64,000 nucleotides of DNA from Gammaproteobacteria bacterium. GTDB taxonomy: Bacteria > Gemmatimonadota > Gemmatimonadetes > Longimicrobiales > Gaopeijiaceae. A program made the position numbers and the translations under genes. The stretch spans positions 62,001-126,000 of the forward strand of contig JAPPHB010000064.1 in assembly GCA_028821195.1 (NCBI GenBank). Direction: 5' to 3'. The number at the start of each line of letters is the position of its first letter. The first letter of the stretch is position 1. The notes beneath the pieces were generated by a model. That model did not search any database. It worked only from the letters and a program-made list of their open reading frames with translations, and was not told the DNA's origin. Shown in pieces: positions 1 through 64,000 of the stretch.

Positions 1-1
1 C

Positions 2-1222
2 CTACATCGCGGTCGGCGTTCGCGCGAGGGTCAACACCTGAGGGTGCTCCACGCCCAGTTCGTCCGTCCAGACCCCGAGGACGGCATCCATGGTGATGTC
101 CATCACCGCGAAGTCGTCCGGTGCCTCCACGGTGCCGAGCCAAGTGCCGTCCGCATCCAGCACCAGCCATGCCTGGGGCCGGCCCTGCTCGCTCCTTCCC
201 CGGTAGAGCTCCAGCCAGACCGCTCCCGAAGGGTCCACAAGGATGTCCGCGTAGGCGGGGCGAGCCGCCGGGGCCGGGAGTTCTTCGATGAACCGGCGAA
301 TTGGCGGGGGGAACGTCGCCCCGGGAGGGAGTTCCACGTCGAACTGGGCCTCCCGCTCCGCAGAGACTTCTTCATCAGTCACGCCCAGCGGATAATCCGG
401 AATGCGCAGTATGCGAACCACGTCGCCGATCACCGAGAGTTCCCGCACCTCCATCAGATCTGCCGACCCCACCAGAATCACGTCGCCGTTCGCGGCCAGG
501 TGTCCCTCCCTGCCGAACAACGGAGGACCCAGGATCGGCCGATCGTCGATCACCCGTCGTACTTCCTCATAGCCAGCGATCAAGCCGACGCTGTCGATGC
601 GCGCGCCGCTCAGGTCGTAACGCAGCAGAGCGCTCGAACCTCGAATGATCTGAGGCCCGGGCTCGATTTCCGTGAGCGAGCGGACTTCCACTAGGACCGT
701 TCCGTCACGAAGGTCATGAAGGTCGAAGACGCGGTCCGCCACATCGAAGGTGTGCGTCGGCACCAGATCGGGCGTGAACACGGTGACCCGGCCTCGCTGG
801 TCGAGCGCGAGAATCCGGTCCGCCGATGGCTCCACCTTCGAGAGGTTCCGAAACTCGCCCGGCCCGTCTCCGGTGCCTCCGACGGATCCCAGGAATTCTC
901 CGCTTGACGAATAGAGGCGCACCTCCTGCGAACCTCGGTCGGCAACCATCAACGATCCATCCGGACGCTGCCGGACGTCGCGGACGCGGAAGAACTCGTG
1001 GGAGGGACCGCTCCCGGAGCGCGTCAGGTCGACAAGGGGATCCGGATCGATGCTCTGCAGGCTGGAATCACCCCACAGCGGTCTCAGCGCCTCGATGATT
1101 CGGACACCGGCGCTGTCTCGCTGAACGACCAGGGACGGAACCGGGTCCGGGGCATTGCACGACACGAGACCGGAGACGAGGAGAACCGCGACGGGCTGCA
1201 GAACAGATCTGGCTCTAGGCAC
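2..1222 (-). CDS. Six-bladed beta-propeller lipoprotein, function unknown
   Basis: Predicted lipid-anchored propeller protein of about 406 residues. The GTG at 1222 is preferred over the ATG at 1315 because it puts a hydrophobic signal followed by the lipobox LVSC within the first 22 residues; the extra residues from 1315 are Arg-rich and unlike a signal peptide. The body holds repeated blade-like segments such as SLMVADRGSQEVRLYSSSG and RILALDQRGRVTVF, with a GGTGDGPGEF loop typical of NHL/6-bladed propellers that are abundant in Gemmatimonadota and Bacteroidota. The substrate or partner is unknown. A related propeller lies at 23362-24672. The stop codon sits at positions 2-4, so the gene is complete. 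It is transcribed divergently from blaI. Confidence 0.75.
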   Translation of the reverse strand: MPRARSVLQPVAVLLVSGLVSCNAPDPVPSLVVQRDSAGVRIIEALRPLWGDSSLQSIDPDPLVDLTRSGSGPSHEFFRVRDVRQRPDGSLMVADRGSQEVRLYSSSGEFLGSVGGTGDGPGEFRNLSKVEPSADRILALDQRGRVTVFTPDLVPTHTFDVADRVFDLHDLRDGTVLVEVRSLTEIEPGPQIIRGSSALLRYDLSGARIDSVGLIAGYEEVRRVIDDRPILGPPLFGREGHLAANGDVILVGSADLMEVRELSVIGDVVRILRIPDYPLGVTDEEVSAEREAQFDVELPPGATFPPPIRRFIEELPAPAARPAYADILVDPSGAVWLELYRGRSEQGRPQAWLVLDADGTWLGTVEAPDDFAVMDITMDAVLGVWTDELGVEHPQVLTLARTPTAM

Positions 1223-1345
1223 GGGCGCCTCACGATTGCGGGTGGACGATGGGCGGACCGCTTTATTGCCCGCGCGGCCAGCGCCGGAGAAGCGATGGGA
1301 TCGTAGCGGCCCCAACGGGTCTCGGCAAAGGACTCCGGAATCATT

Positions 1346-1410
1346 CTACGAAGACCCTCGTTGACATCCGGGGAACCATCGGCTACAGTTCTGACTACGA
1401 AGACCTTCGT
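1346..1410 (+). promoter_or_regulatory. Promoter with two BlaI-type operator sites upstream of blaI
   Basis: A near-consensus sigma70-like promoter is visible: TTGACA at 1361-1366, 17 bases, then TACAGT at 1384-1389. Two copies of a 16-base element flank it: CTACGAAGACCCTCGT (1346-1361) ending at the -35, and CTACGAAGACCTTCGT (1395-1410) at the expected transcription start. The second contains a perfect dyad ACGAAG-AC-CTTCGT. BlaI/MecI repressors bind short dyads over their own promoters, so autorepression by the downstream gene is inferred. Confidence 0.65.
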
Positions 1411-1513
1411 GAAGCGAGGGCCCGGAGATGGGCTCGAGAGCCGGAGAATCGTTCAAAGCCGACGAGTGAGATGGTTCAATCGGGCGACAGCTGGACGGTG
1501 CGGGGAGCGCAAC

Positions 1514-1921
1514 ATGCCAAGTGAATCAGCCGAATCGAGACGGGAACCGAATCGATTCACCCACCGCGAACTTGACATCATGAGCGTCCTCTGGCGCCGG
1601 GGCTCGGGGACGGTGGCGGAGGTCCGGGACGTCCTCGGGGAGGATGTCGGCTATACGACCGTTCTCAAGATGCTGCAGATCCTGGAGGGCAAGAACGCGG
1701 TTCGCCATGAGAAGGAAGGACGGGCCCACCGCTACTACCCACTGGTCGAATCCGCCGACGCAGGCGGCAGTGCCCTCAAGCGGGTCATGAACAAGATCTT
1801 CCACGGTTCCGCGGAGCTGCTGCTGGCGACGCTGGTCGAGAACCGGGAATTCAGTGACGAGGAGATCGAGCGCTTGCGGTCCATCCTGGATCGTGCCCAG
1901 GAGAAGGAAGACGAAAGATGA
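1514..1921 (+). CDS. blaI: BlaI/MecI/CopY family transcriptional repressor
   Basis: A 135-residue winged-helix repressor. FTHRELDIMSVLWRRGSGTV and the helix-turn-helix region with GYTTVLKMLQILE are characteristic of BlaI/MecI, followed by the EKEGRAHRYYPLV wing and a C-terminal dimerisation helix. The ATG at 1514 is chosen because it follows GGGGAG and because residues encoded upstream are not family-like. Its stop overlaps the next ATG (ATGA at 1918-1921), so repressor and M56 peptidase are translationally coupled, as in bla/mec systems where the peptidase cleaves the repressor after sensing. No beta-lactamase gene follows here, so the inducing signal is unknown. Confidence 0.9.
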   Translation: MPSESAESRREPNRFTHRELDIMSVLWRRGSGTVAEVRDVLGEDVGYTTVLKMLQILEGKNAVRHEKEGRAHRYYPLVESADAGGSALKRVMNKIFHGSAELLLATLVENREFSDEEIERLRSILDRAQEKEDER

Positions 1922-3300
1922 TCTTCTGGTGGATGGGCTACGCGGCCGGAATCGGTGTCCTGCTGGCGGTCGGCGGCTGGGCCGGCGAGCGACTCTGCGA
2001 GACGATGGGCTGGCCGCGCCGGTTCGCGTGGATCGCGGCGCTCACGCTGGCGGTGGTGATCCCTCTCGCCGCACGGCCGGCGGCCCCGGTGCTGGACGTG
2101 TCGGCCGCCGCGTCATCGCCCATCACATCGGTGGTGCAGGCAGCCGATCCGGCGGTCCCTGCGATCTCCGGGACGGGTTGGGAGCGGGCGGCGATCGTCG
2201 CCTGGGGCGCCGCCTCGCTGGCCACACTCCTGGTGTTCGGGGCAATCCTGGGCCTTATGAACCACTCGCGCCGCCGCTGGCCCCGGCGGTCGGTGGACGG
2301 CGAGGACGTCTACGTTTCGGAGGGCTTCGGCCCGGCGCTGATCGGCGTGACGCGGCCCTCCGTGGTCATCCCCGACTGGCTCTTGTGCGCGGGTGACCGG
2401 GCTGGCCGCGTGGCGATTCTGCACGAGCGCGAGCACGCCCGCGCACGCGACCACCTGACCCTCCTCTACGGCGCAGTCATCGCCGCGCTCTTCCCCTGGA
2501 GCCCGGCGGTCTGGTGGATGGTCCGCAATCTGCGGGGCGCGGTCGAAATCGACTGCGACCGCCGCGTGATCGCCTCCGGAATCCCGGCCGACGACTACGG
2601 GAAGCTGCTGCTCGCGATCGGCGTGGGACGGCACCGGCGATGGGTGTTGACACCCGCCCTTCTCGAATCCCGACATTCCCTCGAGCGGAGACTGAAGATC
2701 ATGGCTGCCAGGAAGATGAAGTGGAGCCCGCTGCGCGCGGTGACGCTGGCCGGTCTGACGCTGGCGGCGGTGGTGATCGCCTGTGATACCAACGCCCCCA
2801 CCGCCCTCGACGACGCGCTCCTTGACGTGCTGGCGAGCCCGGAAGCGGCGGCCAGCGTACAGCGTTCCCTCACCGCGCGTGCCCTGGCCGAGAAGGTTGA
2901 GGCAGCGCGGCTCAGGAGCAGTGAGCTTGGAATCGAGCCTCGACCGCTGATCTTCATCGACGGCCTGGAGGTGTCAAACCTGGACCTCTCGCTTGGGGTC
3001 GGCACATACACGGTCAAGACCGGCAGCGACCCGTACTCGCCACTGAATTCCCTGAACCCGGACGACATCGAACGGATCGAGGTCATCAAGGGATCGGCCG
3101 CAACCGGCTTGTTCGGCGACGGGGCCGCGAACGGCGTCATTCAGATCTTCACCAAGGAGCCCGAGGTGTCCGAAGCCGCAGAACCATCAGCGAGCAGTTC
3201 ACCGCCACTTGGCGACGACGGGGTCGACATCGCCTCCTTTCTACGGCTCGGGGACCCCGCCTTTGTGTTGACCACAAAGAAGCCGTCGTTCGTGCCTTAG
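1918..3300 (+). CDS. M56 (BlaR1-like) membrane metallopeptidase with TonB-plug-like C-terminal tail
   Basis: A 460-residue membrane protein. Hydrophobic helices at the N-terminus and around residues 90-115 frame a cytosolic gluzincin domain with the zinc motif HEREH (169-173) and a likely third ligand Glu at about 210 in VEIDCDRR. After LERRLKIM (about 255-262) comes another hydrophobic segment ending VVIACDT, then an external region with FIDGLEV and NPDDIERIEVIKGSAATGLF, which is the signature of the TonB-receptor plug domain rather than the penicillin-binding sensor of true BlaR1. The plug is too short and barrel-less for transport. Role inferred: sensing or protein contact that triggers cleavage of the coupled BlaI. 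The tail is partly duplicated downstream (3439-3834). Confidence 0.8.
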   Translation: MIFWWMGYAAGIGVLLAVGGWAGERLCETMGWPRRFAWIAALTLAVVIPLAARPAAPVLDVSAAASSPITSVVQAADPAVPAISGTGWERAAIVAWGAASLATLLVFGAILGLMNHSRRRWPRRSVDGEDVYVSEGFGPALIGVTRPSVVIPDWLLCAGDRAGRVAILHEREHARARDHLTLLYGAVIAALFPWSPAVWWMVRNLRGAVEIDCDRRVIASGIPADDYGKLLLAIGVGRHRRWVLTPALLESRHSLERRLKIMAARKMKWSPLRAVTLAGLTLAAVVIACDTNAPTALDDALLDVLASPEAAASVQRSLTARALAEKVEAARLRSSELGIEPRPLIFIDGLEVSNLDLSLGVGTYTVKTGSDPYSPLNSLNPDDIERIEVIKGSAATGLFGDGAANGVIQIFTKEPEVSEAAEPSASSSPPLGDDGVDIASFLRLGDPAFVLTTKKPSFVP

Positions 3301-3438
3301 TCGGCGTCGCCTGCACAGTCTACGCGAGTTATGGTGTAGCAATTCGGCTCGCCGCTGGCACAGGACGCCGCAGGCCGTGGGTGTTCGCGGACGCCCTCAT
3401 CGAATCAGGACCCGTACTCGAACCGGAGATTGGAGGTC

Positions 3439-3834
3439 ATGGACGCCACGAGGATGAATCGGAGCCCGGTGCGCGCGGTAACGCTCGCCGGTCTGACCTT
3501 GACGGCCGTGGTCATGGCCTGCGACACCGAAGCGCCCACTGCTCTCGACGACGCACTCATCGACGTGCTGGCGGACCCCGAGGCAGCGGTCAACGCGGAC
3601 GGGACCGACAATCCGGGAGCACTTCAAATCAGGGGCGCGCTCGGAGACGGGGCCCCGTTGATCTTCGTCGACGGCGTCAGGCTCGATGAAGGCAGCGCGG
3701 CGCTCAGCTCCCTGAATCCAGACGACATCGACCGGATTGAGGTCATCAAGGGATCCGCGGCCGCGGACCTGTACGGCGCGCGCGCCGAAAACGGCGTCAT
3801 CCAGATCTTCATGAAGGGGTCGGGCGACGCCTGA
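3439..3834 (+). CDS. Small lipoprotein with TonB-plug-like domain (duplicate of the M56 tail)
   Basis: A 131-residue paralogue of the last third of the preceding M56 protein. SPVRAVTLAGLTLTAVVMAC matches the corresponding M56 segment and here becomes an N-terminal signal with a lipobox-like VMAC. It is followed by TALDDALIDVLADPEAA and NPDDIDRIEVIKGSAAADLY, again plug-like. The ATG at 3439 follows GGAGG (3432-3436, short spacing); TTG at 3430 is an alternative. In-frame codons just upstream read YSNRRLEV, resembling the M56 LERRLKI, so the duplication began inside the M56 coding region. Function unknown; it may compete with or bind the same partner as the M56 tail. Confidence 0.65.
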   Translation: MDATRMNRSPVRAVTLAGLTLTAVVMACDTEAPTALDDALIDVLADPEAAVNADGTDNPGALQIRGALGDGAPLIFVDGVRLDEGSAALSSLNPDDIDRIEVIKGSAAADLYGARAENGVIQIFMKGSGDA

Positions 3835-3894
3835 ACCCGAGGAACCGTCGCTGAGCGATGCGCCGCGGTCAGGGCGACGCCAGCTCTTTCCGCC

Positions 3895-5939
3895 CTACCC
3901 GTCCTGCGTGACCGGCGTCTTGTGCGTCCCCCACTTCTCGAACCACTTGCGCAGGTATAGCTGCGTGCGCAGGAAGTTGGAGGGCCGCGAACTGGTGCCG
4001 TGCCACTCCTCCTGGAAGCGGATCATGACCGTGGGCACGCCCACGTACTGCAGCGCCTGGTAGAACTCCTCGGTCTGGCCCATGGGGGTGCGCAGATCCA
4101 TCTCGCCGGTCAGGAGCATGGTCGGCGTGGTCACGTTGCCGACGTAGAAGATCGATGAGCGGTCGATCCACTCCGCCGGATCCTCCCAGAAGGGCTTCTC
4201 GAATGTGCGCGTGTAGCTGATGGCGTCCGAGGTGCCCATCGCCGACATCCAGTTGACAATGGGGCAGTTGGCGGATGCCGCGGTGAAGCGGTCGGTGTTG
4301 CCCACGATGTAGCTGGTGAGGATGCCGCCGCCCGAGCAGCCGTAGACGAAGAGGTTGTCCTCGTCCACGTAGCCGCGCCCGAGCATCTCGTCGACCCCGG
4401 CCATCAGATCCGGGAAGTCGGCCCCGGGATAGTCGTGGTTGATGGCGTTCGCGAACTCGGTGCCGTAGCCGGTGCTGCCGCGCGGGTTGGTGTAGAGCAC
4501 CACGTAGTCGTTGGCGGCGTGCTCCTGGAAGGCGAAGTTGAAACCGCCGTTGTACATGCTGTGCGGGCCGCCGTGGATGACCAGCATCATGGGATAGATG
4601 CGGGACGGGTCGAAGTCGGGCGGCTTCACGATCCATCCCTGAACGCGGAAGTCGTCCTCCGAGTCGTACCAGATCTCCTCGACTTCGCCCAGGTCGACGT
4701 ACGCCAGCACGTCGGCGTTCACGTCGGTGAGGCGCCGGGTTTCGTCCGGGCTGTCGAGGCCGAAGCGGAAGACGTCGCCCGGCTCGTGCGCGCTGGAGAC
4801 GACCCCCACGCCCACGCCGTCATCCGAAAACGACGACAGGCCGAAGAGGTGCTCGCCGGAGGTAAGCTGCGTCACCCCGCCATCGACCGACACGAAGTGA
4901 AGCTGCCCGTAGCCGTCCCTGCGCACGTTGAAGTAGAGGCCGCTTCCGTCGGGTGCCCACATCATTCCGCCGACCTGCCGGTCGTAATCCCCGGAGATCA
5001 CGCGCGAGCCGGAGCCGTCCCGGTTCATCAGGTGGATCCTCTGGTTGCGGTATGTGTCGCGGTGGGCGTCGATGCCGGTATAGGCGATGAGCGAGCCGTC
5101 GGGTGAAGGAACCGGACCCCCGTCGGGGCCACGTCTGTCGGTCAGCTGCCGGATGTCGCCACTCGCCACGGCGACCGCGTAGATCTCCGACTCCTGCCAA
5201 TGCTCGGGACGGTCCCAGTCCTCTTCCCGGTATGACGTGAAGTAGATCTCGCTGCCGTCCGGGCTCCACTGGATGCCGGATGGTTCCAGTCGCCGTCGGT
5301 CAGTTGACGCGCGGTGCCGCCCTCGGCCGGGACCACGAAGACATGGGTCCAGCCGGTGTCCACGTAGCCCTGCCGGTCGCGCTTGTAGCCGGCCCGCTCT
5401 ACCACCTTGGGCTCGCGCACCCACTGGGCGCCCTCCGGGCGGCGCGGAAGCTCGACGCCGGCGAAGTCGGCCCGGTCGGCGACCCGGCTGGTGAAGGCGA
5501 TCCACTCGCCGTCGGGGGACCACTGCGGCCCCGACGGCCCGTTCTCGAGGCGCGTGATCTGGCTGACCGCGCCTTCGTCGTCCATCCAGCGGACGAAGAG
5601 CTGGGACCCGCTGGGCTCGCCGCGCGCAGTGAAGAGGGTGCGCGTGCCGTCGGGCGACCAGCGGGCGCCGGTGCCGTCGAGCAGGTGACGGGCGCGGGAG
5701 CCGTCGGCGTTCATGATCCACAGCGACGATTCCCGGCGGTCGGCCTGCTTGTCCACCCAGCCCCGCGTGTAGACGATGCGCTCACCGTCAGGAGAGATGC
5801 GCGGATCGGACACGCTCTCCATGTCCAGGTAGTGCGTGAGCGAGAGCCGCTCCTGGGCTGCCGCGGGCGCGGTGGCGGACAAGACGGCGATGGCTGCCAG
5901 GGCGACTGCAATCCGGGTGATTGTGCGTGAACGTCTCAT
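3895..5939 (-). pseudogene. S9 family prolyl-oligopeptidase-like peptidase, interrupted by a frameshift
   Basis: Secreted serine peptidase with signal peptide (TRIAVALAAIAVLSATAPAA), an N-terminal WD/TolB-like propeller (ISPDGERIVYT, WSPDGEWIAFTS, IQWSPDGSEIYFTS) and a C-terminal alpha/beta hydrolase with nucleophile GCSGGG, Asp in MDLRTP and His in EWHGTSSRP. The ATG at 5939 follows GGAGGAG. The reading frame breaks near 5285-5289 (minus strand CATCCGGCATC): upstream coding runs to DGDWNHP in one frame and resumes as GIQWSPDG in another. One missing G in a short G run would restore a full-length protein of about 680 residues. The catalytic half is intact, so this is either a recent mutation or a sequencing or assembly error. 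Confidence 0.85.
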
Positions 5940-5962
5940 CAGATGCTCCTCCACTTCCGTTT

Positions 5963-6027
5963 ACTCACTTCGCATCGGAATACTCATCATGTCGAGCACT
6001 TCGCATTCCGGGTAACTCATCTCGCAT
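5963..6027. repeat. Imperfect tandem repeat upstream of the S9 peptidase gene
   Basis: Two copies of a roughly 22-24 base unit, ACTTCGCAT(TC)CGG..ACTCATC, begin at 5967 and 5998 (31 bases apart), and a third partial copy CTCGCATTCC starts at 6021. It lies between the S9 peptidase start and the MscS gene. It may be an operator array or simple sequence drift. Confidence 0.4.
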
Positions 6028-6046
6028 TCCTGCTCTGTCAGTTACA

Positions 6047-7195
6047 TCACCCCGGCCGGGGCAGCCGCCGAGGTTTCTGCTCCGACTCCCCGTGGATGAT
6101 CAGCTCCCGTTTCGGATACGGAATCTCTACTCCCGCTTCCGCAAACGCGGCGACCGCCTTCCCGGTGATCTCGTCGGCGATGCGGCGGCGGTTGCGGGCC
6201 TCGAGGATCCACACGCGCAGCTGGATCTGGACATCGGAGGGTCCGAAGCCGCGCACGATAACGATGGGCTCCGGCTCCAGCTTCACCCCCTGCACCTGCT
6301 TCGCGGTCGCGATCAGCAGGACCTTGGCGCGTTCGATGTCGGACTCGTACGCCACGGAGAAGGGAATACGCAGGCGAATATCTTCGCCCGACATGGTGTA
6401 GTTGATGATGTCACGCACCATGATCAGGCTGTTGGGCACGATGATCACCAGGTTGTCCGGGTTGCGGATCTTGGTGGCGCGCAGGCCGATCTCGATCACG
6501 TCGCCCCAGGTGCCGGTCTCGTTGGGCGCGCTCCAGAGCTCTATGCGATCGCCCACCTTGAAGGGGCGGTCCATGATGAGCAGCACGCCGGCGATCAGGT
6601 TCGACAGCGTGTCCTTGGCCGCGAGAGAGAGGGCCAGCCCCATGACCCCGGCGCCGGCCAGCAGCGGGGCGATGTTCAGTCCCAGCAAATCCAGCGCCAG
6701 CACGACCCCGAGGGCCAGCACCAGGAACCGAACGGTGCGGTTGATGAGGGGAAACGCCGTTTCGTCGAGCGTCGTCTCTCCGGTTGCCAGCACCCGGCCC
6801 TCTACCAGGTCGAGCACATCGCCGATGAAGCGGCTGAGCGGAAGAAAGAGGAGCCCGACCCAGATGGCCAGAACCCAGTTGGCGACCAGCGGCGGCGTCC
6901 CGGCCTGATTCGGAATCGACCAGATGATGACAAGTCGCCACACGGCCCAGGCGACGATCGAGAACAGTCCGGCGCGGAGCAGGAACTCCACCAGGTAGTC
7001 GTCGAGCCGGGTGTCGGTGCGCGTCACCCAGCGCTTCTTGGCGCGGCCCAGGATCCCCCGTACCACGAAATAGCCCACGGTTGCGAGTACGACCGCGAGC
7101 CCGCTGGGCGTCCAGCGCGGAGCCGCGTATTCGAGGGCCGTACTCCACAGTTCGCCGATTTGGGTGAACTCGATATTGAAACCCAGGAATTCCAA
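6047..7195 (-). CDS. MscS-family mechanosensitive ion channel
   Basis: A 382-residue inner-membrane channel. About four hydrophobic segments precede the pore helix, recognisable by the Gly/Ala-rich LAGAGVMGLALSLAAKDTL and then NLIAGVLLIMDRPFKVGD leading into the beta domain (GTWGDVIEIGLRATKIR, VIIVPNSLI). The C-terminal mixed domain (VEIPYPKREL) is also typical. It is longer than E. coli MscS (286 residues) because of extra N-terminal helices, as in YbdG/YnaI-type channels. The predicted role is solute release during osmotic downshock. It has its own upstream region and no obvious operon partner. Confidence 0.93.
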   Translation of the reverse strand: MEFLGFNIEFTQIGELWSTALEYAAPRWTPSGLAVVLATVGYFVVRGILGRAKKRWVTRTDTRLDDYLVEFLLRAGLFSIVAWAVWRLVIIWSIPNQAGTPPLVANWVLAIWVGLLFLPLSRFIGDVLDLVEGRVLATGETTLDETAFPLINRTVRFLVLALGVVLALDLLGLNIAPLLAGAGVMGLALSLAAKDTLSNLIAGVLLIMDRPFKVGDRIELWSAPNETGTWGDVIEIGLRATKIRNPDNLVIIVPNSLIMVRDIINYTMSGEDIRLRIPFSVAYESDIERAKVLLIATAKQVQGVKLEPEPIVIVRGFGPSDVQIQLRVWILEARNRRRIADEITGKAVAAFAEAGVEIPYPKRELIIHGESEQKPRRLPRPG

Positions 7196-7396
7196 GCCCG
7201 CCTCGCTGAGTGGGTTGCACAGGATGATCAGACGCCGGAAGGCCTAGCCTAATCGTTTGGTCGCTCGTATATCAACCGAATCGACGGATCGCGTCCCGGT
7301 CGTCCGCTCCGCTCGTAGCTCGAATTCGCGGAACATAACCGGCAACCCCGGGCGGGACACCGCCGTCATGGGACTCCTCCTCTGGAGAACTCGCCG

Positions 7397-9058
7397 ATGA
7401 AGGTGCACGCTGTCGGGTCCGGGCCTTCGGTCCACGGCATCCGGTCCGTTCCGTGGATCCGGGCGCTCCGGTTCGTACCTCTCATGGCCCTCCTGCCTGC
7501 GGCCTGCACGGCGGGCGGGGGGCCGGCCGACCTCCTCATCCTCGGGGGCTCGGTGCTGGACGGTTCGGGGGGCGAGGCGATGACGGCCGACGTGGCGGTG
7601 GCCGGTGACCGGATCCGCTTCGTGGGGGATGCCGCGAGCGCGGGCATCACGGCGCTGGACACGGTCGACGCGCGCGGGCTGGTCGTCGCGCCCGGATTCA
7701 TCGACATGCATTCGCACGCCGAGGTCGACGCCGACCACGGGCGGGATGCGCGCGCCTTCCTCTTCCAGGGCATCACGACCGTCGCGCTCGGGCTGGACGG
7801 GGGCGGTTCGGCGCACGTGGCGGACCGGCTGGCCCGGTGGACCGACGACGGCATCGGGGTGAACGCCTTTCTCTCCGTGGGCCACAACTGGGTGCGGCGG
7901 CAGGTGCTGGGGATGGCGGACCGCGCGCCCACCGAGGCCGAGCTGGACGAGATGCGCGCCCTGGTGCGCAAGGGCATGGAGGAGGGCGCGTATGGCCTCT
8001 CCTCCGGGCTCTTCTACCTGCCTGGCAACTACGCCGAGACCGAAGAGGTGATCGAACTGAACCGGGTCGCCGCCGAGTACCCGGGAGCAATCTACGACAC
8101 TCACGACCGCGATCTCGGCGCCGCCTATCCGTCCTTCGGCTACCTGAAGTCGATCGAGGAGGGCATCCGCATCGGCGAGGAGGCGGGCACCAAGGTCATC
8201 TTCAGCCATTTCAACGCCCAGGGGGCGCACAACTACGGCCGGGCGCCGGAGGGAGCGGCGCTGATCGAGGCGGCGCGGGCGCGCGGGGTCCAGGTGGCCG
8301 GCGCGCATCACTCCTACACCGCGACCCAGTCCAACCTGCGCTCGTATACGATCCCGAGCTGGTTCGTGGCGGGGGGCGACACCGCGATGCTGCGGCGCTT
8401 CGACGACCCCGACACGGTCCAGGTGATCGACCGCCAGACGCTCGAGATGCTCACCATCCGGGGCGGGGCCGATCGCCTTCTGTTCGCCGACCGGCGGCCG
8501 GAGCTGAACGGCAGGACGCTCGAGGAGGTGGCCGACGAACTGAGCATGGAGCCCCCCGCCGCGGCCCGCCACATCCTGCGCGACGGGAACGCCGCGGTGA
8601 TGAACCTCGGCCTCTACGACATCGAGAACGTGCGCTACCTGGCGCAGCTCGACTGGATGATGACCTGCACGGACGGGCGCGACCCGGGACCGACCCGGCC
8701 CATCACCCACCCGCGCGCCTTCGGGTCGTTCTCGAAGAAGATCCGCGAGCTGGTGCTGGACGAAGAACTCATCACGCTGTCCTTCGCAGTGCGCTCCATG
8801 ACCGGGCTCGCGGCCGACTTCCTGGAATGGCGCGAGCGGGGCTATCTGCGCGAGGGATACTTCGCCGACATCACCGTGCTGGAGCTGGATGCGGTGCGCG
8901 ACATGGCCACCTACGAGGACCCGCACCAGTACTCGGAGGGCACCGTGCATGTGCTCGTGAACGGGGGGTTCGCCATCCGGGACGGGGAGGCCACGATGGC
9001 GCTGGCGGGACGCGCGCTGGTGCGCGGCGGGGCGGCCTTCCAGGCGGGGGCGCCGTGA
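7397..9058 (+). CDS. N-acyl-D-amino-acid deacylase-like amidohydrolase (lipoprotein)
   Basis: A 553-residue amidohydrolase-superfamily enzyme. The N-terminus ends in LLPAAC, a lipobox, so it is probably anchored in the envelope. DLLILGGSVLDGSGG starts the metallo-dependent hydrolase fold; metal-binding HxH is in FIDMHSHAEVD; further motifs are THDRD, FSHFNAQG and AGAHHSY. FADITVLELDAVRD and the C-terminal TVHVLVNGG are characteristic of D-aminoacylase/dihydroorotase-like proteins. The exact substrate (N-acyl-D-amino acid or a related amide) cannot be read from sequence. TGATG joins its end to a 23-codon ORF, and the crotonase gene follows after 60 bases, so co-transcription is likely. Confidence 0.85.
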   Translation: MKVHAVGSGPSVHGIRSVPWIRALRFVPLMALLPAACTAGGGPADLLILGGSVLDGSGGEAMTADVAVAGDRIRFVGDAASAGITALDTVDARGLVVAPGFIDMHSHAEVDADHGRDARAFLFQGITTVALGLDGGGSAHVADRLARWTDDGIGVNAFLSVGHNWVRRQVLGMADRAPTEAELDEMRALVRKGMEEGAYGLSSGLFYLPGNYAETEEVIELNRVAAEYPGAIYDTHDRDLGAAYPSFGYLKSIEEGIRIGEEAGTKVIFSHFNAQGAHNYGRAPEGAALIEAARARGVQVAGAHHSYTATQSNLRSYTIPSWFVAGGDTAMLRRFDDPDTVQVIDRQTLEMLTIRGGADRLLFADRRPELNGRTLEEVADELSMEPPAAARHILRDGNAAVMNLGLYDIENVRYLAQLDWMMTCTDGRDPGPTRPITHPRAFGSFSKKIRELVLDEELITLSFAVRSMTGLAADFLEWRERGYLREGYFADITVLELDAVRDMATYEDPHQYSEGTVHVLVNGGFAIRDGEATMALAGRALVRGGAAFQAGAP

Positions 9059-9118
9059 TGACCGCACGGGAACATTCGCGAACGGATTCCGGGCGCGACT
9101 GCGAGAGAAGCCGGCTTC

Positions 9119-9916
9119 GTGGCTGCTGAACTCGAGGGGCGCGAAGTCCTCGCGTCGCGGGAGGGAGCGCTGCTTGCGCTCACCCTCAATCGTCCGCATC
9201 GGCTGAACGCAGTGAACCTGCCGCTCTACGAGAAGCTGGTCGGGGAGCTGGAAGCGGCGGAGGCGGATCGCAGTGTACGCTGCGTCGTCGTGACCGGAAG
9301 CGGGCGGGCGTTCTGTGCCGGCGCGGACCTGAAGGCGCACGCCGAGACCCCGATGACCGGGGAGGAGCGGGAGCGCTATGTGCACACGGCCCAGCGCGCC
9401 AACCACCTGATGCAGACGATGGGCACGCCGGTGGTGGCTGCGGTCAACGGACACGCCATCGGGGCGGGGCTCGAGCTGGCGCTGTCCGCGGACTTCGCCA
9501 TCGTCGCCGAAGAAGCGAAGCTGCGACTGCCCGAGATCGCGCTCGGCACCTTCCTGGGCGGGGGCGTCGTGTACACGCTGGCCGAGCGGGTCGGGGTGCT
9601 GAAGGCGCGCGAGCTCGTCTACCTGGGCGATTTCTTCTCGGGGGCGGACGCGGCCCGCATGGGGGTCGTCAACCGGGCTCTGCCGGCGGAGGAGGTAGTG
9701 CCCGCGGCCCGGGAACTGGCGACCCGCCTGGCACGCCGCGCGCCGATTCCACTCGCGCAGGCCAAGCACCTCATCGGGCCGTCGGGTAACCTCTCGCGCG
9801 AGCAGGCGTTGGCGCGGGAGCGAGCCGCGCTGGAGGAGATCTTCCGGACGGATGACTGGGCGGAGGGGGTGGCGGCGTTCCGGGAAGGGCGGGCTCCGCG
9901 CTATCGGGGTCGATAG
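9119..9916 (+). CDS. Enoyl-CoA hydratase/isomerase (crotonase family)
   Basis: A 265-residue crotonase starting at GTG 9119. The oxyanion-hole segments AFCAGADLKAH and NGHAIGAGLELALSADFAI are intact. Both catalytic acids of classical hydratases are present at the right spacing (20 residues): Glu in AGLELAL and Glu in LRLPEIALG. Hydration of 2-trans-enoyl-CoA is therefore plausible, although crotonase paralogues often have other acyl-CoA substrates. It sits just before an ADP-forming acyl-CoA synthetase in the same direction, which suggests a carboxylic-acid activation and degradation unit. Confidence 0.88.
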   Translation: MAAELEGREVLASREGALLALTLNRPHRLNAVNLPLYEKLVGELEAAEADRSVRCVVVTGSGRAFCAGADLKAHAETPMTGEERERYVHTAQRANHLMQTMGTPVVAAVNGHAIGAGLELALSADFAIVAEEAKLRLPEIALGTFLGGGVVYTLAERVGVLKARELVYLGDFFSGADAARMGVVNRALPAEEVVPAARELATRLARRAPIPLAQAKHLIGPSGNLSREQALARERAALEEIFRTDDWAEGVAAFREGRAPRYRGR

Positions 9917-9964
9917 TCGCGCGCCGGCCGGCTGCTTGCGGACCATCATCTCGGGGATCCTGAA

Positions 9965-12178
9965 ATGACCCTCCGGCGCATCTTCGAGCCCGCTTCGATC
10001 GCGGTGGTGGGGGCCAGCGCCAATCCGACGAAGAGGGGCTACCAGATCCTGCGCGGGTTGGCGACGTCGGGCTACCCGGGGCCGGTCTACGCCGTGAATC
10101 CGCGCGGCGGACGCCTGTTGGGACACGTGCTGCTCACATCCGTGGAGGCGCTGCCGGCCGGGGTGAATCTGGCCGTCCTGTGCACTCCCGCCGCGATGGC
10201 GCCCGCGCTCGTGCGCGCCTGCGGGGAGCGGGGCGTCGGCGGGGTGGTGGTGCTGGCGGTGGGCTTCGGCGAGTCGGGGAGCCGGGGCACGGAACTGGAG
10301 GCCCGCCTGGGCGAAGCGGCGCGCGCGCACGGCGTTCGGGTGATCGGTCCGAACACCTCCGGGATGATGAACCTGCACCGGGCGGTAAACCTGATCGGCG
10401 TGCGCGATGTGCGGGCCGGCGGAATCGCGCTGCTGGTGCAGTCGGGCAACATCGCGCTGGGGCTCATGAACGAGATCGGCGCGCGCACGCGGGAGGGGAT
10501 TTCCGTGTGCTGCGGGCTCGGCAACCAGGTCGACGTCGGGTTCGACGAGGTGCTCGAGTACCTGGGTGAAGACGCGCACACCAGGGCGGTGATCGCGCAC
10601 GTGGAGGGTTTCAAGGACGCGCGCGCGTTCCTGCGGGCCGCCGCCCGGATCACGCCCCGCAAGCCCGTGGTGGTGATCAAGTCGGGGCGGACGGCGGTGG
10701 GAGCCAGGGCGGCCCTGTCGCACACCGGGGCGGTCGCCGGTCCGTACGACCGGCTGCGCGCGGGACTGGCACAGGCCGGGGTGACCGAGGTGCGCCGCAC
10801 CGACCAGTTGGTGCCGGTCGCGCATGCACTTGCGTCGCTGCCCGCCGCGCCGCCCGGCAGCGGGATTGCCATCCTCTCGGACGGCGGCGGGCAGAACACC
10901 CTGGCAGTGGACGCGATCACCGAGTCGGGGGCGCGGCTGGCGACCCTAGCGCGCGAGACCCGGGACCGGCTGAGGAAGGTGCTGGGCCCGGCGGCCGCGG
11001 TCGCCAACCCGGTGGACGTGGCGGGCGCGGCGGACACCGACCCGGGTGCGTTCGCGCGCGCCCTGGACGTCCTCGCTCCGGACCCGGCGGTCGGGATCGT
11101 CCTGGTGGTGGGGCTCTTCGGCGGCTACGGCATCCGCTTCTCCGACACCCTCACCGCTTCCGAGACCGAGGCCGCCCGGGCGATGGCGGCCAGGATGCGC
11201 GGCCTCGACAAGGCCATGGTCGTGCACTCCATGTACACGACCCACGACAGCGCGCCCCTGGACGCCTTTGTCGACGCCGGCATTCCCGTGATCGAGTCGC
11301 TGGAGGCGGCGTGCCGCGCCGCGGTCGAGCTTGAGCGCAGATCGCGACGGCGGCGCGCATCCCGCTGGGATCCCGACGGCCATGCCGGCGGGATCGGCCC
11401 GATCGATCCGTCGCGCACCACCTCCGGGGCGGGCCCGGTCCCGTCCGACGCAGACCCCGCCACCCCCCAGGCCCACTCCGCGATCCGCGCGGCCCGCGCG
11501 GAAGGGCGCATCACCCTGACCGAAACGGAGGCGCGCGCCCTGCTGGAGGCGGCGGGGCTGGCCTTCCCGGCCGCCGAGGTCGCCGACTCGGGAGTCGCGG
11601 CGGTCCGTGCGGCCGAGCGCCTCGGGTGTCCGGTGGCGGTCAAGCTGCTCTCCCGCCGGATCACCCACAAATCGGACGCCGGCGGGGTGGTGCTCGACGT
11701 GGCGGATGGCGCCGCCGCCGCCCGCGCCTTCGAGGCCATCGTCTCAAACGCCCATGCCTACGCCCGCGCCGAAGGCCTGCCTCCTGAAGCCTGGTCCGTA
11801 CTGGTCACCCCGATGCTGTCCGCACCCACGGCCGAACTGCTCATTGGCGCATATCGCGACCCCCAGCTCGGCCCCATGTTGACCTTGGGCTATGGCGGCA
11901 CCCGGGTGGAGGTGCTGCGCGACGTCACCCACCGGGTGCTTCCCATACGATCAAGGGACATCGAGATGATGATGGGGGAACTGCGCGCCAGTCCTCTGCT
12001 CGCCGGAAGCCGGGGCCGTTCTGCGGTTTCGGTCTCCGGAATCATCCGCGCCGCCGAGGCCGTAGCCGGCTGCGTCATGGCGTGGAGCGACGTCGCCGAA
12101 GTCGAAGTCAATCCCCTGTTCGCCTACGGCAACCGCGCCGTGCCGGCCGACGCGCGCGTGGTCCTGTCCCCTCCGTGA
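9965..12178 (+). CDS. ADP-forming acetyl/acyl-CoA synthetase (fused alpha-beta)
   Basis: A 737-residue nucleoside-diphosphate-forming acyl-CoA synthetase. Domain order: CoA-binding Rossmann domain (IAVVGASANPTKRGYQIL, residues 11-28), succinyl-CoA-ligase-like domains with the phospho-His candidate H253 in KSGRTAVGARAALSHTGAVA-type sequence, then from about residue 520 an ATP-grasp domain (CPVAVKLLSRRITHKSDAGG). It interconverts acyl-CoA, ADP and phosphate with acid, CoA and ATP. A low-complexity linker of about 60 residues (440-500) separates the halves. There is no C-terminal GNAT domain, unlike Pat-type protein acetyltransferases. It is likely in one transcript with the preceding crotonase; the shared acyl substrate is unknown. 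Confidence 0.88.
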   Translation: MTLRRIFEPASIAVVGASANPTKRGYQILRGLATSGYPGPVYAVNPRGGRLLGHVLLTSVEALPAGVNLAVLCTPAAMAPALVRACGERGVGGVVVLAVGFGESGSRGTELEARLGEAARAHGVRVIGPNTSGMMNLHRAVNLIGVRDVRAGGIALLVQSGNIALGLMNEIGARTREGISVCCGLGNQVDVGFDEVLEYLGEDAHTRAVIAHVEGFKDARAFLRAAARITPRKPVVVIKSGRTAVGARAALSHTGAVAGPYDRLRAGLAQAGVTEVRRTDQLVPVAHALASLPAAPPGSGIAILSDGGGQNTLAVDAITESGARLATLARETRDRLRKVLGPAAAVANPVDVAGAADTDPGAFARALDVLAPDPAVGIVLVVGLFGGYGIRFSDTLTASETEAARAMAARMRGLDKAMVVHSMYTTHDSAPLDAFVDAGIPVIESLEAACRAAVELERRSRRRRASRWDPDGHAGGIGPIDPSRTTSGAGPVPSDADPATPQAHSAIRAARAEGRITLTETEARALLEAAGLAFPAAEVADSGVAAVRAAERLGCPVAVKLLSRRITHKSDAGGVVLDVADGAAAARAFEAIVSNAHAYARAEGLPPEAWSVLVTPMLSAPTAELLIGAYRDPQLGPMLTLGYGGTRVEVLRDVTHRVLPIRSRDIEMMMGELRASPLLAGSRGRSAVSVSGIIRAAEAVAGCVMAWSDVAEVEVNPLFAYGNRAVPADARVVLSPP

Positions 12179-12302
12179 CGACGCGCATGCATCGAGTCCG
12201 GAGATGTCCCGCACTCCTGGTCCGACGTTGCACGCCCGCGACTCGCACCCGCATCTTGCCATCTTCGCAAGTCGACGCCCCACCCTCATCCCGGAGACAT
12301 CC

Positions 12303-12704
12303 ATGAACAAGAACTTCGTCATGGCCACGATCGCGGGCGGCATTACCCTGTGGGTACTGGGTTTCGTCATCTACGGCGTGCTGCTGGCGGACTTCTTCGC
12401 CAACGACGCGATCAACCCCGAGCCCATCATGTGGGCGGTGACGCTGGGTCAGCTCCTTTCCGCGGCGTTCCTCACCATCATCCTCGGATGGAAGGGCGTC
12501 GCCAACGCGAAGGAGGGCTTTCAGGCCGGAGCGATCATCGGGGCCGTGATGGGCCTTGCCTTCGGCCTGATGATGTACGGGACGATGGTGGGCATGCACA
12601 CGATGGCCACCCTCCTCGGCGATACCGTGGTCTCGCTGGTCGTCTACGGGGTCGGTGGGGCGGTGATCGCGATGGTGCTCAACCGGGGAGCCGCCGAAGC
12701 CTGA
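12303..12704 (+). CDS. Four-helix membrane protein of unknown function (paralogue at 21307)
   Basis: A 133-residue protein that is almost entirely hydrophobic with four predicted helices. ATG 12303 is chosen because GGAG precedes it and the longer upstream reading is polar and non-conserved. The central LGWKGVANAKEGFQAGAIIG closely matches LGWRGVGNAQDGFKGGAVLG in the protein at 21307-21654, so the two are paralogues. The shape recalls small DUF1761-like membrane proteins, but I cannot assign a function. Confidence 0.7.
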   Translation: MNKNFVMATIAGGITLWVLGFVIYGVLLADFFANDAINPEPIMWAVTLGQLLSAAFLTIILGWKGVANAKEGFQAGAIIGAVMGLAFGLMMYGTMVGMHTMATLLGDTVVSLVVYGVGGAVIAMVLNRGAAEA

Positions 12705-12744
12705 TCCGGGCTCGGCAGGCATGGTCGGCGGAGGCCGCCCCAAG

Positions 12745-12768
12745 GGCCGATGGATGCATCTATCGGCC
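12745..12768. terminator. Hairpin between convergent genes
   Basis: A 24-base near-perfect palindrome (arms GGCCGATGGATG / CATCTATCGGCC with one G-U pair) lies between the convergent genes ending at 12704 and 12760 and overlaps the stop codon of the latter. It has no T tract, so it is terminator-like only. Confidence 0.45.
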
Positions 12769-13215
12769 GAACACTACCGACAGCCGCCTCCGCAGCTCGT
12801 CCCGCACCTCCCGGAAGGCATCCAGCTGCTCCTGCGGAGTCCCGACAGCCACGGCCGGGTCGGGCAGGCCCCAGTGCACCCGGTGCGCGTCCCCGAGCCA
12901 GACGGGGCACACCTCCTCGGCGCACAGCGTGACGACGGCGTCCACCGGACGCGCCACGTCGTCCACGCCCTTCGAGCAGTGCCCCGAGATGTCGATTCCG
13001 ATCTCGGCCAGTGCCGCCACCGCCTGCGGCCGCACCGACGCCGGCTCCGACCCCGCGGAAGAGACCCTGACGCCGGTGGGCGCGAGATCGCGCGCGATCC
13101 CTTCGGCCATCTGACTGCGCGCCGAGTTGGCTACGCAGAGGAAGAGGATGTGCCGGAATCCCGGTTTGCGCAGCGCGTCCGCGTCCGAGCACCAGCTCTC
13201 GCCGAGCCCCGTCAT
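12760..13215 (-). CDS. arsC: ArsC-type low-molecular-weight phosphatase/arsenate reductase
   Basis: A 151-residue LMW protein-tyrosine-phosphatase fold. The P-loop HILFLCVANSARSQMAEG carries CX5R (C27, R33), and the catalytic acid lies in WGLPDPA, as in thioredoxin-coupled ArsC. Two further Cys occur in TLCAEEVCPVWLG; their spacing is shorter than in S. aureus ArsC (C82/C89), and a third lies in GHCSKG, so the exact redox relay is uncertain. ATG 13215 is preceded by GGAGGA. It is divergent from the PQQ-type dehydrogenase gene with 55 bases between. No arsR or arsenite pump is adjacent. Confidence 0.8.
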   Translation of the reverse strand: MTGLGESWCSDADALRKPGFRHILFLCVANSARSQMAEGIARDLAPTGVRVSSAGSEPASVRPQAVAALAEIGIDISGHCSKGVDDVARPVDAVVTLCAEEVCPVWLGDAHRVHWGLPDPAVAVGTPQEQLDAFREVRDELRRRLSVVFGR

Positions 13216-13270
13216 CCGCTCCGATTCCTCCTGTCCCAGCCGGGATCGTGGAAGTAGGATTGCACATCCC

Positions 13271-14539
13271 ATGAGACACGATACCGACCGGCGGGTTCGC
13301 CCCGCCACGCCGACCATCCTCCTGGCGGCCCACGGACTGCTGGGCTCGCTGGCCGCATGCACTCCGCCCCCGGAAGCGCCGTCCACAGACGGCGAAGCCA
13401 CCGTGCAGACGGCCCTCCACGACTTCCGCGTCGAGGAAGTCGCCGACGGCCTGGTCCGCCCCTTTGCCATGGCCTTCACGCCGGAGGGCGATCTGCTGGT
13501 GACGGAGCGTCCGGGCCGGCTGCGCATCATCCGGAACGGAGAGCTGCTGCCCGATTCCGTGGACGGGTTGCCCGAGATACGCGCCCTGGGACGCGGGGCG
13601 CGATCGATGGACGGGTTCGAGCAGGCCGGGCTGCGCGATGTCGTTCTCCACCCGGACTTCGCCACGAACCGACTTCTCTACTTGAGCTACACCAGGCCCG
13701 GACCCGATTCACTGGGCAACATCGCGATCGCGCGCGGCCGATTTACCGACGACAGGGTGACCGAGGTCGAGGAGCTGTTTCACGCGGACGCCCCGGGAAA
13801 CGGAACCGACCGCAGCTCGATGTGGGGAGGGCGACTCGCGTTCGACGGCGACGGCTACCTCTTCATGACGCTGGGAGACCGGCAGTGGCCTTCCGTGGGC
13901 GACCTGACGGCGCATCCCGCGCAGGATCTCTCGAATCACAACGGAACCACGATCCGGATTCACGACGACGGCCGGATCCCCGCCGACAACCCGTTCGTGG
14001 ACGTGGAGGGTGCGCGCCCGGAGATCTGGACCTACGGCCACCGCAACGCCCAGGGGATGGCCATCGACCCCGAGACCGGCGACCTGTGGCAGAACGAGCA
14101 CGGCCCGCAGGGCGGAGACGAGCTCAACCTGATCGAGTCCGGCCGCAACTACGGCTGGCCCGTTGTCGGCTACGGCGTCCACTACCGGACCGGCCTCCGG
14201 ATCCACGCGGGCACGCAGCACGAGGACATGCAGGCGCCGGCACACGTCTGGGTGCCCTCGATCGGCGTATCGGGGATGCTCTTCTACACGGGCGGGGCGT
14301 TCCCCGAATGGCGCGGCGACGCCCTGGTGGGCGGACTGCGCGGCCAGCGCCTGGTCCGGCTGCGCCTCGACCGGCGTCGGGTGGTCCGCGAGGAAACGCT
14401 GCTTCAGGACATCGGCCGCATCCGCGACGTTCGCCAGGGCCCCGACGGACTGATATACCTGGCCATCGACGGCACCACCCGCGACATCGACGGCCCGCCC
14501 ACAAGGATCGTCCGCATGGTGCCGGTGGGTCGGCGGTAG
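13271..14539 (+). CDS. PQQ-dependent sugar dehydrogenase-like protein (lipoprotein)
   Basis: A 422-residue soluble-glucose-dehydrogenase/YliI-type six-bladed propeller. The N-terminus ends in GSLAAC (lipobox), placing it in the envelope. Family motifs are YGHRNAQGMAIDPETGDLW, NEHGPQGGDELNLIESGRNY and GWPVVGYG, preceded by FAMAFTPEGDLLVTERPGRL. The family oxidises aldose sugars with PQQ in the best studied members, but many relatives have unknown substrates and may not bind PQQ. ATG 13271 gives a proper signal peptide; the longer reading from 13127 starts inside the divergent gene. Confidence 0.85.
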   Translation: MRHDTDRRVRPATPTILLAAHGLLGSLAACTPPPEAPSTDGEATVQTALHDFRVEEVADGLVRPFAMAFTPEGDLLVTERPGRLRIIRNGELLPDSVDGLPEIRALGRGARSMDGFEQAGLRDVVLHPDFATNRLLYLSYTRPGPDSLGNIAIARGRFTDDRVTEVEELFHADAPGNGTDRSSMWGGRLAFDGDGYLFMTLGDRQWPSVGDLTAHPAQDLSNHNGTTIRIHDDGRIPADNPFVDVEGARPEIWTYGHRNAQGMAIDPETGDLWQNEHGPQGGDELNLIESGRNYGWPVVGYGVHYRTGLRIHAGTQHEDMQAPAHVWVPSIGVSGMLFYTGGAFPEWRGDALVGGLRGQRLVRLRLDRRRVVREETLLQDIGRIRDVRQGPDGLIYLAIDGTTRDIDGPPTRIVRMVPVGRR

Positions 14540-14574
14540 GGGCGCTCCGGACGGGAGCCTTCAGCCGATCCGAC

Positions 14575-17235
14575 TCAGGAGCCCGCCGGATCCGGGATGC
14601 GCGCCACGATCACGCGCACGCCGAAATCTTCCGCCCCGAGCTCAACGAGGAATGTCGCGCTCGCGCCTCTTTCCGCCGCGCGGAAGTCGTGGAAGCGCAC
14701 ACCGCTCCCGGTGAGTTCACCGCGGAAGGGCCGGCCCACCGAGAAATCCGCCCACAGCACCGCCGTGTCGTCGGACGATCCGGTTCGCGTCACCGGCCAG
14801 GGATAGTGCCCGGGGGCGTTCAGGGAGGGAGCGAACTCCCCGACCTCCGGAAAGTCATAGGAAGAGAAGCGCGGTACGCCGTCCACAAGGCTGTCCTCGG
14901 CCCCCGCCACCGACATGGCCACCGCGTGCCGGGTCAGCAGATCCCCGAAGGACAGACCGCTGACGCTTTCGATGCCCGACAGGCCGGGGGCGGTGAGGGA
15001 GTCGTTCAGCGCCGTGACGAACGCCTCGTCGCCGGCGGGCGAGCTTCCGGCCGCGCCGAACCAGTCGCGCAGAAAGCGATGATAGTGCCAGCCGCTTCCA
15101 TACACGTTGCCCCGGTCCCTGGGCTGGAACGTGACCGCGTTGGGACGATCGGTGAACCAGGCGAAGGCGGATGCGGTGCGGCCGATCAGGTTGACGATCC
15201 CGTACACTTCCGGATACGACCCGGTGATCCCCGCCTCGAGCTCCTCGCCGGTCACGCGGGCGTGCACCGCCGGTCCCCCTGCGGCCTCCCACGCGAGGCG
15301 GGAACTCATTTCCTTGGCGATCTCGGCCGTGCCCTCCTCGATCCAGGTCGGATGAAAGTCCGCATCCCTCTCGCCCGCCACGCCGAGCGAATGCCGTACC
15401 CGCTTGTAGAGCGAGCTGACGTGCTTGACTTCGTGGACGAGCCCGCCGAAGGCCCAGTAGCGCTCGCTGTCGAGCTGAGCGAAAGCGGCGGCACTCATGC
15501 GCACCAGTTCCATTTCGTTGGACGAGGCGCATTTCTCGCGGGGGAGGGTATGGTCTCCTCCCCACACGAACGCCCGGATCCCGTTGAGCAATGGGTCCAC
15601 CACCACGACGACCCGGCCATCGCCGTTGACGTCGCTCGTGCCGCCGAAGTAGCGCTCGATTACGGGAGCTCCGTAGTCCGCGTAGTAGGCGATGATCCGG
15701 TCGGCGTTGGCCTTGGAGATGCCTGCCTCTTCGCCTGCGTCTTCGTAGACGGCAATGTGGCGGCTCTGAGTGACCAGGCGCGCGTCGAGGGTGGTGTAGG
15801 CGTCGCAGCGGTCCCATGGTTCGGCCGTCGGATTGTACAGACGGAACGTGCGCGTCGACGGGATCCGCCCTGCATCGGCGGCCACCGCTCCACCGACCCG
15901 GGGTGAGCGGTCGGGCAGGATCTCCAGACGACCATCCACCGACAGGCGCGAGAAGAGCTCGTCTTCCTGCCGTCGTATCTCTCGATGGAGCGCCGCGTTG
16001 GCGCGCTCGATCTCCTGGATCTCCTGCAGTTCACGGGCGGAGATGGCCTGGCGTAACGCGCGCGCGGCTGTGGCGCGGTGCACGACCGGCTGCGGCGCCG
16101 CGGCCGCTGCCGCCCGATTGTCCGCGGCATCCGACTCGACGTGCAGCGCCACCGGCATGATGGCGGCGCTCCGGCCATCGGTTCCCGCCAGCGTGACCCG
16201 GTAGTACGCGCCCGCCCTGGGAGCGCGCACGTAGAAACCGCATCCACGCATCGCGTCCTCTTCCAGAATCCGCACCTCCCCCAGTTCCAGGCCCAGCGGA
16301 GCATCGCACGCGCGCAACGTGAACTCGCGTACCGCTTCCGCGCCCTCCGAGTCGGTGAGCCGCACCTCGAGCACGACGGTGGCCGTATCCTCCGGAACGC
16401 CGCCGATGGTCCCGCGGGGGTCGAACCGGAGGCCCGCGGGGAGGCTGCTCCCCTCGTCGAGGCTCCACGTGTATCCCTCGGTGGAGCCGCCCCTGGCGCG
16501 CAGGCGGACGAGGTAGGGGAGCGTAAGCCGCGCCCGCGAAAGGGAGTCGGTCTCAATGGTCAGCGGCAGCCGGTCCCCGGTGGCCCGGAACTGCGCGGTG
16601 ACGCTCCCCGCGGTGGCGGCCAGCGTGTGCGCGGCGGCCGTGCCCAACGTCCAGGTGGTCTGGGCGAGGCCGGCGGGGTTGGTGACGGCCGACGCCGGCA
16701 TCACGGAACCGCCGCCCGAAGTGACCGCGAACCGCACCTGAACCAGCCCGGCCGGATGTCCGTTGGCATCCGTCACGCGCACCACGGCCGCGACCGGCAG
16801 CGCCTCGCCGATGAAGCCCGCCTGGAGGTCGCCGGCCATCTTTTCGACTGCCTGCGGCTCCTGGGCCACCGTCACCTGGATTCTCGAGTTGAGCGTTCCG
16901 GAGGCGGCGGTCACGGTCGCTGTCCCCGCAGCGACCGCGGTGGCCACCCCGGTGCCGAAGTCGACCATGACCGTCCCGGGCCGGTCGCTCGTCCACGCCA
17001 CCCGCTGGCCGGCCACCGGATCACCGTAGTGGTCGACCACCTCCGCCTGCAGCTGCCGGGTCTGGCCGATGGCGGTCAGCGTCAGATCGCCGGGGGACAC
17101 AATCAGGGCGGCGGGGATCCCCGGAGGCGGCCCGGCCGGCTCATCGCTGCAGGAAAGCAGCACGGCCACGCACAGACACGCGCGAAGCGGGCTTGGCAGC
17201 ACGGTGGGAAGTTGCGTCAGGAGTCGATGCGGCAT
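14575..17235 (-). CDS. Large Ig-domain lipoprotein with M30-like gluzincin metalloprotease domain
   Basis: An 886-residue predicted lipoprotein (signal ends VAVLLSC). The N-terminal third has two bacterial Ig-like domains (LTLTAIGQTRQLQAEVVD, typical of BIG_2; then a Big_1-like segment with TSGGGSVMPASAVTNPAG) and a putative-Ig segment (SSLPAGLRFDPRGTIGGVPE). The C-terminal half contains DVNGDGRVVVVVDPLLNG, a zinc motif HEVKH at about 601-605, and downstream PTWIEEGTAEIAKE, whose Glu is a candidate third ligand as in gluzincins. This order resembles hyicolysin-type (M30) peptidases. Start 17235 is chosen because the longer reading has no signal peptide. Likely a surface protease; its substrate is unknown. 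Confidence 0.72.
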   Translation of the reverse strand: MPHRLLTQLPTVLPSPLRACLCVAVLLSCSDEPAGPPPGIPAALIVSPGDLTLTAIGQTRQLQAEVVDHYGDPVAGQRVAWTSDRPGTVMVDFGTGVATAVAAGTATVTAASGTLNSRIQVTVAQEPQAVEKMAGDLQAGFIGEALPVAAVVRVTDANGHPAGLVQVRFAVTSGGGSVMPASAVTNPAGLAQTTWTLGTAAAHTLAATAGSVTAQFRATGDRLPLTIETDSLSRARLTLPYLVRLRARGGSTEGYTWSLDEGSSLPAGLRFDPRGTIGGVPEDTATVVLEVRLTDSEGAEAVREFTLRACDAPLGLELGEVRILEEDAMRGCGFYVRAPRAGAYYRVTLAGTDGRSAAIMPVALHVESDAADNRAAAAAAPQPVVHRATAARALRQAISARELQEIQEIERANAALHREIRRQEDELFSRLSVDGRLEILPDRSPRVGGAVAADAGRIPSTRTFRLYNPTAEPWDRCDAYTTLDARLVTQSRHIAVYEDAGEEAGISKANADRIIAYYADYGAPVIERYFGGTSDVNGDGRVVVVVDPLLNGIRAFVWGGDHTLPREKCASSNEMELVRMSAAAFAQLDSERYWAFGGLVHEVKHVSSLYKRVRHSLGVAGERDADFHPTWIEEGTAEIAKEMSSRLAWEAAGGPAVHARVTGEELEAGITGSYPEVYGIVNLIGRTASAFAWFTDRPNAVTFQPRDRGNVYGSGWHYHRFLRDWFGAAGSSPAGDEAFVTALNDSLTAPGLSGIESVSGLSFGDLLTRHAVAMSVAGAEDSLVDGVPRFSSYDFPEVGEFAPSLNAPGHYPWPVTRTGSSDDTAVLWADFSVGRPFRGELTGSGVRFHDFRAAERGASATFLVELGAEDFGVRVIVARIPDPAGS

Positions 17236-17321
17236 GGACCTAAGATAAAGAAACCCGCGGTTCGGGCACGTTGGCGTGATGCGCCCGGTACTCGGACGGG
17301 AGGTCTGCCGCGGTTGGACCG

Positions 17322-18086
17322 CTACCCAGCCAGCACCGCCCCGCCGTTCACGTTCAGGATCTCGCCGGTGACGTGCCGGCCCAGCTCGGAGCAGAGGAAG
17401 ACCACGGGGCCCGCCACGTCCTCTGCGGTCGCGATGCGCCCGATGGGGATGGAGGCGGCGATCCGCTCCCGACCGCCGTTCCGGAAAGCCGTCGCCGACA
17501 TCTCGGTGTCCACCCAACCCGGCGCGACGCAGTTGACCGTGATCCCCCGGGGCGCGAGCTCGACGCAGAAGCTCTTCACGAACGAGCCCATCGCGCCCTT
17601 GGCCGCCGCGTAATCGGCGTGATACGCCTCGCCCCGCTGCCCGGCCGTACTGCCGATGAGCACGAGCCGGCCGTCAGCCCGCAGAACGCGCGCGGCGCTC
17701 CGGCAGGTGTAGAACACAGAGTGCAGGTCGGCCGCCATGGTCTCGTGCCAGCGCTCGTCGCTGATCTCTGCCACCGGAGTATCGGCGGTCGGCCAGATCC
17801 CGTGGTTGCCGACGAAGATGTCGAGGCCGTCGAATTCGCGCGCCGCCCTCGCGAACAGCGCATCGGCGGCTTCCCGCCGGGACAGGTCGCCCGCCGCCGT
17901 CCAGGCCGCCACGCCGTGACCCCGCACTTCTTCGGCAACCGCCTCCGCCTCGTCGCGGCGGCTGCGGTAGGCGATGCCCACGGACGCCCCGGCCCGCGCC
18001 AACTGCAGCGCGACCGCCTTTCCGACGCCGCGGGATGCGCCTGTGACCAGGGCGTTCCGCCCACGCAGATCGATCAGATCGTTCAT
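17322..18086 (-). CDS. SDR family oxidoreductase (FabG-like)
   Basis: A 254-residue classical short-chain dehydrogenase. The cofactor motif TGASRGVG lies near residue 16, NHG replaces NNAG, the catalytic Ser is in LIGSTAG and YxxxK is intact in DYAAAKGAM, followed by RGITVNCVAPGWVDTEM and the C-terminal GEILNVNGG. The Arg-rich region after beta2 (YRSRRDE) suggests NADPH preference. The alcohol or ketone substrate is unknown. The gene ends 86 bases from the start of the metalloprotease gene on the same strand. Confidence 0.9.
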   Translation of the reverse strand: MNDLIDLRGRNALVTGASRGVGKAVALQLARAGASVGIAYRSRRDEAEAVAEEVRGHGVAAWTAAGDLSRREAADALFARAAREFDGLDIFVGNHGIWPTADTPVAEISDERWHETMAADLHSVFYTCRSAARVLRADGRLVLIGSTAGQRGEAYHADYAAAKGAMGSFVKSFCVELAPRGITVNCVAPGWVDTEMSATAFRNGGRERIAASIPIGRIATAEDVAGPVVFLCSELGRHVTGEILNVNGGAVLAG

Positions 18087-18159
18087 CAGACTCCCAGCCT
18101 TCAGTGCAGGTCTCGCGATTTCACCGCGGGCTCCACCCGTCGGACGGCCGCATCGGGCG

Positions 18160-20910
18160 TTACTCCCACCGATAGCCGAACCGAAGGTAATAGAACCCGC
18201 CGTTCGATCCGAACGGCGAGTTGGGACCGTATCGATTGCCCGAGAAGACGGCGTTGGGGTTCTCCTGCGGATAGTGGTTGAGAGCGTTCTGGCCCCCGAC
18301 CGTCACAGTCGCCGCCTCACTCAACGAATACGACGCCTCAAGGTCGAAAAGGTGATTGCCGCCGTAGGAGGTATCATCTCTGGAATCGAACCAGCCGGCG
18401 TAGTAGCTGAGCCGCGCCAGCAGGCGCACGCCGCCGAGGGCATGCTTGCCGGTCACCAGCCAGCGGTATCTCGGGAGGCCTTCCTGCAACTGCCTGATGC
18501 GGGTGTCGTTCACCACATCCGGATCGTACCGGGTGACGCGCGTATCGGTGTGATTGAAGGCCAGGCTGAGCTCCGTATCGCTGGACGAGGGAGGCGCCCA
18601 GGTCGCAACGATGTCGATCCCATGCGTGCGGGTCTGGAAGTCGTTGGTGAAGAAACGGAAGTTCTGCAGATTGGTCGCGCTCGAGATGCCTTCCGCGACA
18701 AGCTGGGTCTTCTGGGCGTCGGTCAACTCGAACGACTGGGTGAGCGCCAGGCGGTCGGAGACGCGCACGTGGAAGTAGTCCGCGGTAAGCTGAAAGGCAC
18801 CCACCCCGACCACTGCACCCAGCGCCAGGTTGCGCGACTTCTCCGCGTCCAGCGGCTCCCCGCCGTTCAGCTGGGCGACCCGCGAAGTCGAGGGGATGGT
18901 GCCGTTGTTTACCAGGTCGCGCAGCTCGCGGTTGAACTGGGTCGACACGTTGAAGGCGTTCTGCTGGCCGGGGGTCGGAGCCCGGAAGCCGGTGCTCAGG
19001 CTGCCGCGCAGCGCAAACCCCTCCGCGAGCGCGTAGCGGGCGGCGAGCTTTCCGTTCAGGGTGGCGCCGAAGTCCTCGAAGTTCTCGAAGCGGAGCGCTC
19101 CCCCGAGGTTCCAGCGGCCATCCGCCGGATCGAGCACTTCAGCGTCGCCATAGAACGCGAAGTTGATGCGGTGCCAGCCCCCGGCCGCGATCGTGCTGAA
19201 GCCGGGAAAACCGTTGGACCCCGCGCTGAACCCCTGGGGCGCGTATGGCCCGATGACCCAGGACTCCTCCTGGCCCAGGCCGATGGTGAAGTGCTCGTCG
19301 CGCCATTCTGCGCCGGCGGCGAGGTTGACCATGTCGCTTGCGGCGTATCCCAGATCGACGTTGACGCCGACTTCCTCCTGCCGGTACAGGCCGGGGTCGA
19401 ATTCGTCGGGCGTGTCGGGGCCCAGTGAGGCGTTGACGGTGTTGAAGATGAAGAAGTCCACCTCGTTGGCGCCGTAGCTGGCGCTGGCGTCCCAGAGCAG
19501 CCCTCCCGCGGTCTGGCCCTTCACCCCGGCGACCACGGAGGCGTCGGTGACGTCGGCTCCGAACTGGGGCGTGAACCCGCCCGGAAACATCTTCTGGAAG
19601 GTGAAGCAGTTCGGGTCGGCCATCACCCGGGCGAGCGCGGCCTGGTCGGGCAGCCCGTCGTTCACCCGGACGACGGGACATCCCGCCGACCGGTCCAGCA
19701 CTCCGTCCATGGCGTCGAGCGCATCGCCGATGAGAAGGGTCTCGCCCCCGTCGCTGCTGAAGACGGCCGCACGGGTGTTGGGATTGCGGAAGAAGAAGCC
19801 GCCGGTGACCCGTTCGCCGGCGTAGTTGGCGTGCCCGTAGAACTGGGTGCCGCCGCGCAACAGGTGGCCGAAGTTGCCCCACAGCTTGAAGTCGTCCTCG
19901 ATCTTCGGAGAACCCCAGATCTGGGCGGGATCGCGGACGTGCGTATTCCCCACCGACGTCAGGAGAGCGGCGTCCGAGCGCTGCACGCTGCGGCTGGTCG
20001 CGTCCGCGTCCCCGTACTCCGCGCTCAGGTTCGCGAACCCGAAGGCGCCGAGCGGCAGCCCGATGTTGCCCGACACGGTGTACGACTCACCTCCGCCGTC
20101 GGCGAACCCTCCCCCGCGCACCTCGAGCGCGCCGCCGGAACGATCGTTCCTGAGCTGGAAGTTCATGACTCCGGCGATGGCGTCCGAGCCGTACTGGGCC
20201 GACGCTCCGTCGCGCAGCACCTCGGCCTGGCGCAGCGCGATGGCCGGGATGCTGGACAGGTCCGGTCCCTGGGCGCCGTCGGAAACCCCGTTGCCGATCC
20301 AAAGGATGGCCGCCGCGCGGTGGCGCCGCTTGCCGTTGACCAGCACGAGCGTGTGGTCGGGCGCGAGGCCGCGCAGGTTGGCCGGGCGGACGATCTTGGC
20401 CGCGTCGCCGGTGGCCTGCGGGTTGATGTTGTAGGAAGGCACCACGGTCCTCAGCAGGTCGGCCACGTCGGTGTCGCCCTGGTCGACGAAGTCCGCGGGC
20501 GGGATGGCGTCGATGGGCACCATGGACTCGGTGACGGTGCGCGGCCGGGCCCGGGTGCCGATGGCGACCACCCCCTCCAGGGCGATGGCCTCCTGTGCCA
20601 GCACCATGTCGAGGTAGGTCGTCACGGCGTCGGTGACCACCACTTCGCGACGCTCCGTGTGATAGCCGATGAGCCGGATCTCCACCATCCGGGTGCCGGC
20701 CGGGATGCCCGCGATCCGGTAGTGGCCCTCCGCGTCGGTGATGCCCCCGGTCCCGAGTTCCGGCAGCGAGATCTGGACGCCGGCAAGGGACCGCCCGGTG
20801 GCCACGTCGCGCACCTGTCCTTCCAGCGCACCCTGGGCCGACAGTGCTCCCGCAGGCGCGACGATGAGGACCGTTACATGCAGAAGCTGCTTCAAGATTC
20901 GCCTGATCAT
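18160..20910 (-). CDS. TonB-dependent outer-membrane receptor
   Basis: A 916-residue receptor with signal peptide (VTVLIVAPAGALSAQ), a carboxypeptidase-regulatory-like domain (EGQVRDVATGRSLAGVQISL, roughly 28-110), a plug domain (TDVADLLRTVVPSYNINPQA, LRGLAPDHTLVLVNGKRRHR, VLRDGASAQYGSDAIAGVMN) and a long 22-strand-type barrel ending in the aromatic FYYLRFGYRW. The plug motifs resemble vitamin, siderophore or oligomer importers; the ligand is not deducible. No SusD-like partner is adjacent, so it is not a classic SusCD pair. Confidence 0.92.
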   Translation of the reverse strand: MIRRILKQLLHVTVLIVAPAGALSAQGALEGQVRDVATGRSLAGVQISLPELGTGGITDAEGHYRIAGIPAGTRMVEIRLIGYHTERREVVVTDAVTTYLDMVLAQEAIALEGVVAIGTRARPRTVTESMVPIDAIPPADFVDQGDTDVADLLRTVVPSYNINPQATGDAAKIVRPANLRGLAPDHTLVLVNGKRRHRAAAILWIGNGVSDGAQGPDLSSIPAIALRQAEVLRDGASAQYGSDAIAGVMNFQLRNDRSGGALEVRGGGFADGGGESYTVSGNIGLPLGAFGFANLSAEYGDADATSRSVQRSDAALLTSVGNTHVRDPAQIWGSPKIEDDFKLWGNFGHLLRGGTQFYGHANYAGERVTGGFFFRNPNTRAAVFSSDGGETLLIGDALDAMDGVLDRSAGCPVVRVNDGLPDQAALARVMADPNCFTFQKMFPGGFTPQFGADVTDASVVAGVKGQTAGGLLWDASASYGANEVDFFIFNTVNASLGPDTPDEFDPGLYRQEEVGVNVDLGYAASDMVNLAAGAEWRDEHFTIGLGQEESWVIGPYAPQGFSAGSNGFPGFSTIAAGGWHRINFAFYGDAEVLDPADGRWNLGGALRFENFEDFGATLNGKLAARYALAEGFALRGSLSTGFRAPTPGQQNAFNVSTQFNRELRDLVNNGTIPSTSRVAQLNGGEPLDAEKSRNLALGAVVGVGAFQLTADYFHVRVSDRLALTQSFELTDAQKTQLVAEGISSATNLQNFRFFTNDFQTRTHGIDIVATWAPPSSSDTELSLAFNHTDTRVTRYDPDVVNDTRIRQLQEGLPRYRWLVTGKHALGGVRLLARLSYYAGWFDSRDDTSYGGNHLFDLEASYSLSEAATVTVGGQNALNHYPQENPNAVFSGNRYGPNSPFGSNGGFYYLRFGYRWE

Positions 20911-21306
20911 GGTCCGAAGCTCCCGTATTCCGATGAAGTGCTGGACCGGTTGTTGCTGAGGCCGACCGGGGTCCAGGCATCGCTGCTGTCACAGGCTCAG
21001 GTCCCGCGTCACGAAGTGGTTACTTGCGCGAACCCCGGCGGGATCCCATTGTGACGGATTGCTTTGCCTTTTTTTGTCCCTGCCGTCCAGTGTCGCGGGG
21101 TCTCCTTCCCGCGATGGCGGGAGCGCCTCCCCCGACCGCCCGGCGCCGTTGTTCCCACCAGCCGTATCCCCTTCCGAGGAGTAGCCATCGACTGACCCGG
21201 TACCGAACCAAACAACGGCCCCTCCGGGGACGCACGGCATGCTCCGCGTGTACGGCGAGCCCGGTTGAGCGTTCTTCCAGCAGGTTCACTCCAGGAAGGA
21301 GGCAAT
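20911..21306. other. Gene-free stretch between divergent genes
   Basis: About 395 bases between the TonB receptor start (minus) and the small membrane protein (plus). Open frames here overlap one another and none has a recognisable family. A run of seven T (21068-21074) stands out in the GC-rich background. Promoters for both flanking genes must lie here, but I cannot place them confidently. Confidence 0.4.
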
Positions 21307-21654
21307 GTGGACAGGAATTTTGCAACTGGGACCGTCGCGGTTGCCGTCGCGCTGCTGGTTCTCGGCTATGTCGAGGGCGCAGTAGGTGTCGGAGAAGCGG
21401 CCAACCTTGACCTCAACGGTATCCTTGGCCTCCTCTTTGCCGGAGCATTCTACACTCTTGTCCTTGGCTGGAGGGGCGTTGGCAACGCCCAGGACGGCTT
21501 CAAGGGCGGAGCGGTGCTCGGCGCTGTGATGAGCTTGATGAGTAATGGCATCATGAGCAGCGACGCGGTGATGGCACTAGTGGTTGCGGCGGTTGTGACG
21601 GGTATAGTCGGTGCCGTGCTGGGTGTTCTCGCGGCCAGAGGAAGTGCCGGCTGA
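21307..21654 (+). CDS. Four-helix membrane protein of unknown function (paralogue of 12303)
   Basis: A 115-residue hydrophobic protein. The GTG at 21307 has a near-perfect ribosome-binding site AAGGAGG (21296-21302) four bases upstream, which decides the start. LGWRGVGNAQDGFKGGAVLG matches the paralogue at 12303-12704. Four membrane helices are evident, and the C-terminus is short and polar (ARGSAG). Function unknown. Confidence 0.72.
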   Translation: MDRNFATGTVAVAVALLVLGYVEGAVGVGEAANLDLNGILGLLFAGAFYTLVLGWRGVGNAQDGFKGGAVLGAVMSLMSNGIMSSDAVMALVVAAVVTGIVGAVLGVLAARGSAG

Positions 21655-21873
21655 TCTCGATCCCTTAGGACGGACGGCGGCCGCGGCCCGCAGGGGCCGC
21701 CGATACGCTTCGGGGCGCGGCCGCCGATCCAACTTCACTACTGCACCTCAGTCCCTGAACGCCCCTCCTTCCCGGTCGTTCCGGTCAATCGGCTTGCTTC
21801 GATGACTTTCCGCAGGTAGCGTGCGCCCTCTTCCGAGTCCCGCGCGCTGCTCCTCGAAGACAGGAATCCCAGG

Positions 21874-23352
21874 ATGTATCGCTCTCCCCGCGTCTCGCTC
21901 GTCGCCCTGGCCGCATCCTCCGCTTTGGCACTCGCCGGCTGCGGTCCGGCCACCCAGGCCTCACCGGCAGCAACCAGTTCCGACGGGCCCTCTCATCCCG
22001 GGGTCGACGCCGTGTTCGCGGATCTGGACCGGGACGGCCCCGGCGCGGCGGTCGGAGTCCTGCTCGCGGGCGAAATCGTCCATCGAGCGGGATACGGTGT
22101 CGCGCACCTCGACCACGGCGTCCCCATCACGCCCGGGACGGTGTTCGACATCGCCTCCATCTCCAAGCAGTTCGGAGCCATGGCGGCCCTCCTCCTCGAA
22201 GCCGACGGCAGGCTGGACCTGGACGAGGACGTGCGTGCCTACGTTCCCGAACTCCCCGACTTCGGGGTCCGGATCACGCCCAGGCATCTCATTCACCACA
22301 CCAGCGGGATTCGCGACTGGGTGCACGTCATGTCGCTGGCGGGGCTCGAGAGGAGCGACGTCATCTCCTTCGACAGGATCCTGCGCATGCTCTTTGAGCA
22401 GCAGGCCGTCAACTTCGATCCCGGCGCCGAATACGCCTACTCCAATACCGGCTACAACCTGCTTGCCAGGGTGATCGAGGCGCAGTCGGGGATGAGCTTC
22501 CGCGCGTTCACGCGGCAGCGGATCTTCCAACCCCTGGGGATGAGCCGCACGCATTTTTCGGACGATCACCTGGAGGTGGTGCCGGGACGTGCCGAGTCCT
22601 ATTCGCCCGGCGGCGACGCGGGCTTCGTGCGCCAGCTCAACCAGCTCACAGCGCTGGCCTCGAGTTCGCTCAACACCACCATCGACGACTTCATCCTGTG
22701 GATGCAGAACTACGAAACCGGCGAGGTCGGAGGCGAGCAGGTGGTTAAGACGATGGTCGAGCAGGGTGCGCTGAACGACGGCGAGACGCTGGCGTACGCC
22801 CATGGGCTCACCACCGGCGAGTATCGGGGGCTACCCAACTTCGGCCACGGCGGCTCCTGGGCGGGATACCGCACCAACTTTGTGCGCTTTCCGGAGCAGA
22901 ACCTGTCGATCGCCGTGTTCTGCAACGTGTCGGACTGCGATCCCGCGGGGCGCGCGTTGAGGGTGGCAGAGGTCTTCGCCGGAGAGGCCATGGGCCCGGA
23001 ACCCGCGCCGGTTGGCAGCGCCGAGATCACCGATGCGCCCCCGCCCATGCCCACGGAGGCCCAACTGCGCGAGTACGCCGGACGCTACCGGAGCCCCGAA
23101 CTCGACATGACCTACGAGATTGTGGTCGATCGCGGCAGCCTGGTCGCCCGCCACTGGCGCAACGGCCCTTCGGCGCTGGCGCCGGCAGGCGAGGATGCCT
23201 TCTCCGGCAACCCGCGCCTCTTCCCGGAGCTGCGCTTCCGGCGGGACGGATCCGGTCGGGTGGTGGCGTTCACCGTCACCGGCGGGCGGGTGCGCGACCT
23301 GATCTTCGAGCGCGTGGGGGGATATGCAGGACCATGCGCTACCCGGCGGTAG
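21874..23352 (+). CDS. Serine hydrolase, class C beta-lactamase/DD-peptidase family (lipoprotein)
   Basis: A 492-residue protein with lipobox LAGC. The beta-lactamase-like domain has the SxxK motif S95-I-S-K98 (FDIASISKQFGA), YSN at about 189-191 (YAYSNTGYNLLARV) and a GHGGSW segment in the position of the KTG box. HHTSGIRDW is typical of this family. A C-terminal DUF3471-like region (LREYAGRYRSPELDMTY) follows. Such proteins are usually esterases or D-aminopeptidases, not antibiotic-resistance enzymes. The downstream propeller gene starts 9 bases after its stop, so the two are probably co-transcribed. Confidence 0.85.
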   Translation: MYRSPRVSLVALAASSALALAGCGPATQASPAATSSDGPSHPGVDAVFADLDRDGPGAAVGVLLAGEIVHRAGYGVAHLDHGVPITPGTVFDIASISKQFGAMAALLLEADGRLDLDEDVRAYVPELPDFGVRITPRHLIHHTSGIRDWVHVMSLAGLERSDVISFDRILRMLFEQQAVNFDPGAEYAYSNTGYNLLARVIEAQSGMSFRAFTRQRIFQPLGMSRTHFSDDHLEVVPGRAESYSPGGDAGFVRQLNQLTALASSSLNTTIDDFILWMQNYETGEVGGEQVVKTMVEQGALNDGETLAYAHGLTTGEYRGLPNFGHGGSWAGYRTNFVRFPEQNLSIAVFCNVSDCDPAGRALRVAEVFAGEAMGPEPAPVGSAEITDAPPPMPTEAQLREYAGRYRSPELDMTYEIVVDRGSLVARHWRNGPSALAPAGEDAFSGNPRLFPELRFRRDGSGRVVAFTVTGGRVRDLIFERVGGYAGPCATRR

Positions 23353-23361
23353 TGTTGTTTG

Positions 23362-24672
23362 ATGACGCTTGCAGCAGGCGGATGCGGCGACGATGCGCCC
23401 GGTTCCTCACCATCGGGCTCGTCGCGGCAACTGGGCGACACGACGTTCGTATTCTCGTCGGCGCCGCTGCGAGGCACGGCTTCCCTTCGCGAGGTGTCGC
23501 GCATCGGCATGGTCGACGGTCCACCGGAGTACCTGCTGGGCATGTTCCCGACGTTCACCGTGGGCCCGGACGGCAGTTTCGTCGTCGCCGATGGAGGCAA
23601 CCTTCGACTCTACGACAGCGATGGCGCATACGTCAGGATGATCGCTCGCCAGGGCCAGGGACCCGGCGAGGTGAGAGCCCTGACCGGCATGGATGTCTCG
23701 GTCGACGGGCTGCTGGCCGTGCTGGACCTCGGGAATCGCCGCGTCAGTGTCTTTTCGCTCGACGGCAACCTCGTACGGGAGATCAGACTCGATCGGACGG
23801 CGGGAAGACCCGGGTACGGACGGGACGCCATCCGATGGGACGATGAAGGTCAGCTCTGGATCGCCCTCAACCCGCCCCGGAGTGGCGCGGATACGCTCCG
23901 CAGGGAGCAGCGCAGACCGCTGTTCGGCCGCCTGGTCGACCACGAGCAAGTGGCGGACACCGTGTTCCTGCCCCCGCGAGCCTGGGAGGGGTGCGAGCGA
24001 CGGCTCCCGGTATTCGCCGCCGGATTCATGGAGGACAGCCGTCTCTGGCACATGCCCTTCGCGCAATGGGCGCGGAATCGAATGGGCTCATTGGCGTTCG
24101 GGTGCTCGGCCGGCTACGCGGTGGATGTCGCTCGACCGGACGGGGGAGTAACCCGGATCTCGAGAGAATGGGAGTCCCCGGTGAGGACGGACGAGGAGCA
24201 TGAGTACTGGTCCGAGGGGGCGCGAAGGGCGATTTCGGAGACTCGCAGTCTCAACCAGACTCTGGCGGCTGCGGGGCGCGGAGACCTCGTGAGGCCGATT
24301 CCTCCTGCTTCGACCTTTCCGCGGGAGCGTCCCGCGTTCCTTCGTCTCTGGCAAGCGGACGACGGCCGACTTTGGGTCTGGCCAGGAGCGACGGGTTCGA
24401 GCCGCCCGACGACCGACGAGGAACGGCGCCAGCAACCCGGACTGGAACCGCGGATCTGGGACTACTGGAATCCGACGGACGGCTTCGACGTGTTCGACGC
24501 GGACGGTCGGTGGATCGGCCATGTCAACACGCCCGAAAGCTGGGACGCCGACCCCTATCCCGGGATTATCGATCCGTACATCAAGGGCGACACGATCTGG
24601 GCCGTGGTCAAGGAAGAGTTCGACGTCCGCTACCTGGTACGGTTCGAAGTTGAGTGGCCTTCTCCGGATTAG
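23362..24672 (+). CDS. Six-bladed beta-propeller protein
   Basis: About 436 residues with propeller repeats (TVGPDGSFVVADGGNLRLY, DVSVDGLLAVLDLGNRRVSV) and GQGPGEVRALTG, the same family as 2-1222. A stop in frame at 23350-23352, shared with the preceding gene, limits the start to TTG 23359 or ATG 23362. This leaves MTLAAGGC before a possible lipidation Cys, much shorter than a normal signal peptide. Either the N-terminus has been lost, or a frameshift hides it, or the protein is cytosolic. The C-terminal part (GFDVFDADGRWIGHV) is intact. Confidence 0.7.
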   Translation: MTLAAGGCGDDAPGSSPSGSSRQLGDTTFVFSSAPLRGTASLREVSRIGMVDGPPEYLLGMFPTFTVGPDGSFVVADGGNLRLYDSDGAYVRMIARQGQGPGEVRALTGMDVSVDGLLAVLDLGNRRVSVFSLDGNLVREIRLDRTAGRPGYGRDAIRWDDEGQLWIALNPPRSGADTLRREQRRPLFGRLVDHEQVADTVFLPPRAWEGCERRLPVFAAGFMEDSRLWHMPFAQWARNRMGSLAFGCSAGYAVDVARPDGGVTRISREWESPVRTDEEHEYWSEGARRAISETRSLNQTLAAAGRGDLVRPIPPASTFPRERPAFLRLWQADDGRLWVWPGATGSSRPTTDEERRQQPGLEPRIWDYWNPTDGFDVFDADGRWIGHVNTPESWDADPYPGIIDPYIKGDTIWAVVKEEFDVRYLVRFEVEWPSPD

Positions 24673-24723
24673 CTTCCAACGATCCTGCGGACCAGCGCTC
24701 GCCGATGCCGAGGGGCGCTTCGG

Positions 24724-25437
24724 CTACGACAATCCCCCGTCCACCAGCAGGCTCTCGCCGGTGACATAAGACGACGCGTCCGAGATCAGGAAGGCCACCG
24801 CCTCGGCCACCTCGCGGGTGCGCGCGGGGCGGCCGGCCGGGATCGTGGCACGCACGGCCTCGTCCACCGGGTAGCTGTCGACGTAGCCGGGCAGGACATC
24901 GTTCATGCGGATGCCGTCGGCGGCATAGCGCGTGGAGTACATGCGGGTGAAGGCGCTCAGCCCCGCGCGGATCGCCGACGAGATGGGGAAGGCGGCGGTG
25001 GGCCGCTCCGCCCCGAACGTGGAGATGTTCACGATGGAGCCGCCGCCGCCGGCCTTCAGGATGGGGGTCACCAGGCGGCTCATGCGCACCACGTTGAGGA
25101 GCAGCAGATCCAGGCCGTCGTGCCACGCCGCATCGTCGAGGTCGAGCAGATCGCCGCGCGCGGCGTGCCCGGTGTTGTTCACCACCCCGTCCAGACGCCC
25201 GAATCGGTCGAGCGCGCCATCCACAAGGCGGGCCAGGTCGTCCGGCTCGGTGACCGAGCCCCGCATGCCCCACCCCCCCAGCCGCCCCGCCAGCTCGCGC
25301 GCCTCCGCCGACCGCGACATGAGCGCCACCCGGTAGCCGCGCTCGGCGAGCAGTTCGGCGCACGCCGCCCCCATCCCCCGCCCCGCCGCGGTAACCACGA
25401 CGACGGGCTCGCTGGAGGCCCCGCCGTACGCGCTCAC
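24724..25437 (-). CDS. SDR family protein with atypical active site
   Basis: A 237-residue Rossmann protein. The nucleotide motif TAAGRGMG, NNTG and the C-terminal VTGESLLVDGGLS place it in the short-chain dehydrogenase family. Aligned with the SDR at 17322, the catalytic YxxxK is replaced by SxxxR within PISSAIRAGL, although the preceding Ser is kept in IVNIST. Such variants exist in the family, but canonical oxidoreductase chemistry is doubtful. The gene is convergent with the propeller gene ending at 24672 and has no obvious operon partner. Confidence 0.8.
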   Translation of the reverse strand: MSAYGGASSEPVVVVTAAGRGMGAACAELLAERGYRVALMSRSAEARELAGRLGGWGMRGSVTEPDDLARLVDGALDRFGRLDGVVNNTGHAARGDLLDLDDAAWHDGLDLLLLNVVRMSRLVTPILKAGGGGSIVNISTFGAERPTAAFPISSAIRAGLSAFTRMYSTRYAADGIRMNDVLPGYVDSYPVDEAVRATIPAGRPARTREVAEAVAFLISDASSYVTGESLLVDGGLS

Positions 25438-25674
25438 GGTACGCGCACCCGCGAGAAGGCCCGCCCGACCCGCCGCGTGCCGGTGTGCCCGAGGCGACCG
25501 GCCAGCCCACGGACGGGCCGTACGCGATGGCGAGCGTCACGGGCCGTCGCGCCGCGGCATCCCGCTCCTCCCGCACGCTCCGCGTTGCACCCGGGTGAAC
25601 GCGCGAATCCTTCCCCGGGTAGGACCGTATCGGTCACTGGATCCGCACCCCGCCGATCACAACCGGACTGAACG

Positions 25675-26034
25675 TTGCGCAGACTCATCCTCTCACTCGG
25701 CATCAACGCGGCCGCGCTCTGGGTCGCGGCGCGACTGGTCGCGGGCATCCGGCTCGGCGAGCGGTTCGAAGAGGTCGTCGTGGTCGCGGCCGTCTTCGCC
25801 CTGGTGAACGCCTTCATCCGACCGGTGGTGAAGTTCTTCGCCTTTCCGGTCATCCTCCTCACGCTCGGGCTCTTCACCCTCGTCATCAACGCGGGCATGC
25901 TCATGCTCGCCGACCTGCTGGCGGAAGGGCTGTTCGTGACCGGCTTCGCATCGGCTCTCCTGGGCAGCGTGATCATCTCGTTCGTGAGCGTGGTGCTGGG
26001 GTCCATACTGGACGTGAAGGGGAAGCGGGATTAG
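25675..26034 (+). CDS. Phage-holin-family 4 (YvlD-like) membrane protein
   Basis: A 119-residue protein with four hydrophobic helices and the family signature LVNAFIRPVVKFFAFPVILLT followed by LGLFTLVINAGMLML. This family (YvlD-like, PF04020) is widespread and mostly of unknown function despite the holin name. The start is TTG 25675, which gives the conserved MRRLILSLGINA N-terminus; the Shine-Dalgarno is weak. It is a single gene converging on the NTF2-like gene. Confidence 0.82.
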   Translation: MRRLILSLGINAAALWVAARLVAGIRLGERFEEVVVVAAVFALVNAFIRPVVKFFAFPVILLTLGLFTLVINAGMLMLADLLAEGLFVTGFASALLGSVIISFVSVVLGSILDVKGKRD

Positions 26035-26040
26035 CCGGTT

Positions 26041-26060
26041 TCGGGCAACCGGATGCCCGA
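26041..26060. terminator. Short hairpin between convergent genes
   Basis: Arms TCGGGCA and TGCCCGA (7 base pairs, 6-base loop) lie between the stops of the holin-like gene (26034) and the NTF2-like gene (26061). It lacks a T tract, so it is only terminator-like. Confidence 0.4.
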
Positions 26061-26519
26061 TCACGGCACGACCGGATAGTACCACACCCGTTGAATCAGG
26101 CCATCGCGCACGTGGTAGACTGCGAGCGACGCCTGGGACCGCTCTTCCCCGTCCGAGGCCGTCCACGACGCCCGTTCGCGCACCGCCACGAAGTCCCCGG
26201 TGACGACCGCCTCCTCGATCTCGGACCTCACCGTGGGCTGCGCCTCGAAGTAGGTCGCCATGTAGTCGCGCAGCATCTCGCGACCGCGTACTTCGACCGA
26301 CGTGATGCTCCCCTGCACGTTCACCCACTCCACAGCGGGCGACACCCACGAAAGCAGATCCTCGGCGTCGTGGCGGTTGAAGGCGTCCACATGCCCCTGC
26401 ACCACCGCCAGCGGCCCGACCACGTCTGCGTCGCTTTCCGCCTCGGAGGGTCCCGAGCATGACGTCGCGGTCCATCCCGCTACGAGGGCCGCGCCGACGG
26501 CCAACCACATCCTGCCCAT
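26061..26519 (-). CDS. NTF2/SnoaL-like (DUF4440-type) lipoprotein
   Basis: A 152-residue protein with a lipobox-like TATSC and a cone-shaped NTF2 fold: VVQGHVDAFNRHDAEDLLSWV, WVNVQGSITSVEVRGREMLRDY, RERASWTASDGEERSQASLAVYHV. This family includes isomerases, dehydratases and simple ligand-binding proteins, and no catalytic pair can be assigned. It starts three bases after the HAD gene ends and is the last gene of the minus-strand operon that begins with the OsmC selenoprotein. Confidence 0.75.
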   Translation of the reverse strand: MGRMWLAVGAALVAGWTATSCSGPSEAESDADVVGPLAVVQGHVDAFNRHDAEDLLSWVSPAVEWVNVQGSITSVEVRGREMLRDYMATYFEAQPTVRSEIEEAVVTGDFVAVRERASWTASDGEERSQASLAVYHVRDGLIQRVWYYPVVP

Positions 26520-26522
26520 CCT

Positions 26523-27230
26523 CTACTCCTCCGCCAGCACCATCTCCGCCAGCGTCCCCAGATCCGGCACCTCCAGATCGGGCCGGGCGCTCACGGGCAT
26601 CGTAGCCCCCGATCCGCCATGAGGGGAGACCCTGTTCACATGCACCGTGGCAAACCCGAGGCGCTTCGCCGGAGCGATGTCGTGGAAGAGGCTCTGGGCA
26701 ACGTGCAGAATGGCGTCGACGGGCAGGCCGAGGCGCTCGAGCGCCAGTTGGAAGTTGCGCGCATCGGGCTTGTAGCTGCCGATCTGCTGGGCCGTCACGA
26801 CTTCGTGGAAGTGGACCCCCAGGCGGCGCGCCGAGAAGGCGAACAGGTCGTCATCCACGTTGGAGATCACGGCCAGCCGATAGCGCGACGCGAGGATGCG
26901 CAGGGCGGCCACCGTGTCGTCGAAGGGAGCCCAGCGGGCGATCGACTCCGGAAGCGAGGCCCGCTCGCCGGGGCTGGGCACGAACCCCAGTTCGCGTCCG
27001 AACTCGTCCACTACCCCGGAGAGGACATCCCGGTAGGTGCGGTAGGGCCCCGCCTGGATGGTCGACTCGAAGCGGGCGAAATGCTCCAGGATCTCCGAGG
27101 GAGGAAGGTCGTGGCCATGCGCACCCAGCACGCGCTGGACGGCACGCAGAATCCCGCTCTCCCAGTCGATGAGCGTGCCGTAGCAGTCGAAGGTGAGAAC
27201 CTGGACGGAGGAGAGGTTGATCGCCTGCAC
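26523..27230 (-). CDS. HAD-superfamily hydrolase, haloacid dehalogenase type II-like
   Basis: A 235-residue HAD hydrolase. The nucleophile is D15 in LTFDCYGTLIDWE. Motif II is in LAVISNVDDDLF, the Lys is in QIGSYKPDARNF, and motif IV lies near VAQSLFHDIAPAKRLGF. FDCYGTLIDWE and the cap region resemble L-2-haloacid dehalogenases, but many such proteins are general phosphatases. GTG 27230 is the start, four bases after the preceding small membrane protein gene, indicating co-translation in the redox operon. Confidence 0.85.
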   Translation of the reverse strand: MQAINLSSVQVLTFDCYGTLIDWESGILRAVQRVLGAHGHDLPPSEILEHFARFESTIQAGPYRTYRDVLSGVVDEFGRELGFVPSPGERASLPESIARWAPFDDTVAALRILASRYRLAVISNVDDDLFAFSARRLGVHFHEVVTAQQIGSYKPDARNFQLALERLGLPVDAILHVAQSLFHDIAPAKRLGFATVHVNRVSPHGGSGATMPVSARPDLEVPDLGTLAEMVLAEE

Positions 27231-27234
27231 GTGC

Positions 27235-27462
27235 CTATCTCCTTCTCTGCGCGCGCCGCTGCCGCGAGCGGGCCACCGCCTCCCCCACCAGCGGCCCGGC
27301 CAGCCCGCCGATGGTGCCCCCCAGCACCATCATGAACCCCAGCGGACCGAGAGTACGGACCAGCCCCACGCCGGAACTGATCGCCTGGTAGACGCTCGCG
27401 AGCCCGAAGGCGAGCGCGCCGACCACGAAGCCGATCAGGGTACGCCGCACGATTCGGTTCAT
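27235..27462 (-). CDS. Small membrane protein of unknown function
   Basis: A 75-residue protein with two hydrophobic helices (TLIGFVVGALAFGLASVYQ and PLGFMMVLGGTIGGLAGPLV) and a strongly basic C-terminus (ARSRQRRAQRRR). Its ATG overlaps the stop of the cytochrome c gene (ATGA, 27459-27462). It could anchor or assist the adjacent envelope redox proteins; no family recognised. Confidence 0.6.
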   Translation of the reverse strand: MNRIVRRTLIGFVVGALAFGLASVYQAISSGVGLVRTLGPLGFMMVLGGTIGGLAGPLVGEAVARSRQRRAQRRR

Positions 27463-27836
27463 CGGTTCTCTCCCGTTCCGTTGCCGCGGCCAGCCACGCT
27501 GCCTGCAGCCCCCTCGCCGGCCAGCCCGCGCGTCTCCAGCAGATAGCGCGCGGTCGCACGGTATTCCTCATTCGTCATGGTGCCCGGAGCCTCGTAGGGC
27601 ATCGCCAGGCGCAGGTAGCGGGTCAGCGTCTCCTCGTCGCCGCGGGACGCCAGGGTCGTCGCGGTGATCTCGGCCCCGACCTGGCCCTCCACATCATGGC
27701 AGAAGGCGCAGCGTTGGGCGTACACCAGGGCGCCGTCGATCTCGGGGCCATCGCTACAGCCGGCCAGGAGCGCGGTGGCGGAAACTGCGGCCCCGGCCAG
27801 GACGAGCGCCACTACCACGCGCGCCCGACCTTTCAC
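27459..27836 (-). CDS. Class I c-type cytochrome, lipoprotein
   Basis: A 125-residue monohaem cytochrome. The signal ends LLAGC (Cys27, lipobox), the haem site is CAFCH (43-47), and a Met ligand is likely in LAMPYEAPGTM, followed by EEYRATARYLLETRG as in class I cytochromes. The start is GTG 27836, directly after the TGA of the molybdoenzyme gene, with GGAGG inside that gene's end as ribosome-binding site. It is probably the electron acceptor of the neighbouring sulfite-oxidase-like enzyme, analogous to SorAB/SorT-SorU pairs. Confidence 0.85.
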   Translation of the reverse strand: MKGRARVVVALVLAGAAVSATALLAGCSDGPEIDGALVYAQRCAFCHDVEGQVGAEITATTLASRGDEETLTRYLRLAMPYEAPGTMTNEEYRATARYLLETRGLAGEGAAGSVAGRGNGTGENR

Positions 27837-29024
27837 TCAGCTCACCTCCACCGGGTGCGGAAGCGCCAGATTGAGCAGGTAGCCCTTCTGGTTCCACACG
27901 CCTTCCATGGGCTGGGTGTTGCCCGCCGCATCGGTGGCGCGGGTGCGCAGCGTGTAGGAACCGGGCGAGGCCTGCCACTCGAACTCGAAGCGCGTCCAGG
28001 CGTAGCGCAGGCGAGGGCCCATCAGCCGCGCGGGCGCCCAGCTGGCGCCGTCGTCCGCGCTCCACTCCACCGACTCGACGGGACCGTCGTTCGAGTAGGC
28101 GAAGCCGCGGAGCCGGGTTTTCCCCGCGGGGACCGTCCCCGGCCAGGGGAGTGCCAGCGCGCTCTTCACCGGGAGCGCCGTCACAGGGGCGCCGTCGGCG
28201 GGCGCGTACTGCTCGGCGGGCCAGTCCGGGCCGATCAGGACGTACGAACTGGTGTTGGCGCCTACCCAGATCGGCTCGGTGGAGACCTGGATCTCCCCGA
28301 CCCACTTGATGCTGTTGCTTCCCGCCCAGCCGGGCACCACGCCGCGCACCGGGAACCCGTGGTCGGGAGGCAGCGGCTCGCCGTTCATCGACAGGGCGAG
28401 CAGGGTGTCCGGGTCCATCGCCTTGTCCACCGGCATGGGCCGGCTGAAGCCCCCGTCGTCGAGGCCCACGAGGTTGACCGCCACCGCCTCCGGCCGCAGC
28501 CCGGCCGCCGTGAGCACCGAAGCCAGCGACGGTCCCGACCACGCAGCGCATCCGACCGCCCCCGTGCTCCACTGCGTACCCTCGGCCGCCTGTCCCAGCA
28601 CGCGGGCATAGAAGCCGCGCCAGTTGCCGGCGCACTCCAGGTACGCAATCACCGACTGGCTCGGCAGCGCGCGCAGGTCGTCGAGGCCGAGTTCGATGCT
28701 CCGTTCGATGCCGTCGCCGGTGACGCGCAACCGGTAGTCGTCCGCCGCGATTGCCGGGGTCGGGGCATGATTGCGCACGAAGAAGAGGTCGTTGGGTGTG
28801 ATCAGCCCGTCGAGGAGTTCGAGCCGGCTCTCCAGGTTGATGGCGTGGCGGATGAAGGGATCGGGATCCTTGAACCACGCCGTGTCCAGTTCGGGATCGA
28901 CGGCGCCGGTGTCAGAGCGACAGCCCGGGAGGAAGGCGGATGCCCCGCCCGCGGCCAGCAGCGCCGTGAACTGCCGGCGGGAGAGCGACCCGCCCGGCAA
29001 CCCCTGCCCCTGCCGCCCGCTCAC
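27837..29024 (-). CDS. Sulfite-oxidase-family molybdenum enzyme, Tat-exported lipoprotein
   Basis: A 395-residue molybdopterin oxidoreductase. The N-terminus has a Tat motif SRRQF, a hydrophobic stretch and a lipobox-like FLPGC, so it is predicted to be folded before export and lipid-anchored. The molybdenum ligand is C131 in VIAYLECAGNWRGFY, and the family segment HGFPVRGVVPGWAGSNSIKW is present. The C-terminal Ig-like dimerisation domain (GFAYSNDGPVESVEWSADDG) matches SoxC/SorA. The GTG at 29024 overlaps the OsmC stop (GTGA). The likely role is periplasmic oxidation of sulfite or a related compound, with electrons passed to the next-encoded cytochrome c. The exact substrate is not provable from sequence. 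Confidence 0.85.
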   Translation of the reverse strand: MSGRQGQGLPGGSLSRRQFTALLAAGGASAFLPGCRSDTGAVDPELDTAWFKDPDPFIRHAINLESRLELLDGLITPNDLFFVRNHAPTPAIAADDYRLRVTGDGIERSIELGLDDLRALPSQSVIAYLECAGNWRGFYARVLGQAAEGTQWSTGAVGCAAWSGPSLASVLTAAGLRPEAVAVNLVGLDDGGFSRPMPVDKAMDPDTLLALSMNGEPLPPDHGFPVRGVVPGWAGSNSIKWVGEIQVSTEPIWVGANTSSYVLIGPDWPAEQYAPADGAPVTALPVKSALALPWPGTVPAGKTRLRGFAYSNDGPVESVEWSADDGASWAPARLMGPRLRYAWTRFEFEWQASPGSYTLRTRATDAAGNTQPMEGVWNQKGYLLNLALPHPVEVS

Positions 29025-29479
29025 GACACGATCTCGATTTCGAGTTCGGTGGAGAACTCGACGCACCCGACCAGGGTCCGGTAGACGGGGCAGTAGGGGT
29101 GATGGATCTCGTGCGCCCGCCGCGCGCGCTCCTCCTTCCCCGCCTCCATGCGCAGGTGGTAGCGCACATGAACGGTGCGAATCACGAGCACGCCGTCCTC
29201 CTTGTCGATGCCTCCCTCGACCTCGGAGGTCAGGCGATCCTGCCCTGCCGGAATCCCGCGCGCCTCCAGCGCGCCGCCAAGGGTTCCCGTCAGTCAGCCT
29301 CCGGCCGCCGCCACAATGTAGTCGAGGGTGGTGGCCACCGGCGTTTCCGGCTCGACGCCGTAGTGGCTGGCGATCTCGCTGTGCACCCCGAACAGGACGG
29401 CGTCGGGTGTCGCCGGCAAATGCGCGTGGCGCAACGGGCCCGCCTTGCGCTCGATGCGGACTCGGGAGGTGTAGACCAC
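29021..29479 (-). CDS. OsmC-family peroxidase, candidate selenoprotein (in-frame UGA as Sec62)
   Basis: Read through one in-frame TGA at 29294-29296, this gives a 152-residue OsmC-like protein. The N-terminal half ends DYIVAAAGG just before the UGA and continues in the same frame as LTGTLGGALEARGIPAGQD through HPYCPVYRTLVGC to EFSTELEIEIVS. The UGA (residue 62) sits where OsmC/Ohr proteins have the peroxidatic Cys, and C130 is 68 residues later, close to the 66-residue spacing of E. coli OsmC C59/C125. The frame stays open for 90 codons after the UGA and ends in a GTGA overlap with the next gene, so this is not random read-through. GTG 29479 follows GGAG. OsmC enzymes reduce organic hydroperoxides with thiols. 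Confidence 0.8.
29258..29274 (-). promoter_or_regulatory. Candidate bacterial SECIS hairpin in osmC
   Basis: Downstream of the UGA on the minus strand, GCGCGC-TGGAG-GCGCGC forms a 6-base-pair stem with a 5-base loop that begins 26 nucleotides after the UGA. Bacterial SECIS elements lie roughly 16-37 nucleotides from the UGA to the apical loop and need a G in the first two loop positions; the loop UGGAG has G at position 2. An outer CCC/GGG pairing may extend it. Confidence 0.65.
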
Positions 29480-29632
29480 GGGTTGTCTCCTTACGTGACG
29501 GCTTGCGATTGTGTGCGTGTTTGCGGTGGCGTCTGCGCGCGTCCGGTGGCGGCTGGTGCTTGCGATGGTCTGGCGGGTGTCGGGCTCCTGGGCCGGGGCT
29601 CGGGGCGCTGCCGGATCGGGGAGTGGACGCGG

Positions 29633-30835
29633 CTACACGGCGACCGCGCGGGACCCGAGCTCCTCCATGGCTGCATCGACCGCACCCGCGGTGTCGACCG
29701 CGCACCCGCTCGCCCCCAGGGCGTCGCCCACGGCGCGGATGGTGCGCCGCAGCAGGTCCGGCCGGGTGGTCACGTAGCCCATGTGCCCCACGCGGAAGTA
29801 CCGGTCGGCCATGGCGGGATGCAGTCCCGCCGCGACGATCACGCCCCGCTCGACGATACGGCCCACCAGGGCGGCGTCCACGCCCGCCGGGTACCGGACC
29901 GCGCTCAGGGTATTCGCGCAGTGCGCGTCGCTGGCGGGGACCACGCCGAGCCCCATGTGCGCCCAGGCGGCCCGCATGGCCCGGCCGGCCCGCGCATGGC
30001 GCTCGATGCGCGCATCCACCCCCTCGAGCCCATCCAGCCGATCGGAGAGGATCTCATCCAGCGCGACCTCGGCCGCGACGAGGAGGTTGGTCGCGGGGGT
30101 GGCGAAGTAGCTCATCCGGCCCGCCTCGTGCGTCTCCATGATGGGCAGCCAGACGTTCCAGTCGAGGTAAAGGGGACAGGGTGTGCGGCGCTTCCGGCTC
30201 GCCTCCATCGCGCGCGGGCCGGCCACGAAGAGCGCCAGTCCGGGCGGGAGCCCCATCGCCTTCTGCGAGGCGGTGAAATACACGTCGGCGCCCCATTCGG
30301 ACATCTCGAAGGCCTCCGCCCCGGTGGCGCAGACGCCGTCGAAGACGGAGAGCACTCCGCGCGAGCGCGCGGCCGCCGCCAGGGCGGCCGGATCGACGAG
30401 CACGCCGGTCGAGGTATCGACATGGGTCGCGAACAGCGCCTTGGCCGCGCAGGCGTCCAGGGCGGCCGCCACCTCCTCCGGCTCCGGCCGCTCGCCCGGC
30501 GGGCTGACCACCGTATGGACCTTGACCCCGCGATGCTCCAGCACCAGCCGCATGCGGTCGGCGAAGTAGCCGGTGTCCACGAGCAGGGCTTCGTCGCCCG
30601 GGTCGAGCAGGTTCACCGCCGCCATGTCCATCGCCAGCGTCCCGCTTCCCGCGACCATGAACGGCTGTGCGCCCTCCCCGGCTCGCCACACTTCGCGCAT
30701 CCGGCTCAGCGACTCGCCGAACGCCTTCACCACGAAGGGTTGACCGTGGCCGGGAGGCGGCCTCGAAAAGGCGCGCAGTACCTCCGGGGAGACCTCGATG
30801 GGTCCGGGGATCATCAGCAGGGGACGTTCGCTCAT
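29633..30835 (-). CDS. Class V aminotransferase, alanine-glyoxylate/serine-pyruvate type
   Basis: A 400-residue PLP enzyme of fold type I. IPGPIEVSPEVLRAFSRP is the hallmark N-terminus of alanine-glyoxylate and serine-pyruvate aminotransferases; VAGSGTLAMDM binds the phosphate, SVFDGVCATGAE holds the cofactor Asp, and the Schiff-base Lys is K192 in FTASQKAMGLPPGLA. The C-terminal FRVGHMGYVT is also conserved. It may act in glyoxylate or serine metabolism. ATG 30835 is preferred over a much longer reading that runs antisense through the Nramp-like gene. It lies 153 bases upstream of the OsmC operon, same strand. Confidence 0.9.
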   Translation of the reverse strand: MSERPLLMIPGPIEVSPEVLRAFSRPPPGHGQPFVVKAFGESLSRMREVWRAGEGAQPFMVAGSGTLAMDMAAVNLLDPGDEALLVDTGYFADRMRLVLEHRGVKVHTVVSPPGERPEPEEVAAALDACAAKALFATHVDTSTGVLVDPAALAAAARSRGVLSVFDGVCATGAEAFEMSEWGADVYFTASQKAMGLPPGLALFVAGPRAMEASRKRRTPCPLYLDWNVWLPIMETHEAGRMSYFATPATNLLVAAEVALDEILSDRLDGLEGVDARIERHARAGRAMRAAWAHMGLGVVPASDAHCANTLSAVRYPAGVDAALVGRIVERGVIVAAGLHPAMADRYFRVGHMGYVTTRPDLLRRTIRAVGDALGASGCAVDTAGAVDAAMEELGSRAVAV

Positions 30836-31018
30836 GGCACCTGGCAGAGGGTTGCAGTCTGGGGAGTGCGGCACCTTGAATCGCTCTCGCCCGGGAGCCG
30901 AAGCTAACAAATACGGCGGAGCCCCGGAAAGCCGCCCGAAATCCCCGATCTTTCTGTTCTTCCCCGTGCCTCCCATTATGCCCGGCGGACGCCCTCCATC
31001 ATCCAGCGGAGAAACCCC

Positions 31019-32500
31019 ATGGCCCAGAACCCCGGCCGCACCCCGGCGGAAGCCTCCGAATTCGACCAGCTCGAGCTTCCGGACCGCTCGGCGCGCGGAC
31101 TTCTCCGGCACTTCGGACCGGGGATCATCCTGATGATGACCGGGATCGGCACCAGCCATCTGGTTACCGCGCCAACGGCGGGGGGCCGGTTCGCGTACGC
31201 GCTGCTCTGGTGCCTGCCGGTGGCGTACATCTTCAAGTACTACGGCTTCGAGATGGCCTTCCGCTTCACCAACGCCACCGGGAAGAGCCTGATCGAGGCG
31301 TACGCCACGGCGCGCGGAAAGTGGCCGCTCTGGTACGTCCTGGTGACGACGCTGATCCAGTGCGCGATCGGACAGGCGGGCAGGCTGATCGCGGCGGCTG
31401 CGGTCGTCTACTACGTGGCCTCGGAAGTGATGGGCTGGCCCGTCACCCTCACCGGGGCGGCGGTTGGGCTCGGGGTCGTGTCGGTGGGCATCCTGCTCAT
31501 GGGCCGCTACAAGGCCGTGGAAAACTCGGCCAAGATCCTTGCGGCCATCATGGTGGTGTCCACGCTGGCGGTGTACTTCTACCAGCCCGCGCCCTTCTCC
31601 GAGATGGGCACCTTCTTCCTGGTCGAGATCCCGGACGGCTCCTGGCTGGTCATCGCCGCGTTCCTGGGCCTCCTGCCCACCGGCATGGACGTCTCGCTGC
31701 AGGCCTCGGAGTGGGGGAAGGCGAAGAAGGCCGGCATGAGCAGGATCCGCGACCGCATGGAGGAGCTGGGGATCGCGCGCTCCTTCAACCCCTTCTCGCC
31801 ACGCCTCCGCGACCTGACCGTCCACACCGACCGTCTCCCCGCGCACGCGCAGGAATACTGCCGGCGCTGGTTCCAGATCGGTCTCTGGGACTTCCGGCTC
31901 GGGCACGTGGTGTCGTTCGTGATGGCCGCCGTGTTCATGCTGCTGGCGGCGGTGTGGCTCTATCCCAGCGCGGTGGAGGGCCAGGCGGTGATGGGCGAGA
32001 TCGCGGGCATCTTCACCAACTCGGTGGGCCCGGGCATGATGGGCCTGTTCATGTTCGGCGCCTTCGCGGCCACCTTCTCGACCGCTTTCAACTACTTCGA
32101 CGGCTGGCCGCGTATCGTCGGGGCCTGTGCCCGCAACCTCTTCCGCGGCACCGCGCGCACGGCGGGCATCGACCGTAAGCAGAAGGGCTGGTACTCGGAG
32201 TACAACCTCTACCGCGCCACCATGATCTACTCGCTGATCGGCTCGGTGGCCGTGATCGCGGGGCTGCCGCGGCCGGTCTTCCTGGTGCTCGTCGCCTCGG
32301 CGCTGGCGTTCTTCATCGCCCCGGTGATCTTCTTCCTCAACTTCTACTACTGCCTGGTCGTGATCCCGAAGGAGGACCGCGCCTTCTACCCCTCCCCCTT
32401 CGCCCGCTGGTTCGGCTGGTTCAGCCTGATCGTGTTCACCGCGATGAGCGTGCTGCTGATCTTCGCGCGGGTGTTCGACATCCCGCTTTTCGGGGCATGA
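31019..32500 (+). CDS. Nramp-family-related membrane transporter lacking canonical metal motifs
   Basis: A 493-residue polytopic protein of about 11 helices. GPGIILMMTGIGTSHLVTAP aligns with the first helix of Nramp/SLC11 transporters, but the metal-binding DPGN is replaced by GTSH, and the MPHN of helix 6 becomes TGMD in LLPTGMDVSLQASEWGKA. Later GAFAATFSTAFNYFDGWPRI matches the conserved cytosolic helix region. A 70-residue insertion (about 240-305) is largely charged. The substrate is therefore probably not Mn or Fe bound in the standard way. Two further transport genes follow on the same strand with tiny gaps. Confidence 0.75.
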   Translation: MAQNPGRTPAEASEFDQLELPDRSARGLLRHFGPGIILMMTGIGTSHLVTAPTAGGRFAYALLWCLPVAYIFKYYGFEMAFRFTNATGKSLIEAYATARGKWPLWYVLVTTLIQCAIGQAGRLIAAAAVVYYVASEVMGWPVTLTGAAVGLGVVSVGILLMGRYKAVENSAKILAAIMVVSTLAVYFYQPAPFSEMGTFFLVEIPDGSWLVIAAFLGLLPTGMDVSLQASEWGKAKKAGMSRIRDRMEELGIARSFNPFSPRLRDLTVHTDRLPAHAQEYCRRWFQIGLWDFRLGHVVSFVMAAVFMLLAAVWLYPSAVEGQAVMGEIAGIFTNSVGPGMMGLFMFGAFAATFSTAFNYFDGWPRIVGACARNLFRGTARTAGIDRKQKGWYSEYNLYRATMIYSLIGSVAVIAGLPRPVFLVLVASALAFFIAPVIFFLNFYYCLVVIPKEDRAFYPSPFARWFGWFSLIVFTAMSVLLIFARVFDIPLFGA

Positions 32501-32501
32501 T

Positions 32502-32642
32502 ATGACAAATCAGCGAATGCAGGGCAGCGAGAAGGAGGCGGAGCCGGACGCCCGCTTTCGCCCGACGCTGCTCAAGGTCCTCCTGGTCCAGGTGGTCGCC
32601 CTGATTCTGCTCTGGCTCCTGCAGGCCACCTACCACAGCTAG
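32502..32642 (+). CDS. 46-residue single-helix membrane protein next to the SSS symporter
   Basis: ATG 32502 opens a 46-residue frame: a charged N-terminus (EKEAEPDARFRPTLLK) followed by one hydrophobic helix (VLLVQVVALILLWLLQATYH). It begins one base after the Nramp-like stop and ends 10 bases before the symporter ATG. Tight spacing suggests co-translation. Several SSS symporters have small membrane companions, so an accessory-subunit role is inferred. Confidence 0.55.
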   Translation: MTNQRMQGSEKEAEPDARFRPTLLKVLLVQVVALILLWLLQATYHS

Positions 32643-32652
32643 CAACCCGCCC

Positions 32653-34332
32653 ATGCATCCCATCAACTGGCTGATCGTTGTCGCGTACGTCACCTACGTG
32701 CTGGTCGACGGCGTCCGGCGGGCGCGCGGCACCACGGAGGTCGAGGGCTACTTCCTGGCGAATCGCTCGCTTCCCTGGTGGGCGGTCGGGCTTTCGGTGA
32801 TGGCGACGCAGTTGTCGGCGGTGACCATGATCGGCACGACGGGACAGGGCGCCACCGACGGGCTGCGCTTCGTGCAGTTCTACTTCGGGCTGCCGCTCGC
32901 CATGGTTCTTCTGGGCGTCACGCTGGTGCCGTTCCTGCGCGGAGCCGGCGTCTTCACCGCGTACGAGTACCTGGAGCGCCGTTTCGGGCCGCGGACGCGC
33001 GCGCTGACCGCCTTCCTCTTCCTGCTGTCGCGCGGGATGTCGTGCGGGGTGATCATCGCGGCGCCGGCGGTCGTCTTCTCGGCGGTGTTCGGATGGCCGC
33101 TCCTCTGGTGCGTCGCGCTGATCGGCGTTCCGACGGTCGCGTACACGATGCTGGGTGGCATTCAGGCGGTCACCTGGGCCGACGTCAAGCAGATGGTCCT
33201 GATTGTCGTCGCGCTGCTGGCCGTGGTGGTGGTGCTCGTCGTACGCATGCCGGTTTCGCCCGGCGAGGCGCTGCACATCGCGGGCGCGACGGGACGCCTG
33301 AGGGTGTTCGACTTCTCGTTCACCGTCACCGAGACGTACACCTTCTGGTCGGGGCTCATCGGCGGCACCTTCCTGATGCTGTCCTACTTCGGTACGGACC
33401 AGTCCCAGGTGCAGCGCTACCTGGCCGCAAAATCGGTCGGCGCCGCGCGCACCTCGCTCCTGATGAGCGCGTACTGGAAGATCCCGCTGCAGGCACTCGT
33501 GCTCCTGGTCGGCGTGATGGTGTTCGTCTACTACCAGTTCCAGCCGCCCCCGCTGCTGTTCAACCCGGCCCACGAGAACGCGGTGGCGGAGGTGCGGGGA
33601 ACGGAGTACGCCACCCTCCAGGGCCGCTACGGGGAAGCGCTGGCGCTGAGAGAAGACGCGGCCCGCCGCGCGGCGGGACTGGCCGCCACCGCCGACGGGG
33701 ATGCCGCCGGACAGGCCGCCCTCGACGAATTCCGGGGCCGCGAAACGACCGTTCAGGAGATCCGCGCCGAGGCGCTCGCCATGGCCGAGGAGGTCACCGG
33801 CGAGGCCTCCCGCGACGTCAACTACATCATCCCCCGCTTCGTCCTCGGCGAGCTGCCGATCGGGCTCGCGGGCCTCTTCATCGCGGCGATCATCGCAGCC
33901 GCCATGTCGAGCATCTCGTCGGAGCTGAACTCCCTTTCGACCACCAGCATCATCGACTTCTACCGGCGCTGGTTCCGCCCGGAGGCGAGCGACGCCCACT
34001 ACCTGGCGGTGTCGAAGGCCGCGACCGCGTTCTGGGGGGTGTTCGCCTGCTTCGTCGCCCTCTACGCGGTCAGCCTGGGCTCGCTGATCGAGGTGGTGAA
34101 CCGGTTCGGGTCATTCTTCTACGGCTCGATCCTGGGCGTCTTCCTGCTGGCGATGGTGCCCCGGGCCAGGGCGGCCGGCGCGTTCGTCGGGCTGCTCGTG
34201 GGGATGGGGGCGGTGGCCGCCGTGACCTTTGGCGCACCCGACGTTTCGTTCCTGTGGCACAACGTGATCGGCGCGCTGACGGTGGTGGGGGTTGGGGTGG
34301 TGCTGTCGCTGCGTGGGGCGGCTCGCGCTTAG
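32653..34332 (+). CDS. Sodium:solute symporter (SSS family)
   Basis: A 559-residue symporter with about 13 helices and the LeuT-like fold. Family motifs: GYFLANRSLPWWAVGLSVMA near the N-terminus, TMLGGIQAVTWADVKQM, YFGTDQSQVQRYLA, and the sodium-site helix MSSISSELNSLSTTSIIDFY. A hydrophilic insertion of about 80 residues (roughly 310-390) rich in Ala, Glu and Arg lies between helices, longer than usual. The solute cannot be assigned; relatives move sugars, carboxylates, pantothenate or sialic acid. Confidence 0.9.
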   Translation: MHPINWLIVVAYVTYVLVDGVRRARGTTEVEGYFLANRSLPWWAVGLSVMATQLSAVTMIGTTGQGATDGLRFVQFYFGLPLAMVLLGVTLVPFLRGAGVFTAYEYLERRFGPRTRALTAFLFLLSRGMSCGVIIAAPAVVFSAVFGWPLLWCVALIGVPTVAYTMLGGIQAVTWADVKQMVLIVVALLAVVVVLVVRMPVSPGEALHIAGATGRLRVFDFSFTVTETYTFWSGLIGGTFLMLSYFGTDQSQVQRYLAAKSVGAARTSLLMSAYWKIPLQALVLLVGVMVFVYYQFQPPPLLFNPAHENAVAEVRGTEYATLQGRYGEALALREDAARRAAGLAATADGDAAGQAALDEFRGRETTVQEIRAEALAMAEEVTGEASRDVNYIIPRFVLGELPIGLAGLFIAAIIAAAMSSISSELNSLSTTSIIDFYRRWFRPEASDAHYLAVSKAATAFWGVFACFVALYAVSLGSLIEVVNRFGSFFYGSILGVFLLAMVPRARAAGAFVGLLVGMGAVAAVTFGAPDVSFLWHNVIGALTVVGVGVVLSLRGAARA

Positions 34333-34560
34333 CCGCCTCAAGGCCGCAGCGGCACCATCCCCATCACGGCATCCGCGGACTGCGCGTCCCGGCTCGGCCG
34401 GGCGGATGTCGTCCCGGGCAGCGGCGTCCGTGACACTTCCCGCGCCAGACGCGCGTAGACGCGCACGGGCCGCCGCACCGATCGGACAGGTGGCCCGGCG
34501 GCGCGGCGATTCGCAGCCGTAGCGACCGCAAAGCCCTGCGTTCAGCGTCTGGAGGAAAAC

Positions 34561-35286
34561 ATGTCCTGGAAGTGTCGAGTTCGTGGCCGCCCGTTGCGGT
34601 CGTGCGCCCTCGCGGCCACCCTGTTCGTCGGCCTGATGTCGGCGGGCTGCTTCTACATCGGGGAAGACGAGTCGCGCGCGGAAGTCGAGATCGAAGAGGT
34701 GAGGGAGAGCGTGCACGAGGTCGCGGACGAATTCGCCGATGGTCTGGGCAACGCGGTAAGCCAGCTGACCGAGGCGCTTCACGACGTCGACCTGGAGTTG
34801 TCCGGCGAGACCCTGGTCGAGAGGCCGGTGTCTTTCCGCGCGCTGCGCGATGTCCTGCCGGACGAGGCCGCCGGCTTTTCGCTCTCGTCTCGTGAAGGGT
34901 CGACCGTAGGCGCGCTCGGGTTCCGCGTCTCCAGGGTCGAAGCCGAGTACGGCAATGGCGACGGAGCGGACGTGGACGTCACCATCGCCGATATCGGAGC
35001 TCTCCCGATGGTCGGGTCGGAGGATTTCCTGGATTGGCTCGACGTCGAGATCGACGAAGAGAGCGAGCGCGGTTGGCAGCGCACGCTGGAGTACGAGGGA
35101 TATCCGGCCCTGGCCGAGTTTCGGTCAAGGCGCGGAGACCGTGGCCGGGGGCAGTTCACCTGGCTGGTGGAAGGCCGCTTCGTGGTCTCCATGGAAGGGT
35201 ACGGCCTGACGATGGACGAACTCTACGACCTGCGAGACGCGATCGACACCGACGCTCTGACCGACATGCGCGACCGGGAGGGCTAG
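34561..35286 (+). CDS. Lipoprotein of unknown function
   Basis: A 241-residue protein with lipobox LMSAGC near residue 30. Mature regions are acidic and partly helical (AEVEIEEVRESVHEVADEF), followed by a mixed alpha/beta domain (RVSRVEAEYGNGDGADVDVT, EYEGYPALAEFRSRRG, TWLVEGRFVVSMEGYGL). No family recognised. The ATG is preceded by CTGGAGGAAAAC, a good ribosome-binding site. It stands alone between the symporter and the convergent POT gene. Confidence 0.65.
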   Translation: MSWKCRVRGRPLRSCALAATLFVGLMSAGCFYIGEDESRAEVEIEEVRESVHEVADEFADGLGNAVSQLTEALHDVDLELSGETLVERPVSFRALRDVLPDEAAGFSLSSREGSTVGALGFRVSRVEAEYGNGDGADVDVTIADIGALPMVGSEDFLDWLDVEIDEESERGWQRTLEYEGYPALAEFRSRRGDRGRGQFTWLVEGRFVVSMEGYGLTMDELYDLRDAIDTDALTDMRDREG

Positions 35287-35330
35287 CCGCACCGAGCAGC
35301 CCCCTTTGAGACAGGCCGCGCAGAGAGCCG

Positions 35331-36881
35331 CTAGCTCTTCCCCCCCGTCAGCCGCTTGACCCAGGGCGCCGCCAGCAGGCCCACGATGCCCACGATGCCG
35401 ATGGTCATCGCGACGTTCTGGAAGAGCGGTCCCGGCGCGAGGTCCGCCAGTTGCCCGGCCACCAGTCCGGCGAACAGGTTCCCCAGCGCCGCCCCCACGA
35501 ACCACACCCCCATCATCTGACCCACCCGGTTGGCGGGCGACAGCTTGGTGATGGCCGACAGGCCGATGGGCGAGATGCACAGCTCACCCACGGTGTGGAA
35601 GAAGTAGGTCACGACCAGCCACGACGGGCTCACCAGGTTGTCGGTGGTGGCGTTCGCGGCGCCCCAGGCCAGCACGAAGAACCCCATCGACAGCCCCACC
35701 AGTCCCATCCCCGCCTTCATGGGGATCGACGGGTTGCGGTTTCGCCGCTCCAGCCACACCCAGAGCGATCCGAAGACGGGCGCAAGCAGGATGATGAAGA
35801 AGGAGTTGACCGACTGCAGGAAGCCCGCGGGCATGAGCCAGCCGAGGATGTTGCGGTCGGTGTAGTCGCGCCCGAAGAGGTTGAGGGAGGATCCGGCCTG
35901 CTCGAAGCCCGACCAGAACACGGCGATCAGCAGGAAGAGCCAGAAGATCACCCCCAGCCGCCGGTTCTCTTCCCGGGTGTGGCCTCCCACCGTCCACAGG
36001 TAGACGAAGTAGGCCGCGATGATGATCAGCACGCTGTAGCCCAGCACCGTCGCGATCTGCGACAGGGTGGCGGGAATCACCCCGCTCGACACCAGGTAGC
36101 CGAAGGCCACCACCCCGACGGCCACGGCGAAGAAGGTGCCGAAGAACCTGCGCGACTTCGCCGCCAGCTGCGCGGGGCGATCCTCCGTCTTCAGGAGCCC
36201 CGTCTCGCCCAGCAGGCGGGCGCGATTGCGGTACTGGATGAGGCCGAAGACCATGCCCACGCCCGCCGCGCCGAAACCCCAGTGCCAGTTGTAGCCCTCT
36301 GCGAGGAAGCTGGTGATGAGCGGCCCCAACAGCGCCCCGACGTTGATCCCCATGTAGAAGATCGAGAAGCCGGCATCGCGCCTCGCGCCCCCCTCGGGAT
36401 AGAGCTCCCCCACGATGGTGCTGACGTTGGGCTTGAGCAGCCCCGTGCCCAGAACCACGAAGACGAGCCCCAGGAAGAAGGCGAACGTGCTCGGCACCGC
36501 CATCGTGAAGTGGCCCAGGGCGATGATCCAGCCCCCGACCCACACCGCCTTGCGCTGCCCCCAGAGGTTGTCGGCCACCCAGCCGCCGGGGAGCGCCATG
36601 ATGTAGACGAGGCTCGTGTACAGGCCGTAGATGGCGGCCGCAGTCCCTACATCGAGCCCCATCCCGGGGTTGGCCACCTCCGATCCGTCGCCCCGCAGGA
36701 TCACGTGCGTCGTCGCCGTGGTCATGTAGAGCGCGAGCAGCGCGCGCATCCCGTAGTACGAGAAGCGCTCCCACATCTCGGTGAAGAAGAGGGTGGAGAG
36801 CCCCGCGGGGTGCCCGAACCAGGTTCCGTGGCGCTCCAGGATGTCGGCGTTCGAGGCGGATTGGCTCGTGGGATTATTCAA
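35331..36881 (-). CDS. POT/PTR family proton-dependent oligopeptide transporter
   Basis: A 516-residue major-facilitator transporter. The proton-coupling ExxER motif is intact in FFTEMWERFSYYGMRALL, followed by GGWVADNLWGQRKAVWVGG, GTGLLKPNVSTIVGELYPEG and FSIFYMGINVGALLGPLI, all PTR2 signatures. About 14 helices are expected. It imports di- or tripeptides with protons at the inner membrane. It is in the same direction as the CoA-transferase gene upstream, with 30 bases between. Confidence 0.92.
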   Translation of the reverse strand: MNNPTSQSASNADILERHGTWFGHPAGLSTLFFTEMWERFSYYGMRALLALYMTTATTHVILRGDGSEVANPGMGLDVGTAAAIYGLYTSLVYIMALPGGWVADNLWGQRKAVWVGGWIIALGHFTMAVPSTFAFFLGLVFVVLGTGLLKPNVSTIVGELYPEGGARRDAGFSIFYMGINVGALLGPLITSFLAEGYNWHWGFGAAGVGMVFGLIQYRNRARLLGETGLLKTEDRPAQLAAKSRRFFGTFFAVAVGVVAFGYLVSSGVIPATLSQIATVLGYSVLIIIAAYFVYLWTVGGHTREENRRLGVIFWLFLLIAVFWSGFEQAGSSLNLFGRDYTDRNILGWLMPAGFLQSVNSFFIILLAPVFGSLWVWLERRNRNPSIPMKAGMGLVGLSMGFFVLAWGAANATTDNLVSPSWLVVTYFFHTVGELCISPIGLSAITKLSPANRVGQMMGVWFVGAALGNLFAGLVAGQLADLAPGPLFQNVAMTIGIVGIVGLLAAPWVKRLTGGKS

Positions 36882-36911
36882 GGTCCCGGACTCCTGGCTA
36901 ATTGAGATGGC

Positions 36912-38156
36912 TCAGCGCTTGAAGGTGAAGGCCCCGGCCTCCTTCATTTCGGCGATCTCGTCCCCGCCGTACCCGAGCACATCCCCGAGAATATCGTCGG
37001 TGTGCTCGCCCAGCAGCGGCGAGCGCGTGATCACCGCTGGAGAGTCGGAGAGCTTGATGGGGCAGCCGAGGTTCCAGTAGGGGCCGCGCTCGGGATGGTC
37101 GAGCTCCACATACATCTCGCGCCCGCGCACGTGGTCGTCGTCCGCCAGGTCCGCGGTGCTCATCACGGGACCGCAGGGGACGTTCAACTCGTTCAGGATG
37201 GCCATCAGCTCGCGCTTCGTGTACCGGCTCGCGAAGTCGTTCAGGATGTCCCACATGGCGCCCTGGTTCTTTCGCCGCACGGTGATGTCGGCGAAGCGTG
37301 GGTCGTTCACCAGCTCCTCGCCTCCGACCCGGGTCGCCAGCGCCTCCCAGACGTGCTCCTGCACCACGATGTAGAGGTAGTCGTTGATGCCGCCCGGCTT
37401 GCAGTGGATGCAGTTGCCCAGCTGCCCGCCCCCCGAGTCGTTGCCGGCGCGCGGGGTGAAGTCGTCGAACTCCTGAATCGAGTACTCGGCCAGCGGGCCG
37501 CGGGTGATGCGCTGATGATCGCGCCACTTCACCCGCACCAGGTTCATCACGCAGTCCATCATGGCGCACTCGACGTACTGGCCCTTCCCCGTCTGCTCGC
37601 GGTGGAGCAGCGCCGCGAGGATACCCAGCGCCAGGTGAACCCCGGTGCCCGAGTCGCCGATCTGCGCGCCGGTCACGACGGGCGATCCGTCGAACATGCC
37701 GGTCGTGCTCATCGAGCCGCCCATCGCCTGTGCGATGTTCTCGTAGGCCTTGAAGGCAGCGTAGGGACCCTCGGTTCCGAAGCCCTTGATGGAGGCCATC
37801 ACCATGCGCGGGTTGATCTCGTGCACCCGCTCCCATCCGAAGCCGAGCCTGTCGAGGACGCCCGGCCCGAAGTTCTCCATGAGCACGTCGCACTCCTGCA
37901 CCAGCCGGGTGAAGACCTCCTTCCCGCGCTCGTTCTTCAGGTTCACCGTGATCGAGCGCTTGTTGCAGTTGAGCATGGTGAAGTAGAGGCTGTCGGCCCC
38001 CGGCACATCGCGCAGCTGCTTGCGGGTGGCGTCCCCGAAGGGCGACTCCAGCTTGATCACGTCCGCGCCCATGAAGCCCAGGAGCTGGCTGGAGGTGGGG
38101 CCGGCCTGGACGTGGGTCATGTCCAGGATGCGGATGCCGTTGAGTGCTTTGCTCAT
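36912..38156 (-). CDS. Class III CoA-transferase (CaiB/BaiF; formyl-CoA:oxalate transferase-like)
   Basis: A 414-residue family III CoA-transferase. The N-terminal ALNGIRILDMTHVQAGPTSS, ENFGPGVLDRLG, and the catalytic Asp in TGAQIGDSGTGVHLALGI are conserved. The Gly-rich loop GGGQLGNCIHCKPG resembles formyl-CoA transferase (Frc), which uses a GGGGQ loop. With the ThDP enzyme immediately upstream on the same strand it recalls the frc-oxc oxalate module. Alternative CoA acceptors remain possible because this family is broad. Confidence 0.85.
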   Translation of the reverse strand: MSKALNGIRILDMTHVQAGPTSSQLLGFMGADVIKLESPFGDATRKQLRDVPGADSLYFTMLNCNKRSITVNLKNERGKEVFTRLVQECDVLMENFGPGVLDRLGFGWERVHEINPRMVMASIKGFGTEGPYAAFKAYENIAQAMGGSMSTTGMFDGSPVVTGAQIGDSGTGVHLALGILAALLHREQTGKGQYVECAMMDCVMNLVRVKWRDHQRITRGPLAEYSIQEFDDFTPRAGNDSGGGQLGNCIHCKPGGINDYLYIVVQEHVWEALATRVGGEELVNDPRFADITVRRKNQGAMWDILNDFASRYTKRELMAILNELNVPCGPVMSTADLADDDHVRGREMYVELDHPERGPYWNLGCPIKLSDSPAVITRSPLLGEHTDDILGDVLGYGGDEIAEMKEAGAFTFKR

Positions 38157-38292
38157 TGACGGGTGGCTCCGATTGCTGGTTAAGGGTTGATCGATGGCGG
38201 AAGGGTGCCGGTCACTCGTATCCGGACCCCTTCATCGCCGGTCCGGGTCACGGGTTGCCGATGCTCGCTCGGTTATGGCTGGCCGGCTGCGA

Positions 38293-40038
38293 CTACTTGT
38301 ACATCGTCTGGCGCTTGGTGCCCGGCGCCCATTCGCCGGGATCCACCCAGATGTTGATGACCGCCGACTTGCCGCTGCTGCGCACCGACTCGCGCGCCCG
38401 CTGGAGGGCCGGCTGGATCTGGCTTGGATCGCGCACCTCCTCGCCGTATCCACCCAGCATCTCCGCGAACTTCGAGAAGGGCACGTCGCCCAGCAGGTTG
38501 CCCACGTTGCCGCGCTCCTGCCCGTACTTGGCCAGTTGCCCGTAGCGGATCTGGTTCATCGCCGAGTTGTTGCCGATGACGGCGATGTAGGGCGCGCCGA
38601 AGCGGTTGCAGGTCTCCATGTCGAAGGCGGTCATGCCGAAGGAGCCGTCGCCGTAGTAGCAGAGGATCTCCTTGTTCGGATGCGCGAGCTTGGCCGCCAT
38701 GGCGAAGCCGGTGCCGACGCCGAGTCCGCCCAGGGCGCCCGGATCCATCCAGTTGCCCGGCGCTCGCGGCTTGACCGCCTGGGCGCTGATGGTGACGACA
38801 TCGCCGCCGTCGCCGATGTAGACGGTGTCCTCGGTGAGGAACTCGTTCAGCTCCCACGCCACCCGATAGGGATGGATTGGGTCGGCGTCGGAGAGGAAGA
38901 GCGGCATCAGCTTCTCGGTCTTCTGCTCCTCGATGGCGCGCAGCTCCTTCATCCAGCCCAGGCGGCGGGCCGGGCCGTCGCCGAGGTTGACGCTGGCCGA
39001 CGCGAGCACCGCCTCCATGACGGCGCCGGGATGACCCACCACCCCCAGGTCCACGTCGCGGTTCTTGCCGACCGTGCGGTAGTCGAGGTCGATCTGCACG
39101 ACCTTCGCGCCCGCAGGGAGACGCTTCCCGTACCCCATGCGGAAGTCGAAGGGGGTGCCCACGATCACGATCACGTCGGCGTTGCCGAACGCGGCGCCGC
39201 GGGTGCGGTGGAAGTAATGGGGATCGTCGGGGCCGAGCAGGCCACGCGAGGCTCCGTTGGTGAAGGTGGGGATGTTCAGCGTGCGAACCAGGTCCCAGGC
39301 CTCCCGGTGGGCGCGGCAGCCCCACACCTGCTGCCCGAATAGGATGGCGGGGCGCTCGGACTTGACCAGCAGGTCGGCGAGATGCTCGATGTCGCGCGGG
39401 TCGCCCACGGACCGGGTCGAGGCCCGGTAGCGGCCGGGCTCGGGGATGGTCGCGCCGGCGAGCGGGATCTCGCGGTCCAGGATGTCGCGGGGGATTTCGA
39501 GGTAGCTCGGCCCCGGCGTGCCCGCGAAGCACTCGCGCGCGGCCATCGACACCATGTCCGCGATGCGCTCGGTGGAGCGAACCCCGCCCGAGAACTTGGT
39601 AATCGGGCGCGCGATGTTGACGTGGGGCAGATCCTGCAGCGACCCCATCTTGTGCTGGGTGAGCGCGCCCTGCCCGCCGATGTGCAGTACCGGGCTCTCG
39701 GACCGGAACGCGGTCGCGATCCCGGTAAGCGCGTTGGTGAAGCCGGGGCCGGCCGTGGTGATCACGCACCCGAGCCCGCCGGTCTGGCGTGCGTACCCAT
39801 CGGCCGCGTGGGCCGCCACCTGCTCGTGGCGCACGTCGATGATGCGGATGCCCTCGTCGATGCACCCGTCGTAGGTGTCGATGATGTGCCCGCCGCACAG
39901 CGTGAAGACGGTGTCGACGCCCTCGTTGGCCAGCGCCCGGGCCGCCAGGTGCCCGCCCGAGATGACGTCCTCGTCCCGGCTCTTGCGAGCGAGCGTGTCT
40001 TCGGCGGTCCTGGATTTCAGTGCGGTTGCGGTCGTCAT
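38293..40038 (-). CDS. ThDP-dependent enzyme, oxalyl-CoA decarboxylase/2-hydroxyacyl-CoA lyase-like
   Basis: A 581-residue three-domain ThDP enzyme. The catalytic Glu is in DVRHEQVAAHAADGYA, the middle Rossmann domain starts near RPAILFGQQVWG, and the cofactor motif runs from GDGSFGMTAFDMETC to IGNNSAMN. The sequence also resembles mycobacterial IlvG-type acetolactate-synthase-like proteins, so it could act on oxalyl-CoA, 2-hydroxyacyl-CoA or a 2-oxo acid. Pairing with an Frc-like CoA-transferase favours the first. ATG 40038 follows GGGAGGA at good spacing; longer readings upstream lack family similarity. Confidence 0.8.
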   Translation of the reverse strand: MTTATALKSRTAEDTLARKSRDEDVISGGHLAARALANEGVDTVFTLCGGHIIDTYDGCIDEGIRIIDVRHEQVAAHAADGYARQTGGLGCVITTAGPGFTNALTGIATAFRSESPVLHIGGQGALTQHKMGSLQDLPHVNIARPITKFSGGVRSTERIADMVSMAARECFAGTPGPSYLEIPRDILDREIPLAGATIPEPGRYRASTRSVGDPRDIEHLADLLVKSERPAILFGQQVWGCRAHREAWDLVRTLNIPTFTNGASRGLLGPDDPHYFHRTRGAAFGNADVIVIVGTPFDFRMGYGKRLPAGAKVVQIDLDYRTVGKNRDVDLGVVGHPGAVMEAVLASASVNLGDGPARRLGWMKELRAIEEQKTEKLMPLFLSDADPIHPYRVAWELNEFLTEDTVYIGDGGDVVTISAQAVKPRAPGNWMDPGALGGLGVGTGFAMAAKLAHPNKEILCYYGDGSFGMTAFDMETCNRFGAPYIAVIGNNSAMNQIRYGQLAKYGQERGNVGNLLGDVPFSKFAEMLGGYGEEVRDPSQIQPALQRARESVRSSGKSAVINIWVDPGEWAPGTKRQTMYK

Positions 40039-40257
40039 GAACTGATCCTCCCTGATGGCTTTCGAATCGAGCCACGCGGGCCTCCCCGCGAGTCCGGGCA
40101 AAGCTAGGGAGCCGCGCGCGGCCTGCCAAGGAAGACGGGCGACAACTGCGGCTTCCCGGTGCTGGACGCAGGAACGTGCCCGCATCCCCGGTGGATGATA
40201 TGCCACGGGACGACGGTCCGCCTCCACGGCCGACCCGGGTGACTGGCGTTACCCTGT

Positions 40258-40289
40258 TACCATATGGAATCAGACGAAATACCATTTGG
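40258..40289. promoter_or_regulatory. Candidate antitoxin operator repeats
   Basis: TACCATATGG (40258-40267) and TACCATTTGG (40280-40289) are direct repeats 22 bases apart, about two helical turns, and the first contains the palindrome CCATATGG. They end 12 bases before the ParS-like start, where toxin-antitoxin autoregulators bind. Confidence 0.45.
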
Positions 40290-40301
40290 GGACACATCGT
40301 A

Positions 40302-40721
40302 ATGAGATACCCGACGCCGGAGTCGCGGTCAGCCCTCGACCGTCTTCTGGTTCGCGAGGGAGCGGTGGCCCGGGTTCGGAGCGGCCTGCCGTTCTCGACG
40401 CTGGACGAGGTCGCGGCCGCCGCCGGGGTCGGGCGCCTGGCGCTCGCCCGAGTGATCGGCCTGCCCGCGACTACGCTCGCCCGGAGGCGAAAGGCGGGGC
40501 TGCTGGCGGAAGAGGAGTCGGATCGACTCGTGCGCGTGGCCCGTCTGGTGGCATTGGTCCACGACATGATGCTGGGTGATGGCAAAGCCGCCCGCCGGTG
40601 GCTCGGTGACCCGCACGATCTGCTGGAGGGCGAGTCACCGCTCGAACGGGCATCGACGGAGGTGGGGAGCCGCGAAGTGGAACAGGTCATCGGACGGATT
40701 CGCCACGGTATCTTCAGCTAG
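40302..40721 (+). CDS. ParS/Xre-MbcA-type antitoxin
   Basis: A 139-residue antitoxin. The N-terminal helix-turn-helix region (LDEVAAAAGVGRLALARVIG, then LPATTLARRRKAG) is Xre-like, and the C-terminal DUF2384 domain has the typical GDPHDLLEGESPLERASTEV and REVEQVIGRIRHG. It neutralises the RES toxin encoded next and should repress the operon. ATG 40302 is chosen because it gives the domain without an unrelated N-terminal extension. Confidence 0.85.
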   Translation: MRYPTPESRSALDRLLVREGAVARVRSGLPFSTLDEVAAAAGVGRLALARVIGLPATTLARRRKAGLLAEEESDRLVRVARLVALVHDMMLGDGKAARRWLGDPHDLLEGESPLERASTEVGSREVEQVIGRIRHGIFS

Positions 40722-40723
40722 AG

Positions 40724-41218
40724 GTGCCTGAACTGGTCCAAGGGTGGCGCCTGGCCTCGGCGGAGTATTCCCGTACCGTCAAAGCCATGCTCTCCGGGGA
40801 CGGCACTCTTCGGAATGGCGGGCGCTGGAACAGCCCGGGGCAGCGGGTGGTCTACCTGGCAGCCAGTCTGGCGCTGGCGAGCCTGGAGCTGCTCGTTCAC
40901 CTCCGGGAAACCGATGTGCTGAAAGGGTACCGGAAACTTCCCGTTGGCATTCCGGAGCACCTCGTGAAGGCTGCGGATGTGCGGGCGCTGCCCGCCGATT
41001 GGGCCCGTACCAGCCTGCATCCCGCCACCCAGCGTATTGGGGACCGATGGCTCGCCTCGCTCGAATCCGCCGTCCTCGTCGTACCGAGCGCGGTGGTCAT
41101 CGGTGAAGTCAACTACATCGTCAATCCCGCTCACCCGGATTCCGTGCGGCTTGAGCCGGGTGAGATCACGGACTACCGCTACGATCCCAGAATCCTGAAA
41201 ACCTCCGCCGGGCGGTAG
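40724..41218 (+). CDS. RES-domain toxin (ParT/MbcT-type)
   Basis: A 164-residue RES toxin starting at GTG 40724, two bases after the antitoxin stop. The conserved Arg lies in NGGRWNSPGQRVVYLA, the Glu in ALASLELLVHL, and the third element in SAVLVVPSAVVIGEVNYIVN, matching the R-E-S residues that name the domain. Known members degrade NAD or ADP-ribosylate metabolic enzymes, and a toxic NAD-dependent activity is inferred. The full length indicates a functional pair. Confidence 0.87.
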   Translation: MPELVQGWRLASAEYSRTVKAMLSGDGTLRNGGRWNSPGQRVVYLAASLALASLELLVHLRETDVLKGYRKLPVGIPEHLVKAADVRALPADWARTSLHPATQRIGDRWLASLESAVLVVPSAVVIGEVNYIVNPAHPDSVRLEPGEITDYRYDPRILKTSAGR

Positions 41219-41224
41219 TGCGGG

Positions 41225-42214
41225 CTACCCCTCCCGCACCCTCAGCACCAGCTTGCCGAAGTGGGCGCTCGCCTCCATCTGCCGGTGCGCTTCAGCCACC
41301 TCCCGCAGCGGATAGACCCTGTCGATAAGAGGCACGATGCGGCGGGCGGCGAAATGCGGGACCACCACCCGCTCGAACTCGGCCATGATGTCGGCCTTCT
41401 CGGGCACCGGCCGCGAGCGCAGCACCGAGCCGACGACCGTGTGCCGCTTCACCATCAGCAGGGCCAGGTTGAGCTCGGCCTTGAGCCCGCCCATCAGGCC
41501 GATTACGACCAGGCGGCCACCGGGCACCATCGCCTTCAGGTTGCCTTTCAGGTACGCCGCGCCGATGTGGTCGAGCACCACATCCACCCCCCGCCCCCCC
41601 GTGAAGGCGCGCACCGCCGGGGCAAACTCCTCGGCCGTGTAATCCACCACGTGGTGCGCTCCCATCGCCCGCACCCGCTCCACCTTGCTCGGCGAGGCCG
41701 TCACGACCATGCGGGTGGCCGGGGCCAGCGTGCGGCAGAGGTGGATGGCGGCCGTGTTCACCCCACCTCCGCCTCCGTGCAGCAGCACGGCGTCCCCGTC
41801 CCCGAGGCCGCCCAGCATGAACAGATTGAGGTAGGCGGTCACGTAGGTCTCGCACACGCACGCCGCCTCCTCCCACGAGAGCGCCTCGGGGACCCGCACC
41901 AGGTGGCCCTCGTAGGCGCAAGCGAACTCGGCGTACCCGCCGCCGGCCACCAGCGTCATCACCCGGTCGCCGGGCCCAAAGCGCTCGACGCCGGGGCCCA
42001 CCTCGCGCACCACGCCCGCCACCTCGAGTCCCAGGATCTCCGACTCGCCCGGGGGCGGAGGGTACTTCCCCTCCCGCTGGCTTATGTCAGCGTGGTTCAC
42101 GGTGGTCGCCATGACCTCGATGAGCACCTGCCCCGGGCCCGGCTCCGGCTCGGGAGCATCGCCCCAGTGCAACACCCCGGCATCCCCGAAACCGTCCATC
42201 AGTACAGCCTTCAT
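41225..42214 (-). CDS. NAD(P)H:quinone oxidoreductase, zinc-independent MDR family
   Basis: A 329-residue medium-chain reductase. GFGDAGVLHWGDAPEPEPGP and NHADISQREGKYPPPPG with GLEVAGVVREVG are typical of PIG3/quinone reductases. The nucleotide-binding motif is HGGGGGVNTAAIHL, a variant of AxGGVG. No structural or catalytic zinc Cys cluster is seen. It probably reduces quinones or enones with NADPH. It ends seven bases from the convergent RES toxin. Confidence 0.88.
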   Translation of the reverse strand: MKAVLMDGFGDAGVLHWGDAPEPEPGPGQVLIEVMATTVNHADISQREGKYPPPPGESEILGLEVAGVVREVGPGVERFGPGDRVMTLVAGGGYAEFACAYEGHLVRVPEALSWEEAACVCETYVTAYLNLFMLGGLGDGDAVLLHGGGGGVNTAAIHLCRTLAPATRMVVTASPSKVERVRAMGAHHVVDYTAEEFAPAVRAFTGGRGVDVVLDHIGAAYLKGNLKAMVPGGRLVVIGLMGGLKAELNLALLMVKRHTVVGSVLRSRPVPEKADIMAEFERVVVPHFAARRIVPLIDRVYPLREVAEAHRQMEASAHFGKLVLRVREG

Positions 42215-42422
42215 GGCGTCTCCCTGGGCAAGTTCCGTCCACTCAGGCGCTCCTCTCGGAGCCGCCTCGCGACCCGCCGTCCGACTTGACCGGACTTCGG
42301 GCGCGCATCATCCTATCCGAAGCCGCCTTACCGTGCGAGCCCGGTGTTCCGCGTCGCGTGTTGGGACACGCTTCCGCCGCGACGCACTCGCTGTACAGCA
42401 TCCCCTCGAGTGGAGGAACTTG

Positions 42423-43058
42423 ATGAAGCTCTTCACGCCCCTGACAGCCGCGTTCGCCCTTCTCCTTCTTCTTCCCGCCTGCGCGCAGGAGGCCGCGGAA
42501 GAGGCCTCCGACATGGAGATGGCCGAGTCCGAAGAAATGGCCATGGAACCCGATTGCTTCGTGAGCGGAGACCTCGAAGGACGCCTCAGTTCGCTCGAGT
42601 CGGCCTCGACGTCGTTCGGCGACGTGATGGTCAAGGTCTGTTACGGCGCGCCCCTGCGCCGGGACCCCAACAACCCGGACGTGACCCGGGAGATCATGGG
42701 CGCCCTGGTTCCCTACGACGCCCCCTGGCGCATGGGCGCCAACGAGGCGACGGCGATCTACCTGAGCGCGGCCGCGAGCGTGGGCGGCGTCGCACTTGAT
42801 GCGGGCGCATACTCCCTCTACGCGACGCCGACGATGGGCGACTGGACCGTCCACGTCAACTCGGTCGCCGAGCGCTGGGGCATCGCGATCAACGAGGAGG
42901 TCATGGCCAACGACGTAGGGAGCTTCACGGTAACGCCGGGGATGCTGGACGAGGCCGTCGACCAGCTTCGCTACACGTTCTCGGAGGCCGATGGCGGAGC
43001 CGATCTGGTCATGGAGTGGGAACAGACCAGCATCAGCATCCCGATCCGTTCGGGCTGA
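42423..43058 (+). CDS. DUF2911 lipoprotein
   Basis: A 211-residue protein with lipobox LLPAC and an acidic, Met-rich linker (ASDMEMAESEEMAMEPD). The DUF2911 core contains YGAPLRRDPNN, PWRMGANEATAIYLSAAASV and AGAYSLYATPTMGDWTVHVN. The family is common in Bacteroidota and Gemmatimonadota with unknown function. ATG 42423 follows TGGAGGAA. A second member lies at 57482-58099. Confidence 0.82.
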   Translation: MKLFTPLTAAFALLLLLPACAQEAAEEASDMEMAESEEMAMEPDCFVSGDLEGRLSSLESASTSFGDVMVKVCYGAPLRRDPNNPDVTREIMGALVPYDAPWRMGANEATAIYLSAAASVGGVALDAGAYSLYATPTMGDWTVHVNSVAERWGIAINEEVMANDVGSFTVTPGMLDEAVDQLRYTFSEADGGADLVMEWEQTSISIPIRSG

Positions 43059-43082
43059 ACGGAGCCGCCCGACGCGCTCTTC

Positions 43083-43108
43083 GGGAGGCCGCGACCCCGC
43101 GGCCTCCC
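43083..43108. terminator. Strong hairpin between convergent genes
   Basis: GGGAGGCCGCG and CGCGGCCTCCC form a perfect 11-base-pair stem with loop ACCC, just after the DUF2911 stop (43058) and next to the stop of the convergent gene (43110). It lacks a U tract and may act in both directions. Confidence 0.55.
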
Positions 43109-43109
43109 C

Positions 43110-43637
43110 TCAGGCCACGCGGTCCTGCCGGCCGGGGAGCCACTCCGCGAACCGCCGGTATGCCGGTTCCTCCCGGCCGTACCGGCGGGAGCACTGCTCC
43201 ACCAGCCACTGCATCCACTCGTTGAATTTTTCGTCGCCGCTCCGGTCGCGGATCTCGTGCGTCCAGTCCTCGAGCCGCTCCCAGGAACCGAGCAGCGCCC
43301 CGCCCATGAACTCCCACACCAGCTCCAGGGAGACCATGTGGCGATGGGCCATGAGGCCGACCGATTCGAAGGTCAGACAAACCAGCATCGCCGCGTCCTC
43401 ATACTCGCTGCCGCGCTCGCGAATCTCGGACGCGTCGAGACCCGGCGGGAGGGTGAAGACCAGGCGAAGGGCGCGCGCCATGGGGGGATTCTGCAGAGAT
43501 CGCGCGAGTTCGATGGCGGCCGTGGCGCGCCGTTGGATGCCGTACTGCTGGATCTGCAGGTAGCCGAAAAGGAAACCCGCGATCACGACGAGAACGCCGA
43601 CGATCTCCGCGAGATTCCCGAGGGATTCGAGGCTCAT
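43110..43637 (-). CDS. Membrane-anchored protein of unknown function, DUF4760-like
   Basis: A 175-residue protein with one N-terminal hydrophobic helix (IVGVLVVIAGFLFGYLQI) followed by a helical cytosolic region with IQRRATAAIELARSLQNP, CLTFESVGLMAHRHMV and LVWEFMGGALLGSWERLEDW. This layout resembles DUF4760-type proteins. Function unknown. It converges with the DUF2911 gene and diverges from the Cache-sensor gene. Confidence 0.6.
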   Translation of the reverse strand: MSLESLGNLAEIVGVLVVIAGFLFGYLQIQQYGIQRRATAAIELARSLQNPPMARALRLVFTLPPGLDASEIRERGSEYEDAAMLVCLTFESVGLMAHRHMVSLELVWEFMGGALLGSWERLEDWTHEIRDRSGDEKFNEWMQWLVEQCSRRYGREEPAYRRFAEWLPGRQDRVA

Positions 43638-43792
43638 GGCTCAGTCGCCACCACCGAAAAGGAAGCGTTGTCCGCGCGCAAAACTAGTGATCCGGCGAGT
43701 CCCGGGACACCTTGCCGCAGGACGGAGCGCAATTCCTGACGACGTGCTAGATTGCGGAAACCCACATCGCACCCAACGAGGAGAGCCGATCG

Positions 43793-44740
43793 ATGTCAAC
43801 GTCGAACCCGGGGTTCACCGGCCGTGTCCTGCTGCTCGTGCTGATCGCCTTCCTTCCGGCGGTCGGCATCTACCTGTACGCGAACGGGGAGATCCGCTCG
43901 CTACAGTTGGCCAATCAGGAGCAGGAACTTCTGCGCGCCACGAGGGAGACGTCGGTGGAGTACAACCGGCTGCTCGAAGAGAGCCGCGTATTACTCGCGA
44001 CGCTCGCGGAGTTCCCGCAGGTGAACGGGATGCAGCAGCCGGAATGCACCGACATCCTGGGGCGCGTTTTCGACCAGGCCAACCACCTCAACGGGATCTG
44101 GGCCATCGGTATGGAGGGGTACGTCGGGTGCGGCTCCGTGCAGCCGGACGGGCTGCTCTACCTGGGCGACCGCACCTACTACATCCGCGCCATGAACGAG
44201 AACCGCCACGTCATCGGCGCCTACCAGATCGGACGCGTCACCGGGCGCCCGGGAGTCGCGTCGGCCATCCCGGTTCCCGATGACAGCGGGATGCCCGGCG
44301 GGGTTCTGATCGCGAGCATCGACCTGCGCGCCCTGAGCGATATCGCGCAGGACATGGAGTTGCCCGAGTCGTCCACCTTCACGGTGCTCGACCGGGAAGG
44401 CCGCGTCCTGGTTCGCTACCCTGCAGGCCAGAGCGAGGGCGACACCATCGGCGCGATGCGGACGGAGGGGTTCCCCGAGGCGGCCGACGAGTCCGGCATC
44501 GTGCACGGCGCCGACCTGGACGGGAGCATGTCGGTCTTCGCGGTCGCGCCGCTGACGGGTGAAGGAGCGACCCCCGAGGGCTACATCGCCATCGGACGTC
44601 CGGAAGGCCAGATCAACTCGGAAGCATCCGACGTCGTCAACAGGACGCTCGGACTGGTGGCCCTCGCCGGGCTCGCCCTGCTCACCGCCGCCTGGATCTT
44701 CGGTCGCTACATCATCGCAAGGCCGTCCCCGGCAGGCTGA
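43793..44740 (+). CDS. Double-Cache sensor protein without an output domain
   Basis: A 315-residue membrane protein with one helix at residues 11-30 (VLLLVLIAFLPAVGIYLYAN), an extracellular dCache-like domain (EQELLRATRETSVEYNRLLE, YIRAMNENRHVIGAYQIGRV, FTVLDREGRVLVRYP) and a second helix near 285-305 (LALLTAAWIFGRYII). It stops just inside the membrane at ARPSPAG with no HAMP, kinase, GGDEF or chemotaxis domain. Such sensors normally continue into an output module, so this is either a truncated receptor or a co-sensor. Its ligand is unknown. It lies 130 bases before a TonB receptor gene. Confidence 0.75.
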   Translation: MSTSNPGFTGRVLLLVLIAFLPAVGIYLYANGEIRSLQLANQEQELLRATRETSVEYNRLLEESRVLLATLAEFPQVNGMQQPECTDILGRVFDQANHLNGIWAIGMEGYVGCGSVQPDGLLYLGDRTYYIRAMNENRHVIGAYQIGRVTGRPGVASAIPVPDDSGMPGGVLIASIDLRALSDIAQDMELPESSTFTVLDREGRVLVRYPAGQSEGDTIGAMRTEGFPEAADESGIVHGADLDGSMSVFAVAPLTGEGATPEGYIAIGRPEGQINSEASDVVNRTLGLVALAGLALLTAAWIFGRYIIARPSPAG

Positions 44741-44869
44741 CCCGGATGCGCGCCCTGCCGGACGGTCCAACCCGGGATCCCGCAGCCCCATTCGAGTAGT
44801 ACACGCCCGCGGGCGGAAGTCGATGGAACCAGATTCGTCATGCAATCTCTAGCAAAGGGAGGATAGCCG

Positions 44870-47677
44870 ATGTTGTCCAGAAGTCGTCTGAATGCAGTTC
44901 TCGCCGTGCTGGTCGCGGTGTGCGCCGGCGATCTGGCCGCGCAACAGGCCGCCACCATAACGGGCCGGGTCACCGGGGATGGCGACGCCGGCATCGCCAG
45001 CGCACAGGTGGTGGTGACGCACGAGGTGACCGGGGTCCAGACGGGGGCGCTGTCGGGGAACGACGGCGCGTTCGTGGTGGAGGGAGTTCGTCCCGGCGGG
45101 CCCTACACCGTCGAAGTGATCATGATCGGCTACGGGGGCCAGTCCGCGACCGGCCTCTCGCTGGAGGCGGGCCAGTCGCTGGCGCTGGACTTCAGCCTCA
45201 GCCAGGAGGCGATCGCGTTCGACGCCCTTGAGGTCTTCGCCACCCGCGCCCAGGATCGGAAGACCCCGGTGGCGTTCACCAACCTGAGCAAGACCCAGAT
45301 CCAGAACCAGTTGGGTTCCCGCGACCTGCCGCTGGTGCTCAACGTGACGCCCAGCGTATACGCAACATCGCAGGGCGGCGGCGCCGGCGACGCCCGCATC
45401 AACGTGCGCGGCTTCAACCAGCGCAACACCGCCGTGATGATCAACGGCGTGCCCGTCAACGACATGGAGAACGGCTGGGTCTACTGGTCCAACTGGGACG
45501 GCGTGGGCGACGCCGCCACCAGCCTCCAGCTCCAGCGCGGCCTGTCGGCGGTGAACCTGGCCACTCCGTCGATCGGGGGCACGGTCAACGTCATCACCGA
45601 TCCCGCGGACCGGGGCAGCGGCCTGATGTACAAGCAGGAATTCGGGCTCGGCAGTCTGGACGACGGCGGCGGCTGGGGGTTGGGCAACAACATGCTGAAG
45701 GAAACCCTGGTGGTGAACACGGGCCCCATGGGAGCGTTCGCGGCCACGGCTCAGATGGTGCGCAAGACCGGGAGCGGGATGTACACCGGTTTCGCCGGCG
45801 GTGACGCGCTCTGGATGGACGCCTGGGCCTATTACCTGGCCACGTCGTTCCAGTTGAACCCGAGCAACCGGCTCGAGGCCTACGCGGTGGGCGCGCCGCA
45901 GCGACACGGCCAGAACCTCTACAAGCTGAACCTGGCGAGCCTCGACGCGGACTTCGCGCGATCGCTGGACGGATTCGACGCCGGGGCTTTTGACGACTAT
46001 CCGGAAATCGGCAGAGGACGGAGCCCCAACGTGGCTCCGGTGAGCGCCAGCTACGCAGGAACCCAGTACAACAGCACCGGGCCGGACGCGGGACACCGGG
46101 ACCGCTTCAACACCGGTTACCTGAACGAGCGGGAGAACTACTTCCACAAGCCGCAGGTCAACCTCAACTGGTATTCCTTCTTCGGCGACGGCCTGAGTCT
46201 GTCGACAGTGGGATACTATTCCGGCGGCCGGGGCGGCGGTACCGGCACGTACGGATCGCTCAGGTGGAATACCGACTACGGCCAGCGCTTTGCCGACTGG
46301 GACGCCACCATCGAGCGCAACCGTTCCAACTCCACCGGGTCCCGCGGGATCCTGCGCAACTCGGTCAACAACCAGAACACGCTGGGCGTGATCTCGAAGC
46401 TGCGGAAGAGCTTCGAAGGAGGCCTCACCGCCGAGGTCGGCATCGACTGGCGCACCGCCACCATCGAGCACTACCGGGAGGTGCGCGACCTGCTGGGCGG
46501 CGCCTACTACAACGATTGCTTCCGCAGCTGCAGCTCCGACTTCTGGACGGAAGCCGAGCAGAACCGCGGCCTGGGCGACAAGATCGCCTACCACAACGAG
46601 AACACGGTCGGCTGGCTGGGCGGGTACGTTCAGGCGGAGAAGAGCACCACCGCAGGCTCTGTCTACGGTATGGCCGGGTGGGCGCAGAACTCCTACACCT
46701 TCGTGGACTTCTTCAGGCAGGATGTCGCATCCGGAGGGTATCGCACGCTGGAAAGCGGTAACATCGGCGGCTACCAGTTCAAGGGCGGCGCGGTCCGCAA
46801 CCTCAACGACCAGTGGTCCATCTACGCGAATGCAGGCGTCATCTCCAAGGTGCCGATCTTCGACGGCGTGATCGACGACAACAACGGCACGCTGAACGCG
46901 GATCCGAAGAACGAGAAGTTCCTCTCCGGCGAGGTCGGCAGCGAGTTCCGCTCCGCCGCCAGGGACATCTTTCTGAGGCTCGGTCTCTACCACACCACCT
47001 GGAGGAACCGGACCCTGACCCGCTTCGTACAGAACATCGGCGGCGTGGAGGGCGTGGACGGGCTGGTCAACCTGCTCGGCGTCGACGCACGCCACATGGG
47101 TGTCGAGGCCGAAGGGTGGTTCCAGCCCAGCAACCTGCTGCGCTTCGACTGGGCGCTCTCCCTCGGAAACTGGAAGTACCTGGAAGACGTGTCCGGGACC
47201 TATCGGCCCGATGACCAGTCCAGCGAAACAGAGAACTACAACTTCTACATTTCCGGCCTCAAGGTCGCCGACGCCCCGCAGCACCAGTTGGCGTTCAGCG
47301 CTTCGGTCTATCCGTCGGACGCCGCCTACCTGTCGCTGGTGGGCATGTTCTACGGCGATCATTTTGCCCAGTTCGAGCCCTTCAGCCGCACCAGGGCGGA
47401 CGACAGGGCTCAGTCCTGGCAGCCCCCGGGCTATTCATTGTTCCACCTGCACACCTCTTATTCGCTCGGCGATGTCCTTCCGATTGCGAATGGCGGCAGC
47501 CTGCGCCTGTTCGCCAACGTGTATAACCTGCTCGACACCGTGTACATCCAGGATGCCACCGACGCATCCCGGTGGAACGGTTACCACGACGACGGCGACC
47601 GTCACGACGCGGACTCCGCGGAGGTCTTCCTGGGTTACCCGCGCAACCTGAACGTCGGGTTCCAGATCATCTTCTAG
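44870..47677 (+). CDS. TonB-dependent outer-membrane receptor
   Basis: A 935-residue receptor with signal peptide (NAVLAVLVAVCAGDLAAQQ), a carboxypeptidase-regulatory-like domain (TITGRVTGDGDAGIASAQVV, to about residue 115), a plug (LPLVLNVTPSVYATSQGGGA, INVRGFNQRNTAVMINGVPV, GLSAVNLATPSIGGTVNVIT) and a barrel ending GYPRNLNVGFQIIF with the terminal Phe. GGGAGGA precedes the ATG. The plug wording DMENGWVYWSNWDG is common in Bacteroidota-type receptors of unknown ligand. There is no SusD-like lipoprotein next to it. Confidence 0.92.
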   Translation: MLSRSRLNAVLAVLVAVCAGDLAAQQAATITGRVTGDGDAGIASAQVVVTHEVTGVQTGALSGNDGAFVVEGVRPGGPYTVEVIMIGYGGQSATGLSLEAGQSLALDFSLSQEAIAFDALEVFATRAQDRKTPVAFTNLSKTQIQNQLGSRDLPLVLNVTPSVYATSQGGGAGDARINVRGFNQRNTAVMINGVPVNDMENGWVYWSNWDGVGDAATSLQLQRGLSAVNLATPSIGGTVNVITDPADRGSGLMYKQEFGLGSLDDGGGWGLGNNMLKETLVVNTGPMGAFAATAQMVRKTGSGMYTGFAGGDALWMDAWAYYLATSFQLNPSNRLEAYAVGAPQRHGQNLYKLNLASLDADFARSLDGFDAGAFDDYPEIGRGRSPNVAPVSASYAGTQYNSTGPDAGHRDRFNTGYLNERENYFHKPQVNLNWYSFFGDGLSLSTVGYYSGGRGGGTGTYGSLRWNTDYGQRFADWDATIERNRSNSTGSRGILRNSVNNQNTLGVISKLRKSFEGGLTAEVGIDWRTATIEHYREVRDLLGGAYYNDCFRSCSSDFWTEAEQNRGLGDKIAYHNENTVGWLGGYVQAEKSTTAGSVYGMAGWAQNSYTFVDFFRQDVASGGYRTLESGNIGGYQFKGGAVRNLNDQWSIYANAGVISKVPIFDGVIDDNNGTLNADPKNEKFLSGEVGSEFRSAARDIFLRLGLYHTTWRNRTLTRFVQNIGGVEGVDGLVNLLGVDARHMGVEAEGWFQPSNLLRFDWALSLGNWKYLEDVSGTYRPDDQSSETENYNFYISGLKVADAPQHQLAFSASVYPSDAAYLSLVGMFYGDHFAQFEPFSRTRADDRAQSWQPPGYSLFHLHTSYSLGDVLPIANGGSLRLFANVYNLLDTVYIQDATDASRWNGYHDDGDRHDADSAEVFLGYPRNLNVGFQIIF

Positions 47678-47733
47678 CCCCCGGCGGCCGGCCCCCCGGG
47701 ACGGGGACGCCGGAACGGACCGGGATCAGCAAG

Positions 47734-47768
47734 CGCGGCCCCGCCAGTCAAGGGCTGGCGGGGCCGTG
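47734..47768. terminator. Strong hairpin after the TonB receptor gene
   Basis: A perfect 12-base-pair stem (CGGCCCCGCCAG / CTGGCGGGGCCG, 47736-47747 and 47755-47766) with loop TCAAGGG, extendable to 14 pairs. It separates the receptor gene from the convergent tRNA. No long U tract follows. Confidence 0.6.
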
Positions 47769-47794
47769 TTGCTGCGGGGAAGGCGGACGGGCGA

Positions 47795-47868
47795 TGGGCC
47801 CAGCAGGGCTCGAACCTGCGACCGTCGGATTATGAGTCCGCTGCTCTGACCAACTGAGCTATGGGCCC
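47795..47868 (-). tRNA. tRNA with anticodon CAT (Met or lysidine-type Ile2)
   Basis: A 74-base cloverleaf on the minus strand: acceptor GGGCCCA paired with the 3' GGGCCC, D-arm GCTCAGTTGGTCAGAGC, anticodon stem-loop GGACTCATAATCC (anticodon at 47832-47834) and T-arm GCAGGTTCGAGCCCTGC. Discriminator A; CCA is not encoded. GGTCG in the variable region resembles tRNA-Ile2, whose C34 is modified to lysidine, but elongator Met also fits. It is not an initiator tRNA, because position 1 pairs. Confidence 0.9.
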
Positions 47869-47954
47869 GTCCTGAACCTGCTCGCCCGCCCGCGCTTCCT
47901 GCGTCACAAAAGGTACGCAATCGAAACGCCGGCGTACAAGCCAAAGGGAGCGAG

Positions 47955-48083
47955 ATGTCTGCGGAGAGCATATGTTTACGGCCCTTGGAGGCGAGGGATT
48001 TCCCTTTGGGCGATCTCTTGCCCACTTTGTTCTCCGCCAAGCCCGATCGAAAGCCGCCCACCAGCGAACGGAGCGCCGCATGA
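47955..48083 (+). CDS. 42-residue ORF leading the formate dehydrogenase operon
   Basis: ATG 47955 follows AAAGGGAG at ideal spacing and opens a 42-codon frame beginning MSAESICLRPLEARDF and ending KPPTSERSAA. Its TGA overlaps the next ATG (48080-48083, ATGA), starting a chain of overlapping short ORFs into the structural genes. No family recognised. It may be a leader peptide coupling ribosome flow to the operon. Confidence 0.45.
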   Translation: MSAESICLRPLEARDFPLGDLLPTLFSAKPDRKPPTSERSAA

Positions 48084-48165
48084 CCGGACGGGACCACAGC
48101 ACGACGGGAGGGAGCGCCCCATGACCGGACGGAAGCGCCGCGTGACCAGCCCGGGCGCCGCATGA
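48080..48165 (+). other. Two 14-codon mini-ORFs chained by ATGA overlaps
   Basis: MTGRDHSTTGGSAP (48080-48124) and MTGRKRRVTSPGAA (48121-48165) each begin in the stop of the previous frame, and the second ends in the ATG of the formate dehydrogenase beta gene (48162). They share the repeat GCGCC(G/C)C(A/G)TGACC, found at 48073, 48114, 48135 and 48155, so they look like tandem copies of the start region. Confidence 0.5.
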
Positions 48166-49853
48166 CCGACCAGGACATCCTGGCCCGGTGGAAGGAGGAG
48201 CCCGCCCCGCTCCTCCCGGTTCTGCATGCCCTTCACGCGCGCGACGGCTACCTCTCCGAGGACACCATCCGCGCGGTGTCGAAGGGGTTGCGCATCCCGC
48301 TCGCCGACCTGTACGGCACCATCACCTTCTATCACCACTTCGCGCGCGTTCCGGGTGGGCTCGACTGCCCCCGGGTCTGCACGGGGCCCGTGTGCGTTCA
48401 GGAGGGGGCGCTCGATATCCTCGCTGATCTCGCGCCTGAGGGGGCGACCGGCATGCCGTGCTCGGGCCGTTGCGACGACCCGGTCCCGGTCATCCGCGGC
48501 CACCTCACGCTGGCAGGACGTTCGACCGCCGACCTCACCGCCCGACCTGCACCCCTCCCCCCGCCCGCCCGCGACGGCGATCGCGAGTGCGTCTTCCGCA
48601 CCATCCGCGAACCGGGGCACGCCACCCTGGCCGGCTACCGCCGCGACGGGGGCTACGAAGGTGTCGCGCGCGCGGTGCGCGAAATGACCCCCGCTCAGGT
48701 CATCGAAGCCATCGACCGGAGCGGACTGGCCGGCCGCGGCGGAGCCGGCTTCCCCACGGGCCGCAAGTGGCGGGCGGTCGCCGAAGCGAACGGAACCCCG
48801 AAGTCCATCGTCTGCAACGCCGACGAGGGCGAGCCGGGCTGCTTCAAGGACCGCGCCCTCATGGACTACGACCCGCACGCGGTCATCGAGGGCATGATCG
48901 CCTCGGGCTATGCGACCGGTGCGCACCGCGGCTTCATCTACCTGCGCTACGAATACCCGGAGACCGAGCATATCCTGGCGGAGGCCATCCGCGAAGCGGA
49001 GGAAGCCGGCATCCTGGGACCGTCCGTGATGGGCAGCGGCTTCGCCTTCGACCTCCACATCCGCCGCGGCGCCGGCGCCTACATCTGTGGGGAGGAGACG
49101 TCGCTGCTGAACTCCATGGAGGGCAAGCACCCTTTCCCGCGCAACCGCCCCCCCTTCCCCGTCACCCACGGCTTCGAGAACCTGCCCACGGTTGTCAACA
49201 ACGTCGAGACGCTGGCCTCCGTCCCCCATATTCTCGCGCTTGGCGCCGAATGGTATGCGGGGCTCGGGATGAACGGCCACGCCGGCACCAAGGTAATCTC
49301 GCTTTCCGGGGACATCCTCCGGCCCGGGAACTACGAGGTCCCCATGGGCTTTCCGCTCGAAAGGCTGCTCTACGACTGGGCCGGCGGCCCGTTGGAGGGC
49401 CGCGCCATCCAGGCCGTGACCATGGCGGGCCTCTCCGGGGGATTCCTGGCCGGCGACGACCTCTTCGTCACGCTGGACGAGCCCGCCATCCGCGCGCGCA
49501 AGTCGTTCCTGGGCGCGGGCGGAATAATGGTGTTCGACGACTCGCGCGACATGGTCGAGGTCGCGCACGCGGCGATGGAGTTCTTCGCGCACGAATCCTG
49601 CGGCAAGTGCTTCCCCTGCCGCATCGGCACCCAGCGCCTGACCGAGCGGCTCGCCGGCGAGGCCGGCCCGGATTCGCTGGTGGCGTGGGTGGACGAAGTT
49701 GCGGATATTGGGTATACCATGAAGGAGACGAGCGCCTGCGGCCTGGGAACCGCGGCCCCGCTGATCACCGAGAGCCTCATGCGCTATTTCCCCGAGGCGG
49801 TTTCGCGCCACGTCACCGCCCATGGCCCCCTCCCCATGGCGGGCCGGGGCTAG
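48162..49853 (+). CDS. fdsB: NAD-dependent formate dehydrogenase beta subunit (NuoE-NuoF fusion)
   Basis: A 563-residue diaphorase subunit. An N-terminal thioredoxin-like [2Fe-2S] domain has CTGPVC and CSGRC as cluster ligands (NuoE-like). The NuoF-like part follows: FMN site GRGGAGFPTGRKWRAV, NADEGEPGCFKDRALMD, NADH site GAGAYICGEETSLLNSMEGK, and [4Fe-4S] ligands in ESCGKCFPCRIGTQ and SACGLG. It passes electrons from formate oxidation to NAD+ in the cytoplasm. The alpha subunit gene follows after 64 bases. The ATG overlaps an upstream mini-ORF stop. Confidence 0.9.
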   Translation: MTDQDILARWKEEPAPLLPVLHALHARDGYLSEDTIRAVSKGLRIPLADLYGTITFYHHFARVPGGLDCPRVCTGPVCVQEGALDILADLAPEGATGMPCSGRCDDPVPVIRGHLTLAGRSTADLTARPAPLPPPARDGDRECVFRTIREPGHATLAGYRRDGGYEGVARAVREMTPAQVIEAIDRSGLAGRGGAGFPTGRKWRAVAEANGTPKSIVCNADEGEPGCFKDRALMDYDPHAVIEGMIASGYATGAHRGFIYLRYEYPETEHILAEAIREAEEAGILGPSVMGSGFAFDLHIRRGAGAYICGEETSLLNSMEGKHPFPRNRPPFPVTHGFENLPTVVNNVETLASVPHILALGAEWYAGLGMNGHAGTKVISLSGDILRPGNYEVPMGFPLERLLYDWAGGPLEGRAIQAVTMAGLSGGFLAGDDLFVTLDEPAIRARKSFLGAGGIMVFDDSRDMVEVAHAAMEFFAHESCGKCFPCRIGTQRLTERLAGEAGPDSLVAWVDEVADIGYTMKETSACGLGTAAPLITESLMRYFPEAVSRHVTAHGPLPMAGRG

Positions 49854-49917
49854 GGCGGGCCGCATGGGACTGGGCCCTGGAGGGTCCAGGCAGCAAACTC
49901 GAATCAGGACCATACCG

Positions 49918-52626
49918 ATGAGCACGAACGGGACAGGACCCACCATCGTCCTCGACGGCGAAAAGGTCGCCTACACCCCGGGGGAGACCGTCTACGAGGC
50001 CGCTACGCGGCACGGCAAGGACATCCCCACGCTCTGCTACGATCCCCGGCTGGAGCCGTTCGGCGGCTGCCGCCTGTGCGTGGTGGAGGTGGAGGGGGCG
50101 CGCGCGCCGGTCGCGTCGTGCACCGCCCAATGCCAGGCGGGAATGGAGGTGCGCACCAGAAGCGCGCGCGTGGAGGTACATCGCCGCACGCTGATGGAGA
50201 TGCTGGCGTCGGAGAACCGCGAAGTGGACGTGGACGAGCTCACCAGCCTTGCTTCGCAGGAGATGACCGAGCTGGTGGACCGCTACGAGGCGCGCACCGG
50301 TCGCTTCCAGGGCAGGCAGTCGGGCGCGAGCCGCCCCGACGATCCCAACCCCTTCATCATGCGCGACTACGACAACTGCATCTCCTGCTACCGCTGCGTG
50401 CGCGTGTGCGCGGAGCAGGAGGGCGACTACGCCATCTCGGTGAAGGGACGCGGCTTCGACACCCAGATCACGGTCGAGTTCGACGGCCACCTCAAGGATT
50501 CGGCCTGCACCTTCTGCGGACAGTGCGTTCAGACCTGCCCGACCGGGGCGCTGGGGGACCTGAAGGCGCTGGCGTACCGCGACGTTGCCGGCGAGACGAA
50601 GAAGACCCGGACGGTCTGCCCCTATTGCGGGGTGGGCTGCGCGGTGGACCTGCTCACCCGCGGCAACACGCTCATCGGCGTGCAGCCCGCCATGGACGGC
50701 CCCGCCAACAAGGGCGCCCTGTGCGTGAAGGGCCAGTTCGCCTTCGACTTCGTGCAGCACCCCGACCGGCTGGCCCACCCGCTGGTGCGCGGGGAGGACG
50801 GCGAGTTGCGTGAGGCCGGCTGGGACGAGGCGCTCGACCGGGCCGCAGAGGGCTTCCTGCGCGTGCGCGAGCGCTACGGGCGCCACGCCGTCTACGGGGT
50901 GGCCTCCGGACGAGCTCCGCACGAAGCCGCCTACACCATGCAGAAGTTCATCCGGGGGGGGTTCGGAACGAACCACATCGACAACTGCAGCCGTGCCTGA
51001 CACGCTCCCACAGTCGCCGGTCTGGCGGCAACGATCGGTCGGGGTGCAATGTCGAACCCGCTCGAGGACATGGAAAAGCCCGATGTGATCTTCTGCATCG
51101 GGACCAACATGACCGAGTGCCACCCGGTGGCCGCGACCCGGCTCAAGCGCGCCATCGCCAACGGGGCGAAGCTCATCACCGCCGACCCGCGGCGCATCGC
51201 CCTCGCCGAGCTGGCCGACGTGTACCTGCCGCTCCGGGTCGGGTCGGACGTATCGCTCCTGCTGGCCATGGCGCACGTCATCCATCGCGAGGGCCTGACC
51301 AACGAGGGCTTCGTCGAGGGACGCACCACCGAGGCAGAGGCCTTCCTGGAGCACATCGAGAAGTTCACCCCCGAGTGGGCCGAGACCATCACCGAAGTGC
51401 CCGCCGCCGACATCGAACGCGCCGCCATCCTGTACGGGAAGGCGGAACGTGGCGCCATCTACTACACGCTGGGCATCACCGAGCACATCTGCGGGGTCGA
51501 CAACGTCCAGAGCCTGTGCAACCTGGCGCTCATGACGGGCAACATCGGGCGCGAAGGCACCGGGGTTAACCCGATGCGCGGGCAGAACAACATCCAGGGC
51601 GCGGGAGACGCGGGCGCCCTGCCCAACAACTACCCGGGCTTCCAGTCCGTGCTGGATCCGGCGTACCAGAAGAAGTTCGAGGCGGTCTACGGGCGCAAGG
51701 TGGACCTCGAGCTCGGGCCCACCAAGGTGAGGGCGCTGGAGGCGTGCGGCGACGGCATCCACGCGATGATGATCAACGGGGAGAACACCGTCGTCACCGA
51801 TCCCGAGCGCCACCACTGCGAGGAGGCGCTCAAGAGCCTCGACCTCCTGGTGGTGATCGACCTTTTTCTCACCGAGACCGCCCAGTTGGCGGACGTGGTC
51901 TTCCCGGCCACGGCATGGGGCGAGACCGACGGCGTGCAGACCAACACCGAGCGGCGCGTGCAGCGGCTGCGCAAGGCGGTCGAGCCCCCGGGCGAGGCCA
52001 TGCCCGACTGGTGGATCGTGTCGCAGATCGCCCGCCGCATGGGCACGCCCGGCTTCGGCTTCGAGAGCGCGAAGGACGTCTTCAACGAGTTGTGCGAGCT
52101 ATCGCCCCTGTATGCGGGACTCGACTGGGACCGCATCGACCGCGGCGAGTACCACTGGCCGGTGCCCCACAAGGATCACCCCGGGACGCCCATCCTGCAC
52201 CAGGGGACCTTCGAGAACGGGCGCGGCATCTTCAAGCTGATCCGCTACCGGGATCCCGCCGAGGTGATCAGCGACGAGTTCCCGGTGTGGCTCACCACGG
52301 GCCGGCGCCTCCCCAACTACCACACCCGCACCCAGACCGGCCGCGCCGCCGGCATCGACTATCTGGCGCCCGGCGAGCGGCTGGAGATCCACCCGGAAGA
52401 CGTGGTGGACTGGGGGCTCGAGGATGGCGGCTGGGCCAAGATGACCAGCGCGCGGGGATGCATGATGGTCCGGGTGGAGGCCAACGCCCGCTCGCCGCGC
52501 GGGACCGTCTTCACCTCCTTCAGCTTCAACGACGCGCCGGTCAACGTGCTCACCGGCGGAGGATACGACCCGGTAACGGACACGGCAGAGCTGAAGGTGT
52601 GCCCGGTGAGGGTGGAGCGGCCGTAA
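49918..52626 (+). CDS. fdsA: Formate dehydrogenase alpha subunit, selenocysteine-containing
   Basis: Read through an in-frame UGA at 50998-51000 (Sec361), this is a 902-residue cytoplasmic formate dehydrogenase alpha subunit. Domains in order: NuoG-like [2Fe-2S] ferredoxin (CYDPRLEPFGGCRLC), two [4Fe-4S] sites (NCISCYRCVRVC, ACTFCGQCVQTCPTGA), Mo/W-bisMGD domain with its own cluster (VCPYCGVGC), and the active-site segment NCSRA-U-HAPTVAGLAATIG, where U binds the metal and the next His is catalytic. The C-terminal domain ends FSFNDAPVNVLTGGGYDP. The frame is continuous on both sides of the UGA, so splitting at 51000 would be a mis-annotation. No Tat signal. Confidence 0.93.
51013..51029 (+). 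promoter_or_regulatory. Bacterial SECIS element in formate dehydrogenase
   Basis: GTCGCC-GGTCT-GGCGGC folds into a 6-base-pair stem (one G-U) with the loop GGUCU, the same loop as the E. coli fdhF SECIS. The loop starts 19 nucleotides after the UGA, the spacing used in fdhF. It should recruit SelB to decode UGA as selenocysteine. Confidence 0.88.
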
Positions 52627-52640
52627 CCAGCCGCCCCCGT

Positions 52641-53276
52641 TCAGTCCGACCCGAAGATGCGGTCTCCGGCGTCGCCCAGTCCGGGGAGAATGTATCCGTT
52701 CTCGTTCAGTTCGCGATCCAGAGCGGCCGTGAAGACCGGCACGTCCGGATGCGCTCGCTCAAGGGCCTCGACCCCCTCCGGGCAGGCCACCAGGACGGCC
52801 AGACGGATGTCGCGCGCGCCGTGCTCCTTCAGCAGCTTGATGGTGGCCGACGACGACCCGCCCGTGCCGAGCATCGGATCGACGACGACGAAGTGGCGGC
52901 CCGCGGGCCGCGGGACGTTGAAGTAGTACTGGACCGGCTGGAGCGTTGCGTGGTCCCGGTAAAGCCCCACGTGCCCGACGCGCGCGCCCGGCAGGACGGC
53001 GGTGAAGCCCTCAAGCATCCCGAGCCCGGCGCGCAGGATCGGCACCAGCACGATGTCCTCCTCGCGCACGCGGAGGCCGGTGGTGGTCTCCAGCGGAGTC
53101 TCGACCTCCACTTCTTCGGCGGGCAGGTCGCGCAGGACTGCATAGGCCATGAGGGCGCCGATCTCGCGGATCAGATCCCGGAATTCCCGGTGTCCGGTGC
53201 GGTGGTCGCGCAGTCGGGTGACCTTGTCCCCGACCAGCGGATGGTCGAGTACCGTGAGATGGGGCCGGTCGGGCAC
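52641..53276 (-). CDS. upp: Uracil phosphoribosyltransferase
   Basis: A 211-residue type I phosphoribosyltransferase. The PRPP-binding motif VVVDPMLGTGGSSSATI is intact, as are ILRAGLGMLEGF, GHVGLYRDHATLQPVQYY and the C-terminal uracil-recognition loop GYILPGLGDAGDRIFG. It salvages uracil to UMP in the cytoplasm. It is convergent with the formate dehydrogenase operon and downstream of the TM2 gene on the same strand. Confidence 0.96.
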   Translation of the reverse strand: MPDRPHLTVLDHPLVGDKVTRLRDHRTGHREFRDLIREIGALMAYAVLRDLPAEEVEVETPLETTTGLRVREEDIVLVPILRAGLGMLEGFTAVLPGARVGHVGLYRDHATLQPVQYYFNVPRPAGRHFVVVDPMLGTGGSSSATIKLLKEHGARDIRLAVLVACPEGVEALERAHPDVPVFTAALDRELNENGYILPGLGDAGDRIFGSD

Positions 53277-53292
53277 GGCGCCTCCGCGGTCG

Positions 53293-53862
53293 CTAGCTCC
53301 CCGACAGCTCCGGAAAGCGATACACGATGACGCCGCTGCCCGGAGCGTTGTCGACGTCGACGTAGCCCTGGTCGACCATGCCGCGCAGGCACTTTTCGAC
53401 CTCTTCGAACGACTTCCCGGAGGCCATCACCCCTTGGGTGACCGTGAGTTCGCCGCCCTTCTTCTCGGCGGCCTGGAGCAGCACAAGCCTCAGGTCCGTG
53501 CCCTTGGGCAGGGCTGCGGGCGGCGCGGAGCCGGGGGTGGCGCGGGCAGCCAGCATGGGGTGGGGAATGTAGCCCTTGCGCACGTTGGAGTCGCGGATCA
53601 GCGCCTTCATGCGGAACAGGTCCACCAATTGGCCGACGCCCGCGAGGCCGAAGGTCAACAGCCAGAGTATTCCCGTCCCCCACTTGCCCATGTAGATGCG
53701 ATGGGCACCGCAGACTCCGGCAAGGCACAGACACCAGAGCCCGTATCCCAGGGCGTCCTTGTATACGGACTCGTAGGCCGCCGGTGCGTCCGGGAGACTG
53801 AGGTTGACGTTGACCGAGATGTCTCTCGGGTCTCTGGCGCCATGCGTGGAGTCGTGTTCCAT
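53293..53862 (-). CDS. TM2-domain membrane protein
   Basis: About 189 residues from ATG 53862; an in-frame GTG at 53913 would add 17. The TM2 domain (GVCGAHRIYMGKWGTGILWL, TFGLAGVGQLVDLFRM) has two short helices. A soluble C-terminal part looks like a winged-helix (LVLLQAAEKKGGELTVTQGV, EEVEKCLRGMVDQGYVDV). Such TM2 plus C-terminal domain proteins are widespread and of unknown role. Ribosome-binding sites are weak for both possible starts, so the N-terminus is uncertain. Confidence 0.75.
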   Translation of the reverse strand: MEHDSTHGARDPRDISVNVNLSLPDAPAAYESVYKDALGYGLWCLCLAGVCGAHRIYMGKWGTGILWLLTFGLAGVGQLVDLFRMKALIRDSNVRKGYIPHPMLAARATPGSAPPAALPKGTDLRLVLLQAAEKKGGELTVTQGVMASGKSFEEVEKCLRGMVDQGYVDVDNAPGSGVIVYRFPELSGS

Positions 53863-54085
53863 CAGCAGTGCTGCGCTTTGCGGGTGTGCAGGAAGGGGTC
53901 GCGGCTCTGGCACATGCCACTTCCCAGAGTGCGCAGCCCCCGGCGGCCTTTCAATGTCTCGCGATCATCGGCTCCGGTCCAGCCCCGTTGACCGGTAAGC
54001 GGTGCCTGTGTCACCGGGACAGGTCCGGCTGTCCCCTGCTGCCTACGCAGATCGCGCGGGCAGGTGTCGGCACCTATCGTTACCC

Positions 54086-54472
54086 ATGACCGAAACGGCC
54101 CTGTATCGGCTCCTCGATGTGCTGCTCGTCGCCTTCCACACGGCGCTGGTGGGCTTCAACATGCTCGGATGGGCCTGGAGAAGAACCCGGCGGCTCCACC
54201 TGCTGACCATCGGCGTGACGCTGCTGTTCTGGTTCGGAGCCGGGATTGTGTACGGATGGGGATACTGCCCGCTGACGGACTGGCACTGGGACGTGAAGCG
54301 GGCCCTGGGGGAGACCGGCCTGCCGGCGTCGTGGATCAAGTACCACCTGGACGCGGTCACGGGCATCGACTGGAACGCGGCCCTCGTGGATGCGGTGGTG
54401 GTGGGCAGCGCGCTGGTGGCGCTGGGACTCTCGGTGATGCTGAACCTTCGTGACCGGCGCCGGCCCGGATAG
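54086..54472 (+). CDS. DUF2784 membrane protein
   Basis: A 128-residue protein with four hydrophobic helices. LLVAFHTALVGFNMLGWAWR and the invariant-looking GYCPLTDWHWDVKRALGETG mark DUF2784. Function unknown. ATG 54086 starts the conserved region; the longer reading from 54002 adds non-conserved residues. Confidence 0.85.
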   Translation: MTETALYRLLDVLLVAFHTALVGFNMLGWAWRRTRRLHLLTIGVTLLFWFGAGIVYGWGYCPLTDWHWDVKRALGETGLPASWIKYHLDAVTGIDWNAALVDAVVVGSALVALGLSVMLNLRDRRRPG

Positions 54473-54598
54473 CGCGAAGCTGCGGGAGTGCCGGAGTCCC
54501 CTCGCCCTGCTACCATAGTCCATGCGGAGTGAAGAGCGTGAACACCTCCGCCACTGGCATCCCGATCGTCATAAAGGCCCGGATAAAGGAAGCAGAAC

Positions 54599-56068
54599 AT
54601 GAACGCTCGCCCCCTCATCATTATCGCCGCAGCAATGGCTCTCGGCTTTGCCCACGCACCGCTTCAGGCGCAGGACGGCAAGGACATGGTCGCCGCCTTC
54701 ATCGACGAGAACGCGGGCTCCTATTCGAGCATCGCTCAGGAGATCTGGGACCTGGCAGAGCTGGGTTATCTGGAGACGGAGAGCTCGGCCCTGCTGGCCG
54801 GCATGCTGGAGGCCGCCGGCTTCGAGGTGGAGATGGGGGTTGCGGGCATTCCCACCGCCTTCGTCGCCAGCTACCGCAACGGGGACGGCCCGGTCGTGGG
54901 CATCCTGGCGGAGTTCGACGCGCTCCCCGGCATCACCCAGGACCGGAGCCCCGAACGCACCCCCCTCCCCGGCAAGCTGGCGGGACACGCGTGCGGACAC
55001 CACCTGTTCGGGACGGGTTCGGCCGCCGCCGGCATCGCCGTCCGCCACTGGATGCAGGCCACGGACCAGACCGGAGAGGTGCGCGTCTACGGGACGCCGG
55101 CCGAGGAAGGCGGGGCGGGCAAGGTCTACATGGTGCGCGAGGGGCTCTTCGACGACGTCGACATCATGCTCCACTGGCATCCGGGTGACAGGAACTCCGC
55201 GGGCGCCTCAAGCAGCCTGGCCAACAAGTCCGCCAAGTTCCGCTTCTCCGGCGTGTCCGCGCACGCCGCCGGGGCGCCCGAGCGCGGGCGCTCGGCGCTG
55301 GACGGCGTGGAGGCCATGAACCACATGGTCAACCTGTTGCGCGAGCATGTTCCGCAGGAGACCCGCATCCACTACGTGATCACCTACGGCGGGGCAGCGC
55401 CCAACGTCGTGCCCGACTTCGCCGAGGTCTTCTACTACGTGCGCAACCCCGATCCGGCGAACGTGCACGAGATCTTCGAGCGGGTGGTGCAGACGGCGGT
55501 GGGCGCCGCGCTGGGGACCGGAACCGAGATGCGGTACGAGGTCATTCACGGCCTCTACAACATGCTCATCAACGTGACGCTGCAGGAGGCGATGCACGCC
55601 AACCTGGAGCGGGTCGGGGGCGTGCACTACACCGAGCAGGACCGCCGTTTCGCCGAAGCGCTGGCCAACCACCTGCCCGAGGACGCGCTTCCCATCGAAT
55701 CGGCGGCGGAAATCCAGCCCTTCTTCGTGACAGAGGAGGGAACCGGGGGCTCCACCGACGTGGCCGACGTGAGCTGGGCGGTGCCCACGGGCGGGGTGCG
55801 AACCGCCACCTGGGTGCCCGGCACCGCCGCTCATTCATGGCACGCAGTCGCGGCGGGCGGCACGCCCATCGGCGACAAGGGCATGGTGGTGGCGGCCAAG
55901 ACGCTGGCGATGACCGCGATCGACGTGTTCACCCGGCCCGACCTGGTGCAGGCGGCCAGGACGGAGCACGCGGACCGCATCCCCGAGGGCTGGGTCTACG
56001 AGCCGCTTCTGGGCGACCGCTTCCCGCCGCTCGACTATCGGCTGCCGGCGGGCGGGACGGGCCGTTAG
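54599..56068 (+). CDS. M20-family amidohydrolase (AbgB/aminobenzoyl-glutamate hydrolase-like), secreted
   Basis: A 489-residue metallo-aminoacylase with a signal peptide (IIIAAAMALGFAHAPLQAQ). Metal ligands are in LAGHACGHHLFG, GTPAEEGGAGK and DIMLHWHPGD; the lid domain begins near SAKFRFSGVSAHAAGAPERG. The C-terminal GTAAHSWHAVAAGG completes the site. Its relatives hydrolyse N-acyl or p-aminobenzoyl amino acids; export suggests scavenging of extracellular amides. AAGGAAG precedes the ATG. Confidence 0.87.
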   Translation: MNARPLIIIAAAMALGFAHAPLQAQDGKDMVAAFIDENAGSYSSIAQEIWDLAELGYLETESSALLAGMLEAAGFEVEMGVAGIPTAFVASYRNGDGPVVGILAEFDALPGITQDRSPERTPLPGKLAGHACGHHLFGTGSAAAGIAVRHWMQATDQTGEVRVYGTPAEEGGAGKVYMVREGLFDDVDIMLHWHPGDRNSAGASSSLANKSAKFRFSGVSAHAAGAPERGRSALDGVEAMNHMVNLLREHVPQETRIHYVITYGGAAPNVVPDFAEVFYYVRNPDPANVHEIFERVVQTAVGAALGTGTEMRYEVIHGLYNMLINVTLQEAMHANLERVGGVHYTEQDRRFAEALANHLPEDALPIESAAEIQPFFVTEEGTGGSTDVADVSWAVPTGGVRTATWVPGTAAHSWHAVAAGGTPIGDKGMVVAAKTLAMTAIDVFTRPDLVQAARTEHADRIPEGWVYEPLLGDRFPPLDYRLPAGGTGR

Positions 56069-56117
56069 GACGGGATCGGGAGGGTAGCAGCCAGGGGCGG
56101 CGACCCGCTCGCTTCCC

Positions 56118-57269
56118 CTAACCTGCCACCGCGAACTTCTGCACGCGCCGGCCCGTCGAGGCCTCGCCCACGTAGATGTTGCCCCGGGAGTCCACCGACA
56201 TGCCGTGCGGCCGGAGGAACTGGCCCACCTGCCGGCCGCCGCGGCCGAACTCGCCCACGACCTCCAGGTCGGAGCGGCGCAGGATCCACACCTTGTGGTT
56301 GGTGCCGTCGGCCAGATAGAGCCACTGCTCGGCGGCGTCCGGCGACAGCGCGATGACGAACGCCGACCCGGACGCCCGCGTGAGCGGGGCGATGGTCCTT
56401 TCGGTCACGTAGGTGCCGTCGCGCTGGAACACCTGGATTCGGTTGCCGCGCCGGTCCGCGACGTAGATCAGGCCGTCCGCCGAGCCGAACAGGCCGTGCA
56501 CGGTGGAGAACTGGGGCGGGAGCAGGCTGCCGGCGGTGCGGGCGCCATAGTCGTAGGTGGCCGCGTCGTCGGGAAGCTCTCCGTAGGCGCCCCAGTGGCG
56601 CAGGTACGCGCCCGTGTCTCCATCGAATACGATCACCCGCCGGTTGCGGTATCCGTCCGCGATGAACACCTCGTTGGTTTCGGGGTCGACCCAGATCCCG
56701 GCCGGGCCGCCGAGGAGCGCGGTGTCGGAGCTTCCGCCGTTCACGTCGTACTCGCCCAGCGTCATGAGGTGCTGTCCGTCGCGGGTGAACTTCATGACGC
56801 GATGGTGGCGGTAGGTGCCGATCCAGACATTGTCGTTGTGGTCGATGAAGAGCCCGTGCGAGTTGCGCGGGTACTCGGACACGTCCTGGGTGGCGGGATC
56901 GCCCCACCCCTGAACCACGTTGCCCTCCGGGTCGATCTCGAGCACGACGGGTGCGGGCACGCAGCACTCCCCGATGGGCGGATCCTGTACCGCGGAGATC
57001 TCCTCCGGCGTAAGCGTCTCGGGAAGATGCGTGATCCAGACGTGATCCCGGTCATCGACGAAGACCGACGTGATCGCGCCCAGGATCCAGTCATTGGGGA
57101 GTTCGCGCGGCCAGGTGGGATCGACTTCGAAGGATGGCGGACCGTTTCCGGAAGCAGCCGGGTTCTCGGCGGAGGCCGACGAGCCCGCCCCCGGCGCGCC
57201 CGATTCGGCACAGGCCAGGGACAGCGCCACGAGCGCGATGACGGACAGGCGCAGGGGAGATCGAGCCAT
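56118..57269 (-). CDS. NHL-repeat six-bladed propeller lipoprotein
   Basis: A 383-residue lipoprotein (LSLAC lipobox). NHL repeats are clear: SHGLFIDHNDNVWIGTYRHH, GPAGIWVDPETNEVFIADGY, HGLFGSADGLIYVADRRGNR, HGMSVDSRGNIYVGEASTGR. The layout resembles peptidyl-alpha-hydroxyglycine alpha-amidating lyase, but the enzyme activity is unproven. It is divergent from the DUF2911 gene at 57482. Confidence 0.82.
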   Translation of the reverse strand: MARSPLRLSVIALVALSLACAESGAPGAGSSASAENPAASGNGPPSFEVDPTWPRELPNDWILGAITSVFVDDRDHVWITHLPETLTPEEISAVQDPPIGECCVPAPVVLEIDPEGNVVQGWGDPATQDVSEYPRNSHGLFIDHNDNVWIGTYRHHRVMKFTRDGQHLMTLGEYDVNGGSSDTALLGGPAGIWVDPETNEVFIADGYRNRRVIVFDGDTGAYLRHWGAYGELPDDAATYDYGARTAGSLLPPQFSTVHGLFGSADGLIYVADRRGNRIQVFQRDGTYVTERTIAPLTRASGSAFVIALSPDAAEQWLYLADGTNHKVWILRRSDLEVVGEFGRGGRQVGQFLRPHGMSVDSRGNIYVGEASTGRRVQKFAVAG

Positions 57270-57481
57270 GGTTCCTCCAGTGAGCTGCGAGTCTTGCGTG
57301 GGTACCGCGCGTGGCCGGCTTCGCGAGACGATGCCGGACTCGGGACAACGTACAGGATGAAGGGGCTCCCCGCCCGTCGGCGTCCCGGGATCGGCTCCCC
57401 CTTCCTCCGCATGACCGGCTCATGTAGGATTGAGCGCGCTTTGCCCCCAACCTCGCAATTCACCTCACCCCGGAGGAACCG

Positions 57482-58099
57482 ATGAAGATGCTTCGGCCGC
57501 TGTGCTGTCTCGCCCTGGCGCTCGCCTTCGCCACCACCGTTCAGGCTCAGGACAGGCCGCTGAGCCCCCGCGGCGAGGCTGCCGCCCATGTGGGAGGCGC
57601 GTACAACTCGGAGGGCAGCTACGAGAACGGCTCGTGGGTCGTCGTTACCTACGGCCGCCCCATCCTCCGGGGCCGCGACCTGTTCGGCGCGGGCGACGAG
57701 TACGGGCAGGCCTTCCTGCGCGGGGCGCCGGTGTGGCGCGTCGGGGCCGACCAGTCCACCCGCTTCATGACCGAGACCGACCTGACCTTCCGCGGCCAGC
57801 GCCTCCCCGCCGGTGAATACAGCGTCTTCGCGGAACTCACCGAGAACGAGTGGACGCTCATCTTCGCCAACTGGGGCGTGAAGAACGACTTCCGCGAGGA
57901 GAACCCGGACGCCTTGTGGGGCGCCTACGGCTACACGCCCGACCGCGACGTTCTGCGCACCACCATGGACGTCTCGACGATCGCGATGTCCGCCGATCAG
58001 CTCAACATCACCTTCATGGACATGACGCCCCAGGGCGGTCTGTTCACGATCTGGTGGGACGACCAGGTGGCCACGGTGCCGTTCGAGGTGGCGCGGTAG
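57482..58099 (+). CDS. DUF2911 secreted protein
   Basis: A 205-residue protein with signal peptide (CLALALAFATTVQAQD). DUF2911 motifs: VTYGRPILRGRDLFGAGD, WRVGADQSTRFMTETDLT, LPAGEYSVFAELTENEWTLI. Unlike the paralogue at 42423 it has no lipobox. GGAGGAACC precedes the ATG. Function unknown. Confidence 0.85.
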   Translation: MKMLRPLCCLALALAFATTVQAQDRPLSPRGEAAAHVGGAYNSEGSYENGSWVVVTYGRPILRGRDLFGAGDEYGQAFLRGAPVWRVGADQSTRFMTETDLTFRGQRLPAGEYSVFAELTENEWTLIFANWGVKNDFREENPDALWGAYGYTPDRDVLRTTMDVSTIAMSADQLNITFMDMTPQGGLFTIWWDDQVATVPFEVAR

Positions 58100-58128
58100 G
58101 GGATCGCGTGTGGGCCCTTAGCCCGTGG

Positions 58129-59127
58129 TCAGCTTGAGGAGTCCGTTGGGGAACCGTACTCGCGGAGCGCGCGCTCCGTTGATTCGCAGCACTCCACGAA
58201 GGCATCGATTTCTTGCTCCGTAAACGGGCGTGTGAGTTGACACCTGAGGTACTTGCCGTGTTCGAGGAGTCCGGCAGCATTGCCTTGCGCCTGTAGTGCG
58301 TTGATCACTCGCTCCGGCGCGGCTGTACGCCCGAGGCCGTGTCGGTCGCGCAACGTCGTCCAGAGGGTCTGCTTATAGGTGGACTTGGGTGAGCGTCCCT
58401 CGCAGGCGACGAGACGGATGCCGCCAACGTCGACTCCCAGCGAAAACCCCCCTGGAGACCAACGGAGCGATAGCCCTCTTTCCCTCCCCCACGCCAGAAC
58501 ACGGGAGAGAACGGCCCTTCCACTGGTGTCAAGCGAGGCGAAGAACTCCCCCTCGTCAACGGGCGCCCTTGTGGTGGGCTTCGGCTTCTGCGGCGTCGAA
58601 GCGGCTACGACTTCCCGGGAGAGAAGCCGGTTGCCGTCATCGTCTTGAAAGAAGGTGAACTCCAGACAGGTGACTCCAAGTCCCTTCCTTGCCAGAAACG
58701 ACGCGGTCTGCTTTATCCCGGGAGCGATATGCTGCCCGACGACCACGACTCGTTGGTCCTTGTTGAACGCCACGGTCTCGGCGGAATCCAAGCCAAAACA
58801 ATCCCGGTGGCGTTTGGCCAAGGCGAGAGATTCATTGTTCTCATGCGAGCGGAGGAGTCCCTCCAGATCCTCGAAATCGAGCGTCTCGACATAGGAGGCA
58901 TATTCGAGCGCCTGCGCGATAATGTCCCGGGGTGTCCGGTCGCGTTTCAGCTCGACGACAACCGCGTTTCCTTCCCGATCAACGCCGAGCAAGTCAATGT
59001 ATCCTCCGAGGTTAGTGACCACCTGCCGCCCTACAACGAGCAGTCCCCCTTCTTCCAGGATTCCGCCTGGATTGGCTTCCAGCCACTCCTCAAGCGTGCT
59101 TTCTTCGTGTTCGGCGACCCCCATCAC
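58129..59127 (-). CDS. NucS-like (DUF91) PD-(D/E)XK endonuclease
   Basis: A 332-residue protein. The N-terminal nuclease domain has GGYIDLLGVDREGNAVVVEL, with catalytic D45 and E59-x-K61 in VELKRD, and LEYASYVETL, all as in NucS/EndoMS C-terminal domains. The C-terminal region (PVDEGEFFASLDTSGRAVLS) is unlike mismatch nuclease NucS, so it is a relative rather than an orthologue. It neighbours HigBA, in a small patch of defence or stress genes. The two adjacent ATG codons leave a one-residue doubt about the start. Confidence 0.75.
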   Translation of the reverse strand: MMGVAEHEESTLEEWLEANPGGILEEGGLLVVGRQVVTNLGGYIDLLGVDREGNAVVVELKRDRTPRDIIAQALEYASYVETLDFEDLEGLLRSHENNESLALAKRHRDCFGLDSAETVAFNKDQRVVVVGQHIAPGIKQTASFLARKGLGVTCLEFTFFQDDDGNRLLSREVVAASTPQKPKPTTRAPVDEGEFFASLDTSGRAVLSRVLAWGRERGLSLRWSPGGFSLGVDVGGIRLVACEGRSPKSTYKQTLWTTLRDRHGLGRTAAPERVINALQAQGNAAGLLEHGKYLRCQLTRPFTEQEIDAFVECCESTERALREYGSPTDSSS

Positions 59128-59224
59128 TTCGCGACCAGCCCGGAGTGGACTTCGCGAAAACTGCGAAGAACCACGGGCTGCTTCATCTGGCGACCTCCGG
59201 TTTCTGTAGTCCGATAACCCTCGC

Positions 59225-59254
59225 TTGACGAAACGTACCGTTACACGTTACGTT
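59225..59254. promoter_or_regulatory. Candidate promoter and operator of higBA
   Basis: TTGACG (59225-59230) stands 17 bases from TTACGT, and an inverted repeat AACGTA (59232-59237) / TACGTT (59249-59254) overlaps it. HigA-type antitoxins repress from such sites. The higB GTG at 59260 follows with no Shine-Dalgarno, suggesting a leaderless or very short-leader message. Confidence 0.4.
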
Positions 59255-59259
59255 CGGCC

Positions 59260-59541
59260 GTGATCAAAAGCTTCTCCGACAAGCGGGCTGCGGCCATCTT
59301 TTCCGGCCACGCCGTCAGGAGACTTCCCACACAGATCCAAGGGCGGGCTCGAGCCAAGCTGCTGACCATCGATGCTGCAGTCAGACTGGAAGATTTGCGA
59401 GTTCCACCTGGCAACCGGCTCGAAGCCCTGCGGGGAGACCGGAGTGGGTTCCACAGCATCCGCATTAACGAACAATGGCGCATCTGCTTCCGTTGGCGTG
59501 ACGGCGAAGCATGGGATGTGGAGATCGTAGACTACCATTGA
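59260..59541 (+). CDS. higB: HigB-type toxin (RelE superfamily)
   Basis: A 93-residue ribosome-dependent mRNA interferase. The N-terminus IKSFSDKRAAAIFSG, the helix LPTQIQGRARAKLLTIDAA, LEDLRVPPGNRLEALRGDR and FHSIRINEQWRICFRWRDG are HigB signatures. GTG 59260 is the start. The toxin-first gene order is characteristic of higBA. Confidence 0.9.
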   Translation: MIKSFSDKRAAAIFSGHAVRRLPTQIQGRARAKLLTIDAAVRLEDLRVPPGNRLEALRGDRSGFHSIRINEQWRICFRWRDGEAWDVEIVDYH

Positions 59542-59557
59542 AGGGACTTGGCGACTC

Positions 59558-59911
59558 ATGACCATCAGACGTGGAGACCTGGATCACCAGCGGGTGGATT
59601 TCTCCGATGTGGCATCAGGGAAGAGGCTCCCCCCGATACATCCCGGTGAGATTCTGCGGGCCGATTTCCTCCGGCCGATGGGACTCAGCGTGTACGGGCT
59701 AGCCCGGGCGCTGAAGGTTTCGAGACCGCGGGTAAACGATATCGTCCTGGGACGCCGCGCCATCAGCGTTGACACCGCGCTTCGGCTGGGGCGTTACTTC
59801 GGGACCACTCCGGAGTTCTGGATCCATCTTCAGACCCGCTACGATCTCGATGTCGCCGAACGGACGATCCGACCGGGCATTGAGCGCGAAATCGAACCGC
59901 GGGCCGCCTGA
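59558..59911 (+). CDS. higA: HigA-type antitoxin (Xre HTH)
   Basis: A 117-residue antitoxin. IHPGEILRADFLRPMGLSVY followed by GLARALKVSRPRVNDIVLGR and TALRLGRYFGTTPEFWIHLQ is the standard HigA DNA-binding fold. The N-terminal 25 residues are an extra acidic stretch. It starts 16 bases after higB and should neutralise it and autoregulate the operon. Confidence 0.92.
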   Translation: MTIRRGDLDHQRVDFSDVASGKRLPPIHPGEILRADFLRPMGLSVYGLARALKVSRPRVNDIVLGRRAISVDTALRLGRYFGTTPEFWIHLQTRYDLDVAERTIRPGIEREIEPRAA

Positions 59912-60029
59912 CGAGTTCACATAGCCCTGGGTTGACGGCCGCTTTTCCGCTTGCGCCGACCCCGTCCCCGGACCAGCTTTTCGGCATCACGTCGGACAGC
60001 TTCCGTGCACACAGGCAGGTGACGCGGTC

Positions 60030-61571
60030 ATGAACGTTCAGCAGACGCCTGCGCCCCTTGCGGCGCTGTCATCGCTGCTCCTCCTCGCAGCGTGCTCTCT
60101 CGCGCCCGCGCCATCGGTGCCGGAGCCGGTCGCCGAGCTTCCCGACAGCTTCGAGGGGGGCGAGGAGTCGGGGGCGTATGAGGCGAGGGAGTGGTGGACC
60201 ACTTTCCAGGACCCGGCGCTCAACACCGTCATCGACTCGGTGCTGGCCGCCAACTTCGACCTGGCCGAAGCGGTGGCCCGGGTGCAGCAGGCCAGGGCCC
60301 AGGCGGGGATCGCGCGCGCATCGCTCCTTCCCGCCATCCAGGCCAGCGCGAACGTCAGCGACACGGACAACCCGTCCAACGCCGGCTTCGGCCAGCAGTT
60401 CCGCGAGATCGCGGGTGATCGCCTGCCCGGCTTCGAGTTCCCCGAGCGCCTCGGTATCGAGACCTGGTCGCTGGGCGTCGACTTCGCGTACGAACTGGAC
60501 TTCTGGGGACGCGCCCGCAACGATTCGCGGGCCGCCGGGCAGGAGTACCTGGCGTCGGAGTCGGACTACCACGCGGCGCGCATCGGCGTCCTGTCCGAGA
60601 CCATCACGACCTACTTCGAAATCGCCGACCTGCGCAGGCGCGAAGCCCTCGCCCGCGAAACGATCGACGTCCTCCTGGAACGGGAGCAGCTCGCAGAGAC
60701 CCGCTACGACCGCGGGCTGGTCACTTCCTTCGAACTCTACCAGGTTCGCCAGGAACTTCGGAACACGCAGGCCGCCCTGCCGCAACTGGAGAGCCAACTG
60801 GTCAACGCCGAAGGGCGTCTGGCCGTTCTGGTGGGCGGCTTCCGCGAGAAGCTCGACGCGATCCTCCCCGATTCGCTGGCGCCGCTGCCGTCGAGCGATC
60901 CTGTCTCCGCGGGCGTGCCGGCCGACCTCCTGGTCCAGCGGCCGGACGTGCGCTCGGCGGGTCTGCGGCTCGAGGCCGCCCGCTTCACCATCGGCGCGCG
61001 CCGCGCCGAAATGCTCCCTTCCCTGTCGTTCTCGGGCACAATCGGGGTGCAGTCCGCCGACGCCGACGGACTCTTCAACGTCGACCAGTGGTTTCGCAAC
61101 CTGCTCGGCAACCTGACCGCGCCGATCTTCCGGGGAGGCCGCATCCGCAACAACATCGCGGTTGCGCACGCCCGCTTCGGTCAGGCGGCGGCCGCCTACG
61201 GGCGCACCGTAGTGACGGCGGTGCACGAGGTGGAGGCGGCGCTGGCGGCGCTCGGCAACGAAGGACGGCGCCACGAGTTCCTCGAATCGCAGCGGGAGGA
61301 GGCGCTTGCTTCGGTGGAGCTGCAGTCACGCCGCTACGCCGCCGGCGTGGGAGGCTACGTCGACTACCTCGACGCCGTGCGGGCGCTGCTCAACGTCGAG
61401 TCGACGCTCGCCGGCGCGCGCCGCGATCTGGCCCTGGCGCGCCTGGCGGTACACCGCTCTCTGGGCGGTGACTGGACCGTTCCGCCCGAGGAGCTCGAGG
61501 GCGCGCGCATGGTGCCCGCCGCTGAATCCGAAGGACAGGCCGACACGCCAACCGGGGGGACGGATAGATGA
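60030..61571 (+). CDS. RND efflux outer-membrane factor (NodT/OprM family lipoprotein)
   Basis: A 513-residue TolC-like lipoprotein (LLLAAC lipobox). WWTTFQDPALNTVIDSVLAA and the duplicated coiled-coil repeats (VARVQQARAQAGIARASLLP; RQELRNTQAALPQLESQLVN) are typical; VPADLLVQRPDVRSAGLRLE marks the NodT subgroup. It forms the outer-membrane tunnel for the downstream pump. The adaptor ATG overlaps its stop (61568-61571). Confidence 0.92.
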   Translation: MNVQQTPAPLAALSSLLLLAACSLAPAPSVPEPVAELPDSFEGGEESGAYEAREWWTTFQDPALNTVIDSVLAANFDLAEAVARVQQARAQAGIARASLLPAIQASANVSDTDNPSNAGFGQQFREIAGDRLPGFEFPERLGIETWSLGVDFAYELDFWGRARNDSRAAGQEYLASESDYHAARIGVLSETITTYFEIADLRRREALARETIDVLLEREQLAETRYDRGLVTSFELYQVRQELRNTQAALPQLESQLVNAEGRLAVLVGGFREKLDAILPDSLAPLPSSDPVSAGVPADLLVQRPDVRSAGLRLEAARFTIGARRAEMLPSLSFSGTIGVQSADADGLFNVDQWFRNLLGNLTAPIFRGGRIRNNIAVAHARFGQAAAAYGRTVVTAVHEVEAALAALGNEGRRHEFLESQREEALASVELQSRRYAAGVGGYVDYLDAVRALLNVESTLAGARRDLALARLAVHRSLGGDWTVPPEELEGARMVPAAESEGQADTPTGGTDR

Positions 61572-62803
61572 GCCGCCGCCGCAGTTTTCTGATCGCATCA
61601 GGCATCCTCGGGGGCGCCGTCGTCCTGGCGGCCGTCATGATCGCCCTGCGTCCCGACCCACCCCTGCGCGAGCCGGGCTCCCAGGCGCCGTTCGTCACGA
61701 CTGCCCTCGCCGCGGGCCGGGACGGCGCCATCCCGGTCTACAGCGCGGGCACGGTGCGTCCGCGCGCCGAGATCGATGTCGCCGCCCAGATCAACGGCAA
61801 GGTCGCGTCGGTCGCGCCCGCGTTCCTGAGCGGCGGGCGCGTGAGTGCGGGAGAGATCCTGTTCCGCATCGACGACGCGGACTACCTGAACCGCGTGCAG
61901 CAGGCGCGCGCCAACGTCGCCGCGCAGTTGGTCGCGCTCCTGCAGGCCGAGGAGGAGGCCCGCATTGCCCGCGCCGAGTACGAGGGGTTCCTGCGCCGGC
62001 GGGCGGACGATGCCCCCCCTCCGGGCGAAGCGAGCCCGCTTACGCTCCGGGAGCCGCAACTGGCCGCCGCCCGGGCTGCGCTGGCGCGGGACAGCGCCGC
62101 TCTCGCCGACGCGGAACTGGCGCTGGCGCGGACGGAGGTGCGCGCGCCCTTCAGCGGCATCGTGCGGACCGAGATGGTGGACGTCGGGCAGTTCGTGGCC
62201 GCCGGGCAGGGCGTGGGACGGCTCTACGCCGACGACGCCGTGGAGGTGGTGGTTCCCCTGTCGGACGCCGATGCGGCCCTCATTCCCGACCTCTGGATGC
62301 TGGACGCGGGTGATGGCGACGCAAGCGTCGAGGCCACGGTGATGGCGGAGTACGGAGATGCCTCGTACGCGTGGTCGGGATACGTGGACCGGGCCGAGGC
62401 CGCGCTGGACGAACAGACCCGCACGATCGACGTGGTGGTGCGCGTCCCCGACCCGTTCGCGGGCGGTCGGGCGATCACCTCCGAGGGCGACGGCGCGGAA
62501 GCGGAGGACGGCCCGGGCGGTCCGCCCCTCCTGGTCGGCCAGTTCGTGGAGGTGCGCATCGCCGGAGCCGCCCCGGAGCGCTACTTCACCGTGCCGCGTT
62601 CCGCGCTGCGGACCGGGAACGAAATCTGGGCGCTGCGCCAGGACACTCTGGTCACCATCGTCCCGGTGGGCGTCCTGCAGCGCGCCGACGAACTCGTGTA
62701 CGTCACCGGTGGCCTTGCGGAAGGACAGGCGGTTGTGCTGAGCGGCCTGCAGTTCGCCACCGAGGGCATGGTGGTGCGGACGAGCGCCGACGGGCCCGGA
62801 TGA
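61568..62803 (+). CDS. RND efflux periplasmic adaptor (membrane-fusion protein)
   Basis: A 411-residue HlyD/AcrA-type adaptor with an N-terminal anchor (FLIASGILGGAVVLAAVMIA). The lipoyl-like halves are IDVAAQINGKVASVAPAFLS and TEVRAPFSGIVRTEMVDVGQ, the alpha-hairpin is in between, and the beta-barrel and membrane-proximal domains end with AEGQAVVLSGLQF. ATGA overlaps couple it on both sides, to the outer-membrane factor and to the permease. Confidence 0.92.
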   Translation: MSRRRSFLIASGILGGAVVLAAVMIALRPDPPLREPGSQAPFVTTALAAGRDGAIPVYSAGTVRPRAEIDVAAQINGKVASVAPAFLSGGRVSAGEILFRIDDADYLNRVQQARANVAAQLVALLQAEEEARIARAEYEGFLRRRADDAPPPGEASPLTLREPQLAAARAALARDSAALADAELALARTEVRAPFSGIVRTEMVDVGQFVAAGQGVGRLYADDAVEVVVPLSDADAALIPDLWMLDAGDGDASVEATVMAEYGDASYAWSGYVDRAEAALDEQTRTIDVVVRVPDPFAGGRAITSEGDGAEAEDGPGGPPLLVGQFVEVRIAGAAPERYFTVPRSALRTGNEIWALRQDTLVTIVPVGVLQRADELVYVTGGLAEGQAVVLSGLQFATEGMVVRTSADGPG

Positions 62804-64000
62804 GCAGGCCGGACGACCACTCGCCGGACGAGCACTCGCCGAACGACCGGCCGCGGGAGGCGCGCGGCCCCATCGCCTACATGGCCCGCAACGGGGTCGC
62901 CGCCAACCTGCTCATGTTCTTCATTCTGGCGGCGGGCTTCGTCTCCCTGCGCGGCCTCGTACAGGAAGTCTTCCCGGAGATTTCCCTCGACCAGGTCGTC
63001 ATCTCGGTTCCCTATCCCGGGGCCACGCCCGACGAGATCGAAGAGTCGATCCTGCGCAAGATCGAGGAACAGATCGAGGCCGTGGACGACGTCAAGGAGA
63101 TCCGTTCGACGGCGGCCGAGGGGCGGGGGTCGGTAACGGTGGAACTCCAGTTGGGCGCCGATGTCGCGCGGGCACTCGACGACGTCAAGGCCCAGGTCGA
63201 CCGGATTCAGACCTTCCCCGCCGGCGCGGAGCGCCCCGAGGTCAGCGAACTGACCAATCGCCAGAGCGTCATCCGCCTGGTGCTGTTCGGCGACGTGGGC
63301 GAGCGCACGCTCAAGGAGCTGGCGTACCGCACCGAAGACGGGCTCGCGGCGCTTCCGGTGGTCTCGTACGTCGAAACGACGGGCATTCGCGACTACGAGA
63401 TCTCCGTCGAGGTCCCCCTCCAGCAGCTGCGGGCGCTGGGCCTGACCCTGGGGGACATCGCGGGCGCGGTGCGGGGCGGATCCCTCGACCTGTCCGCGGG
63501 AAGCATCGACACCCGGGACGAGGAGGTGCGCATCCGCACCACCGGGCAGAACTACACCCAGCACGACTTCGAGGACATCATCGTCCTCAGCCGGGTGGAC
63601 GGCACCGTGGTGCGCCTGGGAGACATCGCCGAGGTGCGCGACGGCTTCCGCGATGTGGACCTGATCGCCCGCTTCCAGGGCCAGCCCGCCGTCTATGTGG
63701 AGGTCTTCCGGACCTCGGACGAGAAGGTGCTCGACATCGTTGCGGCGGTCGAGGAGCACCTGGAAGAGGAGGTCATCCCGTCGCTGCCCGCCGGGGTGGG
63801 ACTGGAGGTGTGGAACAACTCCGGCCAGATCTTCGAGAGCCGCCTCGGGCTGCTGGTGAAGAACGGCCTCATCGGCCTGGCGCTCGTCCTGCTCTCGCTC
63901 ACTCTCTTCCTGGATCTCAGGCTCGCGTTCTGGGTGGCGGTCGGAATCGCGGTGTCGTTCGTCGGCACCTTCGCCGTGATGAACTGGCTGGCCGTTTCGA
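62800..64000 (+). CDS. RND efflux permease, N-terminal part (cut by window end)
   Basis: ATG 62800 overlaps the adaptor stop (ATGA). The 400 residues visible include helix 1 (GVAANLLMFFILAAGFVSLR), the porter region with YPGATPDEIEESILRKIEEQ and VKAQVDRIQTFPAGAERPEV, and the start of helix 2-3 (LIGLALVLLSLTLFLDLR). The sequence is of the AcrB/hydrophobe-amphiphile type. The drug or lipid substrate is unknown. The frame is open at position 64000. Confidence 0.92.
   Translation, partial: MSRPDDHSPDEHSPNDRPREARGPIAYMARNGVAANLLMFFILAAGFVSLRGLVQEVFPEISLDQVVISVPYPGATPDEIEESILRKIEEQIEAVDDVKEIRSTAAEGRGSVTVELQLGADVARALDDVKAQVDRIQTFPAGAERPEVSELTNRQSVIRLVLFGDVGERTLKELAYRTEDGLAALPVVSYVETTGIRDYEISVEVPLQQLRALGLTLGDIAGAVRGGSLDLSAGSIDTRDEEVRIRTTGQNYTQHDFEDIIVLSRVDGTVVRLGDIAEVRDGFRDVDLIARFQGQPAVYVEVFRTSDEKVLDIVAAVEEHLEEEVIPSLPAGVGLEVWNNSGQIFESRLGLLVKNGLIGLALVLLSLTLFLDLRLAFWVAVGIAVSFVGTFAVMNWLAVS

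Follow-up and report, generated by a model that had tools for sequence, protein, structure and literature searches.

Within the window, by which we mean the whole 64,000-nucleotide stretch of contig JAPPHB010000064.1 that was analysed, a gene of the OsmC family lies on the minus strand (the earlier note had given no strand) and carries an in-frame UGA at codon 62 (Table 1). From its GTG start (29479-29477) the reading frame runs through 61 codons, the UGA and 90 further codons (63-152) to a TGA stop (29023-29021). The earlier note had described 90 in-frame codons after the UGA, a second cysteine at residue 130 and a stop that overlaps the next gene, and all three are found: the stop shares four bases (GTGA, 29024-29021) with the GTG of the downstream gene, and Cys130 is present in all 44 non-redundant relatives. 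A third cysteine, residue 139, lacks such conservation, being present in 10 of the 44.

Table 1. Positions of the features discussed in the text, numbered along the window unless a locus is named.
Feature	Position	Strand	Remarks
OsmC-family selenoprotein gene (predicted)	29021..29479	-	GTG start; 152 residues; Sec = residue 62
AAGGAGA, likely ribosome-binding site for the GTG start	29486..29492	-	read from the sequence
UGA codon 62, read as selenocysteine	29294..29296	-	aligned to the conserved Cys in OsmC-family proteins
SECIS-like hairpin	29258..29274	-	6 bp stem GCGCGC/GCGCGC (29274-29269 with 29263-29258), loop UGGAG (29268-29264)
Cys130 codon (HPYCPVYR), likely resolving Cys	29090..29092	-	Cys in 44/44 non-redundant relatives
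Downstream molybdopterin oxidoreductase gene, sulfite-oxidase type	27837..29024	-	PF00174, PF03404; 4-base overlap
L050 Cys member	L050:4458-4907		

A Pfam OsmC match (PF02566) extends across the UGA, covering residues 52-144 with 51.8 bits (cut-off 27.5, E 1.1e-13). In ten genes of the same genus, the codons 3' of the UGA show 8, 5 and 35 variable sites at the first, second and third codon positions, and 28 of the 90 codons vary synonymously only. Variation after the UGA is of the type seen in coding sequence.

The UGA is kept at the same place in nearly all relatives. In 59 related genomes, 54 of the 55 places that match the protein hold exactly one TGA, and the exception (in G042) is an ordinary Cys-containing protein of the OsmC type (L146). 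A draw of 395 Gemmatimonadota genomes yielded 118 with a match. Some of the weak matches among these probably come from non-members (G042; G290, E 3e-9; G345, E 6e-9), and we therefore use the figure of at least 104 genomes, from which the 150 matches listed are drawn; all 150 hold one TGA, and further, weaker matches lie beyond them. The earlier note had called such proteins rare, a description that does not suit Gemmatimonadota. Since the count of TGA codons in a match gives their number and not their location, the location was checked in fetched loci, where TGA stands at codon 62 in 95 of 96. These 96 hits in 96 loci reduce to 64 distinct genes, and these to 44 that are less than 85% alike, the non-redundant set. 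The 64 distinct genes, the window's own included, are 35-98% identical to the latter and come from Gemmatimonadota, Acidobacteriota, Actinomycetota, Bacillota and Candidatus Eiseniibacteriota; codon 62 is UGA in 63 of them and TGT (Cys) in the other. A scan with peptide patterns lacking the Sec residue, covering one genome from each of 84,980 species, gave 18 named loci, partly overlapping the other genome sets. The UGA is at codon 62 in 17 of them, and the remaining locus, L050 from a Syntrophobacteraceae MAG, has TGT (Cys). A plasmid collection gave no match at E 1e-5.

The selenocysteine machinery, a search for which had been proposed as a check, is present in the window's own genome: SelA (439.6 bits), SelB (308.3 bits) and SelD (300.2 bits) were found together with a tRNA-Sec (74.8 bits). 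These sel genes lie on contigs other than that of the window, in an assembly with 5.89% contamination. Among 14 well-known genomes used as controls, SelA gave a match in two, and SelB and SelD were over the cut-off in two. The tRNA-Sec model passes its cut-off in 5 of the 14 and is weak evidence when taken alone; the call by ARAGORN of a tRNA-SeC with anticodon tca is therefore the better support for selC. Across the 59 related genomes, the UGA gene and SelA occur together in 34, the gene alone in 2, SelA alone in 6 and neither in 17 (Fisher p 4.6e-8), with G035 counted as having the UGA gene despite a weak match (E 9.5e-4); without G035 the table becomes 33/2/7/17. Outside the window's own genus the corresponding numbers are 23/2/6/17 (p 2.7e-6).

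The two genomes that have the UGA gene and no SelA match, G012 and G043, were included with the genome of the Cys gene among 12 that were checked for SelA and SelB. SelA was over the cut-off in seven of the 12, once weakly (G405, 23.8 bits), and SelB in eight; 9 of the 12, and 8 of the 11 with a UGA gene, have SelA with a strong score, SelB over the cut-off, or both. The named strain Peribacillus kribbensis DSM 17871 (L055) carries the selenoprotein gene together with SelA and SelB. Neither was found in G012, G413 and G408, of which G413 is apparently the same genome as G012 (identical places in the SelB search). We take the SelA and SelB misses in these mostly draft assemblies to be gaps, as an assumption rather than a proof.

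The earlier note had also reported a 6-base-pair hairpin with a G-containing loop, starting 26 nucleotides after the UGA. Its stem and loop are as described and the offset is not: the stem starts 20 nt downstream of the UGA, the 26-nt offset being that of the loop. With the U of UGA as column 1, columns 23-28 pair with columns 34-39. The stem is complete in 42 of the 43 non-redundant UGA genes, and the loop starts with UGG in all 43. Two pairs have changed on both sides, from C-G to U-A in three genes and from G-C to A-U in ten. These 13 double-changed cells (shuffled mean 2.8) and a covariation score of 0.228 were each equalled in 0 of 500 shuffles, a comparison in which related sequences may exceed shuffles without any structure. 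Of the five pairing measures, two are not raised above the shuffles, namely the number of double-changed pairs (2; 89/500 as high) and that of further pair types (5; 492/500). Control pairings with the partner slid along are 2-75% paired, versus 99.6% for the stem.

Codon usage in the hairpin is constrained as well. The two lowest codon entropies among 40 conserved columns both fall within it, at Leu71 (CTG 43/43) and Gly69 (GGC 42/43), whereas all four glycine codons are used at the invariant Gly31, Gly65 and Gly89. Wherever codon 70 is GCA, codon 73 is GTG (10 genes), and wherever it is GTG, codon 73 is GCA (3 genes); the sole mixed case, GCG with GTG, still gives a G-U pair. Codons 69-74 have no variable site in the ten same-genus genes, and the hairpin is retained in Peribacillus (L055). 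Folding energy, compared with synonymous-codon shuffles of these G+C-rich genes, gives no support (mean z -0.45 for 31 genes, the Cys gene included; -0.15 for a control stretch). We regard the hairpin as a candidate SECIS for which the support comes from conserved codons and compensatory changes, not from folding energy.

From these comparisons we consider it nearly certain that selenocysteine would be incorporated at codon 62; the proposal of an OsmC-family selenoprotein is borne out by the UGA in 63 of 64 genes, the Sec machinery and the hairpin. A UGA that acts as a true stop, leaving a pseudogene or a 61-residue fragment, matches the table 11 ORF list, which contains the 61-residue ORF that the earlier note expected from automated calls. 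The conservation of the UGA at one codon and the coding-type variation downstream of it speak so strongly against such a stop that we give it next to no weight. A code-4 reading of the UGA was rejected alongside the pseudogene and plain-stop readings. Decoding as another residue (Trp, or Cys via a suppressor tRNA), independently of a SECIS and SelB, would suit the three of 12 checked genomes, two of them apparently one genome, that have neither a strong SelA nor a SelB over the cut-off. It is nevertheless very improbable in view of the hairpin covariation, the co-occurrence with SelA, the full Sec machinery in the window's genome and the presence of Cys in the one member that lacks the UGA. 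Similarly small is the chance that the hairpin is a mere by-product of G+C-rich codons for a conserved GALEAR peptide. Its folding energy hardly differs from that of synonymous shuffles, as such a by-product would allow, but the uniform Leu71 and Gly69 codons stand against the free choice at other invariant glycines, the paired exchanges at codons 70 and 73 keep the pairing, and the hairpin is kept in Peribacillus and decayed in the Cys member.

The predicted monomer, modelled with Cys at position 62, is an OsmC fold (pLDDT 95.3, pTM 0.88). Its best match in the PDB is an OsmC-like protein (E 9.4e-9), and the 50 Foldseek matches listed are named OsmC, Ohr or redox protein, or are unnamed structural-genomics entries, with 10-19% identity. 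The alignment behind the model and the PDB profile has 40 rows, three of them (L091, L147, L121) from outside the clade. Sec62 aligns with Cys in 1ukk, 2opl, 1ml8, 9wo1 and 1vla, and Cys130 with the CPV Cys of 1ukk and 9wo1; 2opl has Ser there. Comparison with Cys homologues, another check proposed at the outset, hence places Cys at the position of codon 62 in solved OsmC proteins, as in L050. Residue 62 is Sec in 43 and Cys in one of the non-redundant proteins, and residues 31, 33, 53, 65, 66, 69, 74, 89, 121, 130 and 131 are invariant in all 44. The two redox residues of the OsmC/Ohr family lie about 64-68 residues apart, a distance that residues 62 and 130 fit. The window's protein resembles the Ohr/OsmC Cys peroxidases (XfOhr, E. 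coli OsmC and T. thermophilus OsmC, 1ukk) in fold and in the place of the Cys at residue 62, and differs from them in having Sec for Cys and Asp for Glu.

According to the available part of the XfOhr study, that enzyme has a triad of Arg19, Glu51 and Cys61, a resolving Cys125, and is re-reduced by a lipoylated protein (PMC5962072). Arg17, Asp53, Sec62 and Cys130 are spaced similarly to these residues. Asp53 is found in 44 of 44 proteins where Ohr has Glu, and Arg17 in 42 of the 43 rows with a letter there, its equivalence to the Ohr Arg resting on spacing only.

SelB delivers Sec-tRNA at UGA codons. We propose that the hairpin 20 nt after codon 62 acts as the SECIS, that SelB brings the Sec-tRNA, and that the ribosome would insert selenocysteine and read on to the stop at 29021. 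Judging from the fold and the conserved residues, the product is probably a peroxidase of the OsmC type that forms a dimer. In it, Arg17 and Asp53 would hold the selenolate of Sec62, which would reduce an organic hydroperoxide, Cys130 would resolve the product to a selenenylsulfide, and a dithiol partner (a lipoylated protein or thioredoxin) would re-reduce the latter. Taken as a whole, Sec insertion by way of SECIS and SelB followed by a peroxidase mechanism of the OsmC type is very probably the best explanation, and that Sec62 and Cys130 would form a redox pair is, from their conservation, only slightly less so. We lean towards hydroperoxide as the main substrate, a chemistry that we infer. 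Of the earlier claim that the UGA occupies the peroxidatic cysteine position, the alignment with the conserved OsmC Cys stands and the peroxidase role stays inferred.

It is possible, and in our estimate clearly less probable, that the selenoprotein, resembling E. coli YhfA, is not mainly a hydroperoxide reductase and may act on sulfur species or disulfides. The profile fits 1ml8, a 'crp region' protein that we take to be YhfA, as well as it fits 1ukk OsmC (39.2 and 39.4 bits). In the part of the text available, the activity of YhfA is called unknown (PMC5962072). The four-base overlap with a gene of the sulfite-oxidase type points in the same direction, but this neighbour is seen in the same genus only, and Arg17, the acidic residue and the Sec/Cys pair are placed as the triad and resolving Cys of Ohr, in line with the peroxidase that we prefer. 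Tblastn searches with ten genes of the window found the neighbours in the same genus only, save for weak matches to an SSS transporter in L081 and L087, and a crude inspection by eye of the ORF list around 18 loci showed no common neighbour (no ORFs were called for L078). Since no neighbour was seen to be conserved outside the genus, the context does not name the substrate.

Within the genus, the selenoprotein gene is followed by the gene of the sulfite-oxidase type, a gene resembling those of c-type cytochromes and an ORF of 75 residues lacking a Pfam match (27235-29024 in the window, minus strand). A class-V aminotransferase gene lies upstream on the same strand (29633-30850). Two loci, L041 and L042, match the window's gene at 97% and have the same neighbourhood.

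A tree of 71 rows places the Cys member L050 within the UGA clade, with two UGA genes from actinobacteria as its neighbours (89/87), in a 26-row branch (97/91). This tree is based on few columns, with flagged long branches and an unsettled bootstrap. Because L050 nests within the UGA clade, a change from Sec to Cys would be the simplest reading of the tree. Its hairpin is decayed, with two of six pairs left, and the residue at the place of Arg17 is Asn, yet SelA and SelB are still present in its genome. The clade divides into two subclades, and 17 of the 59 related genomes carry at least two matches, including the window's genome (G000:C123, 37%). On balance we favour an OsmC selenoprotein family of its own, missed by current annotation models, in which Sec is ancestral and nearly obligatory and Cys arose secondarily by loss. 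It would have an active site of the form U-x-x-G-T, an Arg-Asp-Sec triad and two paralogous branches that occur together in many Gemmatimonadota.

The kind of protein is known. OsmC-like selenoproteins from marine surveys, which the earlier note had mentioned, have been reported since 2005, in the available parts of the Sargasso Sea (PMC1088965) and GOS (2008; PMC2398784) studies and of two reviews (PMC9312934, PMC13188914). The marine proteins share the OsmC family and the Sec with the window's clade, and their SECIS is drawn in Figure 3 of the 2005 paper (PMC1088965). By their table entries they are set apart, the marine tables giving a UxxT motif and 3 and 5 sequences, whereas the window's clade has U-x-x-G-T and is common in one phylum; identity of the two is possible. 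The NCBIfam model NF041052 (OsmC_like_Se, OsmC-related (seleno)protein) belongs to the same superfamily, and its match spans the Sec residue. It scores four UGA members at 17.6, 29.1, 31.8 and 26.0 bits, far below the cut-off of 95, and passes that cut-off in 0 of 298 Gemmatimonadota genomes, for which reason the Sec-dominated clade looks like an unrecognised variant and seems new. No match to NF041052 was listed for L050. In the literature searched, with preprints and most subscription papers outside its scope, we found no publication on this clade.

In bacteria, most families of selenoproteins include many versions with Cys as well. Several are marked 'widespread' in the table of the 2005 paper, as far as it was available (PMC1088965). 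Here, across several phyla, the UGA is nearly universal, and the only Cys gene found, with its decayed hairpin, lies inside the UGA clade, which makes the family well suited to the question of what an OsmC-type enzyme gains from selenium. Such genes also bear on annotation errors, as table 11 breaks them at the UGA, and one-TGA matches occur in at least 104 of the 395 Gemmatimonadota genomes drawn.

A second OsmC-like clade with UGA occurs in the same phylum (L133-L145, 13 loci viewed). Like the window's gene, its members are OsmC-like, with one internal UGA and a UCGCGC-type hairpin-like stretch after it; they differ in their motif, U-T/M-S-M/I-T, and stand apart from the window gene's clade in the tree. 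With NF041052 they score 38.9-53.8 bits, below the cut-off of 95. Matches with two TGA codons had raised the suspicion of double-Sec proteins, which was dropped: read-through of L134, L135 and L136 shows one internal UGA each, so that the second TGA is most likely an ordinary stop. At L133, two OsmC-like genes of different clades (1003-1380 and 1496-1945, plus strand), with one in-frame UGA each, have their matches 115 bases apart.
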